Source: Novosphingobium pentaromativorans US6-1
GTDB lineage: Bacteria > Pseudomonadota > Alphaproteobacteria > Sphingomonadales > Sphingomonadaceae
Assembly: GCF_000767465.1 (NCBI RefSeq)
Contig: NZ_CP009291.1
Location: 3,452,501-3,516,500 of the forward strand
DNA length: 64,000 nucleotides
Direction: 5' to 3'
Of the stretch, positions 1 to 64,000 are shown in pieces. Position 1 is the stretch's first letter. Every line of letters begins with the position of its first letter. Under the pieces are notes generated by a model. The model ran no database searches. It saw only the letters and a list, made by a program, of their open reading frames with translations, and had not been told where the DNA came from. The position numbers and the translations under genes are program-made.

Positions 1-282
1 ATCTCCGGCTCGGCGGCCAAGCAGGTGCTCGAGATCATGCTCGAGACGGGCGAAGACGCAGGCGTGATCGTCGAGCGCGAAGGCCTCAAGCAGGAATCGG
101 ACACCGGCGCCATCGAGGCTGAGGTGGACAAGGTGCTCGCTGCCAATGCCGACAAGGTCGAGCAGTACAAGGCGGGCAAGGAAGCCCTGTTCGGCTTCTT
201 CGTCGGCCAGACGATGAAAGCCATGAAGGGCAAGGGCAACCCGCAGGTCGTCAACGAAATCCTGAAGGCCAAGCTGGCCTGA
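1..282 (+). CDS. gatB: Asp/Glu-tRNA amidotransferase subunit B, C-terminal part
   Basis: This is the 3' end of a gene that begins before the window; the open frame runs from base 1 to a TGA at 280-282 (93 residues). It matches the C-terminal YqeY-like helical domain of GatB, which binds tRNA in the GatCAB complex. That complex amidates Glu-tRNA(Gln) and Asp-tRNA(Asn) in the cytoplasm. The last residues, with the glycine- and lysine-rich stretch around [16 protein letters not shown], are typical of this tail. The kinase-like amidotransferase domain lies outside the window, so the call rests on the tail alone. GatB is more likely than a free-standing YqeY because of the tail sequence. A strong hairpin follows directly. 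Confidence 0.88.
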
Positions 283-290
283 GGTAACGG

Positions 291-321
291 CCCCTCCCCG
301 TTGCAGTGCGACGGGGAGGGG
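291..321 (+). terminator. Hairpin terminator after gatB
   Basis: An 11-bp perfect stem (CCCCTCCCCGT at 291-301 with ACGGGGAGGGG at 311-321) surrounds a 9-nt loop just after the gatB stop. The T-tract is poor, so termination is inferred from the position and stem strength. Confidence 0.6.
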
Positions 322-343
322 TATCGCTTATCCGTCAGCCGCT

Positions 344-366
344 CACCCTGAGCCTGGCGAAGGGTG
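344..366. repeat. Short intergenic inverted repeat (CACCCT...AGGGTG)
   Basis: CACCCT (344-349) and AGGGTG (361-366) flank GAGCCTGGCGA. This resembles the short dispersed intergenic palindromes common in sphingomonad genomes. It lies between convergent genes. One copy in the window cannot prove dispersal. Confidence 0.35.
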
Positions 367-400
367 GGGCCCGGGCACTGTGCGTGCCCGTCGCATGGCC

Positions 401-703
401 TCAGGCCCGGCGCGTGCCGGTCAGGTCCATCGTTCCGAACATGCCGGCCTTGACCTTGCCGGTGATGACATCGCCTTCGACGGTGGCCGTGCAGTCGAGG
501 TCCATCGGCATCGGCATGGTCATCTTCATTTGCCAGCTCAGGGTATTGCCCGAGATGCGGCCGTCCCTGATGTCCATGGAGCCGAGATCGCCGGTGATGT
601 TGCCGGTGAAGCTGTCGCCGTCGCCCGGGATCACGGTGAGGACTCCCTTCTGGTCGCCGAGCGGTGTCTTGGTGATGCAATCGTAGCTGCCGCCTACTGA
701 CAT
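401..703 (-). CDS. Small conserved hypothetical protein (100 aa)
   Basis: I chose the ATG at 703 because AAGGAG sits nine bases upstream; an in-frame start at 757 would add a basic tail without a ribosome site. The protein has no signal peptide and no membrane segment. It is built of short alternating strands rich in G, T and D (for example TGNITGDLGSMDI and GKVKAGMFGTMDLTGTR), which suggests a small beta-barrel or beta-sandwich fold, perhaps lipocalin-like. I do not recognise a named family. It lies 50 bp downstream of the M16 protease gene on the same strand and may be cotranscribed with it. Function unknown; a soluble beta-fold is inferred only from composition. Confidence 0.7.
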   Translation of the reverse strand: MSVGGSYDCITKTPLGDQKGVLTVIPGDGDSFTGNITGDLGSMDIRDGRISGNTLSWQMKMTMPMPMDLDCTATVEGDVITGKVKAGMFGTMDLTGTRRA

Positions 704-753
704 GGGGTCATTCTCCTTGTGGCGTCGGGGTGGCGTCTGGTGTCTTTGCCGGA

Positions 754-3675
754 TCATTCCACGCTTTGGTCGTCGGATGCGGCCTGCGGGGCCTGCTGCA
801 CGTCTATCGGAAGGCCGAGTCCTTCGAGCTGCGGTTCGACGATCTTGCGGTCGCCGACCACGACATAAGTCATGCCGCCGGGTCGCAGGAATTCGTTCGC
901 CGAGGCTTCGATGGCCCTGGCACCGATGCCGCGGAATTTCGCCGCCAGCTTGACGTAATAGTCCTCGGGGCGGCCGAGGCGCTCGTTCTTGCGAATGGCA
1001 GCCTGCACGGCGGCGTTGGTCTCGAACTGGTTGGGCAGGGCGCGGATCGTACCTTCCGTAACGCGCTGCAGTTCTTCCTGCGTGATCGGCTTCTGGCCCG
1101 GGAAGGCGCCGACATCGGCGATGATCGCCTTGATGGCATCGCCGGTCCGGTCGGCCTGCACCGGCGCGCTGACCACGAAAGTGCGCGGGCCGGTGGGCTG
1201 GGTGACGCTGCTGTAGACGCCGTAGCTCCAGCCCTTTTCCTCACGCAGGTCCTTGTTCAGCCGTGAGAGGAAGCCGCCGCCGAGCACGTCGTTGGCAAGC
1301 CCCAGTGCCTCGGTATCGGCCTTGCGCCCGGTGATCGGCAGGACGCGGCCGGCCATGATCACCGACTGCGGCGAATTGGGCCGGTCGATCAGGACGATGC
1401 GCCCCTGCGCGGCCGGTACGGCAGCGCCGAGCGGCTTGACCGGGGCAGCGCTCTTCGGAGCCTTCCATGCACCGAAGGCCTGTTCCAGCATCGGCTTGAG
1501 CCGGTCCATGGTGATGTCGCCCACCACGGTGATGCGCGCGAGGTCGGGGCGCAGCCACTTGTCGTGTGCGGCGCGCAGCGCGGCAGGTGTCAGCGCTGAG
1601 AGCGAGGCGGCATTGCCGAGGCCATCGGTCGGCTGCGCATAGGGGTGCTGGCCGAAGAGGGTGGAGCCCAGCGCGCGCAGGGCCATGGCATTGGGCGAGG
1701 AGAGCTTCTGCGCCAGTTCCGCCTCGGCCTGCGCCTTCACCCGCGCGACGTCTGCGGGCTTGAAGGCGGGATGCAGGACGAGATCGGCCATCAGGTCGAG
1801 CGAGGGTGCCAGATTGTCCGAGAGCGCCGAGAGGGTGACGGTGCTGGTATCGAGCGAGCCGTCGATCTGGATCTGTGCGCCCAGGCGCTCCTGCGCTTCG
1901 GCGATGGCGGTTGCATCGAGGCGGTCGGTGCCCTGGTCGAGCATCTCCAGCATCATGCCTTGCGTACCGGGCGTATCGAGCGCGTCGGCAGCATAGCCGG
2001 CATCGAAGTCCATCGAGAGGACCAGCTTGGGCACGGCGGTGCGGCGGGCCAGCGCGACCGGGATGCCGTTCGACAAGGTCGCGTGCTCGATGGCCGGGAA
2101 TGCGAGTTCACCGACCGGTTGCACCGGCGGGAATTCGCGCTTGGGCGCCGGGGCCAGCGCGGGGGCCTCGGCATGCGGATCGGCAGGCGGCGCGGCTTGA
2201 TCGGCCTCGTCGCCCCAACCGCCCATCGTGTCGCCGCTTTCGGTGCGCGGACCGGGCACGACGTTCAGCGCATAGACCGGGCGCGACATCCACTTGTTGA
2301 GCGCGGCCTTGACCTGTGCCGGCGTCAGGGCGGCCATGGCGGCAAGGTCGCGCTTGTACTTGGCCGGATCGTCCGAATAGACCTGCCCCTCGGCCAGCGT
2401 CGCGCCCTTGCCGTAGAAGCCGCCGACGCGCTCGAGCCCGCCGATCTCACCCGACACGGTGCTGACGACGGCGCGGCGCACTTCGTCCTCGGTCGGCCCG
2501 TCGCGCAAGTAGTCGGCCAGCACCTTGTCGAAGGCCGCTTCGGCCACGGCGCGGTCCACGCCGGGCTTCACGTCCATCGTCATCTGCAGGAAGCTGAGCT
2601 GCTCGAAAACCTGGTCGAAGGCGGTCACCGCGACGGCCAGTTGCTTGCCGCGCACCAGTTCGTTGTCGAGCCGCGAGCTGGCAAGACCGCCCAGAATGTG
2701 CAGGCCGACCTTGAGAGCGGGCGTATCCGGATCGTTGATGCCGGGCGCGGTCCAGTTGCGGGTCAGCCGCAGGACCGGGACCTGGTCGGTAATGTCGCGC
2801 GTCAGCGGGGCGGGCAGGGTGACCGGCCCGGCCTTGACCGGCTCGATCTCGGGCCCGCGGGGGATCTGGCCGAACCATTTTTCTACCTTGGGCCGGGCCG
2901 TGGCCGCATCGATATCCCCGGACAGGACGAGGACGACGTTGTTGGGACCGTAATGTTCGGTGAACCACTTGCGAACGTCGGTAAGCGTCGCGGCGTCGAG
3001 GTCAGCCATCGAACCGATGGTGGCGTGGCGATACGGATGGCCGATGGGCAGGAGGCCGTCCGCCTGCGCATAGTCGAACAGGCCGTATGGCTGGTTGTCG
3101 CCCTGGCGCTTCTCGTTCTGGACAACGCCGCGCTGCTTGTCGAGCTTGTCCTGGGTCACCGCGGGCAGGAGCCAGCCCATGCGGTCGCTTTCCATGAACA
3201 GCGCAAGGTCGAGCGCGCCGGTCGGTACCGTTTCGACGTAGTTCGTGCGGTCGTACCAGGTCGAACCGTTGGTCGGCGTCGATCCGGCCGCCTCGAGCGG
3301 CACGTCGAAGTCGGGCACATTGGCCGAGCCGCCGAAGAACAGGTGCTCGTAGAGATGGGCAAAACCGGTGTGGCCGCGCGGTTCGTTCTTCGACCCGACC
3401 TTGTAGTAGAGCGTCACCGAAACGATCGGGGCCTTGCGGTCGGTGTGGACGATGGTCGTCAGCCCGTTGGCGAGGACGAACTTGTCGAAAGGTATGTCGA
3501 CCTTGGCGACGAGTTCCTGCGGGGTCGCCGTTCCGGTGTCGCTCGCGGCCGGGGCGACTTGCGCGCTCTGCGTCTGCGCGGGTGGTGCGGCGGCGGCGGT
3601 GCTCGCCGTAGGCAGGGCTGAAAGGAGAAGTGCGGCGGCAAGCGCAGTGGCGCTCGTGAGGGGCAGAATTCTCAT
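754..3675 (-). CDS. Secreted M16-family zinc metalloprotease (two-domain)
   Basis: This 973-residue protein carries an N-terminal signal peptide (MRILPL, then an alanine-leucine core to about residue 30). It contains two M16 halves joined by a proline- and alanine-rich linker. The inverted zinc motif HLYEH is at residues 107-111 and the distal glutamate lies in VVQNEKRQ. The C-terminal half lacks HxxEH, as expected for the non-catalytic partner domain. The family degrades unfolded or short peptides, here probably in the periplasm. I chose ATG 3675 because it starts at the signal peptide; 3741 would add 22 arginine-rich residues. The window has a second protein of this type at 35122-38040, with little obvious identity outside the motifs. 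Confidence 0.88.
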   Translation of the reverse strand: MRILPLTSATALAAALLLSALPTASTAAAAPPAQTQSAQVAPAASDTGTATPQELVAKVDIPFDKFVLANGLTTIVHTDRKAPIVSVTLYYKVGSKNEPRGHTGFAHLYEHLFFGGSANVPDFDVPLEAAGSTPTNGSTWYDRTNYVETVPTGALDLALFMESDRMGWLLPAVTQDKLDKQRGVVQNEKRQGDNQPYGLFDYAQADGLLPIGHPYRHATIGSMADLDAATLTDVRKWFTEHYGPNNVVLVLSGDIDAATARPKVEKWFGQIPRGPEIEPVKAGPVTLPAPLTRDITDQVPVLRLTRNWTAPGINDPDTPALKVGLHILGGLASSRLDNELVRGKQLAVAVTAFDQVFEQLSFLQMTMDVKPGVDRAVAEAAFDKVLADYLRDGPTEDEVRRAVVSTVSGEIGGLERVGGFYGKGATLAEGQVYSDDPAKYKRDLAAMAALTPAQVKAALNKWMSRPVYALNVVPGPRTESGDTMGGWGDEADQAAPPADPHAEAPALAPAPKREFPPVQPVGELAFPAIEHATLSNGIPVALARRTAVPKLVLSMDFDAGYAADALDTPGTQGMMLEMLDQGTDRLDATAIAEAQERLGAQIQIDGSLDTSTVTLSALSDNLAPSLDLMADLVLHPAFKPADVARVKAQAEAELAQKLSSPNAMALRALGSTLFGQHPYAQPTDGLGNAASLSALTPAALRAAHDKWLRPDLARITVVGDITMDRLKPMLEQAFGAWKAPKSAAPVKPLGAAVPAAQGRIVLIDRPNSPQSVIMAGRVLPITGRKADTEALGLANDVLGGGFLSRLNKDLREEKGWSYGVYSSVTQPTGPRTFVVSAPVQADRTGDAIKAIIADVGAFPGQKPITQEELQRVTEGTIRALPNQFETNAAVQAAIRKNERLGRPEDYYVKLAAKFRGIGARAIEASANEFLRPGGMTYVVVGDRKIVEPQLEGLGLPIDVQQAPQAASDDQSVE

Positions 3676-4007
3676 GAGCCGAGGTCTAGCACGCTGCGGC
3701 CGACAGACCAGCGATTCCATGATCAACGCCCGGCAGGACAAGGCCGAATGCCGGGGCCGATGTCCACCGGTTGGCCTTTGACATGGTTTATCGCACTGGA
3801 ATGGTTCGAAAATGGGACGGTTTCGCTAACCGAGATGCTTTAAATTATCGCCGTAAATCAATAGATTGTCGTATAGAGAGAAAAATTGTGTGATTGAAAT
3901 GGCTTAACGCTGGAAGTTGCACTCGACGCGCCCGCGCGAAGGCGTACTCTGGGCCATTCCGGGGAGGGGCCGGACGCCGCGTCGGGCCTCGTGAGAAGGA
4001 GGGGCTT
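3676..4007. other. Intergenic region between divergent protease genes
   Basis: About 330 bp separate the M16 protease (minus) from the subtilase (plus). The middle (about 3800-3900) is clearly AT-richer than its surroundings and probably holds both promoters. I could not assign -35/-10 boxes with confidence, and I see no RNA gene or repeat. Confidence 0.4.
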
Positions 4008-5141
4008 GTGAACTTCAGGATGCTATCCGCGGCATGTGCCGCGCTTCCGTTTGTGGCGCTTTCGGTGCCGGCCATGGCCAAGTCGGGCGACATCATTCCC
4101 AACAGCTATATCTGCGTGTTCAACAAGGCGGTGAACCGGGGCGGAGTCGAATCCGAAGCGCGGCGCATGGCCGGTGCGAACGGCGGGCAGGTCTCGCATG
4201 TCTATCGCTATTCGATTCGCGGCTTCGCGGCGCAGATGAGCGCGCAGGCGGCCGCGCAGATGCAGGCGCGCAATCCGGCGATCAAAAGCTGCGAGCCGAA
4301 CCGCGTCATCGAACTGGGACCGATCCGCGAAGAGAAGGGCAAACCCGGCAGTGGCGGCGGCTCGGGCGGTGGATCGACGGCTCAGCAAACTCCATGGGGC
4401 GTGAAGCGCGTCAAAGGCGGCATCGCAGGCACGTTCCAGCGCGCCTGGATCATCGATACCGGCATCGATACCGACCATCCTGACCTCAATGTCGACCTTG
4501 CATATGCCAACGGCTTCGTGGCGCGCGAGGAAGGGCTGTACGAGGACCAGAATGGCCATGGTACGCACGTTTCAGGCACCATTGCGGCGCTCAACAATAC
4601 GATCGGCGTGATCGGCGTCGCCCCGGGCGCGAAAGTCGTGCCGGTGCGCGTGCTCAACCGCAGGGGCAGCGGCGACTATGCCGGGGTCATCGCCGGCGTC
4701 GATTGGGTGGCGCAGAATGGAACCACCGGCGATGTCGCGAACATGAGCCTCGGCGGCCCGCCTGACGACATGCTTGATGCCGCTGTTGTCGCGGCGGCGG
4801 CAACGGGAGTCCGCTTCACCATCGCGGCCGGTAACAGCGCAGCGGATGCCAACAACTATTCGCCGGCCCGCGTGAACGCGCAGAACGTCTATACCGTTTC
4901 GGCTTTCGACAGCAGCGATGCCTTCGCGTACTTCTCCAATTACGGGAACCCGCCGATCGATTATTCGGAGCCGGGCGTCAGCATCCTCTCCACCTGGAAG
5001 GACGGTGGCTACAACACGATCAGCGGCACCTCGATGGCGGCGCCGCACCTGGCAGGGCTGCTTCTGCTGGGGGGCATCACATCAGGGGGAACCGTCACCG
5101 GAGACAAGGATACGAAGCCCGATACCATCGGCATCCATTGA
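4008..5141 (+). CDS. Secreted subtilisin-like serine protease (S8)
   Basis: This is a 377-residue protein with a signal peptide ending near AMA (residues 22-24). An I9-type inhibitor prodomain follows (about 30-105), then a glycine-serine linker (115-123), then the S8 catalytic domain. The catalytic triad is visible: D150 in IDTGIDTDHPD, H184 in NGHGTHVSG and S342 in SGTSMAAPH, with oxyanion Asn276 in AAGNSA. I chose the GTG at 4008 because AGAAGGAGG lies just upstream and it begins exactly at the signal peptide; the ATG at 3894 would put about 38 extra residues ahead of it. It is a monocistronic gene followed by a clear terminator. It is likely an exported or periplasmic protease that activates by prodomain cleavage; the substrate is unknown. 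Confidence 0.9.
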   Translation: MNFRMLSAACAALPFVALSVPAMAKSGDIIPNSYICVFNKAVNRGGVESEARRMAGANGGQVSHVYRYSIRGFAAQMSAQAAAQMQARNPAIKSCEPNRVIELGPIREEKGKPGSGGGSGGGSTAQQTPWGVKRVKGGIAGTFQRAWIIDTGIDTDHPDLNVDLAYANGFVAREEGLYEDQNGHGTHVSGTIAALNNTIGVIGVAPGAKVVPVRVLNRRGSGDYAGVIAGVDWVAQNGTTGDVANMSLGGPPDDMLDAAVVAAAATGVRFTIAAGNSAADANNYSPARVNAQNVYTVSAFDSSDAFAYFSNYGNPPIDYSEPGVSILSTWKDGGYNTISGTSMAAPHLAGLLLLGGITSGGTVTGDKDTKPDTIGIH

Positions 5142-5168
5142 TTTCCTGATCGCAACACCAATTTATCG

Positions 5169-5203
5169 GGCGGCCCCGGCAGCGATGCGTGGGCCGCCTT
5201 TTT
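5169..5203 (+). terminator. Rho-independent terminator of the subtilase gene
   Basis: GGCGGCCC (5169-5176) pairs with GGGCCGCC (5191-5198) and is followed by five T residues (5199-5203), 28 bp after the stop codon. Confidence 0.85.
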
Positions 5204-5278
5204 GCATTCTTGATCCCGGACAATTGAATCCGCTGCATAAGGTCCCAAATGGACCGGATAAAAAGTATCGCAGCGGTC

Positions 5279-5306
5279 CTTGTGTTGCAAAAATGCAACA
5301 CTATAT
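5279..5306 (+). promoter_or_regulatory. Candidate sigma-32 promoter of clpB with embedded palindrome
   Basis: CTTG (5279-5282) is spaced from CTATAT (5301-5306) like the alphaproteobacterial RpoH consensus (CTTG, 17-18 nt, CYTAT-T). The spacer is filled by a perfect inverted repeat, GTGTTGCA (5282-5289), AAAA, TGCAACAC (5294-5301), which could be an operator. It is not the CIRCE element. Promoter use is inferred; the repeat is seen directly. Confidence 0.55.
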
Positions 5307-5333
5307 CGTCGGGATCAGGAGGCACGAAAGACC

Positions 5334-7913
<2,580 letters not shown>

Positions 7914-7918
7914 ACGAA

Positions 7919-7951
7919 ATGGGCGGGATCTCCGAAGATCCCGCCCATTTT
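7919..7951. terminator. Shared terminator between clpB and a TonB receptor gene
   Basis: A 13-bp perfect stem (ATGGGCGGGATCT at 7919-7931 with AGATCCCGCCCAT at 7936-7948) has a 4-nt loop, then T residues. It lies between convergent genes and probably serves both strands. Confidence 0.85.
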
Positions 7952-7973
7952 ACATGTACCGGATAAGTCGGGC

Positions 7974-10900
7974 TTACTGCGGTCCGCCGAAGATGTCCGC
8001 CATCTTCACGCGCGCCCCCACGAAGAAGAAGCGGCCGACTGCGCTGACCGGCGTATTGAGGCCCGATTCGGCGCCTGCATAGTTGAGCAGGGCGAACGAG
8101 GGCTTCTGGTCGAACATGTTGTTCACGCCGCCATAGAATTCGAACCGATCCGATGCCTGGACCCGGAAGCTGAGATCGTGGGTGAAGCGCTCCTTGTACT
8201 TCAGGTACTCCGGCGCGACGATATCCGGGTTGCTGGCAATGGTCTGGCGGTCGAAGCGATAAGTGCTTGATGCATAGTTGATCTGCCAGTCGAAGCTGAC
8301 CGGGCCCTTGGCCCAGGTAAGGTCGGTGGTGATCTGGAACTTGGGCGATCCGGGCAGATAGGCCTTGTTGATCGCATCGGCGCCCGGGACGGGGACGAAC
8401 TTCAGCTCATGCAGGTAATTGCCCACGAGGCGCAGACCGAAAGTGCCGGCGCTGTCGGTCGGGTGCAAGTAGCTGACGGTGAAATCGAGCCCGGACGTCT
8501 TGAAGTTCGCGACGTTGAACGGTGAAATCGCAAAGCCCGAGATGAAGCCCGGGTTGCCGCTTGATGCTCCCTGCCGCGCGATAAGGTCGCAGTAGGCGTT
8601 GTCGAGCGACTGCTGGTCCACGCAAAGTCCGGCAAGCTGATCCGCGCTGGCGGTGTTGATGGCATCGTCGATCTTGATGTCATACCAGTCAGCCGTCACG
8701 ACGAGACGCGGGATGAAACTCGGCTGGAGGACGACGCCTGCGGTGAACGTCTTGGCGGTTTCCTCGCGCAAGTCCGGATTGGCGGTGACGAGGCCTCCGA
8801 TGCGGCCATCCTGGCCGATGAACGTGGCCGGATTGGCTACGCCCAGGCTTGTCAGCAGGGCCTGGCAGTTGGCCGCGCGGTACTCGCTACCGTTCTGCAC
8901 CTGCACGAAGCTGCAGGGATCGTTGACCGGCAGGAAAGTCTGCGAGGTCGCCCCGAACAGTTCGGTGATGTTGGGCGCGCGGACCGCGTGCGAGTAGGTG
9001 CCGCGCAAGGCAATGTCGCGAACCGGCGCCCAGTTGCCACCGAACTTCCAGGCCGTCGTGGAACCGACGGTGGAATAGTCGGAATAGCGGATGGCAGCAT
9101 CCACATCCAGGCGGTGGGCGAAAGGCATGTCGGCAAGCAGCGGCGCATTGACCTCGGCGAATGCTTCCCAGACGTCGAACCGGCCTTTCGAGCCGCCCAG
9201 CACGTTCGTCCAGGTCAGGCCCTGCGCAACCAGCGGATCGGGAGTGAAGTTGCTCTTTTCCTTGCGGTATTCTCCGCCGACCGCGAAGCCGAGCGGACCG
9301 CCGGGAAACGCGAACGTGGACCCGGTGTTGCCGGTGATCGCGCCGCTGACGACATGCTGGGTCAGCTTCGTGCGGTCGGTGGTATCGGCAGTGATCCAGT
9401 CGATGGTTTCCTGCGAGGCGACGCCTTCGCCGAAGATGTTGAGCGGAATGCAATCGCCCGGAGCGAAGGTAACCGGAGGGATCGGTGCTCGGGTGTTCAC
9501 GGCGGGCTGGAAAGGCATCCAGCCCGGCATCACGTTGGCCCGGCAGGTCACGCCGCCGGCGCCGTCGCTCACCGCATCGATGGCGGCGTAGAAGCGGTCG
9601 CTCAGGATATTGCCGATGTAGTCCGCGGTGACCTTGGTCTGCCCGTAGACATAGGAAAGATCGTAGGAAAGGTTCGGCGAGATGTCGCCCTTGGCGCCTA
9701 TGACCGTGCGGATGGTCTCGCGCTCGATGTCCTCGCCGCGGCGGCCGAAATCGAAGTTGTCGCGATTGACCAGGACCCCGGCGGGACCGAAGGGGTCGCC
9801 GAACGGGCTAACGGGAAAGATGGACGGGCGGACGGCGTCCGGGATGTACGGATTGTCCGCCTGGATGAAGAGGTAATAGTCGTAAGTCGGCTGGCCGAGG
9901 CTGAACGACTGCGTGTTGGCGTACTTGCCTTCGGCATAAAGCGTGAAGGCATCGCTGAAGTCGAAATGTGCGACCGCGCTGACGATGTCGCGATTCATCT
10001 CAGGCAGCAGATCGTTGCCGTAGTCCGCGACAAGGGTGCCGTTGCCGCCGCGGCGATACAGGTACGGCTGCACGCCCGGCGGCGTGGGCTGCAGGATCTG
10101 GCCGGGGTCGAAAGGCAGGCCTTGCGCTCCGTAAAAGTCCGGAACGCCGTCGTAATCGACGTCGATGCCGCCTTCGCGCGAGGTGTCGAAATAACGGACG
10201 TCATCAAGCGGGACGTAGAATGGTTCCCCGTCGACGAGTTGGCCTGTCGAGGAGATCTTGTCGGGATTGAAATAGAACCCCATACGCCTCGTGCCGGAAT
10301 AGCGCTTGCGTTGCTGCTGGCTCAGCCGATCTTGTTCACCGTGCTCCCAGGCGATGGCGAAATTGCCGCGGCCCTGTGCGAAGTTGTGGCCTGCGGTGAG
10401 GGCGATCAGGCGTTGACCGGCGTCCCCTTGGCTGGAAATGCCGTTCTGGACCCGGGCGGTCACGCCTTCGAAGTCCTTCTTCTGGATGAAGTTGACGACG
10501 CCGGAAACGCCGTCAGCACCATAGATGGCGGACGCGCCGCCAGTCAGCACTTCCACGCGCTCGACGAGATCGGTCGGGATGGTGTTGATGTCGACGGCCT
10601 GGAGGCCCTTGAAGGCAGCGACCTGCCGCCTGCCGTCGATCAGCACCAGAGTCCGCTCCGCGCCGAGGTTGCGCAAGTCGAGCAGGTTGAGGCCAGTGGT
10701 ACCGATGCCGGCGCGGTCGCCGCTGCTGTCGAATGAACTGAACGATCCCTGCAGGGCAGGCACGGTCTGGAGATAGTCGGTCAGGTTGATCGTGCCGGAA
10801 GCGACGATGTCATCGTCCGAAACGGTCACGACCGGATTGGCCGCCGCCAGTTCCGGGCGAGCGATACGCGATCCCGTAACGATGATGGCATCGCCTTCGC

Positions 10901-11006
10901 CCGGCGAACCGGCCGCCTCCTGCGCAGAGGCAGATGTGCCTCCGGCTGACAGGGCTGCAAGGCAGATCGCACTGTGAAGTACCGCCTTGGTCGGAAATGC
11001 TTTCAC
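7974..11006 (-). CDS. TonB-dependent outer membrane receptor
   Basis: The 1010-residue protein has a signal peptide ending in SASAQ. A plug domain follows (IIVTGSRI; DYLQTVPAL; GGASAIYGADGVSGVVNF), then a long beta-barrel with a C-terminal strand near the end (FFFVGARVKM). Such receptors import large substrates across the outer membrane using TonB energy. The plug TGSRI form and the size place it with the sphingomonad CirA/Oar-like receptors; the ligand cannot be read from sequence. I prefer the GTG at 11006, which has AGAGGGG about nine bases upstream and begins at the signal peptide; ATG 11036 is the alternative. It is not linked to a transporter or hydrolase operon. The gene is separated from the next receptor gene by a terminator. 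Confidence 0.92.
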   Translation of the reverse strand: MKAFPTKAVLHSAICLAALSAGGTSASAQEAAGSPGEGDAIIVTGSRIARPELAAANPVVTVSDDDIVASGTINLTDYLQTVPALQGSFSSFDSSGDRAGIGTTGLNLLDLRNLGAERTLVLIDGRRQVAAFKGLQAVDINTIPTDLVERVEVLTGGASAIYGADGVSGVVNFIQKKDFEGVTARVQNGISSQGDAGQRLIALTAGHNFAQGRGNFAIAWEHGEQDRLSQQQRKRYSGTRRMGFYFNPDKISSTGQLVDGEPFYVPLDDVRYFDTSREGGIDVDYDGVPDFYGAQGLPFDPGQILQPTPPGVQPYLYRRGGNGTLVADYGNDLLPEMNRDIVSAVAHFDFSDAFTLYAEGKYANTQSFSLGQPTYDYYLFIQADNPYIPDAVRPSIFPVSPFGDPFGPAGVLVNRDNFDFGRRGEDIERETIRTVIGAKGDISPNLSYDLSYVYGQTKVTADYIGNILSDRFYAAIDAVSDGAGGVTCRANVMPGWMPFQPAVNTRAPIPPVTFAPGDCIPLNIFGEGVASQETIDWITADTTDRTKLTQHVVSGAITGNTGSTFAFPGGPLGFAVGGEYRKEKSNFTPDPLVAQGLTWTNVLGGSKGRFDVWEAFAEVNAPLLADMPFAHRLDVDAAIRYSDYSTVGSTTAWKFGGNWAPVRDIALRGTYSHAVRAPNITELFGATSQTFLPVNDPCSFVQVQNGSEYRAANCQALLTSLGVANPATFIGQDGRIGGLVTANPDLREETAKTFTAGVVLQPSFIPRLVVTADWYDIKIDDAINTASADQLAGLCVDQQSLDNAYCDLIARQGASSGNPGFISGFAISPFNVANFKTSGLDFTVSYLHPTDSAGTFGLRLVGNYLHELKFVPVPGADAINKAYLPGSPKFQITTDLTWAKGPVSFDWQINYASSTYRFDRQTIASNPDIVAPEYLKYKERFTHDLSFRVQASDRFEFYGGVNNMFDQKPSFALLNYAGAESGLNTPVSAVGRFFFVGARVKMADIFGGPQ

Positions 11007-11310
11007 TTTGAATGCCCCTCTGCTGTGACTGCCCATCATCAGCGCATCTGGAATTGACGAACCCATTATTGCGACAGGCCGGGGATCTGTACTTTCGCGC
11101 CTCTGAAATAGGGCGAAAGTCAATTTCCCCGGCTAAGCCTAGAGGGAAGCATTAGTCTGTCGTGGTAAAGATAGTGTTGACGAATGTGACAGGGATGCAA
11201 CGTCTCGTCTTGTGCTTGGCCGGGTATTTGCCGCGGCTCATCTCGCAACGAGTATCAGGGGTTTACTGTCTTGTACTTGCGCAAGGTGCACGGATCTACG
11301 GCGCTCCCTT
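11007..11310. other. Upstream region of the first TonB receptor gene
   Basis: About 300 bp separate the first receptor start (minus strand) from the terminator of the second receptor gene. It probably contains the promoter. I see no convincing boxes, repeat or RNA structure. Confidence 0.35.
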
Positions 11311-11345
11311 AAAAAAGGAGCGGCTGACACGCTGTCAGCCGCTCC
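11311..11345 (-). terminator. Rho-independent terminator of the second TonB receptor
   Basis: A 13-bp perfect stem (GGAGCGGCTGACA at 11317-11329 with TGTCAGCCGCTCC at 11333-11345) is followed on the minus strand by six T residues (complement of 11311-11316), 30 bp past the stop. Confidence 0.9.
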
Positions 11346-11374
11346 CAATCAAGCGATTCTCGTTCAGAGATTTA

Positions 11375-14197
11375 TCAGTATTTGGCAGTCAGGCCGACGA
11401 AGAATGTCCGGCCCAGCACATCGTACACAGAGGGGAACGTATTCGCCGCATTGTATGCCGTACCACCTGCTGCCGAACCGACAATCGGAGGCTGCTTGTC
11501 GAATGCATTCTGGATCCCGAGACGAAGCGTGTACGATTCCTCCACGTTGAAATTCGCGGTGAAGTCAAAGTAGCTGACGCTGGGGATCTTGGACTTCAGG
11601 ATGTCCGTTCCGGAGTCTTCCTTGACGCCGCCAATGAGGCGCCAGCGACCGGCAAGATTGAAATCGTCGCCGCCGAAGGTGAGCGTTGCGGTGTGCTTCC
11701 ACTTGGGCATGGGAGCAAAGTTGCAGGCAAAGCCGAAACGACCGGCACATTCGGTTTCCGGAAGGAACGATGCGCCCTGCTTCTTGTAGGTAGCCACATA
11801 GGTTCCAGCAACGTTCAGGCCGACTGTGTAGGCGCCGACAGGGCGCTTGTAGTCGAACTGTACGTCGACGCCGCGAGTCGTGCGCGATGCCGCGTTGAAC
11901 TGGAACTGGTCGACGCCGAAGTCGATCCCGCCCGAGAGCGAGCCGCTGAGGGCGTTGCGGTGGATCGCCTGGCAATAGGCACTATTTGCATCCTGAATGA
12001 TGCTATAGCACGCATCCACGACGTTCTGCGGCGAGCCGCCGAGCGTGTCGATCGCATTCTTGATCTTGATGTCGTAGTAGTCGACCGACAGGGTCATGCC
12101 AGGGATGCTCGGCGGATTGAGCACGACACCCACCGTGATCGTGTTGGCCTTTTCTGCTTTCAGATCGAGATTGCCGCCAGAGAAGGCGTTGATCTGTCCC
12201 GCGACCGGCTCTGGGATGCGGCCAATCTGGCCAACAGGAGCGCCTGTAGCGATGCAAAGGTCGGTCAGAGTGGCATTGCCGACTGGATTGTCGCCAGCGC
12301 AGGGATCCGTGTCGAGGTTGTCGATGCTCGATACCTGCGGAGTGGCAAGTTCGTACATGTTCGGGGCACGAACGGCTCGTTGGAACATACCGCGCAGGCG
12401 AACACCATCGACCGGCATCCAGTTCGCGCCGGCCTTCCAGGTGAAGACGCTGCCTACGGACGAGTAATCCGAGTAGCGCGCGCCAGTCTCAAGAGTGAGC
12501 TCGCGGAATCCCGGGCGGTCAGAGACAACCGGGATCAGCAATTCGCCGTAGGCTTCCTTCACGTCGTAACTGAACGCAGGGAAGGGAATGCCCTGACCGT
12601 ATCCGATCAGATCGCCCGACGCAAAAGCGTCGTCGATGTCGGCACGCGCCTTTTCCTTACGGTATTCGATGCCCAGCGCGACACCGATATCGGTGTCCGA
12701 CCACGGGGAAATGGAGCCGAAGCTACCCGAAAGAGCTGCACCAGCGACCCACTGCTGCGTTACGTCGCGCTCCCGGCCACTTGCCGAAATGAACGAAACG
12801 GCATCGGGCGTGAGGGGATCGGTCGTGAACAGATTGATCGGAACGCAGCCGTTGCTTGCGTCACGGCAGACGATGTCCGATCCCACCTGAACAGCGTCCA
12901 GCGCCTGCGCAACGCGCGCGTAGGTGATGTCGTTAAGATAGGCGATGTTGCGGGTCGTCTTGGCGTACTGGCCGAAGACGTCGTAACTCCAGGTAGAGGA
13001 CAGATCGCCACGAACACCCAGCACGGCCTGCCAGGATTCGTTATCGTAAGTGGTCGTACGGCCACCGCTTTCGACAATACGCCTACGAATGTTGACAGTC
13101 GTCGAACCGTCGGCATTGATCGTTCCAATACCGTTGAAGAACAGATCGCGCTGCTGATCGGTCAGGTACGGGTTGTCAGGAAAGATATCGAAGGAATAGC
13201 CGAAGGTGCCTGTCGGCGCGCTCTGGCTGTTGACCTTGCTGCGGATGTAGCTGCCGCGGCCGTACACTTCCACGCCATCGGCAACTTCGTACTTGGCAAG
13301 GACGGTGCCGAGCCAACGCTCCTGGGGAGTGATCAGATAGTTCGGCGGGGCGTAGTTATAGGGCTCATAGAACGGAACCAGGTCGTTGCCGGCGCCCACC
13401 TGGTAGTAGTCGGCATCGGTGTCCGCAAACGTGTTGTCGAAAACTGTCGGAACAGCCGTGGAGGAACCGCCGGGCGAAACCAGGTCGTCAGAGTCGAGCG
13501 CGAAGGCAGAGAACTTGCGAGCCGATTGATAAATGAGCCCCCGCTTGAGGTAGCCGACAGAAGCAACGATGTTGCCGCGGTCGCCCAGTTCAAGTCCGCC
13601 CGTCAGGTTGAGGTCATATACCGGGGCGTCGCCGCGGCTCGTCAACTGCGTCGAGGCGTCGAAGCGAAGGCCCTTGAACTCGTCGTCGAGGACGAAGTTG
13701 ACCACGCCGGACACGGCGTCCGAACCATAAACGGCAGATGCGCCACCAGTCAGGACATCGACGCGCTTGATCAACGAAGTCGGGATCGAGTTTACGTCGA
13801 CCACGCCATTGTAGTCGTAGGAAACCATCCGCTTGCCATCGACCAGCACCAGCGTGCGTTGATCGCCGAGGCCGCGAAGGTTCAAAGACGCCGCGCCGGG
13901 ATTACCGTTGTTTACTGCAGGGCCGCTTTCGGGGAGGAATTGCGGGTTCGAAGCCAGGAGGGACTCAACGCTCGGGGAGTTGAATTCCTTGAACGTGTCG
14001 CCATTGACCACCGAAACCGGGCTGGAGGAGGTGAGATTCGGGCTGACGATGCGCGAACCTGTAACAATGATGACTTCGCCAGTATCGGCCTCATCCGCAG
14101 GAACTTCCTGAGCTTGCACGTTGTTCGCAAGCAGAAGCGCGGAAACTGACAAGCAGGTCCCGCTCCGCAGGACGGCCTTCTTGATTAGATTTTTCAC
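11375..14197 (-). CDS. TonB-dependent outer membrane receptor (second)
   Basis: This is a 940-residue receptor: signal peptide to about residue 29 (NNVQAQ), plug with VIIVTGSRI, SLNLRGLGDQRTLVLVDGKR and GGASAVYGSDAVSGVVNF, then a barrel ending in RTFFVGLTAKY. The start codon is GTG at 14197 with AAGGGA about 11 bases upstream. It shares the plug layout of its neighbour (7974-11006) but is shorter and clearly diverged, so this is an old paralogue pair rather than a fresh duplication. Base composition looks lower in GC than the surrounding genes, and the 500 bp upstream is AT-rich too. No substrate-processing gene is adjacent; the ligand is unknown. Confidence 0.92.
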   Translation of the reverse strand: MKNLIKKAVLRSGTCLSVSALLLANNVQAQEVPADEADTGEVIIVTGSRIVSPNLTSSSPVSVVNGDTFKEFNSPSVESLLASNPQFLPESGPAVNNGNPGAASLNLRGLGDQRTLVLVDGKRMVSYDYNGVVDVNSIPTSLIKRVDVLTGGASAVYGSDAVSGVVNFVLDDEFKGLRFDASTQLTSRGDAPVYDLNLTGGLELGDRGNIVASVGYLKRGLIYQSARKFSAFALDSDDLVSPGGSSTAVPTVFDNTFADTDADYYQVGAGNDLVPFYEPYNYAPPNYLITPQERWLGTVLAKYEVADGVEVYGRGSYIRSKVNSQSAPTGTFGYSFDIFPDNPYLTDQQRDLFFNGIGTINADGSTTVNIRRRIVESGGRTTTYDNESWQAVLGVRGDLSSTWSYDVFGQYAKTTRNIAYLNDITYARVAQALDAVQVGSDIVCRDASNGCVPINLFTTDPLTPDAVSFISASGRERDVTQQWVAGAALSGSFGSISPWSDTDIGVALGIEYRKEKARADIDDAFASGDLIGYGQGIPFPAFSYDVKEAYGELLIPVVSDRPGFRELTLETGARYSDYSSVGSVFTWKAGANWMPVDGVRLRGMFQRAVRAPNMYELATPQVSSIDNLDTDPCAGDNPVGNATLTDLCIATGAPVGQIGRIPEPVAGQINAFSGGNLDLKAEKANTITVGVVLNPPSIPGMTLSVDYYDIKIKNAIDTLGGSPQNVVDACYSIIQDANSAYCQAIHRNALSGSLSGGIDFGVDQFQFNAASRTTRGVDVQFDYKRPVGAYTVGLNVAGTYVATYKKQGASFLPETECAGRFGFACNFAPMPKWKHTATLTFGGDDFNLAGRWRLIGGVKEDSGTDILKSKIPSVSYFDFTANFNVEESYTLRLGIQNAFDKQPPIVGSAAGGTAYNAANTFPSVYDVLGRTFFVGLTAKY

Positions 14198-14645
14198 AGT
14201 TGGTGTCCCTTATTTTCCGTGCGCTTGCCGATTGTGTGACCAAGCTGGGCAAGCAACCCGTTTTCAACGCAAGGAAGGTTTGTCTTCCTTTTGTCATCCG
14301 GCTTTTTTGCCCCACCGGACCTGCCTTTCAATGGTTATCATCGGCTGTGTACAAATTGTGTCGCCATCTGTGATATCGACGCAACAGTACGGTTTTGCAG
14401 GGGTTTGGGGTTCGCGAGGCAAATCCTGAACGCGCCTAATCGGAGTGTTACAGAGCAGTTGCCCGAGCTGCCAAATGGACAAATTTGTTGCGCTACAGAA
14501 GCTCAAGGCGAACGCATGTTGCCTGATGCCAATACGGGTGCAGTTGTCTCGCGAGACGAGCGACCGATACGTTATTCCTTTCAGTTTCCGTCCAGACGAT
14601 ATCGCCGGATAATTTTCTTGCGCATTGACCAGTCGCAATGCGCCA
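14198..14645. other. AT-richer intergenic region upstream of divergent genes
   Basis: About 450 bp separate the second receptor (minus) from the SDR operon (plus). It is noticeably less GC-rich than the genes. It must hold two promoters. A 126-codon minus-strand frame here (14294-14674) has no ribosome site and no recognisable family, so I do not call it. Confidence 0.4.
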
Positions 14646-14663
14646 TTTAATCGAATGATTAAA
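14646..14663. promoter_or_regulatory. Palindromic operator candidate for the TetR operon
   Basis: TTTAATC (14646-14652), GAAT, GATTAAA (14657-14663) is a perfect 7-bp inverted repeat, 46 bp before the SDR start. An 18-bp dyad of this size upstream of an operon that contains a TetR gene is typical of a TetR autoregulatory site. Binding is inferred. Confidence 0.5.
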
Positions 14664-14708
14664 CAACCCGCCACGGGGTTCCGGTGTGATCAGGAATAGG
14701 GAAACGGC

Positions 14709-15494
14709 ATGAAACTCGACAGCTCTGTGTCGGCGGTGGTGACTGGGGCGGCGTCCGGCCTGGGGGCGGCAACGGCGCGTGCGCTGGCGGCGAAGGGCGT
14801 CAAGGTTGCGATCTTCGACCTGAATGCTGAGGCTGGCGAGGCCCTTGCCGCTGAAATCGGCGGCGTGTTCTGCGCGGTCGACGTGACTGACGATGCGAGT
14901 GTCGACGCCGGTTTCGAAAAGGCGCGGGCGGCCAATGGGCAGGAACGCGTGCTCGTCAATTGCGCCGGCATCGCGCCTGCAGCCCGGACTGTCGGCAAGA
15001 ACCGGGAAACCGGTGCGCCGCGTGCGCATGACATGGGCCTGTTCGAGAAGGCGATCGGGATCAACCTCGTCGGCACGTTCCGCTGCATCGCCAAGTCGGC
15101 AGCCGGGATGGTGACGCTCGATCCGGTGGACGAGGCGGGTTCGCGCGGGGCCATCGTCAATACCGCTTCGGTTGCGGCGCAGGATGGGCAGATCGGGCAG
15201 GCCGCCTATGCCGCGTCCAAGGGCGGCGTGCTGGCCATGACCCTGCCGATTGCGCGCGACCTGATGAACGACGGGATCCGGGTGAACACCATACTGCCGG
15301 GCATTTTTGAAACGCCGATGATGTCCGGCATGCCCGACCAGGTGCAGCAGGCGCTTGCTGCAATGGTTCCGTTCCCCAAACGCCTCGGAAAGCCGCAGGA
15401 GTATGCTGCCCTTGCGTTTTTCTTGCTTGAACATGACTACATGAACGGCGAAGCGGTTCGCCTCGACGGTGCGATCCGGATGGGGCCGAAGTGA
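14709..15494 (+). CDS. SDR oxidoreductase, type II 3-hydroxyacyl-CoA dehydrogenase-like
   Basis: The 261-residue classical short-chain dehydrogenase has the cofactor motif VTGAASGLGAATA, VNCAG, and the catalytic S-x12-Y-x3-K arrangement (ASVAAQDGQIGQAAYAASK). The long insert between NCAGI and the active site, and the ending with FPKRLGKPQEYAALA, resemble the HSD10-type enzymes that oxidise 3-hydroxyacyl-CoA or 2-methyl-3-hydroxybutyryl-CoA with NAD. It begins a three-gene operon with a TetR regulator 22 bp downstream and a methylthioadenosine phosphorylase, behind a palindromic operator candidate. The exact acyl substrate is inferred from family resemblance only. Confidence 0.85.
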   Translation: MKLDSSVSAVVTGAASGLGAATARALAAKGVKVAIFDLNAEAGEALAAEIGGVFCAVDVTDDASVDAGFEKARAANGQERVLVNCAGIAPAARTVGKNRETGAPRAHDMGLFEKAIGINLVGTFRCIAKSAAGMVTLDPVDEAGSRGAIVNTASVAAQDGQIGQAAYAASKGGVLAMTLPIARDLMNDGIRVNTILPGIFETPMMSGMPDQVQQALAAMVPFPKRLGKPQEYAALAFFLLEHDYMNGEAVRLDGAIRMGPK

Positions 15495-15516
15495 CTGTGC
15501 AGGGAAATTGGGTGCG

Positions 15517-16167
15517 ATGAAGAGCCAGCCGATGGCAAAGGGCGAAGGCGAAGTGGCGGGAGTACCGCCAGGAGCCCGGGATCTGCTGCTGGATACGGCC
15601 AGCGAGATCATGCGCGATCGCGATGTCGTCGATATCTCCCTTTCCGAACTGAGCCTGCGCTCGGGCCTCAACTCCGCGCTGGTCAAGTACTACTTCGGCA
15701 ACAAGGCCGGGCTCCTCAAGGCGCTGCTGGACCGCGACTGGCAGACGATCGTCACCAGCGTCGATGCGCTCGTCGCCAAGGACGGCTGGGATCCGGAAGC
15801 CAAACTGCGCCGCCACCTGTGGAAGGTCGTCGATACCTTCTACACGGTGCCCTATCTCAACCGCCTGACGATGCGCGTGATCCGCGAGAGCGACGATGGC
15901 GAGGCACGAAGGATTGCCGACAGCTACCTCTCGCCCATGTACCGCGCCTACGAGCAGCTCATCGGCGACGGGGTGAAGGCAGGTGCGTTTCGTGAAATCG
16001 ATCCGCAATTATTCTACTTTACCGTGACCGGCGCGGTGGACCGGTTCTTCTCGGCGCGTCTCGTGCTCAAGCATTGCTTCGACCAGGACACGTTGACCGA
16101 GGAACTGCGCGACCGCTACCGCGAACACACCATCGACATTATCATGGCAGGCATCCTTGCGCGCTGA
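15517..16167 (+). CDS. TetR-family transcriptional regulator
   Basis: This is a 216-residue regulator. The N-terminal helix-turn-helix is clear: ARDLLLDTASEIM, then ISLSELSLRSGLNSALV and KYYFGNKAGLLKALLD. The remainder is a helical ligand-binding and dimerisation domain. I chose ATG 15517 (AGGGA about 12 bases upstream), since an earlier frame start at 15469 overlaps the SDR end and has no ribosome site. Position in the operon and the dyad at 14646-14663 suggest it represses its own operon, perhaps in response to an acyl-CoA handled by the SDR. That ligand is a guess. Confidence 0.85.
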   Translation: MKSQPMAKGEGEVAGVPPGARDLLLDTASEIMRDRDVVDISLSELSLRSGLNSALVKYYFGNKAGLLKALLDRDWQTIVTSVDALVAKDGWDPEAKLRRHLWKVVDTFYTVPYLNRLTMRVIRESDDGEARRIADSYLSPMYRAYEQLIGDGVKAGAFREIDPQLFYFTVTGAVDRFFSARLVLKHCFDQDTLTEELRDRYREHTIDIIMAGILAR

Positions 16168-17047
16168 AAAAAGCCCCTTCTGGCATATCGGAGTGATCGG
16201 CGGATCGGGACTGGCCGCCGGTATCGACCTTGACGAGGCGCAGGAGATTCCGGTTTCCAGCCCCTTCGGCGAGCCTTCCGGGCCGGTGACGACCGGCCGC
16301 CTGAACGGCGTGCGTTTCACCTTCATCGCGCGCCATGGGTCCGGGCACGTGCTGCCGCCCTCGCAAGTGAACTACCGCGCCAACATCGACGTGCTCAAGC
16401 GTTGCGGTGTTACGGATGTGCTCGCGCTGTCGGCAATCGGTTCTCTGCGCGAGGCGATGGCACCGGGAGATTTCGTGGCGGTCGACCAGTTCATCGACCG
16501 CACGATTGGCCGCGATAACAGCTTCTTCGGCCCTGGTATGGTCGCCCATGTCAGTCTTGCCGATCCGGTCTGTCGCCGCCTTGCCGGCATGGCGACCTCG
16601 GCGGCCCGGCTGGCCGGTGCCAGCGTTCACGAAGCCGGTTGCTATATCGCCATCGACGGGCCGCAGTTCTCGACCCGGGCGGAAAGCCTGATGTATCGCG
16701 AATGGGGCGCAGACGTCATCGGCATGACCGCCATGCCCGAGGCGCGCCTCGCACGTGAGGCGGAACTGCCTTACGCCTTGCTGGGCATGGTCACCGACTA
16801 CGACTGCTGGCGCGGCGTGGACGCGACGGTAGAGGTTTCCGAAGTGCTGGAAGTGATGAAGGCCAATGCCGAACTGGCGCGGCAGGCTGTGCGCGCACTG
16901 GCCGCCAACCTGCCGCCCCGCCGTGAGCCCAGCCCCTTCGATTTCGCGCTGGAGCATGCCCTGGTCACTGCCCCCGGCGCGCGCGATCCTGAACTCGTGG
17001 CCCGGCTCGATGCCGTGGCCTGTCGCATCTTCGGCGAAACCGGCTGA
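16157..17047 (+). CDS. mtnP: S-methyl-5'-thioadenosine phosphorylase
   Basis: The 296-residue enzyme belongs to the PNP/MTAP phosphorylase family. It splits methylthioadenosine (from polyamine or homoserine lactone synthesis) into adenine and 5-methylthioribose-1-phosphate. Signatures are WHIGVIGGSGL near the start, ARHGSGHVLPPSQVNYRANI, ALSAIGSLREAMAPGDFV, and GMTAMPEARLAREAELPY followed by TDYDCW, the MTAP form of the active site. The only start that keeps the N-terminal strand is a TTG at 16157, which overlaps the end of the TetR gene by 11 bp, so translation is probably coupled. A terminator follows at 17129-17161. Purine nucleoside phosphorylase is the less likely alternative. Confidence 0.88.
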   Translation: MRAEKSPFWHIGVIGGSGLAAGIDLDEAQEIPVSSPFGEPSGPVTTGRLNGVRFTFIARHGSGHVLPPSQVNYRANIDVLKRCGVTDVLALSAIGSLREAMAPGDFVAVDQFIDRTIGRDNSFFGPGMVAHVSLADPVCRRLAGMATSAARLAGASVHEAGCYIAIDGPQFSTRAESLMYREWGADVIGMTAMPEARLAREAELPYALLGMVTDYDCWRGVDATVEVSEVLEVMKANAELARQAVRALAANLPPRREPSPFDFALEHALVTAPGARDPELVARLDAVACRIFGETG

Positions 17048-17128
17048 TACCTCGCAGCTGATTTTGCGATCTTGCCGCCGGGCGCAATTTGCGCACGGGA
17101 CGCCGCCCCGTTGCCCCTGCATGCAAAT

Positions 17129-17161
17129 AGCCCCTCCACGGACCTTCCGGGAGGGGCTTTT
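17129..17161 (+). terminator. Rho-independent terminator after mtnP
   Basis: AGCCCCTCC (17129-17137) pairs with GGAGGGGCT (17150-17158), followed by TTT. It lies between convergent mtnP and tadC and may act on both strands. Confidence 0.75.
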
Positions 17162-17182
17162 CTGTTTGCCGGGATCGGATTG

Positions 17183-18193
17183 TCAGTTGCTGCCGGGGCC
17201 GCCGCCCGAGAAGGCATCGGCGATCGAGCAGGCCGCCGGGCCGAGAATGACGACGAACAGGGTCGGCAGAATGAACAGGATGAGCGGCACGGTCATGATC
17301 GCGGGCAGGCGCGCGGCCTTTTCCTCTGCGCGCATCATGCGCTCGTTGCGGAATTCGGCCGAGAGCACGCGCAGGGCCGAGGCCAGCGGCGTACCGTAGC
17401 GCTCGGTCTGGATCATCGTCGTGACGACGCCTCTGACGGCATCGAGGTTGACACGCCAGGCGAGGTTCTCGAAAGCCTGTCGGCGTTCGGTGAGGAACGA
17501 CAGCTCGATCGAGGTGAGCGAGAATTCGTCGCCCAACTCCGGATAGGCGCGGCCCAGTTCGCGGGCAACGCGTTCGAACGAGGCGTCGACGGTCAGGCCG
17601 GCTTCGGCGCAGATGACCAGCAGGTCGAGCGCGTCCGGGAGACCCTTGCGGATCGCGTCGGTGCGCTTGGTGATCATGTTCTGGATGAAGATGTCGGGGC
17701 CCTTGTAGCCCGCCAGAAGCGCGACGGCGAAACCGCCGAACTTCTTGAAACTGCTCCATTCCGGAAAGTAGTCGATGCCGTATATCACGATCGCGGCAGT
17801 GACGCCCAGCACGATCGGCGCGACGAGGCGCGCAAAAACGACGGCGACGGCCCACTCCTTGTTGCGGATACCGGCCTGCGCCAGCTTCTGCTGGATTTCC
17901 TTTAGCTGGCTGTCCTGCAAGACCTTCAGGGAGCCGAGGAAGGCGCCCATCTTGTCGGTGGTGTCGTTGCGGCGCACCACGCTCTGGCGCTTGCGCGCGG
18001 TCGTGGTGATACCGGCCTTGAGCGCTTCGCGGCGCTGGTTGAGCGACTTGACGCGCTTGGCCATCGGGTCGCGCACGGTGACCGCGGCATAGATGGCGAA
18101 CATCATCGCGACGGCGGCTACGGCAGCCAGCAGCGTCGCGACGAAGACAACGTCGAAACCGAGGAGCGTCGGGCCGGATGCTTGTTGGATCAT
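17183..18193 (-). CDS. tadC: Tight adherence inner membrane protein TadC
   Basis: The 336-residue integral membrane protein has the type II secretion F domain (central motif DALDLLVICAEAGLTVDASFERVARELG) and four or so hydrophobic segments: near the N-terminus, at about 120-165, and a C-terminal pair around VPLILFILPTLFVVIL. With TadB it forms the inner membrane platform of Flp/tad pilus assembly. It is the last gene of the cpa/tad run on the minus strand, starting 13 bp after tadB. The long GERYGTPLASALRVLSAEFR segment is typical of the TadC half. Confidence 0.9.
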   Translation of the reverse strand: MIQQASGPTLLGFDVVFVATLLAAVAAVAMMFAIYAAVTVRDPMAKRVKSLNQRREALKAGITTTARKRQSVVRRNDTTDKMGAFLGSLKVLQDSQLKEIQQKLAQAGIRNKEWAVAVVFARLVAPIVLGVTAAIVIYGIDYFPEWSSFKKFGGFAVALLAGYKGPDIFIQNMITKRTDAIRKGLPDALDLLVICAEAGLTVDASFERVARELGRAYPELGDEFSLTSIELSFLTERRQAFENLAWRVNLDAVRGVVTTMIQTERYGTPLASALRVLSAEFRNERMMRAEEKAARLPAIMTVPLILFILPTLFVVILGPAACSIADAFSGGGPGSN

Positions 18194-18206
18194 CGTTTCC
18201 AGTCCC

Positions 18207-19178
18207 TCAGATTTCGAAGCTGACCATCTTGGCCATGATGAAGGCGCCGATGCCCATCCAGACCATGCCGCCCAGTCCCGCGACGATCAGACGCTCGTCG
18301 ATAAAGAATTCGCCGATGTAGCCGGGGTTGATCCACCAGATCATGGCGAAGACGATGAAGGGCAGGGCGCCGACGATGTAGGCGGAGGCTTTCGATTCCG
18401 AGCTCATCGCGCGGATCTTGAGCTTCATCTGCGCGCGCTTGCGCAGCACGTCTGCCAGGTTGGCAAGCGTTTCGGCGAGGTTGCCGCCGGTCTCGCGCTG
18501 GATGGCCAGGGTGATACAGAAGAAGTTAAATTCGGGCATCGCCAGGCGGTCGGCGGTTTCCTGGAGCGCATCCTCCATGGTCTTGCCGATCTTGATGCGC
18601 TCGGTAACGAGCTTGAATTCCTCGCCCACCGGGCCGGGAACTTCCTTGGCAACCACGCTCAGCGTTTCGGTGACCGGAAGACCCGAGCGCAGGCCGCGAA
18701 CGAGCAGTTCGATGGCGTCTGGGAACTTCACGGTGAAGGCGTTCGAACGGCGCTTGATGAAATGGCCGACCACGGAGTGGGGCAGGCCCGCGCCGAGGAA
18801 GAGACCGAACGCCAGCGACAGGAAGAACGCGCCCGACTTGAGGAAGAACAGGATGGTGACGGCAAGGGCAATGCCGACCGAGGTGTAGATGTATTGCGAT
18901 AGGGTCCAAGGCAGGCCAGAGCGGTGCAGGCGCAGGGCCAGCGCGTCGATGCGCGAACCGGACCCGGCGATGTGGTGCATCTTGGGCTTGCGGGCGGCCA
19001 CGGCCTTGCGCATCTGGGCCTCGACCCGCGCGGTCGCGCTTTCCGAGTGACGAAAGCGCAGGCTGCTCAGGCGGCGTGCGGATTCCTTGGTCGGCGAGGG
19101 GCCCGAAAATGCCGAGAAGAGGAGCACGATGATGCTCGTCATTCCCGCTACGACCAGTATCAGCTGAAGTGCGTTCAT
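18207..19178 (-). CDS. tadB: Tight adherence inner membrane protein TadB
   Basis: The 323-residue protein starts with a membrane anchor (MNALQLILVVAGMTSIIVLL). A basic cytoplasmic stretch and two hydrophobic segments (about 95-135) follow. The T2SSF domain contains FPDAIELLVRGLRSGLPV and RETGGNLAETLANLADVLR, and the protein ends with two more membrane segments. It is the partner of TadC in the pilus platform. The start lies only 70 bp after the cpaE stop; in most tad loci the ATPase gene cpaF (tadA) occupies exactly this place, and it is absent here. Confidence 0.9.
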   Translation of the reverse strand: MNALQLILVVAGMTSIIVLLFSAFSGPSPTKESARRLSSLRFRHSESATARVEAQMRKAVAARKPKMHHIAGSGSRIDALALRLHRSGLPWTLSQYIYTSVGIALAVTILFFLKSGAFFLSLAFGLFLGAGLPHSVVGHFIKRRSNAFTVKFPDAIELLVRGLRSGLPVTETLSVVAKEVPGPVGEEFKLVTERIKIGKTMEDALQETADRLAMPEFNFFCITLAIQRETGGNLAETLANLADVLRKRAQMKLKIRAMSSESKASAYIVGALPFIVFAMIWWINPGYIGEFFIDERLIVAGLGGMVWMGIGAFIMAKMVSFEI

Positions 19179-19247
19179 GCTGTCCTATGCCTTCTGCCCA
19201 AGCCTCTTGCCACGTTCCCGTCCGGGAGGGTGTCCCCCCGGCAGGGA

Positions 19248-20522
19248 TCAGGCGTCGGCTGCGGCCTTCTTGCTGACCTTGTTCATCACCGACTTGATAT
19301 CGAGCTTGCCGAGCAGCGACTTGCTGCCGGCCGGCGAAATCGCGGCATCGTCGCCGGTGTCGGTGATCATCCGGGCGAGTTCGCGAATGGCGCTGCCGGC
19401 CTTGCTGGAACGGTTCGCATCGGCGAAAGTCTGGCCGAGCTTGGCCGCCATCGATGCCGCCTTGAGGTCGTAGGGGATCGAGAGCTGGATCTTGTTCTCG
19501 ATCGAGGCTTCGAAGTCGGACTTGCTGATTTCGGCAAGGCTGGACTGGACCTTGTTGGCCACGACCACCACGCGTGCGTGCGGTGCGTGCGACTTGAGCC
19601 ACGAGAGCATGCGGATCGCATCGCGCGCCGAGGCCAGCGTCATCTCGGTCACGAGGACCACGACGTTCACATCGGCAACGAGCTGCGGGAAGTTGATCAG
19701 CATGTTGCGCGGCATGTCGATGACGGTCATCTCGAAGGCCTGGCGAAACTCTTCCTCAAGCTGCACGAAGGCAGCCCCGTCCGTCATCAGCGGCGCGTTG
19801 ATCGGCGCTTCGGCGGAGAGAATTGCGAGGTTGTCGTTCGCGCGGATCATGGCGCGTTCGATGAACAGGCCGTCGATGCGGCTGGGGTTCTCGATCGCGT
19901 CGGTCAGGCCGCGCCCGGGCTCGAGGTCGAGGCTCAGCGCGCCGGTGCCGAAGTGGATGTCGAGATCGAGCAGTGCGGTCGGCAGCTTGTGGTCGGCGCT
20001 GAACAGCCATGCCAGCGAAGTGGCGAGCGTCGAGGAACCCACGCCGCCGCGCGTGCCGATCACGGCGGTGGCGATATGCTGGCGCACCGCGCCCGCGTCA
20101 TGGCTCTTGGGCGCAGCGAAGACCGTCTGCGCCTGGGCCAGGGAATCGCGCACCTGCGCCGGCGAAAGCGGCTTGAGCAGGTAATCGTGGATGCCGCTGG
20201 CGATGAGGTCGCGATAGAGGCGAACGTCGTTAACCTGACCGATCGCGACGACGACCGTTCCCGGTTCGCAGACTTCGGCAAGGGCGTTGATGTCGTTGAG
20301 TGGATCGCCGCTTTCCGACAGGTCGACCATCAGGATATTCGGGCTGGCCGTGATCGAGAGCGACTGCACGGCATTGCGCAGGCCGCCCTTGTTGCACTTC
20401 TCCGGCTGCCAGCCCATTTCCATCGCGATAGGACGCAGGACGTCGAGCGATGCTTCGTCGCACAAGTAGGCGGCGAACTGGTCGCGTCCGTTGGGGCTCC
20501 CGGTTTTCCAGTGAGCGTTCAT
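19248..20522 (-). CDS. cpaE: Pilus assembly/localisation ATPase-like protein CpaE (TadZ)
   Basis: The 424-residue protein has an N-terminal receiver-like domain (about 15-125) and a MinD/ParA-type ATPase domain (about 135-370). The deviant Walker region reads VIGTRGGVGSSTLATSLAW: the glycine loop is kept but the usual lysines are missing, as is common for TadZ proteins. LLDLDIHFGTGALSLDLEPG and VIDMPRN mark the other nucleotide motifs. CpaE helps place the pilus machinery at the cell pole. The gene follows cpaD after 3 bp and the run is surely one transcript. It lies directly before tadB with no cpaF between. Confidence 0.9.
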   Translation of the reverse strand: MNAHWKTGSPNGRDQFAAYLCDEASLDVLRPIAMEMGWQPEKCNKGGLRNAVQSLSITASPNILMVDLSESGDPLNDINALAEVCEPGTVVVAIGQVNDVRLYRDLIASGIHDYLLKPLSPAQVRDSLAQAQTVFAAPKSHDAGAVRQHIATAVIGTRGGVGSSTLATSLAWLFSADHKLPTALLDLDIHFGTGALSLDLEPGRGLTDAIENPSRIDGLFIERAMIRANDNLAILSAEAPINAPLMTDGAAFVQLEEEFRQAFEMTVIDMPRNMLINFPQLVADVNVVVLVTEMTLASARDAIRMLSWLKSHAPHARVVVVANKVQSSLAEISKSDFEASIENKIQLSIPYDLKAASMAAKLGQTFADANRSSKAGSAIRELARMITDTGDDAAISPAGSKSLLGKLDIKSVMNKVSKKAAADA

Positions 20523-20525
20523 GGT

Positions 20526-21185
20526 TCAGTTCCCACCCTTGCTTGAATTGTTGCTGAGGCCGCTGGCGCCGGTCGGTTGCGCCTTGCGGTAGATGTCGAT
20601 CGCCTTCGAGGAACTCATGACCGAGGTTTCACCGGTAGTCGTGGCGCCGCGCACGAGGTCCTCGGGGTCGGCGATCATCGCGGCGAGGTTGGAATTGGTT
20701 GCGCAGCCGTAATTGCTGCTCAGGCCGTTGGCGGGATTGGCATCGCTCTTGGCTGACCAGTCGGGGCACCCCGGGACGCTGGCCTTGGAGCGCGTGATGA
20801 CCACGCGTGCCGTTCCGGCCGGGACATAACCCTCGGTGATCGGGGCGGATTCGCTCAGAAGCAGGCCGTACCGCGAAGCGACAGCCTCGATCGCGGAGCG
20901 GGTCGAGCTGTTGGCGGTGGGATCGTCGACATAGACCTTGTCGCCATACTTCGCGCCCATCGCCTCGAACCAGCCGCCAAGGCGCTGCTGCTCGCCATAG
21001 GCAAGGCCCGAGCCGCCGGTCGATACGTCGAGTGTGTAGTTGACCTTCTCGACGACCGGCTGGTGGACGCTGTTCATCGAGCGGTTGGACGGAATGCCGC
21101 CGCACCCTGCAAGACCGAGGCCGAGGGCCAGAGCGAGGGCAGTGCCGGCGGCGCGGCTGGCGAATGCCATGTTCGGTTTGTGCAT
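20526..21185 (-). CDS. cpaD: Pilus biogenesis lipoprotein CpaD
   Basis: The 219-residue protein has a lipoprotein signal (ALALGLGLAGCGG, lipobox LAGC) followed by the CpaD domain: VNYTLDVSTGGSGL, RLGGWFEAMGAKYGDKV, then PGCPDWSAKSDANPANGLSSN and YGCATNSNLAAMIADPEDLVRG. The last two are the conserved CpaD signatures. It is an outer-membrane lipoprotein that assists the secretin. The ATG at 21185 is chosen since it starts the signal peptide and has AAGG upstream; it is 14 bp from the cpaC stop. The C-terminus is serine- and asparagine-rich. Confidence 0.88.
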   Translation of the reverse strand: MHKPNMAFASRAAGTALALALGLGLAGCGGIPSNRSMNSVHQPVVEKVNYTLDVSTGGSGLAYGEQQRLGGWFEAMGAKYGDKVYVDDPTANSSTRSAIEAVASRYGLLLSESAPITEGYVPAGTARVVITRSKASVPGCPDWSAKSDANPANGLSSNYGCATNSNLAAMIADPEDLVRGATTTGETSVMSSSKAIDIYRKAQPTGASGLSNNSSKGGN

Positions 21186-21199
21186 CGTCACTACCTTTC

Positions 21200-22726
21200 T
21201 CACTTCAGGGTGAAGCCGGGCTTGGCGGAGTCGTCGGCGGCCGTGCGCTTCGCCTTCTTCTTCGACTTGCCGCTGCCCGAGGCATCGCCGATGCCCGGAC
21301 CCTCGACAGCCGAAGGCGACTGCGTGGGCTGGGGCGGCTTGGCTTCGCTCACGCCGTCGCTGGCCATGTTGCCCAGCAGGCGCTGCAGTTCGTTGGGAGC
21401 CTGGAAGCCGTCGGTCGGCAAGGCGATCTGGTTCGCATCGACCGGATTGACGAGATACGGGGTGACGACGATCACCAGTTCGGTCTCGCCGCGCTTGTAG
21501 CTCGTCGAGCGGAACAGCGAGCCGAGGATCGGCAGGTCGCCTGCGCCGGGCATCTTGGTGATCGTGTTCTGCGAGTTGTTGCTGAGCAGTCCCGCGATCA
21601 TGAAGCTCTGGCCCGAACCCAGTTCGATGGTAGTTTCGGTGCGGCGGGTGGTGAGCGCCGGGACCTCGAAGTTGTTGAGCACGATCGCGCCCTGGCTCGA
21701 GAGTTCCGAGACTTCCGGACGCACCCGGATCGAGATGCGGCCATTGGCGAGGACAGTCGGCGTGTAGCTGAGGCTGACGCCGTACTTCTTGTACTCGATC
21801 GAGGTCGAACCGAGGCCCTGGCTGATCGGGATCGGGAATTCGCCGCCCGCGAGGAACTCGGCGGTTTCGCCGGAAAGCGCGGTCAGGTTGGGCTGCGCCA
21901 GCGTCGTGACGAGGCCGACGGTCTCGCCCGCATCGAGCGCGCCGAGCAGGTTGAGGCCCAGCAGCTTTCCTGCACCGCCAAGGGTCGTGCCCGTGGCTGT
22001 GTTGACAATGTCCGAGCCGCCTGCAGGGGCCTTCACGTTGCCTACGCCAAGGGGGCCACCGGGCGTGAATTGCGAGCCGACGACACTGCCTTGTCCGAGG
22101 CCGAATTTGAAACCGCCTGTGCTGTCGGTTGTCGCCCACCTGACGCCCAGCGACTTGGCCAGCGAGCGGCTGACTTCGGCGATGCGCACCTGCAGGTTGA
22201 CCTGCAGCGGCGTGGCCATGCGCAGGCGGCTGATCACGTTCGACTTGTCGCCGACATAGGCCTGGACGAGGCGCTCTGCTTCCGAAGCGTCTTCCGGCGT
22301 CTTGACGGTGCCCGTCAGCAGGAAGGTGTTGGAGCCCATCGTCGAGACGCCGATCCTGGCCTCGGGCATGGCAAGGCGCAGCATGTCGTCGACGCTGTCG
22401 AGGTTGGAGCCGACGCGGATGTTGGCCGACCAGATCACGGTACCGGCCGCATTGCTGGCATAGACCGTGGTCGTGCCGCCGGCCTTGCCGAAGACGTAGA
22501 ACTGGTTGCGCGACTTGACCTGCACGTCGGCGACCGCCTCATTGGCGACGAAGACGTCGGTCATCGTGCCGGGCACGTTGATGAGCTGTCCGTTGCCGAT
22601 CGAAAGCGAGATATCCTGCGCCGGGCGGACTACCGACTGGGCTGCAGCCGGAGCCGGGACGGCGAGAGCCAGCGGCGACAGGGCGCAGGCGGCACTCAAC
22701 ACGGACTTGAGAAGGCGCTGTTTCAT
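21200..22726 (-). CDS. cpaC: Flp pilus secretin CpaC (RcpA)
   Basis: The 508-residue outer membrane secretin has a signal peptide (MKQRLLK to about residue 30, AAAQ). An N-terminal secretin domain (about 40-130) and a BON-like module follow, then the C-terminal secretin barrel with VGLVTTLAQPNLTALSGETAEFLAGGEFPIP and VPALTTRRTETTIELGSGQSFMIAGLL (both cited in part). It forms the pore through which the Flp pilus leaves. The lysine-rich tail (KSKKKAKR) is unusual. Start 22726 begins the signal peptide; an in-frame ATG at 22774 overlaps the cpaB stop as TAATG and would allow coupled translation, so the start is uncertain by 16 codons. Confidence 0.9.
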   Translation of the reverse strand: MKQRLLKSVLSAACALSPLALAVPAPAAAQSVVRPAQDISLSIGNGQLINVPGTMTDVFVANEAVADVQVKSRNQFYVFGKAGGTTTVYASNAAGTVIWSANIRVGSNLDSVDDMLRLAMPEARIGVSTMGSNTFLLTGTVKTPEDASEAERLVQAYVGDKSNVISRLRMATPLQVNLQVRIAEVSRSLAKSLGVRWATTDSTGGFKFGLGQGSVVGSQFTPGGPLGVGNVKAPAGGSDIVNTATGTTLGGAGKLLGLNLLGALDAGETVGLVTTLAQPNLTALSGETAEFLAGGEFPIPISQGLGSTSIEYKKYGVSLSYTPTVLANGRISIRVRPEVSELSSQGAIVLNNFEVPALTTRRTETTIELGSGQSFMIAGLLSNNSQNTITKMPGAGDLPILGSLFRSTSYKRGETELVIVVTPYLVNPVDANQIALPTDGFQAPNELQRLLGNMASDGVSEAKPPQPTQSPSAVEGPGIGDASGSGKSKKKAKRTAADDSAKPGFTLK

Positions 22727-22773
22727 GACCTTGCCCTTCGTGGCGGAGAAATCGATTGCGGTTGGGGTTGCCA

Positions 22774-23796
22774 TTATTTGGCTCCCACGACTTCTGCAGT
22801 GGTGGTCTTGCCGCGGGTGACGCGAACGACCGGGCCGGAGCGAACCGGAGCGGCATCCGAAACCGGACCGCGGTTGGAAAAGGCGACGGCCATGGCATTG
22901 CTGCGCGCGGCGCGTTCGTCGGCCGTCATCGGGCGGCTCGAGCGCTGGAAGCGCGAGACGTCGCCGCCGGTGACGTAAGTCGTGTTGCCTTCGATCGGGC
23001 GTTCCATCGCCTGGCGCACGAGCTGGTTTTCCTGCTCCTTGGTCGCGCCTTCGGGCACGTTCACTTCGCCGTTGGCAAGGATCCGTTCGAACTCACCCTG
23101 GCTGTCGGCGATCGAGCGCAGCGAAAGGCTGAGCGTGCCGATTTCCTGCGCGACGGCGACCTTTTCGGCGATGCGCGGGGTAACTTCGATGGTGACGGTA
23201 CGGAACGCCTTCACCACGGTCTTGCCGTCGACGACCTCGTTGTCGGTGGTCTGGTCGGTGGCAAGGACGCGCAGGTTGCGCAGGATCGTTTCGGAGGTGC
23301 GCAGCGGATCGCCTTCGCCCTTGACCTGCTGGGTCAGGACGAGGTCGACGCGGTCGCCCGGGAAGACGAAACCGCCGACGCCGGTCTTGGCCGACACCGG
23401 AATGGTCACGGCGCGCATGCCCGGGCCAAGCGCGGCGGCAAGGAAGCCGCGGTCGCCCGGCGCGACGAGCGAACCCTGGGTCACGGGCTGGCCGGCGGTG
23501 AGTGGGAAGCGCACGACGGTGCCGAGCAGCTTCGACATGTCCGCCTCGCCATCGATGAAGTAAGCGTCCTTCACCAGTTCCGAAGGCCAGTCCTGGAAGG
23601 AGATGGCATCGGCGGTGATGATGGTTCCCACCGGCAGGGCGCGCTGGGCGACGAGGACCTTGGGTCCCGTCGGCGCGGCCGGCGCGGCATCGGCTTGCGG
23701 CGCGGAGGCGCCTGCAAACATCGAACGGGCGACGAAGGCCGTCCCCGCTGCGATGAGCAGCGCGACGACCAGCAGCACCAGCTTCTTCTTATCCAT
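22774..23796 (-). CDS. cpaB: Flp pilus assembly protein CpaB (RcpC)
   Basis: The 340-residue protein has an N-terminal signal or anchor (MDKKKLVLLVVALLIAAGTAFVAR) and the SAF/RcpC domain: VLVAQRALPVGTIITADAISFQDWP, then a LVAPGDRGFLAAALGPGMRAV region (both quoted in part from longer runs). CpaB works with the secretin in the periplasm and is thought to contact peptidoglycan. It overlaps or abuts cpaC as TAATG. ATG 23796 is preceded by a G-rich site (AGGGGGC). Confidence 0.88.
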   Translation of the reverse strand: MDKKKLVLLVVALLIAAGTAFVARSMFAGASAPQADAAPAAPTGPKVLVAQRALPVGTIITADAISFQDWPSELVKDAYFIDGEADMSKLLGTVVRFPLTAGQPVTQGSLVAPGDRGFLAAALGPGMRAVTIPVSAKTGVGGFVFPGDRVDLVLTQQVKGEGDPLRTSETILRNLRVLATDQTTDNEVVDGKTVVKAFRTVTIEVTPRIAEKVAVAQEIGTLSLSLRSIADSQGEFERILANGEVNVPEGATKEQENQLVRQAMERPIEGNTTYVTGGDVSRFQRSSRPMTADERAARSNAMAVAFSNRGPVSDAAPVRSGPVVRVTRGKTTTAEVVGAK

Positions 23797-23877
23797 GGCT
23801 CTGAAGCCCCCTAGAAATCCCCGAGTAGTTGTCCTCAACATCGGGTGAATTGGTTAAAATGAGGTTCATCCAAGAAT

Positions 23878-24576
23878 TCAGCTCAAAAGTGCCGCCGAAT
23901 AGGCCTGTTCGCTAAGTACCCAGAGGCCTGCGAGCGAGATGGCGACGCCATAGGGAATCGGCAGGCGAGACTTCTGCCTGCGCAGCATGTGACGGAACCC
24001 GAATGCGAAAAGTGCGAGCACGGCGAGGATCGCGAGCGCGATCGTCCAGGGCTGCGGCAGGAAGGTGCCAAGAGCATTGAGCGTATCGGCATCGACCAGC
24101 GGCTGGCGCGTCGCCATGGCATAGACGAACAGGCAGGCGCACCAGACCCATGCGATCGCAGTCACGCCAGCCAGCACGTCGCGAACGACTTCACCGGGCA
24201 CGCGGCGCATGTTGAAAAAGGCCATTGCCACAGACGCGCCGCCGCCGATCACGCCCATCATGACGATGAGCTGGATAAAGGCGGCCGGGCTGAACCAGAA
24301 GGCGAGGGCGGTCAGCAGCTTCACGTCGCCTCCGCCCATCTGGCGCATGGCGAACAGGAAGCAGGTGACGATGAACGTAAGGACCGCCAGGCCGAACTGG
24401 AAGCCGACGTCGGCCCAGCCATATCCGGCCGAATACCACCAGACGGGCGCGCAAAGCGCGATGGCCGCGTTCAGCCAGTTGTCGATCTCACGCCGCTTTA
24501 CGTCGGTATAGGCGGCATAGAGCAGTGCAGTTGCCAATGCAGCCAGCAATGCGTACGAAAAATACCCGCCTTGCAT
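23878..24576 (-). CDS. cpaA: Prepilin peptidase CpaA (TadV-like, A24)
   Basis: The 232-residue integral membrane protein is the short, peptidase-only form of the A24 aspartic prepilin peptidase. The two catalytic aspartates are in AAYTDVKRREIDNW and MGGGDVKLLTAL. Six or so hydrophobic segments fill the rest. It cleaves the leader from Flp pilin and pseudopilins. I chose ATG 24576 with AGGGGGA nine bases upstream. It is the first gene of the cpa run; no flp pilin gene precedes it, although that is the usual arrangement. Confidence 0.88.
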   Translation of the reverse strand: MQGGYFSYALLAALATALLYAAYTDVKRREIDNWLNAAIALCAPVWWYSAGYGWADVGFQFGLAVLTFIVTCFLFAMRQMGGGDVKLLTALAFWFSPAAFIQLIVMMGVIGGGASVAMAFFNMRRVPGEVVRDVLAGVTAIAWVWCACLFVYAMATRQPLVDADTLNALGTFLPQPWTIALAILAVLALFAFGFRHMLRRQKSRLPIPYGVAISLAGLWVLSEQAYSAALLS

Positions 24577-24660
24577 GTAGTGGTCCCCCTGATCGGGAAC
24601 CGCTCTACCGATTATCACTTATCAAATAGTAACCAAGCCCCTGAGGCCGGGATTAGCCAA

Positions 24661-25638
24661 GTGACCTTTGCACAGACCTGCCCGACCCCATCCAGCGCAC
24701 GGCAGGAGATCCCCGCCGCGGCCCGCGAATGCTGGTGGACCACTCCCGATGGAACGCGCCTTCGCCGGATCGACTGGCCGGCTCCGCAGCCGGCGCAGGC
24801 GCGCGGTTCGATCCTGTTCATGCCGGGGCGCGGCGATGCTTACGAGAAGTGGCTCGAGACCCTGGATGAGTGGCATGGCGAGGGCTGGGAAGTCACCTCG
24901 GCGGACTGGCGCGGACAGGCTTTGAGCGGCCGTCTGGGGGTCGACGCGCTGACCGGGCACATCGACGACTTCTCCATCTGGATCAATGACCTCGTGGCGC
25001 TGTGGGATGAATGGCGCGCCCGGACACCGGCGCCGCATGTGCTCGTCGCCCATTCGATGGGCGGACACCTTGCACTGCGCGCAGTGGCCGAGGGCAAGGT
25101 GCGTCCCGATGCGCTGGTGCTCTCGGCACCGATGCTGGGCTTGCTGCCCGACCGGGTGCCCAGTTTCGTGCTGCATCAGATCGCCAAGCTCATGGTCCGG
25201 TTCGGCGATCCGCGGCGCGCTGCATGGTCGGGCGACGAGAAGCCCGAACTCGTCCACCGGGCCCGCAATCTGCTGCTGACGCACGATGCCTCGCGCTACG
25301 AAGACGAACAATTCTGGCGGCGCGAGCGCCCTGCGATTACCATGGGCGCGGCCAGCTGGGGCTGGATCGAACGGGCGCTCGACTCGATTCGCGGACTGGA
25401 AAAGGCAGGCGCGCTAGAGGCGGTGCAGGTGCCGGTCCTGCTGCTGGGGACAACCCGGGATCGCCTCGTGTCGTGGCGAGCCATCGCCCGGGCGGCAAAG
25501 CGCCTGCCGGGCGGCAAGCTGATCGCTTTCGGCCCGGAATGCCGTCACGAGATCCTGCGCGAACTCGATCCGGTGCGCGAAAGGGCGCTGGCCGAGATCC
25601 GCAAGTTCCTGGACCGCGTCGCCCCCGCCTGCCGGTAA
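24661..25638 (+). CDS. Alpha/beta hydrolase (lysophospholipase-like)
   Basis: This 325-residue protein belongs to the PldB/monoacylglycerol-lipase-like group of alpha/beta hydrolases. ILFMPGRGDAYEKW gives the oxyanion region and VLVAHSMGGHLALR the nucleophile elbow, with Ser in HSMGG (Ala replaces the first Gly of GxSxG). VLLLGTTRDRLVSWRA carries the acid and the late CRHEILRELD the histidine. It starts at GTG 24661; an upstream longer frame overlaps cpaA antisense and lacks support. It is divergent from cpaA across 84 bp. It likely hydrolyses lysophospholipid or glyceride esters; no secretion signal is seen. Confidence 0.8.
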   Translation: MTFAQTCPTPSSARQEIPAAARECWWTTPDGTRLRRIDWPAPQPAQARGSILFMPGRGDAYEKWLETLDEWHGEGWEVTSADWRGQALSGRLGVDALTGHIDDFSIWINDLVALWDEWRARTPAPHVLVAHSMGGHLALRAVAEGKVRPDALVLSAPMLGLLPDRVPSFVLHQIAKLMVRFGDPRRAAWSGDEKPELVHRARNLLLTHDASRYEDEQFWRRERPAITMGAASWGWIERALDSIRGLEKAGALEAVQVPVLLLGTTRDRLVSWRAIARAAKRLPGGKLIAFGPECRHEILRELDPVRERALAEIRKFLDRVAPACR

Positions 25639-25703
25639 CGCAAAGCAAGTTGCATAAAAACCGGTTCACAGGCTTTGCCGCAATGCTCTAGGGGCTCCCG
25701 GCA

Positions 25704-26789
25704 ATGGACGCGCGTTACGATATCGTGATTGTCGGGGCCGGTATGGCCGGCGCCTCGCTTGCCGCGGCAATCGGGACGCGGGCGCGGGTGCTCGTCATCG
25801 AGGGTGAGGATCGGCCCGGCTACCACACCACCGGACGTTCCGCTGCCTTCTGGGCCGAAAGCTACGGTGGCCCCGGCGTGCAGCCGCTGACCAGTGCATC
25901 CGGCCCGATCCTGCGCGAACTTGGCATGCTCACGACGCGTACTGCCGTGACCCTGGGCAGGGCCGGGCAGGAAAGCGAGATCGAGGCCTTTGCCGAGACC
26001 TATCGGGCGATCGGAGTCGAGGTGGAACTGCTCGACCGGGCCGGGATGGAAGCGCGCGTGCCGCACTTGCGCGAAGGCTGGACCTGCGCCGCGCTGGAGC
26101 CGAGCACCTGCGACATCGACGTCGGGAGCCTGCACCAGTACTACCTTGCACAGGCGCGCAAGGCCGGGATCGAACTGCGATGCAGGTCAAGGCTTGCCGA
26201 AGCGCGGCGCGAGGCCTCCGGCTGGACGCTGAAACTGGCCGACGGACAAGAGGTTCAGGCTGCGATCCTCGTCAACGCGGCAGGCGCCTGGGCCGATCCG
26301 GTCGCGCGGATCGCCGGGCAGCGGCCCATCGGCATCACGCCCTATCGCCGTACGGTGGTGCAGCTTGCCGTGATCCCTGAGGTTCCCGGCGACCTGCCGC
26401 TCGTGCTCGACATTTCCGGCGGCTTCTACTTCAAGCCCGAAAGCGGCCGGCTCTGGCTCAGCCCGCATGACGAGACGCCGAGTCGCCCCTGCGATGCCGC
26501 TCCGGAGGAATTCGACGTGGCCCTTGCGATCGATCGCTTCGAACAGGTGGTCGACTGGCCGATCCAGCGGCTCGAGCATCGCTGGGCCGGTCTGCGCAGT
26601 TTCGCCCCGGACCGGCTGCCGGTCTATGGTTTCGCCAGCGAGGACCCGGCCTATTTCTGGTTCGCTGGCCAGGGCGGCTTCGGTATCCAGACCGCGCCTG
26701 CCGCCGCCGAACTGGGCGCGCGGCTGCTGATGGGAGAGTCGGGCGGTCCGGTCGATCCCGCGCCTTATGCTCCGGCGCGGCTTGGCTGA
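25704..26789 (+). CDS. FAD-dependent oxidoreductase (DAO family)
   Basis: The 361-residue flavoprotein begins with a dinucleotide-binding fold (YDIVIVGAGMAGASLAAAIG, then VLVIEGEDRPGYHTTGRS). It has the DAO-family layout, with an ASGPILRELGM region and a C-terminal GQGGFGIQTAPAAAELGA loop that covers the flavin. DAO enzymes oxidise amines or amino acids such as sarcosine, glycine or D-amino acids. The exact substrate cannot be read; it lies 65 bp after the hydrolase and may share its transcript. Confidence 0.82.
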   Translation: MDARYDIVIVGAGMAGASLAAAIGTRARVLVIEGEDRPGYHTTGRSAAFWAESYGGPGVQPLTSASGPILRELGMLTTRTAVTLGRAGQESEIEAFAETYRAIGVEVELLDRAGMEARVPHLREGWTCAALEPSTCDIDVGSLHQYYLAQARKAGIELRCRSRLAEARREASGWTLKLADGQEVQAAILVNAAGAWADPVARIAGQRPIGITPYRRTVVQLAVIPEVPGDLPLVLDISGGFYFKPESGRLWLSPHDETPSRPCDAAPEEFDVALAIDRFEQVVDWPIQRLEHRWAGLRSFAPDRLPVYGFASEDPAYFWFAGQGGFGIQTAPAAAELGARLLMGESGGPVDPAPYAPARLG

Positions 26790-26882
26790 CAGCTTCCAGG
26801 TTGCAACGGCGGGCCATTCGCCTTGCGTTCTCCTGCCGGAATTGCTCAGTTGCCCGGACAGCCCCAACCGAGGAGACACTTG

Positions 26883-27065
26883 ATGGCGCACCGCTTCGAG
26901 ATCCGTAAGAACAAGGCCGGCGAGTACGTGGCCTATTTCTGCTACAACGCGGAAACGATGTTCTGGACGGAAGGCTATTCCAGCAAGGCTTCGGCGAAGA
27001 ATGCCATCGAATCGATCATCAAGAACGGACCGGGTGCCGAGGTCGTCGATACGACGACCGATTGA
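26883..27065 (+). CDS. YegP/DUF1508-like small protein
   Basis: A 60-residue protein with a single DUF1508 repeat: RFEIRKNKAGEYVAYFCYN and EGYSSKASAKNAIESIIKN. The family (YegP in E. coli carries two copies) has a small alpha/beta fold and an unknown role. ATG 26883 has AGGAGA six bases upstream, so the shorter start is firm. It ends 4 bp before the stop of the convergent FUSC gene. Confidence 0.88.
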   Translation: MAHRFEIRKNKAGEYVAYFCYNAETMFWTEGYSSKASAKNAIESIIKNGPGAEVVDTTTD

Positions 27066-27069
27066 CTGA

Positions 27070-28230
27070 CTAGGGTTCCTGCTTAGCGTAAGCCGCCTTG
27101 CGCGGCGCTATCAGGTGCCAGGCCAGCAGGACCGGCTCAAGCACGATCATGCCGATGAAAGCGCTGGCGAGCCGCATCAATGCAGGTTCGATGGCGACGT
27201 TTTCGTAGCTGTCCGGGATCAGCACGATGAGCACCGTCAGGGTGAATTGCAGGCCGATATAGGTCACGCTCGGCAGGCCGTTCTCGATATGGCGGCCCAG
27301 CACGATGCCAAGGCAGGTCCCGGCGATGAGCAGGGGCGGGCTGCCATGGGCTATGGCCAGCACGCCCAGCGCGAGCGCGCCGCCCGCCAGGCTTCCCAGT
27401 GCACGATGGAACAGGCGCCGGGTGACTGGGATGAAGCCGCTCGGGCCAATGCCGGAAACCGGCACGATCATCACGACGAGGATCGTGATGCCCGCCTGCG
27501 CCAGCTCGCGCAGCCCGAGAATGGCGTGAAGCGCGGGCAGGGCGGCAAGCGCCACGCCGGCTTGCGCCGCATGGCGTGCGGCCACCGGGTTCCAGGTGAT
27601 GCGCTTCGGCTTGTCAGGCTTGAAACCCAGCCACTTCTGACGGGCGAGTAGGGCCGCAACAATACTCACGATCGTGCAGGCCATGGTCCCGGCTGCGACT
27701 TCGAGCAGGCGCGTGTGCGCGAAATCCATCGTGTCCAGCCCGGGCCTTTCCAGCTTGTCGAGCAGGATCATCTCGAAGGTCAGGCCGAAGAGCAGCCAGG
27801 CATAGGCGCGCCGGGCGGTCAACATGCCATAAAGGCCGAGCGCGCCGATCACGCCCGCGCAGACCATCGCCATGGGCAGCGAATTGGCCGCCATGGGCAC
27901 GAGCAGGACCGCAAGCAGAATGCCGATGGAAGTGCCCGTCATGCGCAGCACGCCGCGCAGCAGGGTTTCGCCGACATCGCTCTTGAGCAGGACGTATGCC
28001 GAGAATGCGGCCCAGGCGATCATCTTCGCGCCGATCAGGTGGGCGAAGACGATGGAGAGCAGTACCGATGCCACGCAGGCCCATTCGTCGGCCATGCGTG
28101 GACCCGGCGTGATCAGGGCGCGCAGTTCACTGCGCAGTCTTGCTGAAATCCGGGCAGGCTGGTCGGCAGGACCGGCATCGAGTGAGTCTGGCAGGGGGCC
28201 TGTCCTATTGTCCTGCGGACTGGGCGGCAT
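27070..28230 (-). CDS. FUSC-family inner membrane transporter
   Basis: The 386-residue integral membrane protein contains two sets of hydrophobic helices: [18 protein letters not shown] to GLTFEMILL, then [13 protein letters not shown] to [17 protein letters not shown]. This matches the FUSC (fusaric acid resistance/aromatic acid exporter) fold. The start is uncertain: ATG 28230 overlaps the end of rnhA by 26 bp, and ATG 28266 would overlap further; neither has a strong ribosome site. Overlap with rnhA suggests coupled transcription. A membrane fusion partner is not next to it, so a stand-alone or separately partnered exporter is possible. Confidence 0.78.
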
Positions 28231-28642
28231 CGCTCGCGAGCCTGTCGACTCGTTCGTTCTCGACATGGCCGGAATGGCCGCGCACCCATTGCCAGTGCAC
28301 CTTGTGCCGGGCCACCGCCTCGATCAGCTCGTGCCACAGGTCGGCATTGCGGACGGGTTGCTTGCTGGCATTGACCCAGCCTTTCTTGCGCCAGCCGTGG
28401 ATCCACTTGGTCATGCCGTCGATAACGTACTTGCTGTCGCTGTGGATCACCACTTCGCACGGTTCGATCAGGGCATTGAGGCCCTTGATGACGGCGGTCA
28501 TCTCCATGCGGTTGTTGGTGGTCTCCGGCTCGCCGCCGGACAGTTCCTTCTCATGCGGGCCCATGCGCAGGAGCACGCCCCAGCCACCCGGGCCGGGATT
28601 GCCCTTGCAGGCGCCGTCGGTGAAGATGTCGACCTGCTTCAT
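28205..28642 (-). CDS. rnhA: Ribonuclease HI
   Basis: The 145-residue enzyme degrades RNA in RNA-DNA hybrids. All four catalytic acids are present: D9 (DIFTDGAC), E47 (NRMEMTA), D69 (IHSDSKYV) and D133 (ERVDRLAS), along with the loop histidine H123 (RGHSGH). Length is standard. The start ATG 28642 overlaps the thrB stop by 4 bp (ATGA), so it is probably translated in coupling with thrB. Confidence 0.97.
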
Positions 28643-29619
28643 CGCACGAAGATCCCTTCATTGGCGGCATCGGCGTAGAACTGCAGGCGACGGGCGAAGG
28701 CCATGGGGTCCTTGGGGGTGACCAGTGCGTCGTCCGGCGTGTTCATCAAGTCGTAGGCGCGCGTCGCCAGGAAGCGCATCGCCGCCGCGCGAGCGAGGAT
28801 CGGGAGCGCCGCACGCTCTTCGGGCAGAAGCGGACGCACCGCTTCGTAGCCTTCCAGCAGCGCGCCCGAAAGCTCAGGCTGGAAGTGCGTACCGTCGGCG
28901 TTGAAGCACCATGCGGCATGGGTCACGGCTATGTCGTAGGCAGTCACGTCGGTACAGGCGAAGTAGAAGTCGATGAGGCCGGTGACCTTGTCGCCCAGCA
29001 TCAGCACATTGTCGGGGAACAGGTCTGCGTGGATTACGCCGCGCGGCAGGTTGGATGGCCAGTGCGATGCGATCAGCGGCAGTTCGTGTTCGACGAGGCG
29101 CGCCAGATCCGGGTCAATCGATTCCAGCCCGTCATGGCCGCAGGCGCCCAGCAGCTCCTGCCAGGCCTTGAGACCCATCGAGTTTTCGCGCGCATCGGGG
29201 AAATCGGCTGCAGCAAGGTGCACCTGTGCCAGCGCCGCGCCCACGGCACGGGCCTGGCCCGCAGTCGGCTCGCTCACCGAGACGCCGGGAAGGAATTCGA
29301 TCAGGGCCAGCGCCTTGCCCTCGTGCAGCCGGTAGCTGGCACCGTCGCGATCGTGGATCGTGCGCGGCACCGGGCATTGCTTGGCCGCGAGGTGATCGAG
29401 CAGGCCGAGGAAGAACGGCAGGTCCGAAATGTCGGTGCGCGTTTCGTACATCGTCAGGATGAAGCGGCGGGCTTCACCGTTCGTGTCCTGCGTCTCGATC
29501 AGCCAGTTGCTGTTGGACACGCCTTCCGCGATGCCCTTGGCCGAAACCAGTGTGCCGACGTCGAAGGCAGCGATGATGCCGGCCATGTCCTCTGATCCGA
29601 GGCGGGTATAGACTGCCAT
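28639..29619 (-). CDS. thrB: Homoserine kinase (type II, APH fold)
   Basis: The 326-residue kinase phosphorylates homoserine in threonine synthesis. It belongs to the aminoglycoside-phosphotransferase-fold group, not the GHMP ThrB of E. coli. The catalytic loop is [10 protein letters not shown] and the metal-binding region [23 protein letters not shown] is the nucleotide-binding strand. This form is the usual one in alphaproteobacteria. It starts 10 bp after ispH and its end overlaps rnhA, so ispH-thrB-rnhA read as one operon. Confidence 0.93.
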
Positions 29620-29629
29620 GTACCGTCCC

Positions 29630-30592
29630 TCAGCGCATGAGCTGGCGCGGAAGCTTGAACGTGATGTGCTCCTTTTCGGTCACCACTTCTTCCTGGTCGA
29701 CCTGCCGCAGTTCCTTGAGGCGGGCGACGACTTCGTTAACGAGTTCCTCGGGCGCGGATGCGCCGGCGGTGATGCCGACCGTATCGACGCCGTCGAGCCA
29801 GCGCGGATCGATGTCCGCGGCGCGCTGGATCAATTGCGCACAGGCCCCGGCGCGCTGGGCGACCTCGACCAGACGCAGCGAGTTGGAGCTGTTGGGCGCG
29901 CCGATCACGAACATCAGCTGGCACTTGGGAGCCACTTCCTTGACTGCGGCCTGGCGGTTGGAGGTCGCGTAGCAGATGTCCTCGGCCTTGGGCGCGACGA
30001 CCTGCGGGTAGCGCTCCTGGATCGCAGCGATGATCTGCGCGGTATCGTCCACCGAAAGCGTCGTCTGCGAGAGATAGGAAAGCGCATCGTCCGTCCCGAA
30101 CGGCAGGCGGGCCACGTCCTCGACGGTTTCCACCAAGGTCATGTTGCCTTCGGGAACCTGGCCGAAAGTGCCGATGACTTCGGGGTGGCCGGCATGGCCG
30201 ATGAACAGGATGTGGCGTCCGGCCTCGATCTGGCGCTCGGCCTGGCGATGGACCTTGCTGACCAGCGGGCAGGTGGCATCGAGCCATTCAAGGCCGCGCT
30301 CGGTGGCCTTGGCCGGCACCGACTTGGGCACGCCGTGCGCGCTGAAGATCACCGGGACCCCGTCCGGAACGTCGTCGACAGTCTCGACGAAGACCGCGCC
30401 CTTTGCTTTCAGGCCATCGACCACGAACCTGTTATGGACGATTTCGTGGCGGACATAGACGGGCGCGCCGTAGATCTCGAGCGCGCGCTCGACGATCTCG
30501 ATGGCACGGTCGACTCCGGCGCAGAATCCGCGCGGGGCAGCGATAAGGAGCCGCAATGGCAGCTTGCTCGTGGACGGAAAGGGGGCATTCAT
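29630..30592 (-). CDS. ispH: 4-hydroxy-3-methylbut-2-enyl diphosphate reductase
   Basis: The 320-residue iron-sulfur enzyme makes the last step of the MEP isoprenoid pathway, reducing HMBPP to IPP and DMAPP. Three cluster cysteines are visible: C24 (GFCAGV), C108 (DATCPLV) and C207 (DICYAT), with the active-site motif IGHAGHPEV and the conserved [10 protein letters not shown] near the end. It heads the operon ispH-thrB-rnhA and is divergent from a lipoprotein gene. Confidence 0.97.
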
Positions 30593-30659
30593 GTTGCCGC
30601 CTCTAGCGCTTTGCCGCTTGCATCGCTAGGGCAAGCGCATGCCATTCGAGGAAGCCAAG

Positions 30660-31322
30660 ATGAATGCACGCCGATTGACTGCCACAATTCTCTGCTCCGC
30701 CGCCGCGCTGACCGGGCTTAGCGGTTGTGCCAAGAAGGGTGAGATCGTGGTCGACTCCGGCGTAGGCATCACGGCAGTGCGCAGTCGCTGTCCGGCGGTG
30801 GGCATTCCCAACTACACCGGCGACGTGACGCTTTTCCGCGGCGCAGGCGAACATACCGCCGCCAATATCGACGTCGTGGGCGCGATGACCAATGTGCGCA
30901 GCCAGTGCAACGAGGATGTGGGCGACAGGGTCACCGCCAATGTCAGCTTCGATGTGTTTGCCAACCGCACCGACACCAGCGGGCCGCGCCAGGTGACGTT
31001 GCCCTATTTCGTGACCGTCCTGCAGGGCGGCACATCGGTTGTTTCCAAGCGCGTGGGCAGCGTGACGCTCAATTTCGCCGATGGACAGGCTCGGGCGCAG
31101 GCCCAGGGCACCGGCATCGCCTATATCGATCGCGCCGCTGCGACTCTGCCGCCGGAAATCCGCGACCAGATCACCCGCAAGCGCAAGGCGGGCGAAAGCG
31201 ATGCCGCGCTCGATCCGCTGGCGGACCCGACGGTGAAGGCCGCCCTGGCGCGCGCGTCCTTCGAAGTGCTGGTCGGCTTCCAGCTCGACGACAAGCAACT
31301 CGCCTACAACGCGACGCGCTGA
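30660..31322 (+). CDS. Predicted lipoprotein of unknown function
   Basis: The 220-residue protein has a lipoprotein signal (MNARRLTATILCSAAALTG; lipobox LSGC, Cys23). The remaining sequence is rich in beta strands and contains two conserved cysteines (RSRCPAVG and RSQCNEDV). I do not recognise a named family. ATG 30660 has GAGGAA six bases upstream; the earlier ATG 30639 does not. It is divergent from ispH. It probably sits in the inner leaflet of the outer membrane. Confidence 0.8.
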   Translation: MNARRLTATILCSAAALTGLSGCAKKGEIVVDSGVGITAVRSRCPAVGIPNYTGDVTLFRGAGEHTAANIDVVGAMTNVRSQCNEDVGDRVTANVSFDVFANRTDTSGPRQVTLPYFVTVLQGGTSVVSKRVGSVTLNFADGQARAQAQGTGIAYIDRAAATLPPEIRDQITRKRKAGESDAALDPLADPTVKAALARASFEVLVGFQLDDKQLAYNATR

Positions 31323-31372
31323 TTCCTCACAGAATGTGCGGCGGGTGACTGTCCGGGGTCGTTAGGCTCCGG

Positions 31373-32152
31373 TCAGGTTTCGTGCATGGCCGCTTCGATT
31401 CGCGCACGAGCGGCGCGGGCGATGGCCTTGCGGTCGGTGCGCTCCTCGCCCACCAGCGGGGCGAGGAAGTGGATGGTCAGCGGGATCGGCCGCCACCGGG
31501 CCAGTATCCGCATGGCATTGCCCAGCCCCGGTTCGCTACCTACCCATGAAATGTCCGCAACCTGCGGGCCATAGTCGAGCCAGACCGGCTGGATCGGCAC
31601 ATGCTCGATGTCGGCATCGATTGCGGACAGCAGAGAGGACTTGAAGGGCAGGAGCCGCGTGCCTTCGCCTGTCGTTCCTTCCGGAAAGATCGTCAGCGCG
31701 CCGGTATCGTGAAGCGCCTCGCGAACCAGGCGAACCTGGGCGGCAACGCTGCGGCGGTCGTGCCGGGCGATGAAGACGGTGTCGTTCATTGCGCACAGCC
31801 AGCGTAGCGGGCCGATCGCGGCCAGGCCATCATGCGCGACGAAGGCGGAGCCGGTGACGCCGGCAATGGCCGGAATGTCCAGCCAGCTGACGTGATTGGC
31901 GAGGAAGAACGCGCGGGGGCCGGGGTGCTTGCCCACTGTGCGCAGGCGCAGGCCGGCGACGGCCGCGACAAGCCTGAGGAACAGGCGAGGGATGGGATTG
32001 GCCGACGTGAAGGGCGCGAACAGGTAATAGAGCGCGACGCACGTCACCACGCTGGCCAGCAGGAGGACGATCCGGCAGGCAATCAGGACCCAGCCCAGCG
32101 GCGCGATGCGCTGCAGACGGGCCAGGTCCGTGATGTTACTTGCGGGTTTCAC
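31373..32152 (-). CDS. plsC: 1-acyl-sn-glycerol-3-phosphate acyltransferase (PlsC-like)
   Basis: The 259-residue enzyme adds the second acyl chain in phospholipid synthesis. The H-x4-D catalytic motif is NHVSWLD (H87, D92), the substrate motif is FPEGTTGEGTRLLPFK, and a membrane anchor lies near the N-terminus (WVLIACRIVLLLASVV). I propose the GTG at 32152, which overlaps the fur stop by 17 bp. A longer frame back to 32203 overlaps fur further and is less likely. Transcribed with fur. Confidence 0.85.
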   Translation of the reverse strand: MKPASNITDLARLQRIAPLGWVLIACRIVLLLASVVTCVALYYLFAPFTSANPIPRLFLRLVAAVAGLRLRTVGKHPGPRAFFLANHVSWLDIPAIAGVTGSAFVAHDGLAAIGPLRWLCAMNDTVFIARHDRRSVAAQVRLVREALHDTGALTIFPEGTTGEGTRLLPFKSSLLSAIDADIEHVPIQPVWLDYGPQVADISWVGSEPGLGNAMRILARWRPIPLTIHFLAPLVGEERTDRKAIARAARARIEAAMHET

Positions 32153-32573
32153 CGTCCTCGCGGTCGATCCTGACGCCGAACAGTTCCATGCGGTGATCGA
32201 CAAGACGGAAACCCAGCTTTTCGGCGATCTGCCGCTGCAGGGCTTCCAGTTCCGGATCGACGAATTCGATGACGGCGCCGGATTCGACGTCGATCATATG
32301 GTCATGGTGGGCTTCGGGCGCCGCTTCGTAACGCGCGCGGCCGTCGCCGAAATCGTGACGGTCGAGGATGCCCGCTTCCTCGAACAGCCGGACGGTGCGA
32401 TAAACCGTGGCGATCGAAATGCCCGGGTCGATGGCTGTCGCGCGTTCGTGGAGTTTCTCCACGTCGGGGTGGTCGGTACTTTCGGAAAGAACTTTTGCAA
32501 TGACTCGGCGCTGATCGGTGATCCGCAGACCACGTTCATGACAAAGAGCTTCGAGGTCGATGGGTTGGTGCAC
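32136..32573 (-). CDS. fur: Ferric uptake regulator family protein
   Basis: The 145-residue regulator has the DNA-binding winged helix (LRITDQRRVIAKVL; ISIATVYRTVRLFEEAGIL) and the metal-binding HHDHMID segment. It has no C-x2-C pairs, like many alphaproteobacterial Fur/Mur proteins. I chose the GTG at 32573; the alternative GTG at 32603 lies inside the hairpin that follows mucR. Its metal (iron or manganese) cannot be read. Fur heads a pair with plsC. Confidence 0.9.
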   Translation of the reverse strand: MHQPIDLEALCHERGLRITDQRRVIAKVLSESTDHPDVEKLHERATAIDPGISIATVYRTVRLFEEAGILDRHDFGDGRARYEAAPEAHHDHMIDVESGAVIEFVDPELEALQRQIAEKLGFRLVDHRMELFGVRIDREDGETRK

Positions 32574-32595
32574 GTGTGACCTGTCAAAATAAGTA

Positions 32596-32627
32596 GGGCG
32601 CACCGGCCACGTTAGGCCGATGCGCCC
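32596..32627 (-). terminator. Hairpin between mucR and fur
   Basis: GGGCGCA (32596-32602) pairs with TGCGCCC (32621-32627), with an inner GGCC/GGCC pair. On the minus strand the hairpin follows the mucR stop by 26 nt and is followed by a T-rich but interrupted run (TACTTATTTTG). It also lies just before the fur start. Confidence 0.55.
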
Positions 32628-32652
32628 GGAATCTCAACCGTGAGTCGGCTTG

Positions 32653-33096
32653 TCAGGCGGCAGCCTTGGGCTTTCTTCCACGGCGCGCATTGGGCTTGCG
32701 ACCCAGGCCGATCTTCTTCGCGAGTTCGCGACGCTTCTCGGCATAGTTGGGCGCGACCATCGGATAGTCGGCGGGCAGGTTCCAGCGCGCGCGATATTCT
32801 TCCGGGGTCATGTTGTAGTGGGTCATGAGATGGCGCTTGAGCATCTTGAGCTTCTTGCCGTCTTCAAGACAGATGATGTAGTCCGGCTTTACCGAAGCGC
32901 GCACGGATACTGCCGGTTCGGGCTTTTCTTCTTCGACGGCCGCAGTGGTGCCAAGTCCGGCAAGGGCGCCATAGACGTTTGTGATCAGCGAAGGCAGATC
33001 TTCAACGGAAACGCTGTTGTTGCTTACATGCGCAGCGACGATGTCGGACGCGAGCGTGATCAACGTTTCATTGTTATCGGTTTTGATGTCTTCCAT
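32653..33096 (-). CDS. mucR: MucR/Ros-type zinc-finger transcriptional regulator
   Basis: The 147-residue protein has an N-terminal oligomerisation helix (TLITLASDIVAAHVSNNSV), an acidic linker and the Ros/MucR DNA-binding core: ICLEDGKKLKMLKRHLMTHY, then MTPEEYRARWNLPADYPMVAPNYAEKR (quoted in part). The zinc ligands are C76, D79, H89 and H93, so Asp replaces the second cysteine. The C-terminal tail is basic (RRGRKPKAAA). MucR proteins bind AT-rich DNA and act as global H-NS-like regulators in alphaproteobacteria. Upstream (33097-33254) is unusually AT-rich, in keeping with self-binding, which is not proven here. Confidence 0.93.
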   Translation of the reverse strand: MEDIKTDNNETLITLASDIVAAHVSNNSVSVEDLPSLITNVYGALAGLGTTAAVEEEKPEPAVSVRASVKPDYIICLEDGKKLKMLKRHLMTHYNMTPEEYRARWNLPADYPMVAPNYAEKRRELAKKIGLGRKPNARRGRKPKAAA

Positions 33097-33254
33097 GTTT
33101 GGACCTCTTTGCGACCGCGTTACTGGGGGGATTGGGCAGGCTTACGCCAGCCAGTTCGTCCCCTGAACCATTTCTATGAGGAATACAAGTTTGTTCCTGT
33201 GATTTGGTTGCTATTCTACGACAATTCAAATCACTTGGATCAATTTGTTATGCC
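33097..33254 (-). promoter_or_regulatory. AT-rich upstream region of mucR
   Basis: About 160 bp between mucR and rimI are far AT-richer than the genes, especially 33175-33250. It probably holds the mucR promoter and, by analogy with other MucR genes, autoregulatory sites. No boxes are certain. Confidence 0.35.
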
Positions 33255-33716
33255 TTACCTCGAGATGTCGCAGGCAAAGGTAATTGCGTCGATCCGCTGA
33301 CCATCGGCTCTTCGATAGTAGTCTGGTCTTTCGCCGATCACGCAGAATCCGAAATCTTTATAAAGAGACTCGGCCGGATTACCTTTTCTCATTTCAAGCA
33401 ACAGGCGTTTTGCGCCTCTTGAGCGGGCCGCGTCCCGCAAAGAATTAAGCATGATTCCGCCAAGGCCACATCGGCGATATTCCGGGCGCACGGCAAGAAG
33501 CAGCAATTCCTCTTCTTCGAATCCGGTGCGTGACAGAGAAAAGCCAGCGGCAGGTTCGCCTTCGAGAGCCGGAGTGCCTTCTGGCGAAATCAGGAAATAA
33601 TGCGTGTGACCGAATGCAAGGGCATCCTCGACCTGCCGACGGTTCCAGGCTTCGCCCCAGATCGGATCGAATCCGGCGGACATGACCGCCATGAGCCGGT
33701 CGATGTCGTCATTCAT
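33255..33716 (-). CDS. rimI: RimI-like GNAT N-acetyltransferase
   Basis: The 153-residue GNAT enzyme has the acetyl-CoA binding strand and loop (LLLLAVRPEYRRCGLGGIML, motif Q/RxxGxG/A as RRCGLGG) and the C-terminal ESLYKDFGFCVIGERPDYY. RimI acetylates the N-terminus of ribosomal protein S18. Its ATG overlaps the tsaB stop (ATGA), so the two are coupled. The tsaB-rimI pairing supports the name; other N-alpha substrates are possible. Confidence 0.85.
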   Translation of the reverse strand: MNDDIDRLMAVMSAGFDPIWGEAWNRRQVEDALAFGHTHYFLISPEGTPALEGEPAAGFSLSRTGFEEEELLLLAVRPEYRRCGLGGIMLNSLRDAARSRGAKRLLLEMRKGNPAESLYKDFGFCVIGERPDYYRRADGQRIDAITFACDISR

Positions 33717-34336
33717 GCCAGCTTCGCCAGCGGCAGTTTCGCGTCCGGTTCGCGGCCGTAAACCGGGTGCAGGTCGGCCAGGAATGCCTGGTTCGGCAAG
33801 CGGGGAAAGGCGCGGGCGTCCGGCCAGATTTCCAGCGCATGGCCGTTGCCGCGCAGTGCGACGAGGGCCGCGGCCTGGTTGCCGGCGACCAGGTCTTCCT
33901 CGCTCGCCTGGGCGGCAAGGTCGGGCTTGAGCGAGGCGAGGGCGCGAGTCGTGTCGCCGTTGGGGGCAAAACCCTGGGTGAACCATTCGCCGTGTCCGCC
34001 GGTCATGGCAACTGCGACGGGAACGTCTCCGTGTTCGGCGCGGGCCATGGCGGCGATCATCGCGAGGCTTGAGTAACCGCGCGTCTCTGTTCCCCATGCC
34101 AGCGCCAGGGCGCGGGCCGTTGCCAGTCCCACGCGCACGCCGGTGAAGCTGCCCGGGCCGAGGGCGACGGCAATGTAATCGGCACGGCCGCGATCGGGCA
34201 GGGCTGAAATCATCGGGACCAGCGCCTCGGCGTGGCCCCTGCCAAGCATGCGGAATTCGCCCGCAACAAGAGCGTCGCCTTCGAACAAGGCAACCGAACA
34301 AGCCTCGGTAGCACTGTCGATTACGAGGGTGCGCAT
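33713..34336 (-). CDS. tsaB: tRNA threonylcarbamoyladenosine biosynthesis protein TsaB
   Basis: The 207-residue protein is the non-catalytic partner of TsaD that helps make t6A at position 37 of ANN-reading tRNAs. Markers are MRTLVIDSATEACSVALF at the start, GRGHAEALVPMI and VALGPGSFTGVRVGLATARAL. TsaD and TsaE are not in the window. It is coupled with rimI. Confidence 0.93.
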   Translation of the reverse strand: MRTLVIDSATEACSVALFEGDALVAGEFRMLGRGHAEALVPMISALPDRGRADYIAVALGPGSFTGVRVGLATARALALAWGTETRGYSSLAMIAAMARAEHGDVPVAVAMTGGHGEWFTQGFAPNGDTTRALASLKPDLAAQASEEDLVAGNQAAALVALRGNGHALEIWPDARAFPRLPNQAFLADLHPVYGREPDAKLPLAKLA

Positions 34337-34406
34337 GGTCCCGGTCTAGTGTTGGCGAACGGGTCGGCTGCGGTCACGGCTGCTTAGCGTGCGGCGCGGC
34401 ACGGGC

Positions 34407-34985
34407 TTACGCGGCCCGCACTTCGCTGACTTCCGGGACGTAGTGCTTGAGCAGGCTCTCGATCCCGTGCTTGAGCGTCGCGGTCGAGGAGGGGCAGCCC
34501 GAGCAGGCGCCTTGCATCGCCAGATAGACGATCCCTTCGCGGTAGCCGCGATAGATGATGTCGCCGCCGTCGTTGGCGACTGCCGGACGCACGCGTGTTT
34601 CCAGCAGGTCCTTGATCTGCGCGACGATGTCGGCATCGGCCGGATCGTCTCCGAAGTCCTCGTCCGCCTCGGCGGGAACGGCGATGCCACTGGCGTCGCC
34701 ACCGACGAAGAGCGGGGCTTCCGAAACGAAGTGGTCGAGCAGGATCGAGACGACCTGCGGCTTGAGGCCATGCCACTCAACGCCGGGCGCCGCGGTGACG
34801 GAAATGAATTCCTGTCCGAAGAACACGCCGGTCACGTCGCCGAGATCGAAGAGCGCTTCGGCGAGGGGGGAGGCGCCGGCATCTTCTGGCGAGGTGAATT
34901 CGCGCGTCCCGCCGGTCATCACCTGCCGCCCGGGCAGGAACTTGAGCGTGGCGGGATTGGGCGTTGTTTCGGTTTCAATGAACAT
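34407..34985 (-). CDS. nfuA: NfuA-like Fe-S cluster carrier
   Basis: The 192-residue protein has an N-terminal Nfu_N domain (MFIETETTPNPATLKFLPG) and a C-terminal NifU-like domain with GACSGCPSSTATLKHGIE. The C-x2-C pair of two monomers holds a 4Fe-4S cluster for delivery to client enzymes. This domain order is standard in alphaproteobacteria and mitochondria. The gene is transcribed ahead of tsaB but 70 bp away. Confidence 0.95.
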   Translation of the reverse strand: MFIETETTPNPATLKFLPGRQVMTGGTREFTSPEDAGASPLAEALFDLGDVTGVFFGQEFISVTAAPGVEWHGLKPQVVSILLDHFVSEAPLFVGGDASGIAVPAEADEDFGDDPADADIVAQIKDLLETRVRPAVANDGGDIIYRGYREGIVYLAMQGACSGCPSSTATLKHGIESLLKHYVPEVSEVRAA

Positions 34986-35121
34986 GGTGAGTGGGATTTA
35001 GGTAATGTAGGCGGCTGGTCAAGGGCGGCGGCATGTCGAGCGTCCCGAAATGTGCCGCATCGGCGGGGTTTTCCGTGCTATTCACTGGTCCTTAAGGCTG
35101 GGCAGTCCTATAGCTTGCGGG

Positions 35122-38040
35122 ATGACGAATTATTCGCGCGCCGCCGCTCGCTCGCTCGCCTGCCTGATGCTGCTCAGCCAGACTCCGGTCCAGCCCGTCC
35201 TGGCCCAGGAAGTCGCCGCTCCGGCCAAGCTCGATGACAGCGACCCGTGGCTTTATCGCGGCAGCGACATTCCGCACGATCCGGATTGGCACTTCGGCGA
35301 GCTTTCGAACGGTCTGCGCTACGCCGTGCGCAAGAATGGCGTGCCGCCCGGGCAAGTCTCGATCCGCATTCGCGTCGACGCCGGCTCTCTCTATGAGAAG
35401 GACTCCGAGCGCGGTTATGCGCACCTTCTCGAGCACATGCTCTTCCGCCAGTCGAAGTACATTCCCGAGGGCACGGCGATTGCCGCCTTCCAGCGCCTGG
35501 GCGCGACCTTCGGCAGCGATACCAATGCCGTGACTTCGACGACGCAGACGGTGTTCAAGCTCGATCTGCCCAATGCGACGCCGGAATCGCTCGACGAGAC
35601 CTTCAAGCTGATGTCGGGCATGGTCAGCGCGCCCACGTTGTCGGCCTCCAACCTCAAGTCCGACCTGCCGATCGTGCTGGCTGAAATGCGCGAACGCGGC
35701 GGCGCTTCCAAGCGCGTGCAGGACGCGATGCAGCAAGTCTTCTACGCCGGGCAGCCGCTGTCCGTGCGTGAACCGATCGGCACCGTGCAATCCCTGACTG
35801 CGGCGACGCCGCAGTCGGTACGGGCCTTCTATTCGCGCTGGTACCGGCCCGATAACGTGGCGGTGATCGTGGCGGGCGACGCCGATCCGGCGACGCTGGC
35901 CAGCTACGTGAAGAAGTGGTTCGGCGACTGGAAGGCCAGCGGCGCGCGTTCTCCCGCGCCCAGCTTCGGCGATCCGGCTGCGCCGGCCGGGGCCGATCCT
36001 CGCAACCCCGTGGGCGAAACCCGCGTGCTCGTCGAACCCGACCTGCCGCCCTCGATGATGTACGCAATCCTGCGTCCCTGGCGGCAGGTGACGGACAACA
36101 TCGTCTATAATCAGGGGCTGATGATCGATTCGATCGCGCAGGCCATCATCAACCGCCGTCTGGAATCGAAGGCGCGGGCAGGGGGCAGTTATCTCTCTGC
36201 CTCGGTCAACCAGGACGACGTCTCGCGCTCGGCCGATGCGACGTTCGTCTCCGTGACCCCGCTCGGCGACGACTGGGAAGCCGCGCTGAAGGACGTGCGC
36301 GCGGTCATCGCCGATGCCGTCTCCCGCCCGCCGACGCAGGAAGAGATCGACCGCGAAGTGGCCGAACTGGATCTGGCCTTCCAGGTCCCGGTCGAGCAGC
36401 AGCGCATCCTGCCCGGCTCGAAGCTGGCCGACGATCTCGTCAACGCGCTCGACATCCGCGAGACCGTGGCCGCGCCGCAGGACGTGCTGCGCATCTTCCG
36501 CGAGACGAAGCCGCTCTTTACGCCCAAGGCCGTCCTCGAGCACACACAGGCGCTGTTCTCGGGCACCGTGACGCGCGGGCTGTTCACCACGCAGAAGGCC
36601 GGACAGGCGAGCGATGCCGAATTGCGCCAGGCCCTGCTCGATCCGGTCAAGCCGGATGAGAGCGTGCGTCTGGCCGCCAATGCGGCTCCCGTATCGTTCG
36701 ACAAGCTGCCGGCTATCGGCAAACCGGCGAAACCCGAGGCGGAATTGCCGGTGGGACTGCTCGACATCGAGGAACTGACTTTCGCCAACGGGGTGAAGGT
36801 CCTGCTCTGGCCGGTTCAGGAAGAGCCGGGCCGGGTCATGGTCAAGGTGCGCTTCGGCGGCGGCTATCGCTCGATCGATCCCAAGGATGCGCCCTACATC
36901 ACGCTGGGCCAGTACGCGCTGGTCGGCTCGGGCGTGGCCACGCTGGGCCAGGAAGATCTCGACAGGGTCGCCACCGGGCGCAAGCTCGGCTTCGATTTCG
37001 ACGTGCAGGATGCCTCGTTCCAGTTCTCTGCCGAGACGCGCCCGTCCGACCTTGCCGACCAGCTTTACCTCTTCGCGGCCAAGCTCGACCTGCCCAAGTG
37101 GGACGCCAGTCCTTTCCTGCGCGCGAAGGCAGCGGCGAAGATCCAGTACGATACCTTCGCCACGTCTCCGCAGGGCGTGCTGAACCGCGACCTGCAGTTC
37201 TACCAGCACGGCGAGGACCCGCGCTTCGCAACGCCGACCCCGGCCGAGATCGAGGCGACCACGCCCGAGGGCTTCAAGCGCGTGTGGGGCAAGGCCCTGC
37301 ACGACGGTCCGGTCGAAGTGCAGATCTTCGGCGATTTCGACAAGGCCGCGGCGATCGCATCGCTGGAGAAGACCTTCGGCGCGCTCAAGCCGCGCACGCC
37401 CGCGCCGTCGACTGCCGATCTTGCCAACGTCTCCGTGCCCCAGCCATCCGACAAGCCGATCGTGCTGCATCATCACGGCGACCCGGATCAGGCGGCGGCG
37501 GTCATTTCCTGGCCGACCGGCGGCGGTTCGATGGGCATTCGCGAATCCCGCCAGCTGGAGATCCTGACCCAGCTGTTCACCAACCGCCTGCTCGATGCCG
37601 TGCGCGAGAAGCTGGGCGTGAGCTACGCGCCCTACGTCTATTCCTCCTGGCCGGTGGACCTGCAGGCGGGCGGATCGATCACGGCGATGGCGCAGGTCGA
37701 TCCCAAGTCGGTCTCCGTGTTCTTCCAGACCGCCGACGAGATCGCGCAGGACCTGATCAACAATCCGCCGACGGCCGACGAACTGGCGCGCGTAACCGAA
37801 CCGCTGCGCCAGCAGGTAACGCGCGCGGCTTCGAGCACCTCGTTCTTCATGAGTCAGCTCGAAGGCGCGACCGAAGAGCCTTCGCGCTTCGGCACGATCC
37901 GCACCGTCCTTTACGATTATACCGAGACGACGCCGGAAAAGATGCAGGCGCTGGCCGCCCGCTATCTGGGCAAGAATGCCTCGTGGCGGCTGGAAGTGAT
38001 GCCAGAGGGCAAGACTTCGGGAGCCATTGCCAGCCGCTGA
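35122..38040 (+). CDS. Secreted M16-family zinc metalloprotease (second copy)
   Basis: This is a 972-residue pitrilysin-type protein with a signal peptide (MTNYSRAAARSLACLMLLSQ to about residue 29). The N-terminal half has the zinc motif HLLEH at 101-105 and the distal glutamate in IVLAEMRERGG. The C-terminal half (about 590-960) lacks HxxEH and carries the conserved KLGVSYAPYVYSSW region. ATG 35122 begins the signal peptide. The gene is divergent from nfuA and monocistronic. It shares architecture but not close identity with the protease at 754-3675. Confidence 0.88.
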   Translation: MTNYSRAAARSLACLMLLSQTPVQPVLAQEVAAPAKLDDSDPWLYRGSDIPHDPDWHFGELSNGLRYAVRKNGVPPGQVSIRIRVDAGSLYEKDSERGYAHLLEHMLFRQSKYIPEGTAIAAFQRLGATFGSDTNAVTSTTQTVFKLDLPNATPESLDETFKLMSGMVSAPTLSASNLKSDLPIVLAEMRERGGASKRVQDAMQQVFYAGQPLSVREPIGTVQSLTAATPQSVRAFYSRWYRPDNVAVIVAGDADPATLASYVKKWFGDWKASGARSPAPSFGDPAAPAGADPRNPVGETRVLVEPDLPPSMMYAILRPWRQVTDNIVYNQGLMIDSIAQAIINRRLESKARAGGSYLSASVNQDDVSRSADATFVSVTPLGDDWEAALKDVRAVIADAVSRPPTQEEIDREVAELDLAFQVPVEQQRILPGSKLADDLVNALDIRETVAAPQDVLRIFRETKPLFTPKAVLEHTQALFSGTVTRGLFTTQKAGQASDAELRQALLDPVKPDESVRLAANAAPVSFDKLPAIGKPAKPEAELPVGLLDIEELTFANGVKVLLWPVQEEPGRVMVKVRFGGGYRSIDPKDAPYITLGQYALVGSGVATLGQEDLDRVATGRKLGFDFDVQDASFQFSAETRPSDLADQLYLFAAKLDLPKWDASPFLRAKAAAKIQYDTFATSPQGVLNRDLQFYQHGEDPRFATPTPAEIEATTPEGFKRVWGKALHDGPVEVQIFGDFDKAAAIASLEKTFGALKPRTPAPSTADLANVSVPQPSDKPIVLHHHGDPDQAAAVISWPTGGGSMGIRESRQLEILTQLFTNRLLDAVREKLGVSYAPYVYSSWPVDLQAGGSITAMAQVDPKSVSVFFQTADEIAQDLINNPPTADELARVTEPLRQQVTRAASSTSFFMSQLEGATEEPSRFGTIRTVLYDYTETTPEKMQALAARYLGKNASWRLEVMPEGKTSGAIASR

Positions 38041-38224
38041 AGCAGGCAGGGCAAATCCTTGCAGCACATGGCCTTGCGGCCGGCGCTGCCGGACCGGGAC
38101 GCAATCGATCGCACCGATCGGGCAAACCGGCTTTGCAAAAATTGCTTCGGGAGGGTATGGGCCCCGCCTTACATTAGCTTGCGCGCGCGCCCGGGAGAGG
38201 GGCGCGACTTGAGGAGTAATCGAA

Positions 38225-39598
38225 GTGGCTAGCAATTGGACCCCGGACGGCTGGAAGGCGCACGAAGCGCGCCACCTTCCGGTTTATGGCGATGCGGAGA
38301 AGCTGAGCGAGGTTGAGGCCACGCTTGCAAAGTTCCCGCCGCTGGTCTTTGCCGGCGAAGCGCGCGAGCTCAAGAAGGACCTGGCCGAAGTGGCCGAAGG
38401 CCGCGGTTTCCTACTCCAGGGCGGGGACTGCGCCGAGAGCTTTGCAGAGTTCCATCCCGACAATATCCGCGACACGTTCCGCGTGCTGCTGCAGATGGCG
38501 GTCATCCTGACTTTCGCCAGCAAGCAGCCGGTGGTGAAGGTCGGCCGCATGGCCGGCCAGTTCGCCAAGCCGCGTTCCGCGCCGACCGAGAAGGCCGGCG
38601 ATCTGGAACTGCCCAGCTACTTCGGCGACATCATCAACGGCATCGAGTTCGAGCCGGAAACGCGCCGCAACGATCCGGAGCGCATGCTGCGCGCCTTCTC
38701 GCAGTCGGCCGCGACGCTCAACCTGCTGCGTGCCTTCGCGGGCGGCGGCTATGCGAACCTGCGGCAGGTTCACCAGTGGACGCTCGATCACATCGACCGC
38801 AGCCCCTGGGGCGAGAAGTTCTCGCAGATGGCGGACCGCATCGGTGAGGCGCTGGACTTCATGGCGGCCTGCGGCGTCGATCCGACGACCGTGCCGCAAT
38901 TGCAGGGCACCAGCTTCTACACCAGCCACGAGGCGCTGCTGCTGCCTTACGAGCAGGCGCTGACCCGCCGCGATTCGCTGACCGGCGACTGGTACGACTG
39001 TTCGGCCCACATGCTGTGGATCGGCGATCGCACCCGCTTCGAGGGTTCGGCTCACGTCGAATTCCTGCGCGGCGTGGGCAATCCGATCGGCATGAAGTGC
39101 GGCCCTTCGCTGGAGCCCGACGCGCTGCTGCATATGCTCGACACGCTCAACCCCTCGCGCGAGCCGGGCCGCATGACCCTCATCAGCCGCTTCGGGCACG
39201 ACAAGGTCGAATCCGGCCTGCCCAAGCTGGTGCGCGCGGTAAAGGCGGAAGGCCATCCGGTCGTCTGGTCGTGCGACCCGATGCACGGCAACGTCATCAA
39301 GGCGGAATCGGGCTTCAAGACCCGTCCCTTCGAACGCATCCTTGGCGAAGTACGCGGCTTCTTCGCCGTCCACCGCGCCGAGGGCACCCATGCGGGCGGC
39401 ATCCACATCGAGATGACCGGGCAGGACGTGACCGAGTGCACCGGCGGCGCCATCGCCATTACCGACGAGGCGCTGGCCGATCGCTACCACACCCACTGCG
39501 ACCCGCGCCTCAACGGGGCGCAGTCGATCGAACTCGCGTTCGAGATGGCAGACCTGCTCAACCTCGAGGCGACCGAGCGTCACAAGCAGGCGGCGTAA
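38225..39598 (+). CDS. 3-deoxy-7-phosphoheptulonate (DAHP) synthase, class II
   Basis: The 457-residue enzyme makes DAHP from phosphoenolpyruvate and erythrose-4-phosphate, the first step of the shikimate pathway. It is the plant-like class II form: [21 protein letters not shown], ARGxx-type [23 protein letters not shown] and [10 protein letters not shown] are its signatures, quite unlike E. coli AroG. GTG 38225 has GAGGAG at 38211-38216. It is followed after 50 bp by the egtB gene. Confidence 0.95.
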
Positions 39599-39648
39599 AT
39601 AAATTGGTCGATGGGGAGCCTAAGCGCCGCAAGGACGTTAGGCTTCCC

Positions 39649-40884
39649 ATGGACCTTGCGCACAGTCTGTCCGCGGCGGGGCGGTCCCGCAGCCTGTCCG
39701 AACGCTTTCGGGCCTTGCGCAGTGCCAGCGTCTCGTTGGTTTCCCCGCTGTCGGATGCCGATGCGACGATCCAGTCGATGCCCGATGCATCGCCTGCCAA
39801 GTGGCATCTGGCGCATACCACCTGGTTCTTCGAAACCTTCCTGCTGCGCGATCATCTGAACGGCTATGGCCTGTTCGACGAGCGTTGGCCCTACCTGTTC
39901 AATTCCTACTACGAGGCCGAGGGCGAACGCCACGCCAGAGCCGCGCGCGGCATGCTCTCGCGCCCCTCGCTCGACGAGGTGCTGGACTATCGCGCCCATG
40001 TCGATGCGGCGATGGAAGGCCTGCTCGAGCGAGATGAACTGGCCGACCTGATCGCGCTGGGCATCGCGCATGAAGAGCAGCACCAGGAACTGCTGCTCAC
40101 CGACATCAAACATGCGCTCTGGCGCAATCCGCTGGGTCCCGCTTACGGCGTCCTGCCCGAGGGCGGGGTGGATCGCGGGCTGGGCGATCAGGGCTGGATC
40201 GAGCATCCCGGCGGGATCGCGAGGATCGGGCACAAGGGCCCCGCCTTCGCCTTCGACAACGAAGGCCCTTCGCACCGCGTTCTGCTCGAACCCTTCGCCC
40301 TGTCGCGCAGGCTCGTCACCAACCGCGAATGGGATGCATTCATCGCCGATGGCGGCTATCGCACGGCGGGCCTGTGGCTTTCGGACGGCTGGGCCTGGGT
40401 GCAGGAGAATGCCATCGCAGCGCCGCTCTACTGGCGCGAGGGCGAGGCCTTCACGCTCGGCGGGTGGCGAGACCGCGATCCGGATGCGCCGGTCACGCAT
40501 ATCAGCCATTATGAGGCTGACGCCTTTGCGACCTGGGCCGGGCTGCGGCTGCCCACCGAGTTCGAGTGGGAAGTCGCCGCGCGCGACAGCGATCCGTCAG
40601 CGGGCGTGCAGTGGGACGGCGGTGCGGTCAACCCCTCCGGCACGGACCAGTTGTTCGGCGACTGCTGGCAATGGACCCGCTCGGCCTATCTTCCCTATCC
40701 CCGCTTCCGCCCGGCTGAGGGCGCGGTGGGAGAATACAACGGCAAGTTCATGAGCGGCCAATGCGTGCTGAAAGGCGCAAGCTGCGCCACGCCGCGTGGC
40801 CATTCACGGGCCACCTACCGCAATTTCTTCCAACCATATCAGCGCTGGCAGTTCACCGGCCTGCGTCTAGCAAGGGATCTGTAA
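39649..40884 (+). CDS. egtB: Ergothioneine biosynthesis sulfoxide synthase EgtB
   Basis: The 411-residue mononuclear iron enzyme joins cysteine or gamma-glutamylcysteine to hercynine. The N-terminal DinB-like part provides a histidine in WHLAHTTWFFE and the H-x3-H-x-E metal motif in HEEQHQELL. The C-terminal half is a FGE-sulfatase-like domain (LPTEFEWEVAAR, WQWTRSAYLPYP, ending RNFFQPYQRWQFTGLRLA). The ATG at 39649 starts the family consensus. It is followed by egtD after only 3 bp, and together they suffice for much of the pathway with an egtE-like lyase elsewhere. Confidence 0.92.
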   Translation: MDLAHSLSAAGRSRSLSERFRALRSASVSLVSPLSDADATIQSMPDASPAKWHLAHTTWFFETFLLRDHLNGYGLFDERWPYLFNSYYEAEGERHARAARGMLSRPSLDEVLDYRAHVDAAMEGLLERDELADLIALGIAHEEQHQELLLTDIKHALWRNPLGPAYGVLPEGGVDRGLGDQGWIEHPGGIARIGHKGPAFAFDNEGPSHRVLLEPFALSRRLVTNREWDAFIADGGYRTAGLWLSDGWAWVQENAIAAPLYWREGEAFTLGGWRDRDPDAPVTHISHYEADAFATWAGLRLPTEFEWEVAARDSDPSAGVQWDGGAVNPSGTDQLFGDCWQWTRSAYLPYPRFRPAEGAVGEYNGKFMSGQCVLKGASCATPRGHSRATYRNFFQPYQRWQFTGLRLARDL

Positions 40885-40887
40885 GCC

Positions 40888-41883
40888 ATGGCCACTGCCG
40901 CACCCTGCCTTTCCGAAATTCCGCGCGATACACTCCAGGCGCAATTCCGGGCAGAGGTGCTGCAAGGCCTGTCCCAACCGCGCAAGGCGATCCCCGCCCG
41001 CTGGTTCTACGACCGGCGCGGCAGCGAATTGTTCGAGGAAATCACCCAGCTCGAGGAATACTATCCCACGCGCACCGAGATCGGCATACTCACCGACCGG
41101 CAGGACGAAATCGGCCGCGCAGTCGGTTCGGGCCGGGTGATCGTTGAATTCGGCGCGGGCAGCGCGACCAAGACGCCGCTTCTGCTCGATGCCGCGGCGC
41201 CCAGCGCCTATCTGCCCATCGACATTTCCGGCGACTTCCTGCGCGATGCCTGCGGCCCGCTGGAGGACTCCTATCCCGAACTGCCGATCGTACCCGCCGA
41301 GGCCGATTTCATGCAGCCCATCGCGATAGAGGCGCTGCTGCCCGATGGGATGGAGCAGGAACAACGGCTGGGTTTCTTTCCCGGCTCGACCATCGGCAAC
41401 ATGGAACCGCGCGCGGCGATAGATCTGCTGCGCTCCATGCGGGAGACGCTGGGGCCGGACAGCCTGCTGCTGATCGGCATGGACCGGGTCAAGCCGCGTC
41501 CGGTCCTCGAGGCTGCCTATGACGACGCGCGCGGGGTGACGGCCGCCTTCAACCTCAATCTCGCAGCGCGGATCAATCGCGAGCTGGATGGATCGCTGCC
41601 CCTCGACGGCCTGCGTCATCGCGCCATATGGAACGACCGTCACGCGCGGATCGAGATGCATCTGGTAGCGCAGCGGGACATCGGTTTCGAAGTCTGCGGA
41701 CGGCGCTTCACCATGGACGAGGGCGAAACGATCCACACCGAGAACAGCCACAAGTACGACATGCGTAGCGCTGCGACACTGCTTCTTGGCGGCGGCTGGG
41801 AACCGCTCTCGACATGGTGCGACGAAGACAGCCACTTCATGGTCGTCCTTGCCCGGGCGATGGGCAGCGATCTTTCCGCCTGA
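40888..41883 (+). CDS. egtD: L-histidine N-alpha-methyltransferase EgtD
   Basis: The 331-residue SAM-dependent enzyme trimethylates histidine to hercynine. The SAM fold is seen in VIVEFGAGSATKTPLLL, YLPIDISGDFL and FFPGSTIGNMEP, and the EgtD-specific ending has GETIHTENSHKYD. It is the second gene of egtB-egtD. The classical mycobacterial egtA, egtC and egtE genes are not adjacent. Confidence 0.95.
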   Translation: MATAAPCLSEIPRDTLQAQFRAEVLQGLSQPRKAIPARWFYDRRGSELFEEITQLEEYYPTRTEIGILTDRQDEIGRAVGSGRVIVEFGAGSATKTPLLLDAAAPSAYLPIDISGDFLRDACGPLEDSYPELPIVPAEADFMQPIAIEALLPDGMEQEQRLGFFPGSTIGNMEPRAAIDLLRSMRETLGPDSLLLIGMDRVKPRPVLEAAYDDARGVTAAFNLNLAARINRELDGSLPLDGLRHRAIWNDRHARIEMHLVAQRDIGFEVCGRRFTMDEGETIHTENSHKYDMRSAATLLLGGGWEPLSTWCDEDSHFMVVLARAMGSDLSA

Positions 41884-41910
41884 GACCGTTCGCAAGCGAA
41901 GCGGCGGCTC

Positions 41911-42651
41911 TCAGGCGTTCAGGCCGCCGTTTATGCTGATCACTTGCCCGGTTATCCTGCGGGCCCTGTCGCCGCACAAGAACAGTGCAATCGGCGCGAT
42001 ATCCTCTGGCGTTGGCAGGCCGAGGCCGGCCCTTCGGGACACGCGCGACATGAATTCGGTGCCTTTGCGCCGGGAGATCTCGGTCTCGGCGACATAGCTG
42101 GGCGAGATCGCGTGCGCCCGGATCCCGTCGTGCGCGGCCTCGATGGCGAAGTTTCGGATGAAGCCGATGGTCGCGGCGCGCGCCGCGCCGACCAGGGTCT
42201 GGCGGCGTGCGGCATGGATTCCGGCATCGGAAACGAAAGCGATCAGCGTTCCGCCTTCCTGCGCGAGAAAGGTATATGCGGCATGGGCCAGCCTCTCGAA
42301 CCAGCCCACCGAGACGTCGAGAAAGTCCGTGAAGACATCGGGTGAAGTCTCTGGAAACAGGCCGGTTATACCCATCGGTCCGCAAGCCGTGCAGTCGATC
42401 ACCGCGTCGATCCGGCCGAAGTGTTCGGCCACTTCCGCGACGAGCGTTTCGGCGGCCTCGTCCTCCCGGATATCCGCAATGAACCCGTCTATCGTGCCCT
42501 GGTCGGAAAGGCCGGCGACGAGGGCGTGAACCTTGTCCTCGCTGCGCCCGTGAACGGCGACCTTCCAGCCTTCGGCCAATGCCTCGCGCGCGATGGCGCT
42601 GCCGACCGAGCCGCTGCCCCCGGCCACCAGCAGGACCCGGCCGTCAGTCAC
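41911..42651 (-). CDS. SDR-fold protein with degenerate active site
   Basis: The 246-residue protein has a short-chain dehydrogenase fold: cofactor loop VAGGSGSVGSAIA, adenine-binding HGRSED, and the C-terminal ITGQVISINGG. Key residues differ from the family. The serine S141 is present but the tyrosine 13 residues later is Val154, and the lysine four further is Arg158. The NNAG motif reads DCTACG. It therefore cannot use classical SDR catalysis and may be a binding or divergent reductase-like protein. The start is a GTG at 42651 and overlaps the dnaB stop by 8 bp, implying coupling. I do not know its role. Confidence 0.8.
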   Translation of the reverse strand: MTDGRVLLVAGGSGSVGSAIAREALAEGWKVAVHGRSEDKVHALVAGLSDQGTIDGFIADIREDEAAETLVAEVAEHFGRIDAVIDCTACGPMGITGLFPETSPDVFTDFLDVSVGWFERLAHAAYTFLAQEGGTLIAFVSDAGIHAARRQTLVGAARAATIGFIRNFAIEAAHDGIRAHAISPSYVAETEISRRKGTEFMSRVSRRAGLGLPTPEDIAPIALFLCGDRARRITGQVISINGGLNA

Positions 42652-44170
42652 TGTCGTACTGGTTGGCCCTGAGATCGTCCGGAGCGAGGTCGGAGAACTT
42701 GGTAATGCGCGCCTCGAAGCGCAGGCGCACCTTGCCGGTGGCGCCGTGGCGCTGCTTGGCGATGATCAGTTCGGACAGGCCGGTGACTTCTTCCATCTTC
42801 TGGCGCCAGGCTTCCCACTTGTCCTTGACGTCGGGGGAGTCCGTGTCGCTGGGGAACTTCGGCTCGGTCGCCTTCACGTAATAGTCTTCGCGGTAGACGA
42901 ACCAGACCATGTCGGCGTCCTGCTCGATCGAGCCCGACTCGCGAAGGTCGGAAAGCATCGGGCGCTTGTCGTCGCGCTGTTCGACCGCACGCGAAAGCTG
43001 CGAAAGGGCGATCACCGGCACGTGAAGTTCCTTCGCCAGGGTCTTGAGACCGCGCGAAATCTCCGAAATCTCGTTGACGCGGTTGTCGGTCGCGCGGCCA
43101 GAGCCCGAAAGGAGCTGCAGGTAGTCGATGATGACGAGGCCGATGTCGTGGCGGCGCTTCAGGCGGCGGGCACGGGTGCGTAGCGCGGCGATGGAAAGGC
43201 CGGGCGTATCGTCGATGAACAGGGGCAGTTCCGCCAGTCGCTGGCTGGCGAAGGAAAGCTGCTGGAAGTCCTCGCGGCTGATCTTGCCCATGCGCAGCGC
43301 TTCGGAACTGATGCCCGACTGTTCGGCGAGGATACGCGTGGCGAGCTGGTCGGCGCTCATTTCCAGGCTGAAGAAGGCAACCGCCGCACCCACCGACTTT
43401 TCGGTCTCGATGCCGTCCGCATGGTCGCGCTGCAGCCGGTCGGCGGCGTTGAAGGCGATGTTGGTGACGAGCGAGGTCTTGCCCATGCCGGGACGTCCGG
43501 CGAGGATGATGAGGTCGGAATCGTGCAGGCCGCCGATCTTCTGGTTGACCGAAGTAAGGCCGGTGGTCTTGCCCGAAATGTGGCCGCCCGAATTGAACGC
43601 CTTCTCGATGGCGGAAATGGCGGTGCGGGTGGCGACGCCGAAGCTCTGCGCCTCATTCGCGGTCGCGGCGCCTTCCGCCACCTTGTAGAGCGCAGCCTCG
43701 GCCTGTTCGATCTGCTCCATCGGCTCGACCGATTCGGAGGTGTCCATGGCCCCTTCGACGAGGCCGCGGCCGACCGAGATCAGTTCGCGCAGGAGCGCAA
43801 GGTCGTAGATCTGTTCGGCCAGTTCGCGCGGGGCCAGCAGGCCCTGTCCATCGGCAGTCAGGCGGGCGAGGTAGGAAACGCCGCCCAGCGCCTTGAGCTG
43901 TTCGTCCGCTTCGAAATACGGCCGCAACGTGACCGGGGTAACCACCGCCTTGCGGTCCAGCAGTCCCAGGATACGCTCGTAGATGCGGGCATGGACGGGT
44001 TCGAAGAAGTGTTGCGGCCCAAGCTGGGTCTGCAGTTCCTCGATCACGCGGTTGTCGATCAGGACCGCGCCCAGGAACGCGGCCTCGGCCTCGACGTTGG
44101 AGGGCAGGGCCCGCACTTGGGCGGAATCGTTGGTATCGGAGACCCGAAGTAGAAGCTGTTCTTGCGACAT
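42644..44170 (-). CDS. dnaB: Replicative DNA helicase DnaB
   Basis: The 508-residue ring helicase unwinds DNA at the replication fork. The N-terminal domain begins with SNVEAEAAFLGAVLIDN; the RecA-like C-terminal motor has Walker A GRPGMGKTSLV, VAFFSLEMSADQLA, LVIIDYLQLLSG and VIALSQLSRAVEQR. I set the start at the ATG at 44170; no clear ribosome site is seen and a longer upstream frame overlaps the UPF0262 promoter. It is divergent from UPF0262 and overlaps an SDR-like gene at its end. Confidence 0.95.
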   Translation of the reverse strand: MSQEQLLLRVSDTNDSAQVRALPSNVEAEAAFLGAVLIDNRVIEELQTQLGPQHFFEPVHARIYERILGLLDRKAVVTPVTLRPYFEADEQLKALGGVSYLARLTADGQGLLAPRELAEQIYDLALLRELISVGRGLVEGAMDTSESVEPMEQIEQAEAALYKVAEGAATANEAQSFGVATRTAISAIEKAFNSGGHISGKTTGLTSVNQKIGGLHDSDLIILAGRPGMGKTSLVTNIAFNAADRLQRDHADGIETEKSVGAAVAFFSLEMSADQLATRILAEQSGISSEALRMGKISREDFQQLSFASQRLAELPLFIDDTPGLSIAALRTRARRLKRRHDIGLVIIDYLQLLSGSGRATDNRVNEISEISRGLKTLAKELHVPVIALSQLSRAVEQRDDKRPMLSDLRESGSIEQDADMVWFVYREDYYVKATEPKFPSDTDSPDVKDKWEAWRQKMEEVTGLSELIIAKQRHGATGKVRLRFEARITKFSDLAPDDLRANQYDSD

Positions 44171-44302
44171 GAGGAGGTCGACAATGCTCTTCTCGAGTGC
44201 TGCCAGCAAGCCACGAGTGTTGCCATTTTCATCCACAGCTTGTGGAAGGATACGGAACGGCTTGCCCGCCCATGCTGCAAGCGCGTAAAGGCCGTTCGCA
44301 TC

Positions 44303-44785
44303 ATGGCGGACCCGCGCATCACGCATATCGAACTCGACGACGCGACCATTCTGTGGCGCAACGCCGATATCGAGCAGGAACGGCGTATCGCCATCTTCGA
44401 TCTTATCGAAGACAATATTTTCAAGCCGATACGCGCATTCGAGGCCGGTCACGAAGGCCCTTACCACCTGCGGCTTTCGGTGCGGGACGGGCGCCTTTCG
44501 CTGGAAATCTCGGACGAGAAGGGCGCCGCGCTGGAGACGATGGTGCTGGGACTCGCGCGATTCCGCCGTCCCATCCGCGAATACTTCGCGATCTGCGAAA
44601 GCTACTACCAGGCGATTCGCAAGGCGACACCGCAGGAAATCGAAACGATCGACATGGCCCGGCGCGGCGTCCACAACGAGGCGGCCGAACTGCTCGTCGA
44701 ACGGCTCGAGGGGAAGATCGAGACCGACTTCCCCACGGCAAGGCGGCTTTTCACCCTGATCTGCGTCCTGCATATCCGCGGTTGA
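44303..44785 (+). CDS. UPF0262 family protein
   Basis: The 160-residue protein matches the alphaproteobacterial UPF0262 family: ITHIELDDATILWRNADIEQERRIAIFDL, then LSLEISDEKGAALETMVLGLARFRR and YFAICESYYQAIRKATPQEIE (quoted in part). Function unknown. No signal or membrane segment. ATG 44303 is chosen because the upstream frame back to 44162 has no family match. It is divergent from dnaB and 11 bp ahead of a lysozyme gene. Confidence 0.9.
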   Translation: MADPRITHIELDDATILWRNADIEQERRIAIFDLIEDNIFKPIRAFEAGHEGPYHLRLSVRDGRLSLEISDEKGAALETMVLGLARFRRPIREYFAICESYYQAIRKATPQEIETIDMARRGVHNEAAELLVERLEGKIETDFPTARRLFTLICVLHIRG

Positions 44786-44796
44786 GGGGGCAGGAC

Positions 44797-45519
44797 ATGG
44801 CACGAAGAAAAAGCGTCGGAAGGGCGCGGGCAGGCGGCACCGGCTGGAAGCTGCGGCTGCTTGGCGCGGTCCTGCTCATCGCGATCGTCGCCGGGGCCTG
44901 GGGCTGGTGGCACTTGCGCCACTGGACGCCGGATCGCGCGATCTACCCGGTGCAGGGCGTGGAGATCGGCGTCGACGACGGCCCGGTGAACTGGAAGTCG
45001 ATCAAGGCCATCGGCGCCGACTTCGCCTATATCGACGCCAGCGCCAGCGCATTTGCCCGCGATCCGCGTTTCGTGGAGAATTTCGAGGCTGCACGGGCAA
45101 TCGGCATGCAGGTGGGCGCGGTTCACCGCTACGATCCTTGCCAGCCGGCGGAAAAGCAGGCGGCGAATTTCGTCACCACGGTGCCGCGCGATGCGGATCT
45201 GTTGCCCCCGGTCGTCGATCTCGAGATGCTGGCCGGCGACTGCCCGGTGAAAGTCTCCGACGCCAAAGTCGAAAGCGAACTGATGACTTTCCTCAACCAG
45301 GTCGAGACTCATGCCGGCAAGGCGGTGATCCTGAAAGTCTCGCCGGGGTTCGAATCGCGTTATCAGGTGGCCAACAAGCTCGACCGCAACCTCTGGCTCA
45401 TGCGCGACCGCTTGCTGCCGGATTATGGCGGGCGCCCCTGGACGCTGTGGACGGCGAACGGTGCGCTGGCAAACGAGGTGGCGGCCGACGGCCTGCGCTG
45501 GGTCGTCGTGCAACCATGA
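44797..45519 (+). CDS. Membrane-anchored GH25 lysozyme-like protein
   Basis: The 240-residue protein has a basic N-terminus, one membrane anchor (about residues 19-40: LRLLGAVLLIAIVAGAWGWW) and a GH25 muramidase domain (about 50-240). The domain opens with VQGVEIGVDDGPVNWKSIK, has FAYIDASASAFARDPRF and carries the acidic active-site pair in VVDLEMLAGDC; WLMRDRLLP and TLWTANG follow. It probably cleaves peptidoglycan on the outer face of the inner membrane. ATG 44797 has a GAGGGGGCAGG site upstream. The stop overlaps the next ATG (ATGA). Confidence 0.87.
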   Translation: MARRKSVGRARAGGTGWKLRLLGAVLLIAIVAGAWGWWHLRHWTPDRAIYPVQGVEIGVDDGPVNWKSIKAIGADFAYIDASASAFARDPRFVENFEAARAIGMQVGAVHRYDPCQPAEKQAANFVTTVPRDADLLPPVVDLEMLAGDCPVKVSDAKVESELMTFLNQVETHAGKAVILKVSPGFESRYQVANKLDRNLWLMRDRLLPDYGGRPWTLWTANGALANEVAADGLRWVVVQP

Positions 45520-45950
45520 GCGTGGCGCCGGACCGTGAGGCCCTGATCGCGGCGGCCCGCGAGGCGGCGGGTCTGGCCTATGCGCCCTATTCGAAGTTCC
45601 ATGTCGGCGCCGCGCTGCTTTTCGCGGACGGTTCGGTGGTGACCGGCGCCAATGTCGAAAACGCGAGTTACGGCCTGTCGCTGTGCGCAGAGACGGTCGC
45701 TTCGGCGAAAGTCCTGTCCTCCGGCGGGAGGGGCGGATTGATCGCCGTGGCGGTGACAGGCGGCGTGCCCGGCCAGCCGGGCAGAGGGGCCACGGTCACG
45801 CCATGCGGGCGCTGCCGGCAGGTTCTCAACGAACTGGCGCAGCTGGGCGGCACCGACCCGCTCATCTGGTGCGATGGCGAGAACGGCGGGCTTGAGCTGC
45901 GCCTGTCCGAACTGCTGCCCCACGCCTTCGGTCCCGCCAATCTGGGGTAA
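45516..45950 (+). CDS. cdd: Cytidine deaminase
   Basis: The 144-residue enzyme converts cytidine to uridine in pyrimidine salvage. The zinc ligands C57 and C97/C100 and catalytic E59 appear in NASYGLSLCAETVA and TPCGRCRQVL; the substrate-binding FHVGAALLF lies near the N-terminus. It is the small tetrameric type. Its ATG at 45516 overlaps the lysozyme stop by 4 bp, so the two are coupled although their functions are unrelated. Confidence 0.95.
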   Translation: MSVAPDREALIAAAREAAGLAYAPYSKFHVGAALLFADGSVVTGANVENASYGLSLCAETVASAKVLSSGGRGGLIAVAVTGGVPGQPGRGATVTPCGRCRQVLNELAQLGGTDPLIWCDGENGGLELRLSELLPHAFGPANLG

Positions 45951-45985
45951 CCGAAGGCGGCAGGCGCGGCGAAGTCAGCGGGCGT

Positions 45986-47125
45986 TCAGCCTTCGCGTTC
46001 GATCAGCCATTCAAGCAGGGCCCCAAGGCAGTCGCGGCCCAGTTGCATCGAGCGTTCCGGGCTCCATTCCTGTTTCGGGTCGGCAGCCGGGTTGTGGTCC
46101 TTGAACGGCATTTCCAGCGTCATCGCGACGCAGCCGAAGCGTTCGGCAAGCTGGTTCGTCGACATCGCCAGATTGCCCTTGCCGGGCCGCGCGACCGGGT
46201 AACCGAGCTTGGTCTGGAAATCGGGCGTGCGCCGTTCCAGCAGGGCGGCGTAGCGGTCATACCCTTCCTTCTGCTCGGGCTTGAGCGAGGGGATGCCCTC
46301 GAACCCTGCCAGGAATACGGCGGGAATCGCTTCGTCGCCATGCACGTCCATGGCGAAGTCGACCCCGCTGGCGTCCATGGCCTTGCGGATCGCCAGCACT
46401 TCGGGCGAACGTCCGGCGCTCGGCTCGTTCCATTCGCGGTTGAGGTTCACGCCCGCGGCATTGGTGCGCAAGTGGCCGCGGCGCGAACCGTCGGGGTTGG
46501 CATTGGGCACGACATGCAGGCGGCAGCGACGGCGCAGTTCGCGGCCCACCGAACTCGCCGGGTCGGCCAGCAGGTCCAGCGAGCCTTCCATCCACCATTC
46601 GGCCATCGATTCGCCCGGGTGCTGGCGCGCATAGAGCCAGACATGCACGGGGCCTTCGCCCATCTCGAGGCAGTCGACCGGCTGACCGTCCAGGGTGGTG
46701 CCCAGGCAGCTGTAGGCGACGCCGTCCGCAGCCGCGATGCGCGCCACCAAGTCGTGGTGCCGCTCCATCGAAAAGGGCGCGAAATAGGCGAACCAGGCAA
46801 GATCGCCTGATGGGCGGTAGGTGATGGTGAGGGTGCCGCCGTCGCGGCTCTCGTCCCATTGTCCGGCGGCGCGGCCCCAGAACCGGCGATCTTCGCTGAC
46901 GGCCGCGTTGTAGCTTGCCCAGCCCATCGGATAGGCCGAGCCGTTGAGGCCGGTGATCCGCAGCGTCACTTCGCGTCCCTGCGCGCCGCTGACGCGGAAG
47001 TGGAACCACTGGTAGAAATCGGACTCGTGGTCGCGCCGGATGGCAAGGCGCGCCTCGGTACCGTCGATGGAAAGGACTTCGATGTTGCCGGAATCGAATG
47101 CGGAGGTGATCTGTATCTCTGTCAT
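45986..47125 (-). CDS. M14 cytosolic carboxypeptidase-like protein
   Basis: The 379-residue protein is a bacterial member of the M14 group related to eukaryotic cytosolic carboxypeptidases. An N-terminal beta domain (about 1-120) precedes the catalytic domain. Zinc ligands and substrate residues are in [12 protein letters not shown] (HxxE), [28 protein letters not shown], and the glutamate base in TLEMPFKDH. No signal peptide is seen. It overlaps the stop of the upstream lipoprotein gene (ATGA), a coupling that links it to envelope proteins. The substrate is unknown; removal of C-terminal acidic residues is the family theme. Confidence 0.9.
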
Positions 47126-47730
47126 TTCACGAGGATAGTTTCCCCGGACTGGCCCGGAAAGTCCTTGAACAGCGCTTCGGCCATTTTCGCGGCCCCCAGA
47201 GATGTCTGGGCGAGGGGAGACTTGCTGCTGACCGAGAACTGCGCGCGGCCTTCCCAGATGGTGCGGCCGCTTTCGCGTTCGCGGATCATTACGTGCATTT
47301 GCGTTTCCACTTGCGCAGGTGGCGGTCCGGACAGGTCGATGCCGAGACCGACGCCCAGTCCCGAGCCGTAACTGCCGGTGCTGCCGCCCACGCCGACCGA
47401 TACCGGGCTGCCGTTGCGGACCGGGGCGAGGGTGTGGCGCTCGACGGACAGCTGTGCGACCTGCTGGCTGGGGGCCGCGCCGGGCAGGGGCGCGGTGTAG
47501 CCGACGCGGGTCAGTTCGCGCAGGACGGCGCCGGAGAAGGCACCGAATTCCATCCCGGCCTCCTGGCCTTCGGACGGTTCGACCGCGATCGTGCCCCGGC
47601 CCAGCGGAATCGCGCCGGCGGCATGAAACCGGGTGACCTCGACCGGTCCGACCGGCGCGACGCAGCCGCTCAGGAACAGGCTCGTCGCCAGGACGGCAGC
47701 GCCGCCAAGGGCTTGCAGGGTATGGCGCAT
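47122..47730 (-). CDS. DUF4136-like lipoprotein
   Basis: The 202-residue protein has a lipoprotein signal ([13 protein letters not shown], lipobox LSGC), followed by a DUF4136-like fold with [12 protein letters not shown], a glycine- and serine-rich loop ([21 protein letters not shown]) and [13 protein letters not shown] near the end. It resembles the next gene on this strand (47795-48538), also in layout, and the two look like diverged tandem paralogues. The role is unknown; outer membrane location is inferred from the signal. Confidence 0.82.
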
Positions 47731-47794
47731 ATCAACCTCTCCGGTGCTCAGGCATGTGCCGGTGTGCCGCCTGCACCGGGAGGATGCAAGTCGC

Positions 47795-48538
47795 TCAGTT
47801 TTCCGGGGCGGCTACCGGGTCCGCCTTGGGGAAATTGTCGAAGAGAGCGGTGGCCAGCTTGCTGGCGATGCGGTCGTCGCTCCAGTCGTCGTCGCCTTCG
47901 CGGGTGGCGATCGTGGCATAGCCTTCCCACAGGACCTTGCCGCTGGCCTCGTCGACGATGCGCGTGTCGAGCCGGGTGGAAATCAGCGCGGCGCGCGGCT
48001 TGGTAAGGTCGATGTTGATGCCAAGGCCATAGGCCGAACCCCGATTGCTCACGCCCATGGCGGCGGTGCCGCTTACGGGACTGCGCTTTTCCTCGGCAGG
48101 GGCAAGCACTTGCCGGGTGATGCGCAGCCGGGCGACCTGCCCCGGCGTCGCGCCGGAATGGAGCGTGTCGTAGCCCGCACCGACCAGCGCGTTCTCGATT
48201 GCTGCTTCGTAAGTGGCCCGCTTGCCGGAATCGAACCAGGGGCCGTCGCCCGATTCCGATTCGACGGTGACCGGGCCGTGACCCAGGGTCGCGGCGGCAT
48301 CGCCTTGGGCCGCGAAGCGGCTGACCTCTACCCGGCCCTCGCGCGAATCGCGGGACCGCGATGCGGCGCGCGCGGAAAGGCGGTCGGGATAGCGGTCCAG
48401 CGGATCGTCCCAGGCGGATCGGCCCCAGCCGGAACCCCAGCCCAGCGGCCGGGCGAAAGCCGGGATCGGCGCGAAGGCAGGGGATAGCGCCATGGCGGCC
48501 ATGCCCGCGGCGAGAAGCGCGCGCTTGTGGTTGTGCAT
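47795..48538 (-). CDS. Secreted DUF4136-like protein
   Basis: The 247-residue protein has a cleavable signal (MHNHKRALLAAGMAAMALSP to about residue 29, ending FARP). A linker rich in R, S and D follows, then a DUF4136-like region similar to the downstream lipoprotein: VEVSRFAAQGDAAATLG, VSNRGSAYGLGINIDLTKPR and GKVLWEGYATIATREGDDDW. It lacks a lipobox cysteine. Start 48538 is the signal-peptide methionine, with AGAAG upstream. It heads the run that continues with the lipoprotein and the M14 carboxypeptidase. Confidence 0.82.
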   Translation of the reverse strand: MHNHKRALLAAGMAAMALSPAFAPIPAFARPLGWGSGWGRSAWDDPLDRYPDRLSARAASRSRDSREGRVEVSRFAAQGDAAATLGHGPVTVESESGDGPWFDSGKRATYEAAIENALVGAGYDTLHSGATPGQVARLRITRQVLAPAEEKRSPVSGTAAMGVSNRGSAYGLGINIDLTKPRAALISTRLDTRIVDEASGKVLWEGYATIATREGDDDWSDDRIASKLATALFDNFPKADPVAAPEN

Positions 48539-48752
48539 TACCGTCTTCTCTTTTTTCGAGTTCAGTGTCGTCGCGCCCGGCGATGGTATATGATGGCGTG
48601 CCATTGCCGGGCGATGAACGGAGCCTAAATCTCAGTCGGATGCCGCAGGAATTGCCCGCCGGCGCTTGACTTTGCATGCAGCGACCATTAACGGCGCGGC
48701 TTCAATTTTCCGGCGGTCGGTAACCGCCCGACACACGCAGACGAGACAAACG

Positions 48753-48878
48753 ATGAAGATTCGCAATAGCCTCAAGTCGCTCAAGGGCCGTCACCGTGAC
48801 AACCGCGTGATCCGCCGTCGCGGCCGTACTTATGTCATCAACAAGACCAATCGCCGCTTCAAGGCGCGTCAGGGCTGA
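48753..48878 (+). CDS. rpmJ: Ribosomal protein bL36
   Basis: The 41-residue protein begins [19 protein letters not shown] and has the family end [16 protein letters not shown]. It is the C- form without the zinc-binding cysteines. It is a large-subunit protein. ATG 48753 is chosen because it gives the family length. A GC-rich hairpin follows at 48954-48972. Confidence 0.95.
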
Positions 48879-48953
48879 TTCGTTTCGCCCATCCCTGTCG
48901 AACCCGGCAGGGATAACCGGCGGACCGGCCCATTGGTTCTGAAAGACATGAGG

Positions 48954-48972
48954 CCCCCGCCATTCGCGGGGG
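48954..48972 (+). terminator. Hairpin after rpmJ
   Basis: CCCCCGC (48954-48960) pairs with GCGGGGG (48966-48972) around a 5-nt loop, followed by TCTTGTCTT. It overlaps the region just before the HAD start. Confidence 0.6.
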
Positions 48973-48979
48973 TCTTGTC

Positions 48980-49591
48980 TTGTCCGGAACAATCGAAGCC
49001 GTCGTTTTCGACGTGGGCCGGGTGCTCGTCCAGTGGGACATGCGCCGGCTCTTTGCGCAGCTGATCGACGATGCCGATCGGCTCGACTGGTTCATGACCC
49101 ATGTCGTGACCGAGGAATGGCACTTCCTGCACGACGCCGGCCGCGACCTTGGCGAACTGGTCGCTGAGCGCAAGACGCAGTTTCCCGGCAACGATCACCT
49201 GATCGACGCTTATGCCACCCGCTTTCTCGAGACCATTCCCGGCAATGTTCCGGGCAGCCACGAGATCGTGCGCGAACTGGCCGGGCGCGATGTGCCGCTT
49301 TTTGCCATCACCAATTTCGCCAGTCCGTTCTGGCGCGAGTACCGGGAGAGCGAGCCGCTGTTCGACCTGTTCGGCGACATCGTCGTTTCGGGCGACGAGA
49401 AGATCGCCAAGCCCGATGCGCGCATCTTCGAGATCGCCTCGCGCCGTTTCGGCCATGAGCCCGGCGCGATGATCTTCATCGACGACAATGCGGCAAACAT
49501 CGAAGCTGCGGACAGGCTCGGCTGGAACGTCCATCACTTTACCGACGCGCCCCGGCTGCGCGAGGACCTGACGCGGCGCGGGCTACTCTGA
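48980..49591 (+). CDS. HAD-superfamily hydrolase (subfamily IA)
   Basis: The 203-residue protein has HAD motif I in VVFDVGRVLVQWD (Asp-x-Gly, as in the YihX-like subgroup), a helical cap, motif II in FAITNFASPFW, motif III around GDEKIAKPDARIFE and motif IV in MIFIDDNAANIEAA. It is probably a sugar phosphatase or dehalogenase-like phosphatase; the substrate is unknown. The only start that retains motif I is the TTG at 48980, seven bases after a G-run that is part of the rpmJ hairpin. Confidence 0.85.
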   Translation: MSGTIEAVVFDVGRVLVQWDMRRLFAQLIDDADRLDWFMTHVVTEEWHFLHDAGRDLGELVAERKTQFPGNDHLIDAYATRFLETIPGNVPGSHEIVRELAGRDVPLFAITNFASPFWREYRESEPLFDLFGDIVVSGDEKIAKPDARIFEIASRRFGHEPGAMIFIDDNAANIEAADRLGWNVHHFTDAPRLREDLTRRGLL

Positions 49592-49736
49592 AGGCGCCGG
49601 CTCCGGTCAGCTGACCGGGAGCGGATCGGTCCGGTTTCGGCCGCTTTCGCGTGCAGAAAATTTATTTCGCAACTGCAGCGTAAACTCTTGGCAACTCCCC
49701 ATCCATGTTGCATCACATGGACAAACGGGAGTCACA

Positions 49737-51173
49737 ATGTCGGCTGCTACTGGTATCAAGTATGACGAGATGCTCGACGAGGACGGCTCGGTCCGTCCTG
49801 CCTACGCCGAATTCAGAAACTGGTACGACTCTCAGGACAAGGCCTGGCTGAAACGCCAGGACGCCGAGGCCGAAAGATTCTTTCGCCGCATCGGAATTAC
49901 TTTCAACGTCTATGGCGACGATGCCGCCGAAGAGCGGTTGATCCCGTTCGACATGATCCCGCGGATCATCACCGCGCGCGAATGGCGCAAGCTGACGCGC
50001 GGGATCGAGCAGCGGGTGAGGGCGCTCAATGCCTTCCTGCAGGATCTCTACCACCGGCAGGAAATCATCCGATCCGGGCGCCTGCCGATCCACGCCCTGC
50101 GCAACAACGAGGCGTTCCTGACGCAGATGATCGGGTTCACGCCGCCGGGCGCGGTCTATACCCACATCGTCGGCATCGACCTCGTGCGCACCGGCCCCGA
50201 GGAATTCATGGTGCTGGAGGACAATGCCCGCACCCCGTCCGGCGTCTCGTACATGCTCGAGAACCGCGAGACGATGATGGCGATGTTCCCCGAGCTGTTC
50301 ACCAGGATCCCGGTGCGGCCGGTCTCGGACTATCCGCGCCGCCTTGCGCGCTCGCTGCGTGCCTGTGCGCCGCCGGCCTTCAAGGGCAGCAAGCGGCCGG
50401 TGGTCGCGGTGCTGACTCCGGGCATCTACAATTCGGCCTATTTCGAGCACGCCTTTCTGGCCGACCAGATGGGCGCGGAACTGGTGGAGGGCAGCGACCT
50501 TCGCGTCGTCGACGGCCGCGTCGCGATGCGCACTACCTGCGGCTACAAGGCGGTGGACGTGATCTACCGCCGTGTCGACGACGACTTCCTCGATCCGCTC
50601 AGCTTCAACAAGAACTCGGTTCTCGGCGTTGCCGGGATCATGGACGTCTATCGCGCCGGTGGCATCACGATCGCCAATGCGCCGGGCACGGGCATCGCCG
50701 ACGACAAGGCGATCTACAGCTACATGCCCGAAATCGTCGAGTTCTACACGGGCGAGAAGCCGATCCTGGACAATGTGCCGACGTGGCGTTGCAGCGAGCC
50801 GGACTCGCTCGCCTACGTGCTCGACAACCTGAAGGACCTCGTCGTCAAGGAAGTCCATGGCTCGGGCGGCTACGGCATGCTCATCGGCCCGACGTCCTCG
50901 AAGAAGGAACTGGCGGCCTTCGAGGAGAAGCTGCGCGCCCGGCCGGAAAACTACATCGCCCAGCCGACGCTCTCGCTCTCGACGGTGCCGATCTTCACGA
51001 AGGAAGGGCTCGCCCCGCGCCACGTCGACTTGCGGCCCTTCGTACTGGTGTCGCCCGACGGCATCGACATCACGCCGGGCGGCCTGACCCGCGTGGCGCT
51101 CAAGAAAGGTTCCCTGGTAGTCAACTCGTCGCAGGGCGGGGGCACCAAGGACAGCTGGGTTCTGGACGAATAA
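49737..51173 (+). CDS. Circularly permuted ATP-grasp protein (DUF404/DUF407 type)
   Basis: The 478-residue protein is the circularly permuted ATP-grasp member of the conserved Anbu neighbourhood. Features are FNVYGDDAAEERLIPFDMIPR (quoted in part), EEFMVLEDNARTPSGVSYMLEN, VYRRVDDDFLDPLSF-like catalytic region, DKAIYSYMPEIVEFY and DLVVKEVHGSGGYGMLIG. ATP-grasp enzymes of this group form amide bonds, so a role as a peptide or amino acid ligase is inferred. ATG 49737 has GGGAG upstream. It is the first of four genes; its stop and the next ATG overlap (TAATG). Confidence 0.9.
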   Translation: MSAATGIKYDEMLDEDGSVRPAYAEFRNWYDSQDKAWLKRQDAEAERFFRRIGITFNVYGDDAAEERLIPFDMIPRIITAREWRKLTRGIEQRVRALNAFLQDLYHRQEIIRSGRLPIHALRNNEAFLTQMIGFTPPGAVYTHIVGIDLVRTGPEEFMVLEDNARTPSGVSYMLENRETMMAMFPELFTRIPVRPVSDYPRRLARSLRACAPPAFKGSKRPVVAVLTPGIYNSAYFEHAFLADQMGAELVEGSDLRVVDGRVAMRTTCGYKAVDVIYRRVDDDFLDPLSFNKNSVLGVAGIMDVYRAGGITIANAPGTGIADDKAIYSYMPEIVEFYTGEKPILDNVPTWRCSEPDSLAYVLDNLKDLVVKEVHGSGGYGMLIGPTSSKKELAAFEEKLRARPENYIAQPTLSLSTVPIFTKEGLAPRHVDLRPFVLVSPDGIDITPGGLTRVALKKGSLVVNSSQGGGTKDSWVLDE

Positions 51174-52120
51174 TGCTCGGTCGTGCTGCCTATGGCGTCT
51201 TCTGGATGGCCCGCTACCTTGAACGGGCGGAGAACACCGCGCGCCTGATCGACGTCGGTTTCCACCTTGCGCTGACCCGCGGGGACAAGGCCTCGCAGGA
51301 CGAGGAGTGGAAATCGGTCCTCACCACCACCGGCCAGCTCGAAGCCTACAAGGCGGCGCACAAGGACATGACCGGACCGCAGGTGTTCAACTACCTGCTG
51401 CGCGACAGGGAGAACCCCGCCAGCGTCCTCAGGATGGTCGAAGCCGCCCGCACCAATGCGCGCGTCGTGCGCACAAGCATCACCAACGAGGTCTGGGAAG
51501 CCACCAACGACGGCTGGATGACCTTGAGCGAGATCCTCTCGCGCCCGGTTCGCGAGAGCAACCTGGGCGAAGTGCTCACCGCCGTTCGCGGTCAGGCGAC
51601 CCTGGTGCGCGGCGCCATGGGCGGCTCGATGCTGCGCAACGACGTGTTCAACTTCGCGCGCATCGGCACTTTCATCGAGCGCGCGGACAACACTGCCCGC
51701 ATTCTCGACGTGAAGTACTACGTCCTGCTGCCGTCCGTCGCCTGGGTCGGCTCCAGCCTCGACAATGCCCAGTGGGATACGCTGCTGCGCTCGGTTGCGG
51801 GCAGCCGCGCCTATTCCTGGCTCAACGCCGGTTCGATGGACCCGCGCGACATCGCCCGCTTCATGATCCTCGACGGGCAGTTCCCGCGCAGCCTGGTGTT
51901 CTGCTTCGAGAAGATCCGCAGCAACATGGCCGGGCTGGCCAAGCAGTACGGGCATGAGACCGGCGCTCACGAACTGCTGCGCAACGTCGGCGCGCGACTG
52001 CACCAGACGACGATCGAGGAGATCTTCGACATGGGTCTGCATGAGTTCCTTCAGGACTTCATCGGCAAGACCAACCTGATCGGCGACGCCATTGCCGCCG
52101 ACTACCGCTTTATTGAATGA
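51173..52120 (+). CDS. Alpha-E domain protein (DUF403)
   Basis: The 315-residue helical protein begins MLGRAAYGVFWMARYLERAENTARLIDVG (quoted in part), the hallmark of the alpha-E superfamily. It also has FNFARIGTFIERADNTARI, a repeat of the same helical motif, and ILDGQFPRSLVFC. The family is almost always encoded next to the circularly permuted ATP-grasp gene and a transglutaminase-like gene; biochemical role unknown. It starts within the TAATG overlap with the preceding gene, so expression is coupled. Confidence 0.9.
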   Translation: MLGRAAYGVFWMARYLERAENTARLIDVGFHLALTRGDKASQDEEWKSVLTTTGQLEAYKAAHKDMTGPQVFNYLLRDRENPASVLRMVEAARTNARVVRTSITNEVWEATNDGWMTLSEILSRPVRESNLGEVLTAVRGQATLVRGAMGGSMLRNDVFNFARIGTFIERADNTARILDVKYYVLLPSVAWVGSSLDNAQWDTLLRSVAGSRAYSWLNAGSMDPRDIARFMILDGQFPRSLVFCFEKIRSNMAGLAKQYGHETGAHELLRNVGARLHQTTIEEIFDMGLHEFLQDFIGKTNLIGDAIAADYRFIE

Positions 52121-52130
52121 GGCTCGCCTA

Positions 52131-52994
52131 GTGCTCCTGACCGTAACGCACACGACCCGTTATGCATTCGCCGACAGTGTCACGCACGGTTTGCAGCGCC
52201 TGAGATTGAAACCCAAGTCCACCCACGGCCAGGAAGTGATCGAGTGGGACATGGACCTTTCCGGCGCAAAGCGCGAAGCCGAGTATGACGACCAGCACCA
52301 CAATCATACCGAACTGGTCTCGATAGAACCGGGGGTGCCGGAAGTCGTCGTGACCTGCCGCGGGACGGTGCGCACGATGGACAACAACGGCGTCACCGGA
52401 CAGCACACCGGGCACATGCCGCTCTGGTGCTTCCTGCGCCCGACGCCCCTGACGCGCGCAGGCAACAGGGTTCGCTCGCTGGTCGCCTCGATCGGGGTCG
52501 ACCGTCACGATACGCTCAACTACCTTCATGCCCTGTCTCACGCCATCGCAGAGCAGGTCGAGTACCTTCCGGGCACGACCGACGTCACCACCACCGCGGA
52601 ACAGTCGCTGACCGCGGGGCAGGGCGTGTGCCAGGACCACGCCCACATCTTCATCAGCGCCGGACGGCTCCTCGACATCCCGATGCGCTACGTCGGCGGT
52701 TACCTGTTGATGGACGAGAAAGTGGAGCAGGAGGCCGGCCACGGCTGGGCCGAAGCCTACGTGCAGGGGCTGGGCTGGGTCGGCTTCGACATCTCCAACG
52801 CGATCTGTCCCGATGAACGCTATATCCGGGTCGCTACCGGCTGCGACTACAGCGAGGCCGCCCCGGTCACCGGAATCGCCATCGGTGCTGGGGAAACGCA
52901 GCTCGATGTGCATTTGTCGGTCGGCCAGAAGATGCTAGGGGGACAGCAGCAGTCCTCGCCAGGCGGGCAGCAGCAGCAAATGCAGGGTCGCTGA
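52131..52994 (+). CDS. Transglutaminase-like cysteine peptidase
   Basis: The 287-residue protein has an N-terminal bacterial transglutaminase-like domain (THTTRYAFADSVTHGLQRLRLKP) and the core triad C167 (GQGVCQDHAHIF), H204 (GHGWAEAYV) and D220 (WVGFDISN). After the core it has an unusual glutamine-rich tail (GGQQQSSPGGQQQQMQ, residues about 268-287). Such proteins act as peptidases or amidases or transfer acyl groups. GTG 52131 is chosen as the only good start near the DUF403 stop, 10 bp before. It is third in the Anbu cluster. Confidence 0.88.
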   Translation: MLLTVTHTTRYAFADSVTHGLQRLRLKPKSTHGQEVIEWDMDLSGAKREAEYDDQHHNHTELVSIEPGVPEVVVTCRGTVRTMDNNGVTGQHTGHMPLWCFLRPTPLTRAGNRVRSLVASIGVDRHDTLNYLHALSHAIAEQVEYLPGTTDVTTTAEQSLTAGQGVCQDHAHIFISAGRLLDIPMRYVGGYLLMDEKVEQEAGHGWAEAYVQGLGWVGFDISNAICPDERYIRVATGCDYSEAAPVTGIAIGAGETQLDVHLSVGQKMLGGQQQSSPGGQQQQMQGR

Positions 52995-53058
52995 GCGGCC
53001 GCTCAGGGCGCTGTGCCGGGCGGGGTTCGCTGAAGCGGTTGCAGGGGCTTAGAATTCC

Positions 53059-53820
53059 ATGACCTATTGCGTGGGCATGATGTTGGAACGTGGCCTCGTG
53101 CTCATGAGCGACACGCGGACCAATTCAGGCGTCGACAATATCTCCACCTTCCGCAAGATGTTCCACTGGGAAGTGCCCGGGGAGCGCATCATCGCGGTGA
53201 TGTCGGCGGGCAATCTGGCAACCACGCAAGCCGTCGTCAGCCAGCTTGAAGAGCGTAACAAGGCGCCTTCCGATCGTCACAACTCGCTGCTCGATGCCGA
53301 ATCGATGTTCCAGGTGGCGACCATTGTGGGCAATCTCCTGCAGGACACCATCGCCGTGCGCGCCGCCGACAACGGGCAGAGCGCGGCGGGAACCTTCAGC
53401 GCCTCGCTGATCGTCGCAGGGCAGATCAAGGGCATGGAGCCGCGTCTCTTCCTGATCTACCCGGAAGGCAATTTCATCGAGGCTAGCTTCGACACGCCTT
53501 TCTTCCAGATCGGCGAAACCAAGTACGGGCGCCCGATCCTCATTCGCGGCTACGAGCCCAAGATGAGCTTCGAGAATGCAGTCAAGCTGATGACCGTATC
53601 CTTCGATTCGACGCTCAAGGCGAACCTGTCGGTCGGCATGCCGCTCGACCTGCTGGTGATCGAACGAGACACTTTCACGCCGCTGCACGAACGCCGCATC
53701 GAATGGGACGATCCCTATTTCCAGGCGGTCTCTACCGGCTGGGGCGAAGCCTTGCGCCAGGCGCTGGACGCCTTGCCGGACTATCACATGGATACTGCCC
53801 TGCAGACGGCGGCGGAGTGA
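53059..53820 (+). CDS. Anbu, proteasome-beta-like peptidase
   Basis: The 253-residue protein is Anbu (ancestral beta subunit, bacterial proteasome homologue), an Ntn hydrolase. After removal of Met1 the mature N-terminus is TYCVGMMLERGLVLMSDTRT, which offers Thr1 and Asp17; Lys32 in TFRKMF stands where the catalytic lysine is expected. Later strands such as TFSASLIVAGQIKG and the GYEPKMSF region match the family. No prodomain is present, as is usual for Anbu. The gene lies 64 bp after the transglutaminase gene, completing the four-gene cluster. Its peptide substrate is unknown. The ATG at 53059 is the only start giving Thr at position 2. Confidence 0.92.
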   Translation: MTYCVGMMLERGLVLMSDTRTNSGVDNISTFRKMFHWEVPGERIIAVMSAGNLATTQAVVSQLEERNKAPSDRHNSLLDAESMFQVATIVGNLLQDTIAVRAADNGQSAAGTFSASLIVAGQIKGMEPRLFLIYPEGNFIEASFDTPFFQIGETKYGRPILIRGYEPKMSFENAVKLMTVSFDSTLKANLSVGMPLDLLVIERDTFTPLHERRIEWDDPYFQAVSTGWGEALRQALDALPDYHMDTALQTAAE

Positions 53821-53855
53821 GCCTGCTGCTTGGCCGGGGTTTCACTGGGCCTCGG

Positions 53856-53946
53856 CGTCATCCTGAACCCGTTGCAGGATTCATGTCTGCGGATCGGACG
53901 GCAGTGCCCAAGACACGATAGATCCTGCAACAGGTTCAGGATGACG
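53856..53946. repeat. Long interrupted inverted repeat after anbu
   Basis: A 25-bp left arm (53856-53880, CGTCATCCTGAACCCGTTGC...) and a 25-bp right arm (53922-53946, ...GGTTCAGGATGACG) match except for one base and enclose 41 bp. It lies between convergent genes and resembles the dispersed intergenic repeats of sphingomonads. Confidence 0.6.
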
Positions 53947-53984
53947 CGTGAGGGCGGGGGTGATCCTGTCCATTTAACCATGCG

Positions 53985-54004
53985 TCCTGGCCTGCAGGCC
54001 AGGA
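53985..54004. repeat. 20-bp perfect palindrome
   Basis: TCCTGGCCTGCAGGCCAGGA reads the same on both strands, in the same convergent gap as the previous repeat. It may form a hairpin or be a fragment of a dispersed element. Confidence 0.55.
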
Positions 54005-54067
54005 TCAGCCTGAACGCAGGTTGCTGCCTGCACCTCCAAGCGCGAAGCCAGCGGCAGAGCCGCCTAT

Positions 54068-54727
54068 CTATCGGCAGAAATTCGCCCCGTCGGCTTCCAG
54101 ATGGAAGTGATTGCGGTGTGCCGCATTGTACTGCGGGCCAAGGACGGTTCCGAATCGCTTGCACGCGCTCTGGTGCACGACGCGCAGGAACCGGCGTTCG
54201 GCATCGGTCCCGCCGTCCCAGTCGTCCAGCACGCTGATCCGGCGCCCGTCGTCGAGCACGAAGGCGGAAACGTCGATGGCATTGGCGGTGGCATGACCGG
54301 AGCGGCGGTTGGTCCCCGCGACATTGCGGCAACTGTAGCTGCCGTAGGTCTCGATTCGCATGACCCGGCTGCCGAGGATCTGTTCGGCCGCGCGGTCGAC
54401 GCCGAATCGGGCCCAGCCGGCAAAGCCGGTTGCCACCGAGCAGGTGACGGGACCGAGATTCGACAATTCGAGCGATGCCGTATCGCTGTGCAGGCTGGCG
54501 AGCCGGACCGTGCCGACATTGGAGCAGCCCTGGCCGAAATACTGGTCGGGCAGGGGCGTGAACGAGGCGCGTTGCGCGCTCAGTTCGGACAGGCACTGGC
54601 GGTAGGCCGGGCGCGGGCTGAGAGTGCCGGAAGCGGGGCGCGAGGCCGACTTTTGCGTGGCCTGGGGAATGTCCATGCAGGCGGCGAGCGGGGCCAGCAG
54701 CGGCAGGATGAGCAGGAGTCTGCGCAT
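54068..54727 (-). CDS. Extensin-like lipoprotein (M15-like fold)
   Basis: The 219-residue protein has a lipoprotein signal (MRRLLLILPLLAPLAACMD, lipobox LAAC) and an extensin-like C-terminal domain with CSNVGTVRLASLHSD, GSYSCRNVAGTNRRSG, GHATANAIDVSAF and HRNHFHLEADG, the His/Asp/His set of the M15-like peptidase fold. The family is thought to act on cell wall peptides, but catalysis is unproven. ATG 54727 is the signal-peptide methionine. Confidence 0.87.
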   Translation of the reverse strand: MRRLLLILPLLAPLAACMDIPQATQKSASRPASGTLSPRPAYRQCLSELSAQRASFTPLPDQYFGQGCSNVGTVRLASLHSDTASLELSNLGPVTCSVATGFAGWARFGVDRAAEQILGSRVMRIETYGSYSCRNVAGTNRRSGHATANAIDVSAFVLDDGRRISVLDDWDGGTDAERRFLRVVHQSACKRFGTVLGPQYNAAHRNHFHLEADGANFCR

Positions 54728-54859
54728 GAACAAAGTCTCGCAGGGATTGGTTAACAGAATATTGCCAAGGCCATCGGGTCTCGGTCTTTGCGATGAAGCG
54801 AGCGCAGGCTTCACCATCAGGGGCATGCGTTATCCACTGCAATGCGATTGACAATTTCG

Positions 54860-54931
54860 GGTGGGAGACTAGAGGCGGCTCCGGGCCACGCGGTCCCAAC
54901 GCCGCGCGAGCTCTCTGCAAGGAGAGTCTTT
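54860..54931 (+). ncRNA. Candidate serC leader RNA motif
   Basis: Directly before serC lies a GC-rich imperfect stem region (about 54875-54908) and then a short hairpin CTCTC (54911-54915) TGCAAG GAGAG (54922-54926), whose 3' arm contains the ribosome site. A structured element of this kind upstream of serC is known from alphaproteobacteria. Assignment is by recollection of that motif; a covariance search would settle it. Confidence 0.45.
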
Positions 54932-56062
54932 ATGACTGATATTACGATACCGACGCGCAAGCCTGCGCGTCCGCACTTCTCTTCCGGTCCCTGCGCCAAG
55001 CCGCCGGGCTACTCCCCCGAAAAACTCAGCGTCGAATCGCTTGGCCGCTCGCACCGTGCCAAGATCGGCAAGTCGCGCCTTCAGTACTGCATCGACCTGA
55101 TGCGCGAAGTGCTGCAGCTGCCCGAGACGCATCGCATCGGTATCGTCCCCGGTTCGGACACCGGCGCGTTCGAAATGGCCATGTGGACCATGCTCGGCGC
55201 GCGCGGCGTGACGACGCTGGCTTGGGAAAGCTTCGGTGAGGGTTGGGTCACCGATGCCGTCAAGCAGCTCAAGCTGGATCCGACCGTGATCCGCGCCGAC
55301 TACGGCCAGTTGCCGGATCTTTCGCAGGTGGATTGGAGCAACGACGTGCTCTTCACCTGGAACGGCACCACTTCGGGCGTTCGCGTTCCGAATGCCGACT
55401 GGATCCCGGCCGACCGCGAGGGCCTGTCCTTCGCCGACTCGACTTCCGCCGTTTTCGCCTACGACATCGACTGGTCGAAGATCGACGTCGCCACCTTCTC
55501 CTGGCAGAAGGTTCTGGGCGGCGAGGGCGGCCACGGCGTCCTGATCCTCGGCCCGCGTGCCGTCGAGCGCCTTGAAAGCTACACCCCGTCCTGGCCGCTG
55601 CCGAAGGTCTTCCGTCTCACCAAGGGCGGCAAGCTGACCGAAGGCGTGTTCAAGGGCGAGACGATCAACACCCCCTCGATGCTTGCCGTCGAGGACGCGA
55701 TCTTCGCTCTCGAATGGGCCAAGTCGCTGGGTGGTCTTGAAGGTCTCAAGGCCCGTTCCGACGCCAATGCCGCTGCGCTCGACAAGATCGTCGCGGAGCG
55801 CGACTGGCTCGGTCATCTCGCTGCCGATCCGGCCAGCCGTTCGAAGACCTCGGTCTGCCTGACGGTCGAAGGCGCCGACACCGACTTCATCAAGAAGTTC
55901 GCGGCGGTCCTTGAAAAGGAAGGCGCTGCCTTCGACGTCGCCGGTTACCGCGACGCCCCGGCGGGCCTGCGCATCTGGTGCGGCGCCACTGTCGACACCC
56001 AGGACATCGAGGATCTCGGTCCCTGGCTCGACTACGCCTACGCCACCGTCAAGGCCGGCTAA
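54932..56062 (+). CDS. serC: Phosphoserine aminotransferase
   Basis: The 376-residue PLP enzyme converts 3-phosphohydroxypyruvate to phosphoserine. It is the alphaproteobacterial/archaeal-like subgroup: [14 protein letters not shown] at the start, [28 protein letters not shown], and the PLP lysine in [25 protein letters not shown] precedes the ATG at 54932 and lies within the candidate leader hairpin. The next gene is serA, 105 bp downstream, with an inverted repeat between. Confidence 0.96.
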
Positions 56063-56069
56063 GCCAATC

Positions 56070-56160
56070 AATTCGTCATCCCCGCGAAGGCGGGGATCCA
56101 TACTACCTCAAGGTTAGACGCAAGGGCGGATAGAATGTCCGCGCTTGCGGGAATGACGAG
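56070..56160. repeat. Inverted repeat between serC and serA
   Basis: TCGTCATCCCCGC (from about 56072) faces GCGGGAATGACGA (ending about 56160) in the serC-serA gap. It looks like the REP-type element (GTCATTCCCGCG family) common in proteobacterial gaps. Arms have small mismatches. Confidence 0.55.
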
Positions 56161-56167
56161 GAAAGAC

Positions 56168-57754
56168 ATGACCACCAAGCCCAAAGTCCTCATTTCCGAC
56201 AAGATGGACCCCAATGCCGCGCGCATCTTCGAGATCCGCGGTTGCGACGTCGACGTGATCACCGGCGAAACGCCGGAACAGCTCATCGCCCGTATCGGCG
56301 ACTACGATGGCCTTGCCATCCGTTCCTCGACCAAGGTCACCAAGGAAGTGCTCGCCGCGGCGAAGAACCTCAAGGTGATCGGCCGCGCCGGCATCGGCGT
56401 CGACAACGTCGACATCCCGGCTGCTTCGTCGCAGGGCGTCGTCGTGATGAACACGCCCTTCGGCAACTCGATCACCACGGCCGAACACGCCATCGCCCTG
56501 ATGTTCGCGCTGGCCCGCCAGCTGCCTGAAGCCAATGCCCAGACCCAGCAGGGGCTGTGGCCGAAGAACGGCTTCATGGGCGTTGAAGTCACCGGCAAGA
56601 CCCTCGGCCTCATCGGCGCGGGCAACATCGGCTCGATCGTCGCCAGCCGCGCGCTGGGCCTGAAGATGAAGGTAGCCGCCTTCGACCCGTTCCTCACGCC
56701 TGAGCGCGCGGTGGAAATGGGCGTCGAGAAGGTCGACCTCGATACGCTGCTCGAGCGTGCCGACTTCATCACGCTGCATACGCCGCTGACCGACCAGACC
56801 CGCAACATCCTGAGCCGCGAGAACCTCGCCAAGACCAAGAAGGGTGTGCGCATCATCAACTGTGCGCGCGGCGGCCTGGTCGACGAGCAAGCGCTCAAGG
56901 ACCTGCTCGACTCCGGCCATATCGCCGGTGCGGCTCTCGACGTGTTCGTCACCGAGCCGGCCAAGGAATCGCCGCTGTTCGGTACCCCGAACTTCATCTG
57001 CACCCCGCACCTCGGTGCTTCGACCAACGAAGCGCAGGTCAACGTGGCGCTGCAGGTGGCCGAGCAGATGGCCGACTACCTCGTCAACGGCGGCGTCACC
57101 AACGCGCTGAACATGCCGTCGCTCTCGGCCGAGGAAGCGCCCAAGCTCAAGCCCTACATGGCGCTTGCCGAACAGCTGGGCAGCCTCGTCGGCCAGCTCA
57201 CGCATGACTCGGTTCCGCGGATCTCGATCCACACCGAGGGCGCTGCAGCCGAACTGAACATGAAGCCGATTGCAGCCGCCGTGCTTGCCGGCTTCCTGCG
57301 TGTCCAGTCGGACTCGGTAAACATGGTCAACGCCCCGTACCTCGCCAAGGAGCGCGGTCTGGAAGTGCGTGAGGTCAAGACCGAGCGCGAAGGCGACTAC
57401 CACACCTTGATCCGCGTCTCGGTGAAGACCGAAGCGGGCGAGCGTTCGGTGGCCGGCACGCTGTTCAACAACGTCGAGCCGCGTCTGGTCGAACTGTTCG
57501 GGATCAAGGTCGAAGCCGAACTGGCCGGTCACATGATGTACATCGTCAACCAGGACGCACCGGGCTTCATCGGCCGCATCGGTTCGCTGCTGGGTGAAAA
57601 CGAGATCAACATCGGCACGTTCAACCTCGGACGCCGTGAAGCCGGCGGCGAGGCCGTGCTTCTTCTCTCGGTCGACAGCGCTGTGCCTGAAGGCGTGCTC
57701 AAGCAGGCCTGCGAAGTGCCGGGCGTGCGCATGGTGAAGGCGCTCTCGTTCTGA
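56168..57754 (+). CDS. serA: D-3-phosphoglycerate dehydrogenase
   Basis: The 528-residue enzyme makes the first step of serine synthesis. It has the long three-part form: NAD-binding catalytic domain with LGLIGAGNIGSIVA, the RGGLVDEQAL and HLGASTNEAQ catalytic elements; an allosteric substrate-binding (ASB) domain (about 320-450); and a C-terminal ACT domain (AGHMMYIVNQDAPGFIGRIGSLL, in part). ATG 56168 has GAGGAAAG upstream. A terminator follows at 57778-57815. Confidence 0.97.
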   Translation: MTTKPKVLISDKMDPNAARIFEIRGCDVDVITGETPEQLIARIGDYDGLAIRSSTKVTKEVLAAAKNLKVIGRAGIGVDNVDIPAASSQGVVVMNTPFGNSITTAEHAIALMFALARQLPEANAQTQQGLWPKNGFMGVEVTGKTLGLIGAGNIGSIVASRALGLKMKVAAFDPFLTPERAVEMGVEKVDLDTLLERADFITLHTPLTDQTRNILSRENLAKTKKGVRIINCARGGLVDEQALKDLLDSGHIAGAALDVFVTEPAKESPLFGTPNFICTPHLGASTNEAQVNVALQVAEQMADYLVNGGVTNALNMPSLSAEEAPKLKPYMALAEQLGSLVGQLTHDSVPRISIHTEGAAAELNMKPIAAAVLAGFLRVQSDSVNMVNAPYLAKERGLEVREVKTEREGDYHTLIRVSVKTEAGERSVAGTLFNNVEPRLVELFGIKVEAELAGHMMYIVNQDAPGFIGRIGSLLGENEINIGTFNLGRREAGGEAVLLLSVDSAVPEGVLKQACEVPGVRMVKALSF

Positions 57755-57777
57755 TCGGACCGTAAGAGCTCCCAATG

Positions 57778-57815
57778 GAAAGGGGCCGGTGCGCTGCACT
57801 GGCCCCTTTCTTTTT
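57778..57815 (+). terminator. Rho-independent terminator after serA
   Basis: GAAAGGGGCC (57778-57787) pairs with GGCCCCTTTC (57801-57810), followed by TTTTT, 24 bp after the stop. Confidence 0.9.
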
Positions 57816-57930
57816 GCGGGCAGGGAAGGGGGCGAGGGCCTTCCGCGGATGCGTCCTTGCACCTTGCGGTCACCTTGCGGTCCAAACGCATTCGACAATC
57901 CGCTCCCTTGCCGTTAAGGGCCCACCCATC

Positions 57931-59058
57931 ATGCAGGATACCGATCGCGATCTTCTGCCCGAGGGGCTTGGTGACAGGTTGCCGCAGCAGGCGGCCGTTT
58001 CGCAGCGTGTGCGCCGCACCGCGCTGGATGCCATGGCGAGCCATGGCTACGAACGGGTGGAAACGCCGACCATCGAATTCGAGAAGTCGATGGCCAGCCG
58101 CATGGCCGGCGTCCAGGTGCGGCGCATGTTCCGTTTCGTCGATCCGGTGTCGCTGCGCACGCTGGCGCTGCGTTCGGACATCACCATGCAGGTCGGTCGC
58201 ATTGCCGCTACCGGCCTTGCCGCGGCGGCGCGGCCGCTGCGCCTGTGCTATGCCGGGCAGGTCGTCACCATCAAGGGCGACGGGCTCGACCCGGCGCGCG
58301 AACGGCTCCAGCTCGGCGCGGAGCTGATCGGCAGCGATTCCGTTGCCGCTGCCGCCGAGATCGTCGAGATCGCCATCGAGGCGCTGCGCGCTGCCGGTGC
58401 CAGCGGCATTTCGGTCGACTTCACGCTGCCCGATGTCGTCGATGCCCTCTCGGCCGATGCGCTGCCGCTGGCGGCCAGCCAGATAGAGGCGGTGCGCCAG
58501 ATGCTCGATGCCAAGGATGCTGGCGGGCTGGTCGATGCCGGGGGCGAGGCGTACCTGCCGTTGCTCTATGCCGTCGGTCCGTTCGAAACCGCGATCGAGC
58601 GGCTTGCTGCTTTTGACAACGCGGGCGTTCTTGCCGGACGCATTGCAGGCCTGCGCGAAATCGCCGCGCGGGTGGATGGCAAGGCACGCCTGACGCTCGA
58701 TCCGTCGGAACGTCATGGCTTCGAATACCAGTCATGGTTCGGCTTCACGATCTATGCTGAAGGCGTATCGGGCAGTCTGGGCCGGGGCGGTACCTACCGC
58801 ATTCTCGGCCAGCTCGGTGGACAAGATGGTGAGCCGGCGGCCGGATTTTCGCTCTATCCCGATCCGCTGATCGAAGTCCTGGCGAGCGAACCGCAGGATA
58901 CGAAGAAGCTCTTCCTCCCGCTCGGGCACGATGCCCGCGTGGCCGAGCAGCAGCGCGCGGTTGGCTGGACGACGGTGGCCGCGCTTGGTGAAAAAGACGA
59001 CCCCATCGCGCTGGGCTGTTCGCACCGGCTGGAAAACGGCGAGGCCGTTCCTCTCTGA
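57931..59058 (+). CDS. hisZ: ATP phosphoribosyltransferase regulatory subunit
   Basis: The 375-residue protein is a histidyl-tRNA-synthetase-like regulatory partner of the short HisG. Evidence includes LLPEGLGDRLP at the start, GYERVETPTIEFE, FRFVDPVSLRTLALRSDITMQVGRIA and the class II fold without the anticodon domain. ATG 57931 has AAGGG upstream; the earlier frame start is in the terminator zone. No hisG lies nearby, so the catalytic subunit must be elsewhere. Confidence 0.9.
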   Translation: MQDTDRDLLPEGLGDRLPQQAAVSQRVRRTALDAMASHGYERVETPTIEFEKSMASRMAGVQVRRMFRFVDPVSLRTLALRSDITMQVGRIAATGLAAAARPLRLCYAGQVVTIKGDGLDPARERLQLGAELIGSDSVAAAAEIVEIAIEALRAAGASGISVDFTLPDVVDALSADALPLAASQIEAVRQMLDAKDAGGLVDAGGEAYLPLLYAVGPFETAIERLAAFDNAGVLAGRIAGLREIAARVDGKARLTLDPSERHGFEYQSWFGFTIYAEGVSGSLGRGGTYRILGQLGGQDGEPAAGFSLYPDPLIEVLASEPQDTKKLFLPLGHDARVAEQQRAVGWTTVAALGEKDDPIALGCSHRLENGEAVPL

Positions 59059-59450
59059 CCTTGAGGGTGAAGGCGCTGGCGAATCGGTTATCCGCGCGCG
59101 GCGTGCCGGGTTCGTCCATGTCCTTAACACAAGGCTTCCGACTGGTTCGCAAGGCTTCAGGACGATAGACGTCCTTGCAGTCTGAACTCCCGCGTCCGTT
59201 GCGATTGCCAGATGGGCACTCTGGCCTCGCTTTACCGATTGCGCCGATCCTCTCAAGATCGGCGTTTCACACGGCTTTTCCGGCAGGGTCGCAGCGCAAG
59301 ATTCTTCGCGCAGGCCCGTATTAGCTGCAAGATCGCAAGGCTCGGAGCGCGGAGCGCCGCAATCGCCTTGGCACAAATTGTCACCTGCACCTTGCCCTTG
59401 GAGGCCACAGGGCCTAGTGCGCGCGGCGGACTTCAAACAGTAATGAAAGC
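59059..59450. other. Intergenic region between hisZ and purA
   Basis: About 390 bp. It holds a hairpin CGCCGATC (59242-59249) with GATCGGCG (59257-59264) followed by TTTC, a possible weak terminator, and presumably the purA promoter. No gene of confidence is seen. Confidence 0.45.
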
Positions 59451-60749
59451 GTGCAGGCGTTGGCCAACGTAACCGTGATTGGCGCCCAGTGGGGCGATGA
59501 GGGCAAGGGCAAGATCGTCGATTGGCTGGCGAGCCGGGCGGATGCCGTGGTTCGTTTCCAGGGCGGCCACAATGCGGGCCATACGCTCGTCGTGGGCGAG
59601 CAGGTCTACAAGCTCTCGCTGCTGCCTTCGGGCATCGTCACCGGCACGCTGTCGATCGTGGGCAATGGCGTGGTTCTCGACCCCTGGCACCTCAAGGCCG
59701 AAGTCGAGAAGCTGCGTGGCCAGGGCGTCGAGATCAATCCCGACAACTTTGCGATTGCGGACAACTGCCCGCTGATCCTGCCGCTCCACCGCGATCTCGA
59801 CGGTCTGCGCGAGAACGCGGCGGGCGCCGGCAAGATCGGTACCACCGGTCGCGGCATCGGTCCGGCCTATGAAGACAAGGTCGGCCGCCGCGCAATCCGC
59901 GTGTGCGACCTTGCACACCTCGATTCGCTCGATCCGCAGCTTGACCGCCTTTGCGCCCATCACGACGCACTGCGCGCCGGTTTCGGGCAGGACCCGGTCG
60001 ACCGCGAGGCGCTGCTCAACGAACTTCGCGAGATCGCGCCTTTCGTGCTGCAGTTCGCGCAGCCGGTGTGGAAGCGTCTCAACAAGGTTCGCAAGGCCGG
60101 CGCCCGCATTCTTTTCGAAGGTGCGCAGGGCGTACTGCTCGACGTCGACCACGGGACCTATCCCTTCGTCACCAGCTCGAACACGGTTTCGGGCACGGCG
60201 GCGAGCGGTTCGGGCCTCGGCCCCTCGGCAACCGGCTTCGTGCTGGGCATCGTCAAGGCCTACACCACCCGCGTCGGCTCGGGTCCGTTCCCAACCGAAC
60301 TGGACGATGATACCGGTCAGCGCCTCGGCGAACGCGGTCACGAATTCGGCACCGTCACCGGGCGCAAGCGCCGCTGCGGCTGGTTCGACGCGGTTCTCAC
60401 CCGCCAGTCCTGCGCGATTTCGGGCGTCACCGGCATTGCCCTGACCAAGCTCGATGTGCTGGACGGCTTCGAGAAGGTGAAGATCTGCACCGGCTATCGC
60501 CTCAACGGCAAGGTGCTCGACTACTTCCCGAGCCACGCTGCAGACCAGGCCGCAGTCGAGCCGATCTACGAGGAAATGGACGGCTGGCAGGGCACCACCG
60601 CCGGCGCCCGTTCCTGGGCCGATCTGCCCGCGCAGGCGATCAAGTACATCCAGCGCGTGCAGGAACTGATCGAAACTCCGGTCGCGCTGGTTTCGACCAG
60701 CCCCGAGCGCGAGGACACGATCCTCGTGCGCGATCCCTTCGAGGATTGA
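59451..60749 (+). CDS. purA: Adenylosuccinate synthetase
   Basis: The 432-residue GTP-dependent enzyme converts IMP and aspartate to adenylosuccinate. Signatures are [46 protein letters not shown] and [23 protein letters not shown] (in part). The start is either GTG 59451 or TTG 59460, which gives the family-standard ANVTVIGAQ beginning; both are non-ATG. It is followed after 5 bp by an L,D-transpeptidase gene. Confidence 0.96.
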
Positions 60750-60754
60750 TCGCG

Positions 60755-61252
60755 ATGCGGCGGAGCGCGCTACGGTTCGCTCCGCTGCTCCTGCTGCTTG
60801 CCGCCGCAGCCTCGGCGCAGGACGAACCGGCGCTGCCGGAAATCGACTTCGTTCGCGTCGACAAATCCGAAAGGACGATCCGGCTCTTTTCCCAAGGCCG
60901 GCTGGTACGCGTGATAGAGCGCATCCAGATGGGCGATCCGGTCGGCCCCAAGCGCTTCGAGGGCGACCGGCGTACGCCCGAAGGGCTCTACGAGATCGAC
61001 TGGGCCAATCCCGGGAGCGCCTATTACCTCTCGCTGCACATTTCCTATCCGAGTGAGGAAGATCGCGCCTTTGCGGCGGCACGTGGCCGGTCGGCGGGCG
61101 GTATGATCATGGTCCACGGCCAGCCCAATGGCCTTTCGCAGGGCCGGGTGCCGGGCGACTGGACCGACGGCTGCATTGCCGTTTCCAACGATGAGATCGA
61201 ATACCTCTGGCAGACCGTGCCGGATGGGACGCCCATAGAAATTCGGCCCTGA
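60755..61252 (+). CDS. L,D-transpeptidase family (YkuD) protein
   Basis: The 165-residue protein has a signal peptide (MRRSALRFAPLLLLLAAAAS) and a YkuD domain with H121 (MIMVHGQPNG) and C140 (WTDGCIAVSN) in the active site. It makes or edits 3-3 or lipoprotein-peptidoglycan links in the periplasm. The ATG at 60755 has GAGGAT upstream. It may be cotranscribed with purA by closeness. Confidence 0.88.
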   Translation: MRRSALRFAPLLLLLAAAASAQDEPALPEIDFVRVDKSERTIRLFSQGRLVRVIERIQMGDPVGPKRFEGDRRTPEGLYEIDWANPGSAYYLSLHISYPSEEDRAFAAARGRSAGGMIMVHGQPNGLSQGRVPGDWTDGCIAVSNDEIEYLWQTVPDGTPIEIRP

Positions 61253-61324
61253 TCCCGGAAAGGCCGGGATGGAGCCGGGCGTGCCGGTATCCTGCTTCTT
61301 CCCGCTGTGGTCGGCGGCAAGGGC

Positions 61325-61504
61325 TCAGAAGTCGACAGCGATGCCCTTGTGCACCCAGTCGCCATAGCGCGTGGGAGAAAGCTCGCCGTCGGGATCGGGC
61401 GAGTCCTGATCTGCCTTGGCGTCTGTGGGCTGCGGCGCGGGATCGTTGGTCCAGTGCGCGGGCTTCTTGAAGCCTTCGGGACGTTTGGTGGCGCGTTCGG
61501 TCAT
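61325..61504 (-). CDS. SDHAF4/DUF1674 family protein
   Basis: The 59-residue protein has the DUF1674 C-terminus (SPTRYGDWVHKGIAVDF) that characterises the SDHAF4 succinate-dehydrogenase assembly factor. The N-terminal part (RPEGFKKPAHW) is variable. It helps flavinylated SdhA. No sdh genes are in the window. The start could be 61513, three codons earlier; no ribosome site decides. Confidence 0.85.
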   Translation of the reverse strand: MTERATKRPEGFKKPAHWTNDPAPQPTDAKADQDSPDPDGELSPTRYGDWVHKGIAVDF

Positions 61505-61559
61505 CGTGCCCATGTGGTGCCACTGGCGGGAAAACGCAATCCGCTATAGGGGCAGGCGG

Positions 61560-62792
61560 ATGGACATTCCCGGCCTTCCGGCGCGCCGTGCCGCGCTCAA
61601 CCTCATCGATGCCGTTCTGCGGCGCGGTGAAACCCTCGACCAGGCCGCCGGCGCTGCGCTTTCGCGTGTGCGCGGCGATGCCGACCGGGCGCTGACCCGC
61701 GCGATTGCCGGCGAGGTGCTGCGCTGGAAGGCCGACCTCGATGAGCTGATCGACAGCGCCACGCGCCAGCGCCTGCCCGACGATGCAAAGCCGCGCGCTG
61801 TCCTCGAACTCATGCTGGCACAGGTCCTGCGGCTGGAAACGCCGCCACATGCGGTGATCGCGACCGGGCTACCCTTGCTGACCGGCGGGCCGAGGCGGCT
61901 GGCGCATGGCGTTTTCTCCACGCTGGTGAAGCGTGAGGTTTCGCTGCCGGACGTGCCGACGCTGCCCGATGCCGTGCTCGCCCGCTGGGGTGAACGGGCC
62001 GGAGAAATTGCCCAGGGCCTGGCCGAGCCCCCGCCGCTCGACCTTGCCTTGCGCGAACCGGACAAGACGCAGGAGTGGGCGGAAAGACTGGGCGGCACAA
62101 CGCTGATGCCCGGCCACCTCCGCCTGCCGCGCGGCGCGGCGATCGAAACGCTCGCGGGTTTTCGCGAAGGTGCGTGGTGGGTGCAGGATCTCGCCGCCAG
62201 CCTGCCCGCGCGGCTGCTGGGGCAGGGCGAGGGGCGGCGCGTGCTGGACCTGTGCGCCGCGCCCGGCGGCAAGACGCTGCAACTGGCCGCGGCCGGATGG
62301 GACGTCACCGCGCTCGATATTTCCAAGCGCCGTCTCGAACGGCTGAAAGACAACCTCGAACGTACGCAGCTTTCCGCTCACGTGGTCCAGTCCGATGCTT
62401 TCAAGTGGGAGCCGGAAGCGCCCTTCGACGCGATCCTGCTCGACGCGCCGTGCACCGCGACCGGTACCAGCCGCCGCCATCCCGATGTCCTGCACCGGAT
62501 CGGGCCAAGGCAGATCGCGGAAATGACCGAACTGCAGTCCGGCCTGCTGGCCCGCGCGGCCGAATGGCTCAAGCCGGGCGGAAAGCTGGTCTATGCCGTG
62601 TGCTCGCTGGAAGCGGAGGAAGGCGAGGCCCAGGCCGCACAAGTGGCGCTGACGCCCGAGCCCATCTTGCAGGACGAATTGCCTGCGGGCCTCTCGCCAA
62701 TGCCCGAAGGCTGGTTGCGCACGGACCCGGCGATGCTGGCCGAAGCAGGCGGGCTGGACGGCTTCTTCGTGGCGCGTTGGCGCAAGTCCTGA
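61560..62792 (+). CDS. rsmB: 16S rRNA (cytosine-5) methyltransferase RsmB-like
   Basis: The 410-residue SAM enzyme has an N-terminal NusB-like domain (ARRAALNLIDAVLRRG; about 1-135) and a C-terminal Rossmann methyltransferase domain. Motifs are LDLCAAPGGKTLQLA, LLDAPCTATGTSRRHPD and LVYAVCSLEAEEGE, providing both active-site cysteines. RsmB methylates C967 of 16S rRNA. The ATG at 61560 begins the NusB-like domain; the earlier ATG lacks support. It converges on msrA. Confidence 0.93.
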   Translation: MDIPGLPARRAALNLIDAVLRRGETLDQAAGAALSRVRGDADRALTRAIAGEVLRWKADLDELIDSATRQRLPDDAKPRAVLELMLAQVLRLETPPHAVIATGLPLLTGGPRRLAHGVFSTLVKREVSLPDVPTLPDAVLARWGERAGEIAQGLAEPPPLDLALREPDKTQEWAERLGGTTLMPGHLRLPRGAAIETLAGFREGAWWVQDLAASLPARLLGQGEGRRVLDLCAAPGGKTLQLAAAGWDVTALDISKRRLERLKDNLERTQLSAHVVQSDAFKWEPEAPFDAILLDAPCTATGTSRRHPDVLHRIGPRQIAEMTELQSGLLARAAEWLKPGGKLVYAVCSLEAEEGEAQAAQVALTPEPILQDELPAGLSPMPEGWLRTDPAMLAEAGGLDGFFVARWRKS

Positions 62793-62802
62793 CATCGCCT
62801 GA

Positions 62803-62843
62803 AAGGCAGGGCTGCGGATCAGGGTGAACCGCAGCGCTGCCTT
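62803..62843. terminator. Hairpin between convergent rsmB and msrA
   Basis: AAGGCAGGGCTGCGG (62803-62817) and CCGCAGCGCTGCCTT (62829-62843) form a 15-bp stem with one mismatch. It lies between convergent genes; without a T-tract its role as a terminator is inferred. Confidence 0.5.
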
Positions 62844-62852
62844 CCGGAAGGG

Positions 62853-63380
62853 TCAGGCCTTCACCTTGGCCTGGAAGCTCTTGCGCAGCTTCATCAGCTT
62901 GGGCGGGATCACTGCCAGGCAGTAAGGATTGCGCTGGCCTTCGCCTTCCCAGTATTCCTGGTGATAGTCCTCGGCGGGATACCATGTGGCCGGGCCTTCG
63001 ATGGTGGTCACGACCTTGCCGCCGTTTTCCTCGTTGGAGCGCGCGATGGCGGCTTCGGCTTCGGACCTTTGCGCATCGTCCAGCGGGAAGATCGCCGAGC
63101 GGTACTGCGTGCCGACATCGTTGCCCTGCCGGTTGAGCTGCGTCGGATCGTGCGTGCCGAGGAACACGTCGAGAATTTCGGCATAGGAGATCGTTTCGGG
63201 ATCGTAGGTGACCTTGATCGCCTCGGCATGCCCGGTCGTGCCGGAGCAGACCTGCTTGTAGCTGGGGTTCTCCACCGAGCCGCCGATATAGCCGCTCTCG
63301 ACCTCGCTCACGCCGACGACGTCGCGGAACACCGCTTCCGTGCACCAGAAGCATCCGCCTGCCACGATTGCCGTTTCCAT
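62853..63380 (-). CDS. msrA: Peptide methionine sulfoxide reductase A
   Basis: The 175-residue enzyme repairs methionine-S-sulfoxide. The catalytic cysteine C10 lies in AGGCFWCTEAVF; GYIGGSVENPSYKQVCSGTTGHAEA, PTQLNRQGNDVGTQYRS and EDYHQEYW are further signatures (quoted in part). ATG 63380 gives the normal length and has AGGAC upstream; the ATG at 63452 would add 24 unrelated residues. No msrB is next to it. Confidence 0.96.
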   Translation of the reverse strand: METAIVAGGCFWCTEAVFRDVVGVSEVESGYIGGSVENPSYKQVCSGTTGHAEAIKVTYDPETISYAEILDVFLGTHDPTQLNRQGNDVGTQYRSAIFPLDDAQRSEAEAAIARSNEENGGKVVTTIEGPATWYPAEDYHQEYWEGEGQRNPYCLAVIPPKLMKLRKSFQAKVKA

Positions 63381-63544
63381 GGTTTGTCCTGTCCTTGTCG
63401 TTCGGGGGGCATTCAAGTTCACGAACATAGGAAGCTGACTCGCCCTTGTCATCGGGGAGCACTATTGCAGGCCTCGCCTTCGGGTTGCCTTTGCCCCGTT
63501 CTGGGTTACTTTTCCGCCACTTCGTCCGCGCTGGGAGAATCGTG

Positions 63545-64000
63545 ATGCGTCGAACACTGGTAGCCGTTTCGTCGTTCCTGGGTCTGCTGGCCGCACCGCT
63601 TTGCGCCGCCACTGTGGAAGCCGGGGCCGACGCGCGCACCGAGGCGGATTTCTGCAAGGGCTGCGAAGCGCTCGTCGAACTCGCTCTCGCACATCCCGCG
63701 CGCAAAGACGACCGTGAACGCGACGCTGCTCGGCATCCGGCGGAAACCCTGTCTTTCTTCCGCGTTCGCCCGGATATGAAGGTCGGCGAATATGCGCCGG
63801 GCGGAGGCTGGTACTCGCGGGTCCTTGCGCCCTATCTGGCCAGGGAAGGGCATCTCACCGGACTGTTCTTCAACCCGAAGCAGGGGCCGTTCGACGCCGA
63901 CAAGATCAATGCCTCGGCTGCCGGTTTTGCCGATCAGGTCGCGGGATGGACGGGGCTTCCTGTCCAGAGCTTCTCGGGCATGACGCTCGAAACCGTGCCG
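63545..64000 (+). CDS. Secreted predicted methyltransferase, N-terminal part
   Basis: The gene runs off the window, so 152 residues are visible. The product has a signal peptide (MRRTLVAVSSFLGLLAAPLC to about 22) and then RNSAR-like spacing: a cysteine-containing stretch (ADFCKGCEALVEL), HPAETLSFFRVRPDMKVGEY followed by APGGGWYSRVLAPYL, which looks like the first SAM-binding strand-loop of a class I methyltransferase. Exported predicted methyltransferases with this layout are common in sphingomonads. GGGAG precedes the ATG by seven bases. Confidence 0.75.
   Translation, partial: MRRTLVAVSSFLGLLAAPLCAATVEAGADARTEADFCKGCEALVELALAHPARKDDRERDAARHPAETLSFFRVRPDMKVGEYAPGGGWYSRVLAPYLAREGHLTGLFFNPKQGPFDADKINASAAGFADQVAGWTGLPVQSFSGMTLETVP

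Follow-up and report, generated by a model that had tools for sequence, protein, structure and literature searches.

Positions 49,737–53,820 of the window (the whole 64,000-nucleotide stretch that was analysed, C1:3452501-3516500 within the 5.46-Mb genome of Novosphingobium pentaromativorans US6-1) hold an intact copy of the known four-gene Anbu operon, an ordinary member of its kind. The four families, their order and the catalytic residues of Anbu are those of the operons described from Yersinia bercovieri and Pseudomonas aeruginosa in the sections of two papers used here (PMC6376114, PMC5666114), in which the operon and the proposals of peptide synthesis or tagging are credited to Valas and Bourne (2008) and Iyer et al. 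(2009). The question of what the operon does dates from 2008–09, and the original prediction agrees with these sections in calling the substrate and product of the four-gene set unknown. The reading that we prefer, with a confidence that falls a little short of even, is a synthetase/amidase couple that handles a small, peptide-like amide. With Alpha-E as its obligate partner subunit, the ATP-grasp protein would convert the carboxylate of an amino acid or peptide into an acyl phosphate and link it to a small amine, either a polyamine or an amino acid, and the transglutaminase-like (TGase) cysteine enzyme and the threonine enzyme Anbu, as hydrolases or transpeptidases, would cut or process the ligase product. 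The scheme would be that of glutathionylspermidine synthetase/amidase with its activities divided among separate proteins, and the operon may have its role under nitrogen limitation. We infer all of this chemistry; the reading rests on the gene set and order, the intact active sites, obligate co-occurrence, a gene fusion, the duplication within Alpha-E and the fold of the ligase model.

All four genes lie on the forward strand in the order ATP-grasp, Alpha-E, TGase and Anbu, as determined by ORF calls and Pfam. The first (49737..51173, 478 aa) encodes a circularly permuted ATP-grasp protein of type 2 (CP_ATPgrasp_2), starts with ATG and ends with a TAA that overlaps the start of the Alpha-E gene (51173..52120, 315 aa) by one base in the sequence TAATG. 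The TGase gene (52131..52994, 287 aa) follows after a gap of 10 bp and runs from a GTG to a TGA, and the Anbu gene (53059..53820, 253 aa), with an ATG start, follows after a further 64 bp. A longer TGase ORF from a TTG at 52092 was rejected, as it runs into Alpha-E, and with the GTG start the Pfam match of the N-terminal domain already begins at residue 3. Every coordinate, family and spacing that had been predicted for the four genes was thus borne out. No terminator-like site was detected within 49550-54000, shuffled sequences giving a mean of 2.4. Anbu was found in 23 of the 24 other genomes of the genus (G019 lacks it) and in 1 of 16 genomes of the same order outside it. Genus synteny covered 19 of these 23 loci, those of G009, G012, G018 and G020 lying outside the set, and the arrangement is not a chance one, because 16 of the 19 keep all four genes in this order; two others (L036, L038) are cut off by the end of a contig and L030 has no TGase gene, nor any detectable remnant of one in the ~320 bp at its place. 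Over 93 one-strand four-gene loci, genus near-copies included, the gaps have medians of 5, 13 and 49 nt, measured from each stop to the next homologous stretch, with a few outliers that represent split or double matches.

The ATP-grasp protein matches PF14403 over its full length (E 3.3e-164, profile 1-374 of 374), and its one sequence relative of known structure is PDB 3n6x (E 7.3e-188). D148, E161, N163, K324 and K371 are invariant in 53 aligned rows, and we take them to be equivalent to the metal and ATP ligands of GspS. In the fold comparison, the AlphaFold2 model (pLDDT 82.5) groups among the matches listed with glutathione synthetases, YgiC/YjfC and glutathionylspermidine synthetase/amidase, and lies far from RimK-type ligases; its fold neighbours are ligases that join small peptides to amines, not protein taggers of the RimK kind. 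The protein is accordingly a predicted amide ligase, and the shared fold alone shows no substrate. Pfam detected neither GSP_synth nor a CHAP amidase in it, only two CP_ATPgrasp families matching at E 0.001, for which reason we propose that the protein would work like glutathionylspermidine synthetase/amidase and claim no membership. That enzyme and trypanothione synthetase-amidase differ from the present system, which has separate genes, TGase-like and Thr-type hydrolases and an extra protein, Alpha-E. YgiC and YjfC of E. coli, reportedly peptide-spermidine ligases (going by the title of a paper), are only 11% identical to the present ligase and are not known to have an Alpha-E, TGase or Anbu partner. 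For the operon's ATP-grasp protein, the portion of PMC6376114 drawn on here describes a release of phosphate that is not stimulated by Glu or Gln, and reports that neither a stable complex of the operon proteins nor a specific interaction among them was detected.

The second protein matches PF04168 almost end to end (E 7.4e-91, profile 1-293 of 294), carries the two ER motifs E17-R18 and E169-R170, and is all helical in its AlphaFold2 model (pLDDT 90.3). Residues 1-153 align with residues 154-315 in hhalign at E 6e-21 over 152 columns (29 diverse sequences) and at E 1.8e-14 in a half-versus-half profile comparison with a set of 89 sequences, and each half bears one ERAxNxAR motif; judged by these profiles, Alpha-E is a tandem duplication with homologous halves. 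Comparison with PDB sequences gave no match, either with the single sequence (E up to 1) or with the 29-sequence profile (E up to 10), and among the PDB matches listed in the fold comparison no structural relative of the model stood above noise. Eleven arginines (R14, R18, R24, R93, R97, R100, R155, R170, R176, R206 and R239) are invariant in the 89 sequences, as are both ER glutamates; this conservation points to a pocket that would bind an acidic ligand. The same arginines could be imagined to hold a tRNA, with the ligase and Alpha-E taking aminoacyl-tRNA as amine donor in the manner of PEARLs, which are proposed in the excerpt of PMC11117183 at hand to derive from ATP-grasp enzymes and to resemble glutathionylspermidine and glutathione synthetase. 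We consider this barely credible, as no LanB/PEARL appeared among the fold matches listed for either model, at most 50 for each, and the reported phosphate release came from assays that, in the portion of PMC6376114 consulted, name no tRNA.

Both hydrolases have their catalytic residues in place. The TGase protein matches PF08379 (Bact_transglu_N, E 3.2e-18) and PF01841 (Transglut_core, E 9.9e-21), has a relative of known structure in PDB 3isr (E 2.3e-14) and carries the triad C167, H204 and D220, the Cys being kept in 107, the His in 111 and the Asp in 111 of 112 rows. Anbu matches PF00227 (E 1.2e-11) and five distinct solved Anbu sequences (5loy, 7.6e-86; 5nyj, 1.1e-74; 5nyf, 4.1e-74; 5nyw, 3.9e-66; 5lox, 2e-62). 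Its threonine stands directly after Met1 without a cleaved pro-peptide, which sets it apart from the 20S proteasome and HslV, and the predicted Thr1, Asp17 and Lys32 are correct in Thr1 numbering according to the residue alignment, where T1 is found in 110 of 111 rows (one Ser, in L053) and D17 and K32 in all 111. On these alignments, whose rows are mostly Alphaproteobacteria, both enzymes look under constraint to stay active. The S1 pocket (T20, F30, S48, L52, T55) departs by two conservative exchanges from that of Anbu-1 (T20-F30-T48-L52-S55; PMC5666114, in part), to which type the protein belongs. It is the sole Anbu of the host genome, and a Pfam scan of the four operon proteins and three that flank them found no AAA+ family. 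The prediction had called this Anbu catalytically intact, and by its residues it appears so; against this, the published Anbu assays, in the sections used, saw no peptidase activity on a panel including BODIPY-casein and standard peptides (PMC5666114), PMC6376114 likewise giving Anbu as inactive on standard substrates, while epoxomicin was bound by Thr1 (PMC5666114, PMC6376114), and PMC8665760 gives no known function for Anbu in the part seen.

The phyletic profile was drawn from 120 Pseudomonadota genomes that are related to one another. CP_ATPgrasp_2 occurs in 70 of them, in G061 under the family cut-off, and Alpha-E in 69, which are exactly the 69 with an above-cut-off ATP-grasp and are here called core genomes; Bact_transglu_N occurs in 67 and Anbu in 43. 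The TGase is found anywhere in the genome in 66/69 core genomes versus 1/51 others, and Anbu in 42/69 versus 1/51, the association of Anbu with the core having a Fisher P of about 1e-12, which is not a true probability because the 120 genomes are related. No core genome lacks both hydrolases, and the three that lack the TGase (G071, G122, G142) all have Anbu (P 0.22, not significant), from which we raise only as a hypothesis that Anbu and the TGase may be alternative hydrolases. Counted against the synthetase/amidase couple, beside the negative published assays cited above, are the 27 of 69 core genomes without Anbu, and G134, the one genome with Anbu and no core; its Anbu (L066) is sister in the tree to that of the core-bearing G071, which makes a recent loss of the core likely. 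Linkage also counts against it in part. The distance between Anbu and Alpha-E is within 3 kb in 35 of the 43 Anbu genomes and 6.6 kb in one, and Anbu is unlinked to any Alpha-E (>200 kb away or on another contig) in six of the 42 core genomes that have it (G056, G059, G072, G104, G122, G135) and in G134; the G104 copy adjoins a TGase-DUF2126 gene (L078) and the other six are solitary in the fetched stretches. The unlinked genes that the prediction had named as evidence to the contrary were thus found in part, for Anbu in these six core genomes.

That Anbu can stand apart from Alpha-E and change its neighbours would suit a general ATP-independent protease, the other three genes doing something else, as would its open ring and its binding of proteasome inhibitors; protein degradation is indeed favoured in the parts of PMC5666114 used. 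Such a free-standing protease would not need the core, which is nonetheless present in 42 of the 43 Anbu genomes, linked or not, and the inactivity on casein and peptides speaks in the same direction, leaving this explanation distinctly improbable. Named genomes were scanned with an ATP-grasp alignment, and since only the best 80 of 589 confirmed relatives were taken, the set leans to close Alphaproteobacteria. Among these best 80, ATP-grasp is followed by Alpha-E in 80/80 loci and then by the TGase in 78/80, a contig end cutting off the other two. Anbu is present in 59/80, three of the 21 loci without it (L093, L149, L154) being cut by a contig end.

Neighbouring families were surveyed with ORFs of at least 50 aa and families present in at least six loci, over 102 of 103 loci (L045, which has no ATP-grasp, was left aside). 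No extra family occurs around the operon in more than 20 of the 102 loci, and no dedicated substrate or tag gene was seen among the neighbour families. The commonest extra family, in 20 loci, lies on both strands and in scattered places. These results bear on a protein-tagging cycle, in which the ATP-grasp protein with Alpha-E would tag proteins with a peptide or an amino acid and the TGase and Anbu would remove the tag or degrade the tagged proteins. The Pup/PafA/Dop-proteasome system and ubiquitin-like tagging likewise set a ligase beside a proteasome-fold hydrolase, with a ligase class that differs from the present ATP-grasp; unlike in the Pup system, no tag or AAA+ gene was seen beside Anbu here. 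Anbu is a Thr hydrolase of the proteasome fold, the 93 four-gene loci place ligase and hydrolase genes side by side, and tagging is among the published proposals (PMC5666114, PMC6376114, in part), and we hold such a cycle possible, if on the unlikely side. The peptide-tag or peptide-product cycle of the original prediction stands in its general form, as a ligase and hydrolases working on one product fit the anatomy and the phyletic profile, an idea that fits the data but is already in print in these same two papers; its tag half is weak, because by fold the ligase does not group with RimK-like taggers and no other gene family recurs beyond the level given above. A conserved secondary-metabolite pathway, whose ligase product would be exported or used in signalling and matured once by the hydrolases with no turnover, we regard as very improbable: that neighbour survey, which counted families without naming them, shows no transporter or tailoring enzyme as a regular partner, and a breadth of 69/120 genomes is unlike such a pathway.

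Further support for the synthetase/amidase couple comes from a second locus of the host (L003), ~0.52 Mb away, which carries a TGase-DUF2126 protein, an ATP-grasp/Alpha-E fusion and another TGase, without Anbu. Of the 69 core genomes, 36, the host among them, carry such a fusion in one open frame of at least 800 aa, which is good evidence that both proteins work together; all 36 also have a standalone Alpha-E. DUF2126 is described in Pfam as a 'putative amidoligase', and Anbu adjoins a TGase-DUF2126 gene in five fetched loci (L078-L082), whose Anbu sequences fall within one clade of nine (support 100/99) together with L060, L064 and L065, which have no operon-type TGase, and the solitary L066. 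Anbu has thus changed partners, and in both settings, operon and DUF2126, it adjoins a predicted amide ligase. Four loci in the tree have no operon-type TGase (the three just named and L030); in L064 a TGase of another type adjoins Anbu, and L067 forms a very long, Anbu-2-like branch of unsure placement. A sharper version, that Anbu, which has been proposed as an ancestor-like proteasome, does not degrade proteins but is a metabolite amidase, alternative to the TGase, which serves a glutathionylspermidine-type ATP-grasp/Alpha-E synthetase and whose partner was switched to the TGase-fused DUF2126 in one lineage, we judge unlikely as a whole. Literature searches on Rv2409c-Rv2411c and on DUF2126 gave no paper, and Iyer 2009 is said to treat the DUF2126 family. 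The strict phyletic profile, the Alpha-E duplication, the placement of the ligase fold, the change of partner and the upstream element described below are, going by literature searches of a general kind, possibly new, and Iyer 2009 may hold some of them. With the core this widespread among the sampled Pseudomonadota, a small-molecule couple, if true, would make peptide-amine metabolites, in place of proteins, the substrates to assay and would place the origin of the proteasome fold in a different light; Novosphingobium, with the four-gene operon and a fused paralogue, permits single and double deletions.

Like the fused second locus, an upstream element specific to the genus distinguishes this operon from the published ones. 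The sequence TTTCGCANNTGCAGC lies at 49665..49679 on the forward strand, followed by a -35-like hexamer CTTGGC, and is a probable regulator site. With up to 2 mismatches on the same strand, it is present in 16 of 18 Novosphingobium upstream regions including that of the window (L029 and L030 fail), 72-97 nt before the ATP-grasp gene, and also in Novosphingobium L086, L087 and L090, Sphingobium L103 and the MAG loci L088 and L093, but in none of six other sphingomonad loci (L089, L091, L092, L094, L095, L101); 68 further loci gave one exact copy, the rest having at least 3 mismatches. The hexamer CTTGGC or CTTGAC follows it in most of the upstream regions listed. A nitrogen-type promoter was considered and dropped, as no sigma-54 or NtrC-like site was seen by eye upstream of the ATP-grasp gene, where this element was present instead; a PhaR site was considered as a possible identity for it. 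The genome holds 5 exact copies, and 21 sites with one mismatch versus 9 for a control read backwards, so that many of the one-mismatch sites may be due to chance. The other four exact copies lie near unrelated-looking genes, named by eye: a TorF-like porin/SulP pair, an MFS transporter, cinA and a site on a 188-kb contig.

A gene for a cytosolic-carboxypeptidase-like M14 protein, carrying both PF18027 and PF00246, lies 2.6 kb upstream of the operon on the opposite strand (window 45986-47125, minus strand), and an M14 gene adjoins the operon in 7 of the 19 Novosphingobium operon loci, a count in which some of the compared stretches stop early. Eukaryotic members of this cytosolic-carboxypeptidase-like group trim polyglutamate. 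Two neighbouring DUF4136-like proteins, recognized by Pfam matches under the cut-off, are encoded at 47122-48604 (minus strand); in several of the genus loci, relatives of these proteins separate the operon from the M14 gene. At the other flank, a short way 3′ of Anbu, pattern matching found two exact arms of CATCCTGAACNYGTTGCAGGAT in opposite orientation (53859-53880, plus; 53922-53943, minus); the window holds just these 2, where chance would give 0.00. This inverted pair resembles a REP palindrome and possibly marks the end of the operon.

The transglutaminase-like hydrolase (TGase) gene is absent from locus L030 of genome G010, where about 320 bp, apparently rich in inverted repeats when judged by eye, lie instead between Alpha-E and Anbu, yet ATP-grasp, Alpha-E and Anbu are all kept. 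The same genome holds a further Alpha-E within an 842-aa frame. Short ORFs weakly similar to TGase were also seen directly upstream of ATP-grasp in three loci, L096 (9556-9924), L110 (9561-9866) and L049 (8212-8682).

Variation was also found in Anbu itself. The Anbu of L053 (5860-6576, genome G062) carries Ser rather than Thr at the N-terminal nucleophile position, in an otherwise complete four-gene operon. Genome G056, of the same class as the window genome, encodes a solitary, divergent, Anbu-2-like protein (L067, 5215-5934) whose S1 pocket is changed to I20 with Arg at 52 and 55, while the ATP-grasp and Alpha-E core is present elsewhere in that genome.
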